Shown: positions 1 through 9,170 of the stretch, one piece after another
Position numbering within the stretch: the first letter of the stretch is position 1
Layout of the letters: every line of letters starts with the position of its first letter
Assembly: GCA_023247875.1 (NCBI GenBank)
Contig: JAHFFQ010000047.1
Coordinates: 1-9,170, forward strand
DNA from: Candidatus Omnitrophota bacterium
Lineage (GTDB): Bacteria; Omnitrophota; Gorgyraeia; Gygaellales; Profunditerraquicolaceae
Reading direction: 5' to 3'
Length of the DNA stretch: 9,170 bases
Notes under the pieces: generated by a model
Told to the model about the DNA's origin: nothing
Databases searched by the model: none
The model's input: only the letters and a program-made list of their open reading frames with translations
Position numbers and translations under genes: made by a program

Positions 1-10
1 CTCAAGCCAA

Positions 11-70
11 AGCAGAACTGTCCCCTAAAAAGGGACACTTTCGCTTTGTGTTCAGAACCGTCCCTAGGTA
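11..70. repeat. REP-like repeat pair with a small hairpin, upstream of glyA
   Basis: Two imperfect direct copies of a 'cagaacYgtccc' unit lie at 13-30 and 53-70, about 40 bases apart. The first copy continues into a hairpin: TGTCCC (19-24) pairs with GGGACA (32-37) around an A-rich loop. The arrangement resembles the short palindromic dispersed repeats, often linked to REP-associated tyrosine transposases, seen between genes in many environmental bacterial genomes; I am recalling this, not searching. The second copy runs straight into the glyA ribosome-binding site (aaggag, 70-75). There is no U-tract, so it is not an obvious terminator. The repeat probably continues left of the window. Confidence 0.5.
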
Positions 71-82
71 AGGAGTGGAGAA

Positions 83-1330
83 GTGAAACACTTAAAACAG
101 GTTGACCCGGAGATTTACGCCCTTATCCAGAAGGAGATCAGGCGTCAGGAGGAGAACCTGGAGCTGATCGCCTCTGAAAATTTCGCATCCCTGGCGGTTT
201 TAGAGGCGCAGGGCTCTGTGCTGACCAATAAATACGCCGAAGGTTATCCTGACAGGCGCTGGTATGGCGGCTGCGAAAATGTTGACACAGCCGAGAGCCT
301 GGCGATCGAGAGGGCAAAAGCAATATTCGGAGCCGAGCATGCCAATGTCCAGGCGCATTCAGGTTCGCAGGCGAATATGGCGGTATATTTTGCGGCAATA
401 AAGCCCGGGGATACGGTCCTGGCAATGGATTTAGCTAGCGGCGGGCATCTTACCCACGGCCATCCGCATAATTTTTCCGGGATGTTTTATAAAATTGTCG
501 GCTACGGGGTGGACAGGAAGACAGAAACCCTGGATTATGACGCGATCATGGAGCTGGCTAAAATACATAAGCCGAAGATGATCTTAGCCGGGGCCTCGGC
601 CTATCCCCGGATAATTGATTTCAAGAAGTTCCGCCGGATCGCAGATTCCGTCGGCGCCTATCTTTTCGTGGATATGGCGCATATCGCAGGCCTGGTAGCA
701 GCAGGCATCCATCCGTCTCCTGTGCCTTACGCGGAGTTCATTACTTCTACAACGCATAAGACTTTGCGCGGCCCTCGAGGAGGATTTATACTTTGCAGGA
801 AAGAGTTTGCCAAAAAGATCGACGCTTTGATATTTCCCGGGATACAGGGCGGGCCATTAATGCACGTTATTGCCGCAAAAGCCGTGGCATTCCGCGAGGC
901 AATGACCCCGGGGTTCAAGCAATATCAGGCGCAGCTGGCTAAAAATGCCGTAGAGTTAGCCGGGGCTCTGGAGGAAAGAGGTTTTCGTATTGTTTCCGGA
1001 GGAACGGATACACATTTGATGCTTGTTGATTTGAATCCCAAGAATGTAACCGGAGCAGATGCCTCCAGGATACTGGGGGAGGTCAACATTACGGTGAATA
1101 AAAACCTTATTCCTTTTGATGAAAAGGGGCCGGCAGTAACCAGCGGTATTCGGCTGGGGACCGCGGCGGTAAGCACGCGCAAAATGAAAGAGGAACAGAT
1201 GCGCAAAGTAGCCGAGTTGATCAACGCGGCATTAGAGGACCACGGTGACGCCAAAGAAATAGCCAGGATCAAAAAAGAGGTGATCGGTTTAACCGAGAAG
1301 TTCCCCTTGTACCCGGAGTTGTTAAAGTGA
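83..1330 (+). CDS. glyA: Serine hydroxymethyltransferase
   Basis: PLP-dependent cytosolic enzyme that interconverts serine plus tetrahydrofolate with glycine plus 5,10-methylene-THF, the main source of one-carbon units for thymidylate, purines and methionine. The 415-residue length is normal for bacterial SHMT and the protein looks complete. Visible motifs are the N-terminal [11 protein letters not shown] segment (about 24-34), [15 protein letters not shown] (49-63), the AHSGSQAN cofactor-binding stretch (91-98), VDMAH with the PLP-ring aspartate at D197, and [13 protein letters not shown] with the Schiff-base lysine at K226. SGIRLGT (354-360) has the substrate-carboxylate arginine at R357. 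The start is GTG at 83, supported by an aaggag ribosome-binding site at 70-75; the start residues fit the family. The stop overlaps the start of the next gene by four bases (GTGA), indicating translational coupling. No promoter is visible in the 82 bases upstream, so transcription may begin outside the window. Confidence 0.97.
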
Positions 1331-1788
1331 AAAATAAAAAGCATATAGATAAAAGGCCCAGCTGGGATGAATATTTTCTGGAGATGGCAGCCCTTGTTTC
1401 CAAAAGATCTACCTGCCTGCGCCGCAGCGTGGGCGCTGTTTTGGCAAGGGAGAAAAGGATCCTGGCCACCGGTTATAACGGCGCGCCAAGCGGATTAAAG
1501 CATTGTATTGAGGTCGGCTGCATGCGCCAGAAGCTGAAAATCCCCTCCGGAGAAAGGCATGAATTATGCCGCGCCCTGCACGCGGAGCAGAACGCCCTGA
1601 TCCAGTCATCCCTGCACGGGATAAGCGTAAAAGGAGCCACCCTTTATGCCACCAACCAGCCCTGTGTTATCTGCGCCAAGATGCTCATCAACGCCGGGAT
1701 AAAAGAGATCGTCATTGCCCAGGGCTACCCGGATAAAATGGCCATGGATTTTTTAAGGCAGGCAAAGATAAAAGTAAGGAAGATATGA
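1327..1788 (+). CDS. comEB: Deoxycytidylate (dCMP) deaminase family protein
   Basis: Zinc-dependent deaminase of the cytidine/deoxycytidylate deaminase superfamily. It is expected to convert dCMP to dUMP, the precursor of dTMP. The catalytic zinc site is complete: HAE at 85-87 (H85 ligand, E87 proton shuttle) and PCVIC at 112-116 (C113 and C116 ligands). The GYNGAPSG loop (49-56) is typical of the dCMP-deaminase branch, as is the insertion rich in C and H between it and the HAE motif (C60, C65, H78, C81), which may form a second metal site as in phage T4 dCMP deaminase. The length of 153 residues is normal. The GTG start overlaps the glyA stop (GTGA), and its stop overlaps the nrdR start (ATGA). 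Beside SHMT it supplies dUMP where methylene-THF is made, which fits thymidylate synthesis. The symbol follows the B. subtilis name; substrate specificity is inferred from motifs. Confidence 0.9.
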
Positions 1789-2252
1789 GATGCCCGTTTT
1801 GCGCCCATAAAGAGGACAAAGTGGTTGACTCCCGGGCTACTGCCGAGGAATCAGCGGTCAGGCGCAGGAGGGAGTGCCTTAAGTGCGGCAAACGCTTTAC
1901 TACCTATGAATATGTTGAAGAGGTATCTTTACTGGTAATTAAGAAGGACGGCCGCAGAGAGCCCTTTGACCGTAAGAAGATCTTAGCCGGGATAATCCGC
2001 GCCTGCGAAAAAAGGCCGGTGAGCGTGGAAAAGATGGAGGAGATCGTCACACAGGTCGAGCGGCTGATCCAGAAAAAGAGCGACCGGGAGGTTTCATCAA
2101 GCAGGATCGGTGAACTGGTGATGGAGAAGCTCAAAATCATTGATGATGTCGCTTATGTGCGCTTTGCTTCGGTGTACCGGCAGTTTAAGGATGTCGGGCA
2201 GTTCATGGTGGAGTTAAAGGATATTCTGGGAAAGGACAAGAAGAAGAAATAG
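1785..2252 (+). CDS. nrdR: Transcriptional repressor NrdR
   Basis: Nucleotide-sensing repressor of ribonucleotide reductase operons. It acts in the cytosol by binding paired NrdR boxes in a way that depends on ATP/dATP. The N-terminal zinc ribbon is complete, with CPFC (C3, C6) and [12 protein letters not shown] (C31, C34). The ATP-cone domain spans about 49-139, opening with [16 protein letters not shown] and closing with [13 protein letters not shown]. The protein is 155 residues, as usual, with a lysine-rich tail (KDKKKK). The start is fixed by the canonical MRCPFC N-terminus, and the ATG overlaps the preceding stop. I found no NrdR-box pair in this window, so its targets, probably nrd genes, lie elsewhere. 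It appears to end the housekeeping operon, because a promoter and leader for the next cassette follow at once. Confidence 0.97.
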
Positions 2253-2260
2253 AAGATCGC

Positions 2261-2286
2261 CACCTTGTATTAATTACCGGAAGGTG
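2261..2286. promoter_or_regulatory. Inverted repeat straddling the otsA promoter (candidate operator)
   Basis: CACCTT (2261-2266) and its exact reverse complement AAGGTG (2281-2286) are separated by 14 bases, so half-site centres are 20 bases apart, about two helical turns. The left arm overlaps the -35 box by two bases and the right arm abuts the -10 box, a geometry that would suit a repressor. The same repeat could form a 6-bp RNA hairpin after nrdR, but no U-run follows, so I do not call it a terminator. Six-base arms can occur by chance. Confidence 0.35.
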
Positions 2287-2292
2287 TATAAT
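2265..2292 (+). promoter_or_regulatory. Sigma70-type promoter for the trehalose cassette
   Basis: A -35 element TTGTAT (2265-2270) is followed by a 16-base spacer and a perfect TATAAT -10 element (2287-2292). Transcription would start near 2299-2300, leaving a leader of about 120 bases before otsA. This is the only good promoter match between nrdR and otsA, and no promoter could fit between the leader terminator (ending 2406) and the otsA start at 2422. Confidence 0.65.
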
Positions 2293-2298
2293 TAAATA

Positions 2299-2421
2299 TA
2301 AGAATAAGAATTTAAGTGGTCTAGGGATAGGGAGATGTCTCTAGAGGTGATTTTTAGATGGTCGGGCCGCCATCTGATTTATAATCAGGTGTCGGTTTTT
2401 GTTTTTAGGGAGACTAATTAA
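2299..2421 (+). promoter_or_regulatory. Structured 5' leader of otsA (candidate riboswitch/attenuator)
   Basis: The predicted leader contains several mutually exclusive helices. Helix A pairs TCTAGGG (2320-2326) with CTCTAGA (2339-2345), with one G-U pair. Helix B pairs AGATGG (2356-2361) with CCATCT (2370-2375). The terminator uses 2367-2379 as its 5' arm, so helix B would act as an anti-terminator. GTCTCT (2337-2342) could also pair with GGAGAC (2409-2414), which overlaps the otsA ribosome-binding site AGGGAG (2407-2412), so translational masking is possible too. GGGAGA at 2330-2335 mimics the ribosome-binding site and would compete for that arm. I compared the leader with the riboswitch consensus sequences I remember (c-di-GMP, c-di-AMP, guanidine, ZTP, preQ1, fluoride, SAM, T-box) and none fits. 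Pairings were found by eye, not computed. Confidence 0.5.
2367..2406 (+). terminator. Intrinsic terminator in the otsA leader
   Basis: The stem pairs CCG-C-CATCTGATT (2367-2379) with AATCAGGTG-T-CGG (2383-2395) around a TAT loop. It has 12 pairs including one G-T wobble, with one C-T mismatch, followed at once by TTTTTGTTTTT (2396-2406). This is a textbook rho-independent terminator. It lies downstream of the cassette promoter and directly before the otsA ribosome-binding site, so it should be conditional for otsA. It would also stop read-through from nrdR. Confidence 0.75.
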
Positions 2422-4659
2422 ATGAAAAGGATTCTTCTGTTTATCTTGCCCATATTAATCTTAGTCGCGCTTGGATTTACTGTTTCCGGTATTATGCAGG
2501 CCCGTTTCACGGAAGAAAAGCTTATGGATGACCTGAAAAGAAAAGCCAGGTCTGTGGATGAGGGTTTGGAGCTCTCCGCCAGGTATATCCTTATTAACAA
2601 TGATTTAAAACAAGCCAACCGTTTGGTTGATAGCTTCCAGAAAAGAGAAAGGCTGCAGGGTTGCGTAATTTACGGCAAGGATGGCCAAATATTAGCTATT
2701 ACGGAACGATTTGCTGATCTTAAGCAGAGAGAAAGGCCGTATCTCAAGGATATCCTGTCTTCAAAGAATCCGCGCGGGGCTTTGGAGAAATTCAAGGAAT
2801 ATTCCGTATACAGTTACATTTTGCCTGTTTTAAATGATGATGAGAGCGTATTAGGCATGGTAGAGGTGATTTATGACACTTCTTATATGTTTACTACCTT
2901 AACCGAATTATGGAGGAAAATAAGCGTTACTTCCATAACGCTTATTTTATTAATAGTATTGACTGCTTTATTGATCCAGAGGCAGATATTCATTATCCCC
3001 GTACGCAAGCTGACCAAATGGTTTACGCATTTTCAGAGAGGGGAAACCGATAAATTACGGCCGTTCGCGGAAAAAGGCGAATTTGGCAAACTTATCAGCG
3101 AAGTTGAGCAGGTTGCTTTAAGCATAAGGGTGGCTCGCCGCACCATGTCAGACCAGGCACATGACCGCCTGCAAAAAGAAGAACTCTGGACCGAAGCCAA
3201 GCTCAAAGATCTTATTCACGCGAAACTGGGAGACAATTCGTTATTTGTGGTTTCTAACAGGGAGCCTTTTATGCATGTTTTCGATGATGACCTGGGCAAG
3301 GCGATATGCATAAGGCCGGCAAGCGGAGTGGTTACCGCGATACATCCCATACTTTCTGCCTGCGGGGGGACCTGGATCGCCCATGGAAGCGGAAATTCCG
3401 ATAGAAAATTCGTAAATTCTAAGGATAAGCTCGGCGTGCCCCCCGAAGATAACCGGTATATTCTTAAAAGAGTCTGGCTTAATAAAGAGGAGGAGCAGGG
3501 TTATTATTACGGTTTCTCTAATGAAGGGCTATGGCCTTTATGCCATAATACACATACGCGCCCGGTCTTTAGAGAATCTGACTGGCGCATGTATAAAGAG
3601 GTAAATCAAAAGTTTGCCGATAGCGTTTTGAGCGAATTGCCGGCCAGCAGCCCGTTTATTTTTGTGCAGGATTACCATTTTACTCTTTTGCCAAAAATGA
3701 TAAAAGATAAACGCCCGGACGCAAAAGTAGCTTTATTCTGGCATATACCCTGGCCTACCCCCGAAGCTTTCATGATCTGCCCCTATCAGAATGAAATTCT
3801 GGAGGGAATGTTAGGATGCGATTTGATCGGTTTCCATGTCCAGAATCATTGTAATAATTTTCTTGATACCGCCAACCGCCTGCTTGAGTCACGCGTAGAC
3901 ACTGAAAAATTCAGTGTTGTGCGCTCGGGAAAAGAGACCTTTATAAGGGCTTTTCCCATAAGTATTAACGCGCACACAGGCGATGGTTCATTCAGGGTTG
4001 ATCCGATAAGGCAGGTGGAAAAGCTGAAAAAAGAGTTTGGGCTTGAGAATGAGATTGTCGCTGTGGGCGTAGACAGGATCGATTATACTAAGGGCATAGT
4101 AGAAAGGATCCTGGCGATAGATAGGTTTTTGGATAAGTATCCTGAATATAAAAAGAAGTTTGTTTTTATCCAGTTGGCCGCTCCAAGCCGCACGCACATT
4201 AAGCGTTATCATGATCTGATCGGGGAAATTGATGAGTTAATCGAGAAAATCAACTGGAAACATAGAGAAGGAAATTGGAAGCCGATAATCTATCTCAAAA
4301 AGCATTTCTCCCAGGATGATATTCAGCCCTATTATAAACTTGGCGATATTTGTATTGTCAGTTCGCTGCATGACGGGATGAACCTGGTGGCTAAAGAGTA
4401 TGTTGCCGAGAAGGATGATTTGTCCGGATCTCTGATCTTAAGCCAATTTACAGGGGCAGCGCGCGAACTCACCGATGCTATTTTGGTCAATCCGTATTCG
4501 ACTGAGGATTTTGCTGACAGTATAAAGCTGGCAATCCAGATGCCTAAGGAAGATAAACAAAGGCGCATGGAAAATATGCGCAAAGTAGTAGCCGAAAATA
4601 ATATTTACCGCTGGGCAGCGAACATTATCACCGAGCTGGTTGCTTTAAAAAAAATATAG
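2422..4659 (+). CDS. otsA: Membrane-anchored trehalose-6-phosphate synthase with sensor and HAMP-like domains
   Basis: GT20 glycosyltransferase expected to join glucose from a nucleotide sugar to glucose-6-phosphate, giving trehalose-6-phosphate. Catalytic residues, aligned by motif to E. coli OtsA, are present: VVSNR (276-280), YGFSNEGLWP (363-372), QDYH with D417, GVDRIDYTKG with R552 and K557, APSR ending at R590, and DGMNLVAKE with D651 and E659. The sugar loop reads RPASGVVTAI (298-307), where E. coli has a GG pair. At 745 residues it is about 270 longer than E. coli OtsA. The extra N-terminus holds a transmembrane helix (about 4-24), an extracytoplasmic PAS/Cache-like region (about 28-167, with CVIYGKDGQILA and YILPVLNDDESVLGMVEVIYD), a second helix (about 168-188) and a HAMP-like amphipathic segment (about 189-240). 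The catalytic domain would face the cytosol. The ATG follows AGGGAG (2407-2412) by nine bases. Start of a five-gene operon; the enzymatic call is firm and sensor gating is inferred. Confidence 0.92.
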   Translation: MKRILLFILPILILVALGFTVSGIMQARFTEEKLMDDLKRKARSVDEGLELSARYILINNDLKQANRLVDSFQKRERLQGCVIYGKDGQILAITERFADLKQRERPYLKDILSSKNPRGALEKFKEYSVYSYILPVLNDDESVLGMVEVIYDTSYMFTTLTELWRKISVTSITLILLIVLTALLIQRQIFIIPVRKLTKWFTHFQRGETDKLRPFAEKGEFGKLISEVEQVALSIRVARRTMSDQAHDRLQKEELWTEAKLKDLIHAKLGDNSLFVVSNREPFMHVFDDDLGKAICIRPASGVVTAIHPILSACGGTWIAHGSGNSDRKFVNSKDKLGVPPEDNRYILKRVWLNKEEEQGYYYGFSNEGLWPLCHNTHTRPVFRESDWRMYKEVNQKFADSVLSELPASSPFIFVQDYHFTLLPKMIKDKRPDAKVALFWHIPWPTPEAFMICPYQNEILEGMLGCDLIGFHVQNHCNNFLDTANRLLESRVDTEKFSVVRSGKETFIRAFPISINAHTGDGSFRVDPIRQVEKLKKEFGLENEIVAVGVDRIDYTKGIVERILAIDRFLDKYPEYKKKFVFIQLAAPSRTHIKRYHDLIGEIDELIEKINWKHREGNWKPIIYLKKHFSQDDIQPYYKLGDICIVSSLHDGMNLVAKEYVAEKDDLSGSLILSQFTGAARELTDAILVNPYSTEDFADSIKLAIQMPKEDKQRRMENMRKVVAENNIYRWAANIITELVALKKI

Positions 4660-4673
4660 TTTAGGAGGAATGG

Positions 4674-5729
4674 ATGAATAAGGATCTACTCTTGATATTC
4701 CCCGGTTTATCCGGGATGTTCATGCCGTTGATTATTTTTCTGGTAGTTTTGTCTGTAGGGCTCATTGCCAGGAAGATAATTTTCAACCGTTTTTCACATT
4801 GGGCTAAAAAAACATCTACGCAACTGGATGATATTATCGTGCAGGCAGCCAAAGGCCCGTTTACGGTTTTATCTTTGATGCTGGCTTTGTATTTCGCGTT
4901 GCAATTTTCAAAGCTGCCGGAGAACATCATGCTTGTTATGAGCAAGAGCATTCTTATCCTGGGTATAATTTCCGTGGTGTTGGCATTAGCGAATTTGTTA
5001 TCCGGGATAATAAAAATTTATGCCTCCAGGATTGATTCCGCTTTACCCGTTACCAGCCTCACTCAGAATATTGCCAGGATCTTTGTTTTCTCGGTCGGCG
5101 GGTTAATAATCCTTAATAGCCTGGGAATATCCATAACCCCGATATTGGCAACTTTAGGGGTGGGTGGCTTAGCGGTTGCCTTGGCGCTCCAGGATACCCT
5201 TTCAAATCTTTTTGCCGGTTTTCATATTACTGTCGCCAAACAGATAAGAGTAGGTGATTATATCAAACTGGAAACAGGAGAAGAGGGCTATGTGGTTGAT
5301 ATTAACTGGCGTTCGACAAAGATCAAGATGCTGCCCAATAATCTTGTCCTTATCCCTAACGATAAATTAAATAAAGCCATTGTTACCAACTATTATCTGC
5401 CGGATAAAGAAATGGCGGTTTTAGTCGATCTGGGGGTGCATTATAAAAGTGACCTGCAGAAAGTGGAGAAGGTTACTTGTGAAGTAGCAAAATCCGTTAT
5501 GGCGGAGGTAAGCGGCGGGGTTGTTTATTTCGAACCGTTTATCCGCTATCATACTTTTGGCGATTCCTGCATAAAATTTACGGTTATTTTAAGGGCTAAG
5601 GAATTTGTTGATCAATATCTGATAAAACATGAGTTTATCAAGAGGCTGCATAAACGGTATATTCAGGAAGGGATCAATATCCCTTATCCAATAAGGGCGA
5701 TAAACTACGAACAGGAGAAAACAGCCTAA
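4674..5729 (+). CDS. MscS-family small-conductance mechanosensitive channel
   Basis: Inner-membrane channel expected to open under membrane tension and release small solutes during hypo-osmotic shock. In the 351 residues I see five hydrophobic segments (about 13-33, 62-79, 87-110, 133-151 and 153-173), more than the three of E. coli MscS and closer to YnaI-type members. The last segment is the pore helix, rich in G and A (LATLGVGGLAVALALQDTLS, 158-177), followed by NLFAGFHI. The beta domain follows, with IRVGDYIKLETGEEGYVVDINWRST split over 191-215, then IPNDKL (227-232). The C-terminal alpha/beta domain ends with the family-typical GINIPYPIR (333-341). The ATG at 4674 follows AGGAGG (4663-4668); an ATG at 4670 stops after three codons. 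It sits 14 bases after otsA and just before otsB, so synthesis and possible release of the osmolyte are co-transcribed. Which MscS paralogue it matches is uncertain. Confidence 0.92.
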   Translation: MNKDLLLIFPGLSGMFMPLIIFLVVLSVGLIARKIIFNRFSHWAKKTSTQLDDIIVQAAKGPFTVLSLMLALYFALQFSKLPENIMLVMSKSILILGIISVVLALANLLSGIIKIYASRIDSALPVTSLTQNIARIFVFSVGGLIILNSLGISITPILATLGVGGLAVALALQDTLSNLFAGFHITVAKQIRVGDYIKLETGEEGYVVDINWRSTKIKMLPNNLVLIPNDKLNKAIVTNYYLPDKEMAVLVDLGVHYKSDLQKVEKVTCEVAKSVMAEVSGGVVYFEPFIRYHTFGDSCIKFTVILRAKEFVDQYLIKHEFIKRLHKRYIQEGINIPYPIRAINYEQEKTA

Positions 5730-5735
5730 TATAAA

Positions 5736-6530
5736 ATGCGTTATATTTTTCATGATTTGGAAAAAATAAAAAGAAGCTTAGAGGGAAAATATATATTTTT
5801 GTTTCTTGATTGCGACGGTACGTTGGCACCTATTGTTAATACGCCGGATAAGGTTATAATTTCTCCAGAGACAAAGAAGCTGCTTGGTTCACTGTCGCAG
5901 AAAAAGAATTGCAGGATAGCAATCATCAGCGGCAGGACCTTGGCTGATATAAAGAAGAGATTCGGCCTTAAGAATATTATTTATTCAGGCAATCATGGTT
6001 TTCAAATAGAGGGGCCCAAGATCAAGCATGAATTGGCGGTCCCCTTAGGTTATAAAAAAGCATTGCGGCGCATCAAAACCCGGCTTAAGGAAAAGCTTTC
6101 CGGGATAAAAGGTGTTTTTGTGGAGGATAAAAAGCTTTCTTTAGCTTTGCATTTCAGGCTTGCCGATAAGGGGCAGCTGCCTTTTATTAAAACCGTTTTC
6201 CATGAGAGCATTATTTTATATTTGTTAAAAAATAAAATTAAGGTCAGTCCCGGGAAGAAAATTCTCGAAGTAAGGCCGCCGTTACGCTGGGATAAAGGAA
6301 AGATTGTTTTATGGCTTCTTGGCAGGCAGATATTCGCCTTGAAGAAAGAGAACGTTTTACCCGTTTATATTGGCGATGATGTGACTGACGAGGACGCATT
6401 TAAGGCATTAAAAAATAAAGGGTTGACTGTATTTGTGGGAAAACCCGGTAATTCCAAAGCGGATTACTACTTAAAGAGTACGGAAGAGGTAATTAAATTC
6501 TTACGTTTGATAGACTTAAAGTCTAATTAA
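5736..6530 (+). CDS. otsB: Trehalose-6-phosphate phosphatase
   Basis: HAD-superfamily hydrolase that removes phosphate from trehalose-6-phosphate to give trehalose, completing the OtsA/OtsB route in the cytosol. All HAD motifs are present: motif I FLDCDGTLAP (nucleophile D25, acid/base D27), motif II IISGR (63-67, S65), GNHG (85-88) of the OtsB family, motif III lysine in RWDKGK (K187 or K189), and motif IV GDDVTDEDAF (213-222). The C2B-type cap lies between motifs II and III (about 95-180) and includes LEVRP (177-181). The 264-residue length is normal. The ATG lies 6 bases after the mscS stop with only a distant GGAG (5714-5717), so translational coupling to mscS is likely. Base composition is distinctly AT-rich compared with glyA and nrdR. 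Confidence 0.94.
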   Translation: MRYIFHDLEKIKRSLEGKYIFLFLDCDGTLAPIVNTPDKVIISPETKKLLGSLSQKKNCRIAIISGRTLADIKKRFGLKNIIYSGNHGFQIEGPKIKHELAVPLGYKKALRRIKTRLKEKLSGIKGVFVEDKKLSLALHFRLADKGQLPFIKTVFHESIILYLLKNKIKVSPGKKILEVRPPLRWDKGKIVLWLLGRQIFALKKENVLPVYIGDDVTDEDAFKALKNKGLTVFVGKPGNSKADYYLKSTEEVIKFLRLIDLKSN

Positions 6531-6532
6531 TT

Positions 6533-7204
6533 ATGCCAGAATTAATAAAAGAAAAAGAGCCGTTTAAGTTTTGTACGAGGTTGCATTTATCGGAACTTAC
6601 CGGTTTACGAGCCACCACTTTAAGCCAGCTTTTGGCCCTTATCAAGGAAGTGCCCGGCTCATGCATTTATCACCACACACATAGATTCTTGCAGCAGCAT
6701 CAGTATCTTTCTCCTGAGCCCCCGAATGACTTTGCCTTCTGGGTAACAGATATCCTCGGAGAAGATGAGCTTGGGGAAAGGCTGGTCAGTATTGATACTA
6801 TGCAATATTCGGCTATCCGTGACCTGCGGGAGAAGATCGCTTCAACCATCGAAAATTATTTGAAGGATAACCCGTTGGCCAAATTGAAATTTGCCAGAGC
6901 CGAGGAAGAGTTTCATTTTATTAAGTCAGTAAGTTTTATCCTGCCGACAAACTATATTGTTTATGATCTAAAGGGATTCGCGGAGGTTTTAAGGAAAATT
7001 ACCGTTGATGCTATTTATTTTCATATTTTTGAAGCGCGCCTTCGGCTGGAAAAGCCGACAAATGACTTTTCATACTGGATAGAAAACTCTTTAGGCGATA
7101 AAGAATTGGCGGACAAGATCTCCGGTTTAGATCCTTATACCCGCACTTTAGAGGATTTAAGAAATAAGATCATACAAATGGTCGAAAGAAGGACGGCTGG
7201 TTAA
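6533..7204 (+). CDS. Tandem-duplicated protein of unknown function, resembling DUF5752
   Basis: Function unknown. The protein is 223 residues, with no signal peptide or membrane segment, so probably cytosolic. It has an internal duplication: repeat 1 at about 11-109 and repeat 2 at about 127-218. Matching landmarks are FKFC (11-14) with FHFI (127-130), SCIYHHTHRF (43-52) with DAIYFHIFEAR (159-169), PPNDFAFW (63-70) with PTNDFSYW (175-182), and LREKI (98-102) with LRNKI (209-213). Repeat 1 carries a histidine cluster (H47, H48, H50, H56) that repeat 2 mostly lacks, a possible metal or phosphate site. I recall similar proteins as DUF5752, often beside sugar-metabolism glycosyltransferases; the family number needs checking. 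The ATG is two bases after the otsB stop without a clear ribosome-binding site, and treT begins directly after its stop. A partner or regulator of TreT or of trehalose metabolism is a reasonable guess from position only. Confidence 0.75.
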   Translation: MPELIKEKEPFKFCTRLHLSELTGLRATTLSQLLALIKEVPGSCIYHHTHRFLQQHQYLSPEPPNDFAFWVTDILGEDELGERLVSIDTMQYSAIRDLREKIASTIENYLKDNPLAKLKFARAEEEFHFIKSVSFILPTNYIVYDLKGFAEVLRKITVDAIYFHIFEARLRLEKPTNDFSYWIENSLGDKELADKISGLDPYTRTLEDLRNKIIQMVERRTAG

Positions 7205-8419
7205 ATGGCAAAAATAGAAGAGTATGTTCCCTTAGTAGGGCCGGCGGTTATTGACGACTTGAGATTGCTCGGCGAACGGTTAAAGGGCAAGGTCATCCAG
7301 CATATAAATTCTACTCCCGTGGGCGGCGGGGTTGCCGAGATATTAAACCGCATGGTTCCGCTGCTGCAGGAGTTAGGCGTAGACACGAAATGGGATGTTA
7401 TAAAAGGCGGAGAGCAGTTTTTTGCGGTGACAAAAAAGTTTCATAACGCCTTGCACGGCAGGGCCGAAGAGATAACTCAGAGTGATTTTGAGATATTTAT
7501 GCAAACAAGCCAGGATAATATCAAAAATGTTAACACCTATGGAGACATCGTTTTTGTCCACGATCCGCAGCCAATAGCCATGGTAAAAAAGAAAGCCGCC
7601 AATAAATGGCTTTGGCGCTGCCATATCGATGTATCCAGCCCCAATGAAAAAGTCTGGGGATTTCTTATGGACTTCATTTGCCAATACGATTCAGCGGTAT
7701 TTTCTGCCCCATCTTTTTCAAGGAAGCTGCCCATCAGGCAATTTTTGATCTCCCCGTCCATAGACCCCTTAAGCGATAAAAACAAAGAGCTGCCGCAGGA
7801 AACGATCGATTCCGTATTAAAGAAATACGATATCAGGCAAGATAAGCCGATTATTACGCAGATATCGCGTTTTGACCGTTTGAAAGACCCGGTAGGAGTA
7901 ATCGAAGCATATTTGCAGGTAAAGAAATATATTGATTGTCAATTGGTGTTGGCTGGCGGCACCGCTGAGGATGACCCGGAAGGCTTTAAGGTTTTAGGGG
8001 AAGTCAAAGAAAAAGCTAAGAGAGACCCCGATATTCACATTTTGTTATTATCTCAAAATGATATAGAGATTAATGCGCTGCAAAGGGCATCGGATATAGT
8101 TGTTCAGAAGTCCCTTAAGGAAGGATTCGGCTTAACGGTTGCCGAGGCCTTGTGGAAAGCAAAGCCCGTGGTAGCTTCAAATGTCGGAGGCATTCCTTTG
8201 CAGATAAAACATAAATATTCGGGGCTATTGTGCCATTCCGTGGAAGGAGCGAGTTTCGCCATCAAGCAACTTTTAAGCAGCCCCGCATACGCCAAAAAGC
8301 TGGGAGAGAACGGGCGGGAGCATATAAAAAATAATTTTCTGATTACCCGCCATTTAAGGGATTATATGTTATTATTCCTTTCGCTGTATCATCCGGAAGA
8401 TGTTGTCCATCTGTGCTAG
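7205..8419 (+). CDS. treT: Trehalose synthase of the TreT type (GT4 family)
   Basis: GT-B fold glycosyltransferase resembling archaeal and Thermotoga TreT, which reversibly makes trehalose from a nucleotide-diphosphate glucose and free glucose. Diagnostic features are the N-terminal HINSTPVGGGVAEILNRMVP (33-52), VTKKFHNALHG (75-85), FVHDPQP (117-123), and WRCHIDVS (137-144). The donor-site segment is SRFDRLKDP (R222, K227), and KEGFGLTVAEA gives the E-x7-E pair E306/E314, followed by ASNVGGIP (324-331). The 404-residue length fits the family. The ATG lies immediately after the previous stop; AAGGA at 7189-7193 is a plausible ribosome-binding site. With OtsA/OtsB upstream this gives a second, phosphate-free route in the same operon. 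TreT may also run backwards, recovering nucleotide-glucose from trehalose. A related GT4 trehalose phosphorylase is the main alternative; the N-terminal motif favours TreT. Confidence 0.87.
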   Translation: MAKIEEYVPLVGPAVIDDLRLLGERLKGKVIQHINSTPVGGGVAEILNRMVPLLQELGVDTKWDVIKGGEQFFAVTKKFHNALHGRAEEITQSDFEIFMQTSQDNIKNVNTYGDIVFVHDPQPIAMVKKKAANKWLWRCHIDVSSPNEKVWGFLMDFICQYDSAVFSAPSFSRKLPIRQFLISPSIDPLSDKNKELPQETIDSVLKKYDIRQDKPIITQISRFDRLKDPVGVIEAYLQVKKYIDCQLVLAGGTAEDDPEGFKVLGEVKEKAKRDPDIHILLLSQNDIEINALQRASDIVVQKSLKEGFGLTVAEALWKAKPVVASNVGGIPLQIKHKYSGLLCHSVEGASFAIKQLLSSPAYAKKLGENGREHIKNNFLITRHLRDYMLLFLSLYHPEDVVHLC

Positions 8420-8522
8420 CTTATTATTAAGATTGGCTTGCCATTTACCTTCCCCGCTGTTATAACCGCCCCTCTTAGGGCAAATTACGCGAGGAAATAC
8501 CTCTCCAAAAGCATTAATATTC
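8420..8522. other. Spacer after treT with no clear terminator
   Basis: I see only weak inverted repeats: GCCC/GGGC at 8468-8471 and 8478-8481, and GAGG/CCTC at 8491-8494 and 8500-8503. Neither is followed by a U-run, so I do not call a rho-independent terminator for the cassette. Confidence 0.4.
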
Positions 8523-8551
8523 TTGATATATTGAGGCATTTCACCTATAAT
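8523..8551 (+). promoter_or_regulatory. Sigma70-type promoter for the BFN gene
   Basis: TTGATA (8523-8528), a 17-base spacer and a perfect TATAAT (8546-8551) make the best promoter match in the window. Transcription should start near 8557-8559, leaving a leader of about 70 bases before the ATG at 8629. It separates the nuclease/nucleotidyltransferase genes from the trehalose cassette. Confidence 0.7.
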
Positions 8552-8572
8552 AAATTATTAAATTCAGAATGG

Positions 8573-8602
8573 TCCGCTTCGGCCCATATGAAGGGGCCCG
8601 GA
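8573..8602 (+). other. Hairpin in the BFN-gene 5' leader
   Basis: TCCG (8573-8576) pairs with CGGA (8599-8602), and GGCCC (8581-8585) with GGGCC (8594-8598), with a four-base bulge (8577-8580) and an eight-base loop. No U-run follows, so it is not a terminator. It ends 14 bases before the ribosome-binding site GGAG (8617-8620) and could stabilise the message or affect initiation. Found by eye. Confidence 0.35.
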
Positions 8603-8628
8603 TATAAAGATCAAACGGAGAGCTAGAT

Positions 8629-9039
8629 ATGATCGAGATGGAATTGAATAAGATCGTCATTGACGAGAAGAGGCATGACCAGCTGATCGCCCTAAAGGAA
8701 AAGGGAGGCACAAGGGTCCTGCCGATCATAATCGGTTTGAGCGAGGCCTCGGCCATAAAATTAAAGATCAGCGGTTTCAATCCTCCGCGGCCGATGACCC
8801 ACGACCTGATCTATGCGATACTCAATGACCTTCAGGCAACCATTGATAAGGTGATCATCGATAAGTTGGAGGAGAGTACCTTTCACGCCAAGATCGTCAT
8901 TAGAACATCCAGCGGCGAATTGAAGAGCATTGATGCCAGGCCTTCCGACAGTATTGCCTTAGCCGTGAGATCTCACGCCCCCATATTCGTGGAGGATGAG
9001 ATCATCAATAAATCAGAGATGTTTAAGCAAGACAAATAA
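8629..9039 (+). CDS. Bifunctional nuclease family (DUF151/BFN) protein
   Basis: Small cytosolic protein of the BFN domain family (DUF151), named after plant and bacterial members reported to have DNase and RNase activity; its role in most bacteria is unclear. The domain fills nearly all 136 residues: an N-terminal beta strand (IEMELNKIVIDE), LPIIIGLSEASAIKLKI (31-47), PRPMTHDLIYAILN (53-66), and the signature RPSDSIALAVRSHAPIFVED (103-122). The ATG at 8629 is supported by GGAG at 8617-8620, eight bases upstream; an in-frame ATG at 8638 would give too short a spacing. It has its own promoter and leader hairpin. The next gene, a CCA-adding-type enzyme, begins three bases after its stop in the same frame, so the pair is probably co-transcribed and may share an RNA-metabolism theme. 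Higher GC by eye than the trehalose genes. Confidence 0.9.
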   Translation: MIEMELNKIVIDEKRHDQLIALKEKGGTRVLPIIIGLSEASAIKLKISGFNPPRPMTHDLIYAILNDLQATIDKVIIDKLEESTFHAKIVIRTSSGELKSIDARPSDSIALAVRSHAPIFVEDEIINKSEMFKQDK

Positions 9040-9042
9040 GCT

Positions 9043-9170
9043 GTGCCGTTGAAATTCTCCGCAAAAGAAAAAGAGATCTTAAGGCCGGTTAATGACTTTG
9101 CCAGGTCAAGAAAGGTGAAATTATACCTGGTGGGCGGAGCCTTGCGCGACCTGCTCCTGAAACGCAGGAA
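9043..9170 (+). CDS. CCA-adding enzyme/poly(A) polymerase-type nucleotidyltransferase, 5' end only
   Basis: Reading on from GTG at 9043 gives an open frame to the window edge, cut after 42 codons. It reads MPLKFSAKEKEILRPVNDFA, then KLYLVGGALRDLLLKRR. The LVGGALRD motif is the nucleotide-binding start of class II nucleotidyltransferases, which add CCA to tRNA 3' ends or poly(A) tails. The catalytic DxD motif would follow just past the window. The start is GTG 9043 or TTG 9049; neither has a good ribosome-binding site, so coupling to the BFN gene, whose stop is three bases upstream in the same frame, is likely. Confidence 0.8.
   Translation, partial: MPLKFSAKEKEILRPVNDFARSRKVKLYLVGGALRDLLLKRR

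Follow-up and report, generated by a model that had tools for sequence, protein, structure and literature searches.

A trehalose-6-phosphate synthase with a predicted Cache-HAMP receptor module, encoded behind an nhaA-I riboswitch in Omnitrophota

The window analyzed here is the whole 9,170 nt stretch of contig JAHFFQ010000047.1 (assembly GCA_023247875.1, Candidatus Omnitrophota bacterium), and all positions refer to it. Genes for serine hydroxymethyltransferase, a deaminase and an NrdR-like protein (overlap 4 nt) are followed by a 169 nt gap and then by a run of five plus-strand genes, sensor-otsA, mscS, otsB, DUF5752 and treT, with intergenic gaps of 14, 6, 2 and 0 nt. The first of these (2422..4659), the limits of which agree exactly with those in a preliminary description of this DNA, is a single frame of 745 aa with an ATG at 2422, a stop at 4659 and the sequence GGGAG just upstream. 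It is followed by genes for an MscS-family mechanosensitive channel (4674..5729; PF00924, PF21088 and PF21082 above cut-off), the trehalose-6-phosphate phosphatase OtsB (5736..6530; TIGR00685, 165.7 bits against a cut-off of 68.05), a DUF5752 protein (6533..7204; PF19027, 230 bits) and a TreT-like GT4 trehalose synthase (7205..8419; PF21269, 185 bits; NCBIfam TreT_Thcocales, 365.5 bits, below its cut-off of 775). As otsB is a separate gene, an OtsA-OtsB fusion is ruled out in the window as the cause of the extra length of the first protein. With OtsA/OtsB and a TreT-like synthase, the operon has two potential routes to trehalose. The DUF5752 gene is retained between otsB and treT at many loci, and mscS is the direct neighbor of sensor-otsA in 15 of 24 named loci; profile scanning covered 20 of these 24. 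The source assembly (1.38 Mb, 177 contigs) contains one GT20 gene, that of the window, and the sensor family profile matched no paralogue there. A simple scan of positions 2200-2480 found no plus-strand promoter site for the operon.

The GT20 trehalose-6-phosphate synthase domain spans residues 274-739 (3241..4638, plus strand) and is complete (PF00982, 412.4 bits against a cut-off of 32.5, profile positions 3-471 of 473). Substrate residues named for OtsA of Mycobacterium thermoresistibile in the available text of PMC6879718 were mapped onto the protein by alignment, giving the donor and acceptor positions R280, G302, Y362, D417, H441, R552, K557, R590, D651-L655 and E659. These are invariant in 36 of 36 aligned rows except for R552 (35/36), and the position matching OtsA Q146 is a histidine in every row (36/36). 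The conserved substrate residues indicate that the enzyme is likely to be active. It scores 426.5 bits with the NCBIfam OtsA equivalog model TIGR02400, short of the cut-off of 564.85, and is thus filed as a GT20 relative rather than as an OtsA equivalog; the model for glucosylglycerol-phosphate synthase, TIGR02398, matches at 310.6 bits. Both scores would suit an enzyme whose product is a different sugar phosphate (glucosylglycerol phosphate, for instance) and not trehalose-6-phosphate, but we regard this as very improbable, given that the OtsA model gives the higher score of the two, that the acceptor residues agree with those of OtsA, and that the same operon holds an OtsB above its cut-off and a TreT-like gene.

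In front of the enzyme domain, and also on the plus strand, are found a hydrophobic helix (residues 4-22, 2431..2487), a Cache/PAS-like domain predicted to be extracytoplasmic (residues about 26-163, 2497..2910), a second hydrophobic helix (residues 167-185, 2920..2976), a HAMP-like segment (residues about 188-240, 2983..3141) and, in the AlphaFold2 model, a short linker to the enzyme (residues 241-273, 3142..3240). The helices are the two highest hydropathy peaks of the protein (2.79 and 2.73), lie 144 residues apart, and stand well clear of the third-best peak (1.29), in agreement with an earlier reading of two helices flanking a region of about 140 residues. In the window protein alone, the Cache match is weak (Pfam dCache_1, E 2.3e-4, 21.3 bits, below the 45-bit cut-off), and no Pfam HAMP match is found at E values up to 1. 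Across a hand-picked alignment of 21 members, sCache_3_2 matches 18, dCache_1 matches 15 and HAMP matches 11 (E up to 1; alignments A1 and A2 were chosen by hand for diversity), and when the family profile is compared with solved structures it matches the HAMP domain of AF1503 at positions 189-238 (E 0.0013) and the extracellular domain of WalK/YycG at positions 31-149 (E 0.0024). Within the HAMP-like segment, P193 and L224 are present in 36 of 36 rows and G207 in 34.

The AlphaFold2 monomer places helices at residues 2-59 and 62-74, strands within 78-152, and helices at 154-205 and 220-250, followed by the GT20 domain. Mean pLDDT is 82.2 and pTM is 0.65, but values for residues 201-260 range from 55 to 76 per ten-residue block, and since the lowest of these blocks (55) falls in the HAMP part, and in view of the pTM, domain placement in the model is not reliable. 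Fold comparison of the N-terminal model returned the WalK receptor as the nearest structure, the match covering mainly residues 8-178 and barely reaching the HAMP and linker. The order proposed in the preliminary description (transmembrane helix, Cache/PAS-like region, transmembrane helix, HAMP-like linker, GT20) is upheld by the family profiles, the model and the WalK match; of its parts, GT20 was detected strongly by Pfam, Cache weakly and HAMP only through other family members, and structure prediction returned the membrane helices, while the HAMP region was modelled with low confidence.

Like Cache-HAMP receptors, the protein is predicted to have a Cache fold between two transmembrane helices, and a HAMP segment after helix 2, as judged by the AF1503 match and the family members, though it is Pfam-negative in the window protein. 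What differs is the output position, where glycosyltransferase matches alone were found by Pfam and no signalling output domain (kinase, cyclase or chemoreceptor tail). The same scan detected no histidine kinase domains, and the NCBIfam HK_WalK model gave 26.3 bits against a cut-off of 725. Judged from sequence and models, the sensor-OtsA fusion is a predicted receptor of the Cache-HAMP kind with an unusual predicted output.

With residues 1-290 as the query, 1021 database proteins were matched, and close relatives of the sensor-OtsA protein, among the best 120 listed, are labelled Omnitrophota. Queried with a divergent N-terminal sequence of that phylum, the database gave 69 matches, reaching a Terriglobia bin, and the N-terminus from that bin gave at least 1122 (7999 best candidates scored), with Acidiferrales, Terriglobales, Binatia, Limnocylindrales and Elusimicrobiota among the source names of the best 120 listed. 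The preliminary description supposed that this architecture may exist elsewhere and proposed a survey of GT20 proteins longer than 700 residues; exactly two N-terminal hydrophobic helices occur in 283 of 290 listed homologues of at least 700 aa (out of 308 proteins drawn from lists of the best 120), spaced mostly 160-165 residues apart and including proteins with Terriglobia, Binatia, Limnocylindrales and Elusimicrobiota names. Across 384 sampled Omnitrophota genomes, GT20 was detected above cut-off in 218 and the N-terminal sensor profile (E up to 0.001) in 149, the weakest being short matches to the HAMP region in other frames. Among the 121 stronger rows (the 123 listed rows of at least 60 bits, minus two fragments from genome G345), 102 lie in stop-free frames of 730-790 aa. 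These conservation counts, together with the 1021 database matches, refute misassembly, or a false fusion with a neighboring gene, as the source of the N-terminus; no evidence in favor of such an artefact was found and its probability is negligible.

In a GT20 tree of 48 of the 61 collected sequences (the 13 lacking the anchor motif used for cutting were left out), the long forms all fall on one side of a single branch with support of 93/83, below the star level of the tool, an arrangement compatible with one fusion event. One relative, whose best segment is 60% identical, is found on a contig labelled Candidatus ainarchaeum (L021), a label that is likely to be a binning error.

Conservation is uneven along the protein. 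In the most distant rows, identity to the window protein falls to 0.18-0.19 in the Cache and HAMP parts, versus 0.56 in GT20. Such divergence fits a diversification of sensing and equally a weak constraint on a mere anchor, and the latter has to be weighed: the Cache-HAMP part may only tether the synthase to the membrane, perhaps beside MscS or a membrane sugar-export system, sensing having been lost and the riboswitch described below acting as sole regulator. The strongly divergent extracytoplasmic sequence and the weak Cache matches of single members would suit a simple tether, and the riboswitch by itself would supply an ionic or osmotic logic. Anchoring, however, would need one helix, and two helices, a Cache fold of roughly 140 residues and HAMP features have stayed together even where N-terminal identity is only about 20%; the two-helix layout also recurs in proteins that bear the names of several other groups. 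We consider a pure anchor rather unlikely, and control of the synthase by envelope state through the receptor-like part a plausible reading.

Directly upstream of sensor-otsA is an nhaA-I riboswitch aptamer (RF03057; 2317..2375, plus strand), which at 44.1 bits exceeds the gathering threshold of 37, covers the full model (1-55), and is the sole copy found in the source assembly. It runs into an intrinsic terminator (2367..2406, plus strand) consisting of a hairpin (2367-2395) and a T-rich run. The 5' arm of the hairpin uses the 3' strand of P2, the second stem of the aptamer, and because hairpin and stem use one strand, the two should be mutually exclusive. An intrinsic terminator platform of this type is that of the Na+-II variants of nhaA-I. 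These variants have C in place of U at the position that sets ion specificity. The base before CGGG in the window element is U; should this be the specificity base of PMC9646797, the element carries the Li+-type base, which leaves Na+ uncertain as the ligand.

Among 72 distinct nhaA-I elements from fetched loci, selected by a typed core motif and not by Rfam score, a terminator overlaps P2 in 71, compared with 95 of 1440 shuffled tails. In two of the 72 (L018:7942 and L064:1971), the U preceding CGGG in the P2 loop region is replaced by C, possibly with a change of ion specificity. Above cut-off, nhaA-I occurs in 97 of the 384 genomes; 82 genomes have both sensor and RNA, 37 the sensor without the RNA, and 17 the RNA without the sensor. 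Within 150 listed GT20 rows, an nhaA-I lies no more than 2.2 kb upstream of 31/52 long forms, 3/80 short forms, 1/8 of intermediate length and 0/10 OtsA-OtsB fusions, and for these ten fusions (classed by score and length) no listed nhaA-I was found within 6 kb upstream. In the 3.5 kb before the sensor start, an nhaA-I was found for 65 of the 121 matches and none for the other 56, the filters of the RNA scan being stricter and some contigs short. The distance is within 500 nt in 45 cases, 34 of them at 40-55 nt, and is 1068-1116 nt in 15; the longer interval leaves room for one mscS gene, an arrangement observed directly in L064 and L065. Two loci carry tandem nhaA-I core motifs 5' of sensor-otsA (L075:2633 and 2766; L084:1402 and 1537).

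The sensor form does not have the riboswitch strictly to itself. An nhaA-I is also found with three operons of the short form (L110, L125 and L130), in the order riboswitch-mscS-otsA with a sensor-free short OtsA; these operons provide natural controls for the contribution of the receptor part. Of 78 riboswitches located away from sensor matches, 40 were fetched; 39 of these had an ORF, of which 38 went into the scan, without L109 (in L130 the true first gene is mscS and the ORF counted is not the first gene). The first ORF behind these 38 copies belongs to the Band_7 family in 12, MscS in 8, CitMHS/ArsB-type transporters in 2, Na+/Ca2+ exchangers in 2 and Na+/H+ exchangers in 1, families that point to a salt or osmotic regulon. 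The two CitMHS/ArsB-type transporters we take to be NhaD-like. The copies at L001:1004-1059, L002:14014-14068, L098, L113, L117, L119 and L126 precede genes for MscS, a CitMHS/ArsB-type transporter or Na+/Ca2+ or Na+/H+ exchangers, and such copies before channel, transporter and exchanger genes likely represent a salt regulon; L119 and L002 have the same transporter gene behind nhaA-I. Band_7 (SPFH) is the commonest first gene (L099, L101, L102, L104, L107, L114, L115, L124, L128, L129, L132 and L133). At two loci (L105:1464-3740 and L131:244-2520), the riboswitch is followed by the gene for a 759 aa protein with GT4-type glycosyltransferase domains. At the window, the strongest independent hints of an osmotic or ionic system come from the nhaA-I riboswitch and terminator and from the operon arrangement with mscS, otsB, DUF5752 and treT, all of which the preliminary description had overlooked.

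From an architecture and an RNA that rest on sequence and models, we infer the signalling, ligands and enzyme activity of the following scheme. Higher Na+ (or Li+) inside the cell would stabilize the aptamer and block the overlapping terminator, allowing polymerase to enter otsA-mscS-otsB-DUF5752-treT; aptamer and terminator are seen in the sequence, and the ligand and direction of the switch are inferred from studied nhaA-I/Na+-II riboswitches. The predicted topology would keep the synthase on the cytoplasmic side of the membrane, near NDP-glucose and glucose-6-phosphate. A cue at the Cache domain (a ligand, or wall or turgor state) might then shift helix 2 and a HAMP dimer, and the linker of roughly 30 residues could pass this shift to the N-terminal Rossmann lobe. 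In M. thermoresistibile OtsA, the first helix and the preceding loop are reported to shift by up to about 12 Å on closing (PMC6879718). As this mobile region falls directly after the HAMP linker in the window protein, HAMP motion is proposed to gate closure of the GT20 domain. OtsB would convert the product to trehalose, and MscS would be a release path on down-shock; production of trehalose from the synthase product and release on down-shock are the usual roles of these families. The combination of receptor control over synthase activity with riboswitch control over enzyme amount, giving two-level control of trehalose, is in our judgement somewhat probable.

Signalling may also run the other way, with GT20 sensing cytosolic sugar phosphates and signalling outward or to a partner such as MscS, the gene of which so often adjoins (15/24 named loci). 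A cytosolic OtsA with a second role as an osmotic sensor has been described in Arthrobacter (PMC5685639, in the text available), but the substrate residues of the window protein are intact, otsB lies in the same operon and the outer side has no output domain by Pfam, making reverse signalling improbable. Returning to control of the synthase by the receptor, the wider proposal is of a new one-protein receptor class found in several bacterial phyla, with a biosynthetic glycosyltransferase as output, in which Cache-HAMP gates osmolyte synthesis without a phosphorelay or second messenger and which, in Omnitrophota, lies beneath a Na+-responsive antitermination riboswitch and is accompanied by MscS as a release valve, so that trehalose would be controlled at two levels and in two compartments. 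This we advance tentatively, at slightly less than an even chance. If this is true, metabolism would be under the direct control of a membrane receptor, and the outputs of Cache-HAMP receptors would widen from signalling to a biosynthetic enzyme. It would offer a simple answer to how some bacteria link envelope state with osmolyte synthesis, and would explain nhaA-I riboswitches before trehalose-6-phosphate synthase genes, a link left open by their discoverers.

The literature searched (coverage of subscription journals is thin) yielded no description of a HAMP or Cache trehalose synthase and no experiment on a family member, in line with the preliminary description, which knew of no functional account; in the available text of the Omnitrophota genome paper, trehalose synthesis is named just as a capacity (PMC8542988). 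Like OtsA of E. coli and M. thermoresistibile, the window protein is a complete GT20 enzyme with donor and acceptor residues, but most matched solved GT20 chains are 455-534 aa long, and it adds a membrane receptor-like module of 270 residues in front. With the sensor histidine kinase WalK (YycG), its top match both by structure and by profile of the Cache part, it shares the helix-Cache-helix-HAMP module, but has a glycosyltransferase where the kinase would be, and the HAMP-like segment at 189-238 is shared with AF1503 and with HAMP receptors at large, among them kinases, cyclases and chemoreceptors. Cache receptors usually have signalling outputs, with SMP_2 as the reported exception in the available text of PMC4822843, whereas the output here is a biosynthetic enzyme. 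The OtsA of Arthrobacter A3 similarly ties trehalose synthesis to osmotic sensing but, as far as the text available describes, is cytosolic and governs morphology through self-assembly and product level (PMC5685639). For the RNA, the comparison is with the nhaA-I Li+-I riboswitch and its Na+-II variants (PMC9646797), which the window element resembles in its aptamer score and terminator platform. That trehalose-6-phosphate synthase genes occasionally lie downstream of nhaA-I is already known, Li+, or Na+ and osmotic stress, having been suggested there; the available text of that paper mentions neither the receptor architecture nor the mscS operon nor terminators in this lineage, and places Na+-II terminator variants in Deltaproteobacteria only, plus a triple terminator arrangement before nhaD. 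In the lineage of the window, by contrast, terminators accompany nearly all the motif-selected elements (71/72) and are tied to a receptor-like synthase and mscS.
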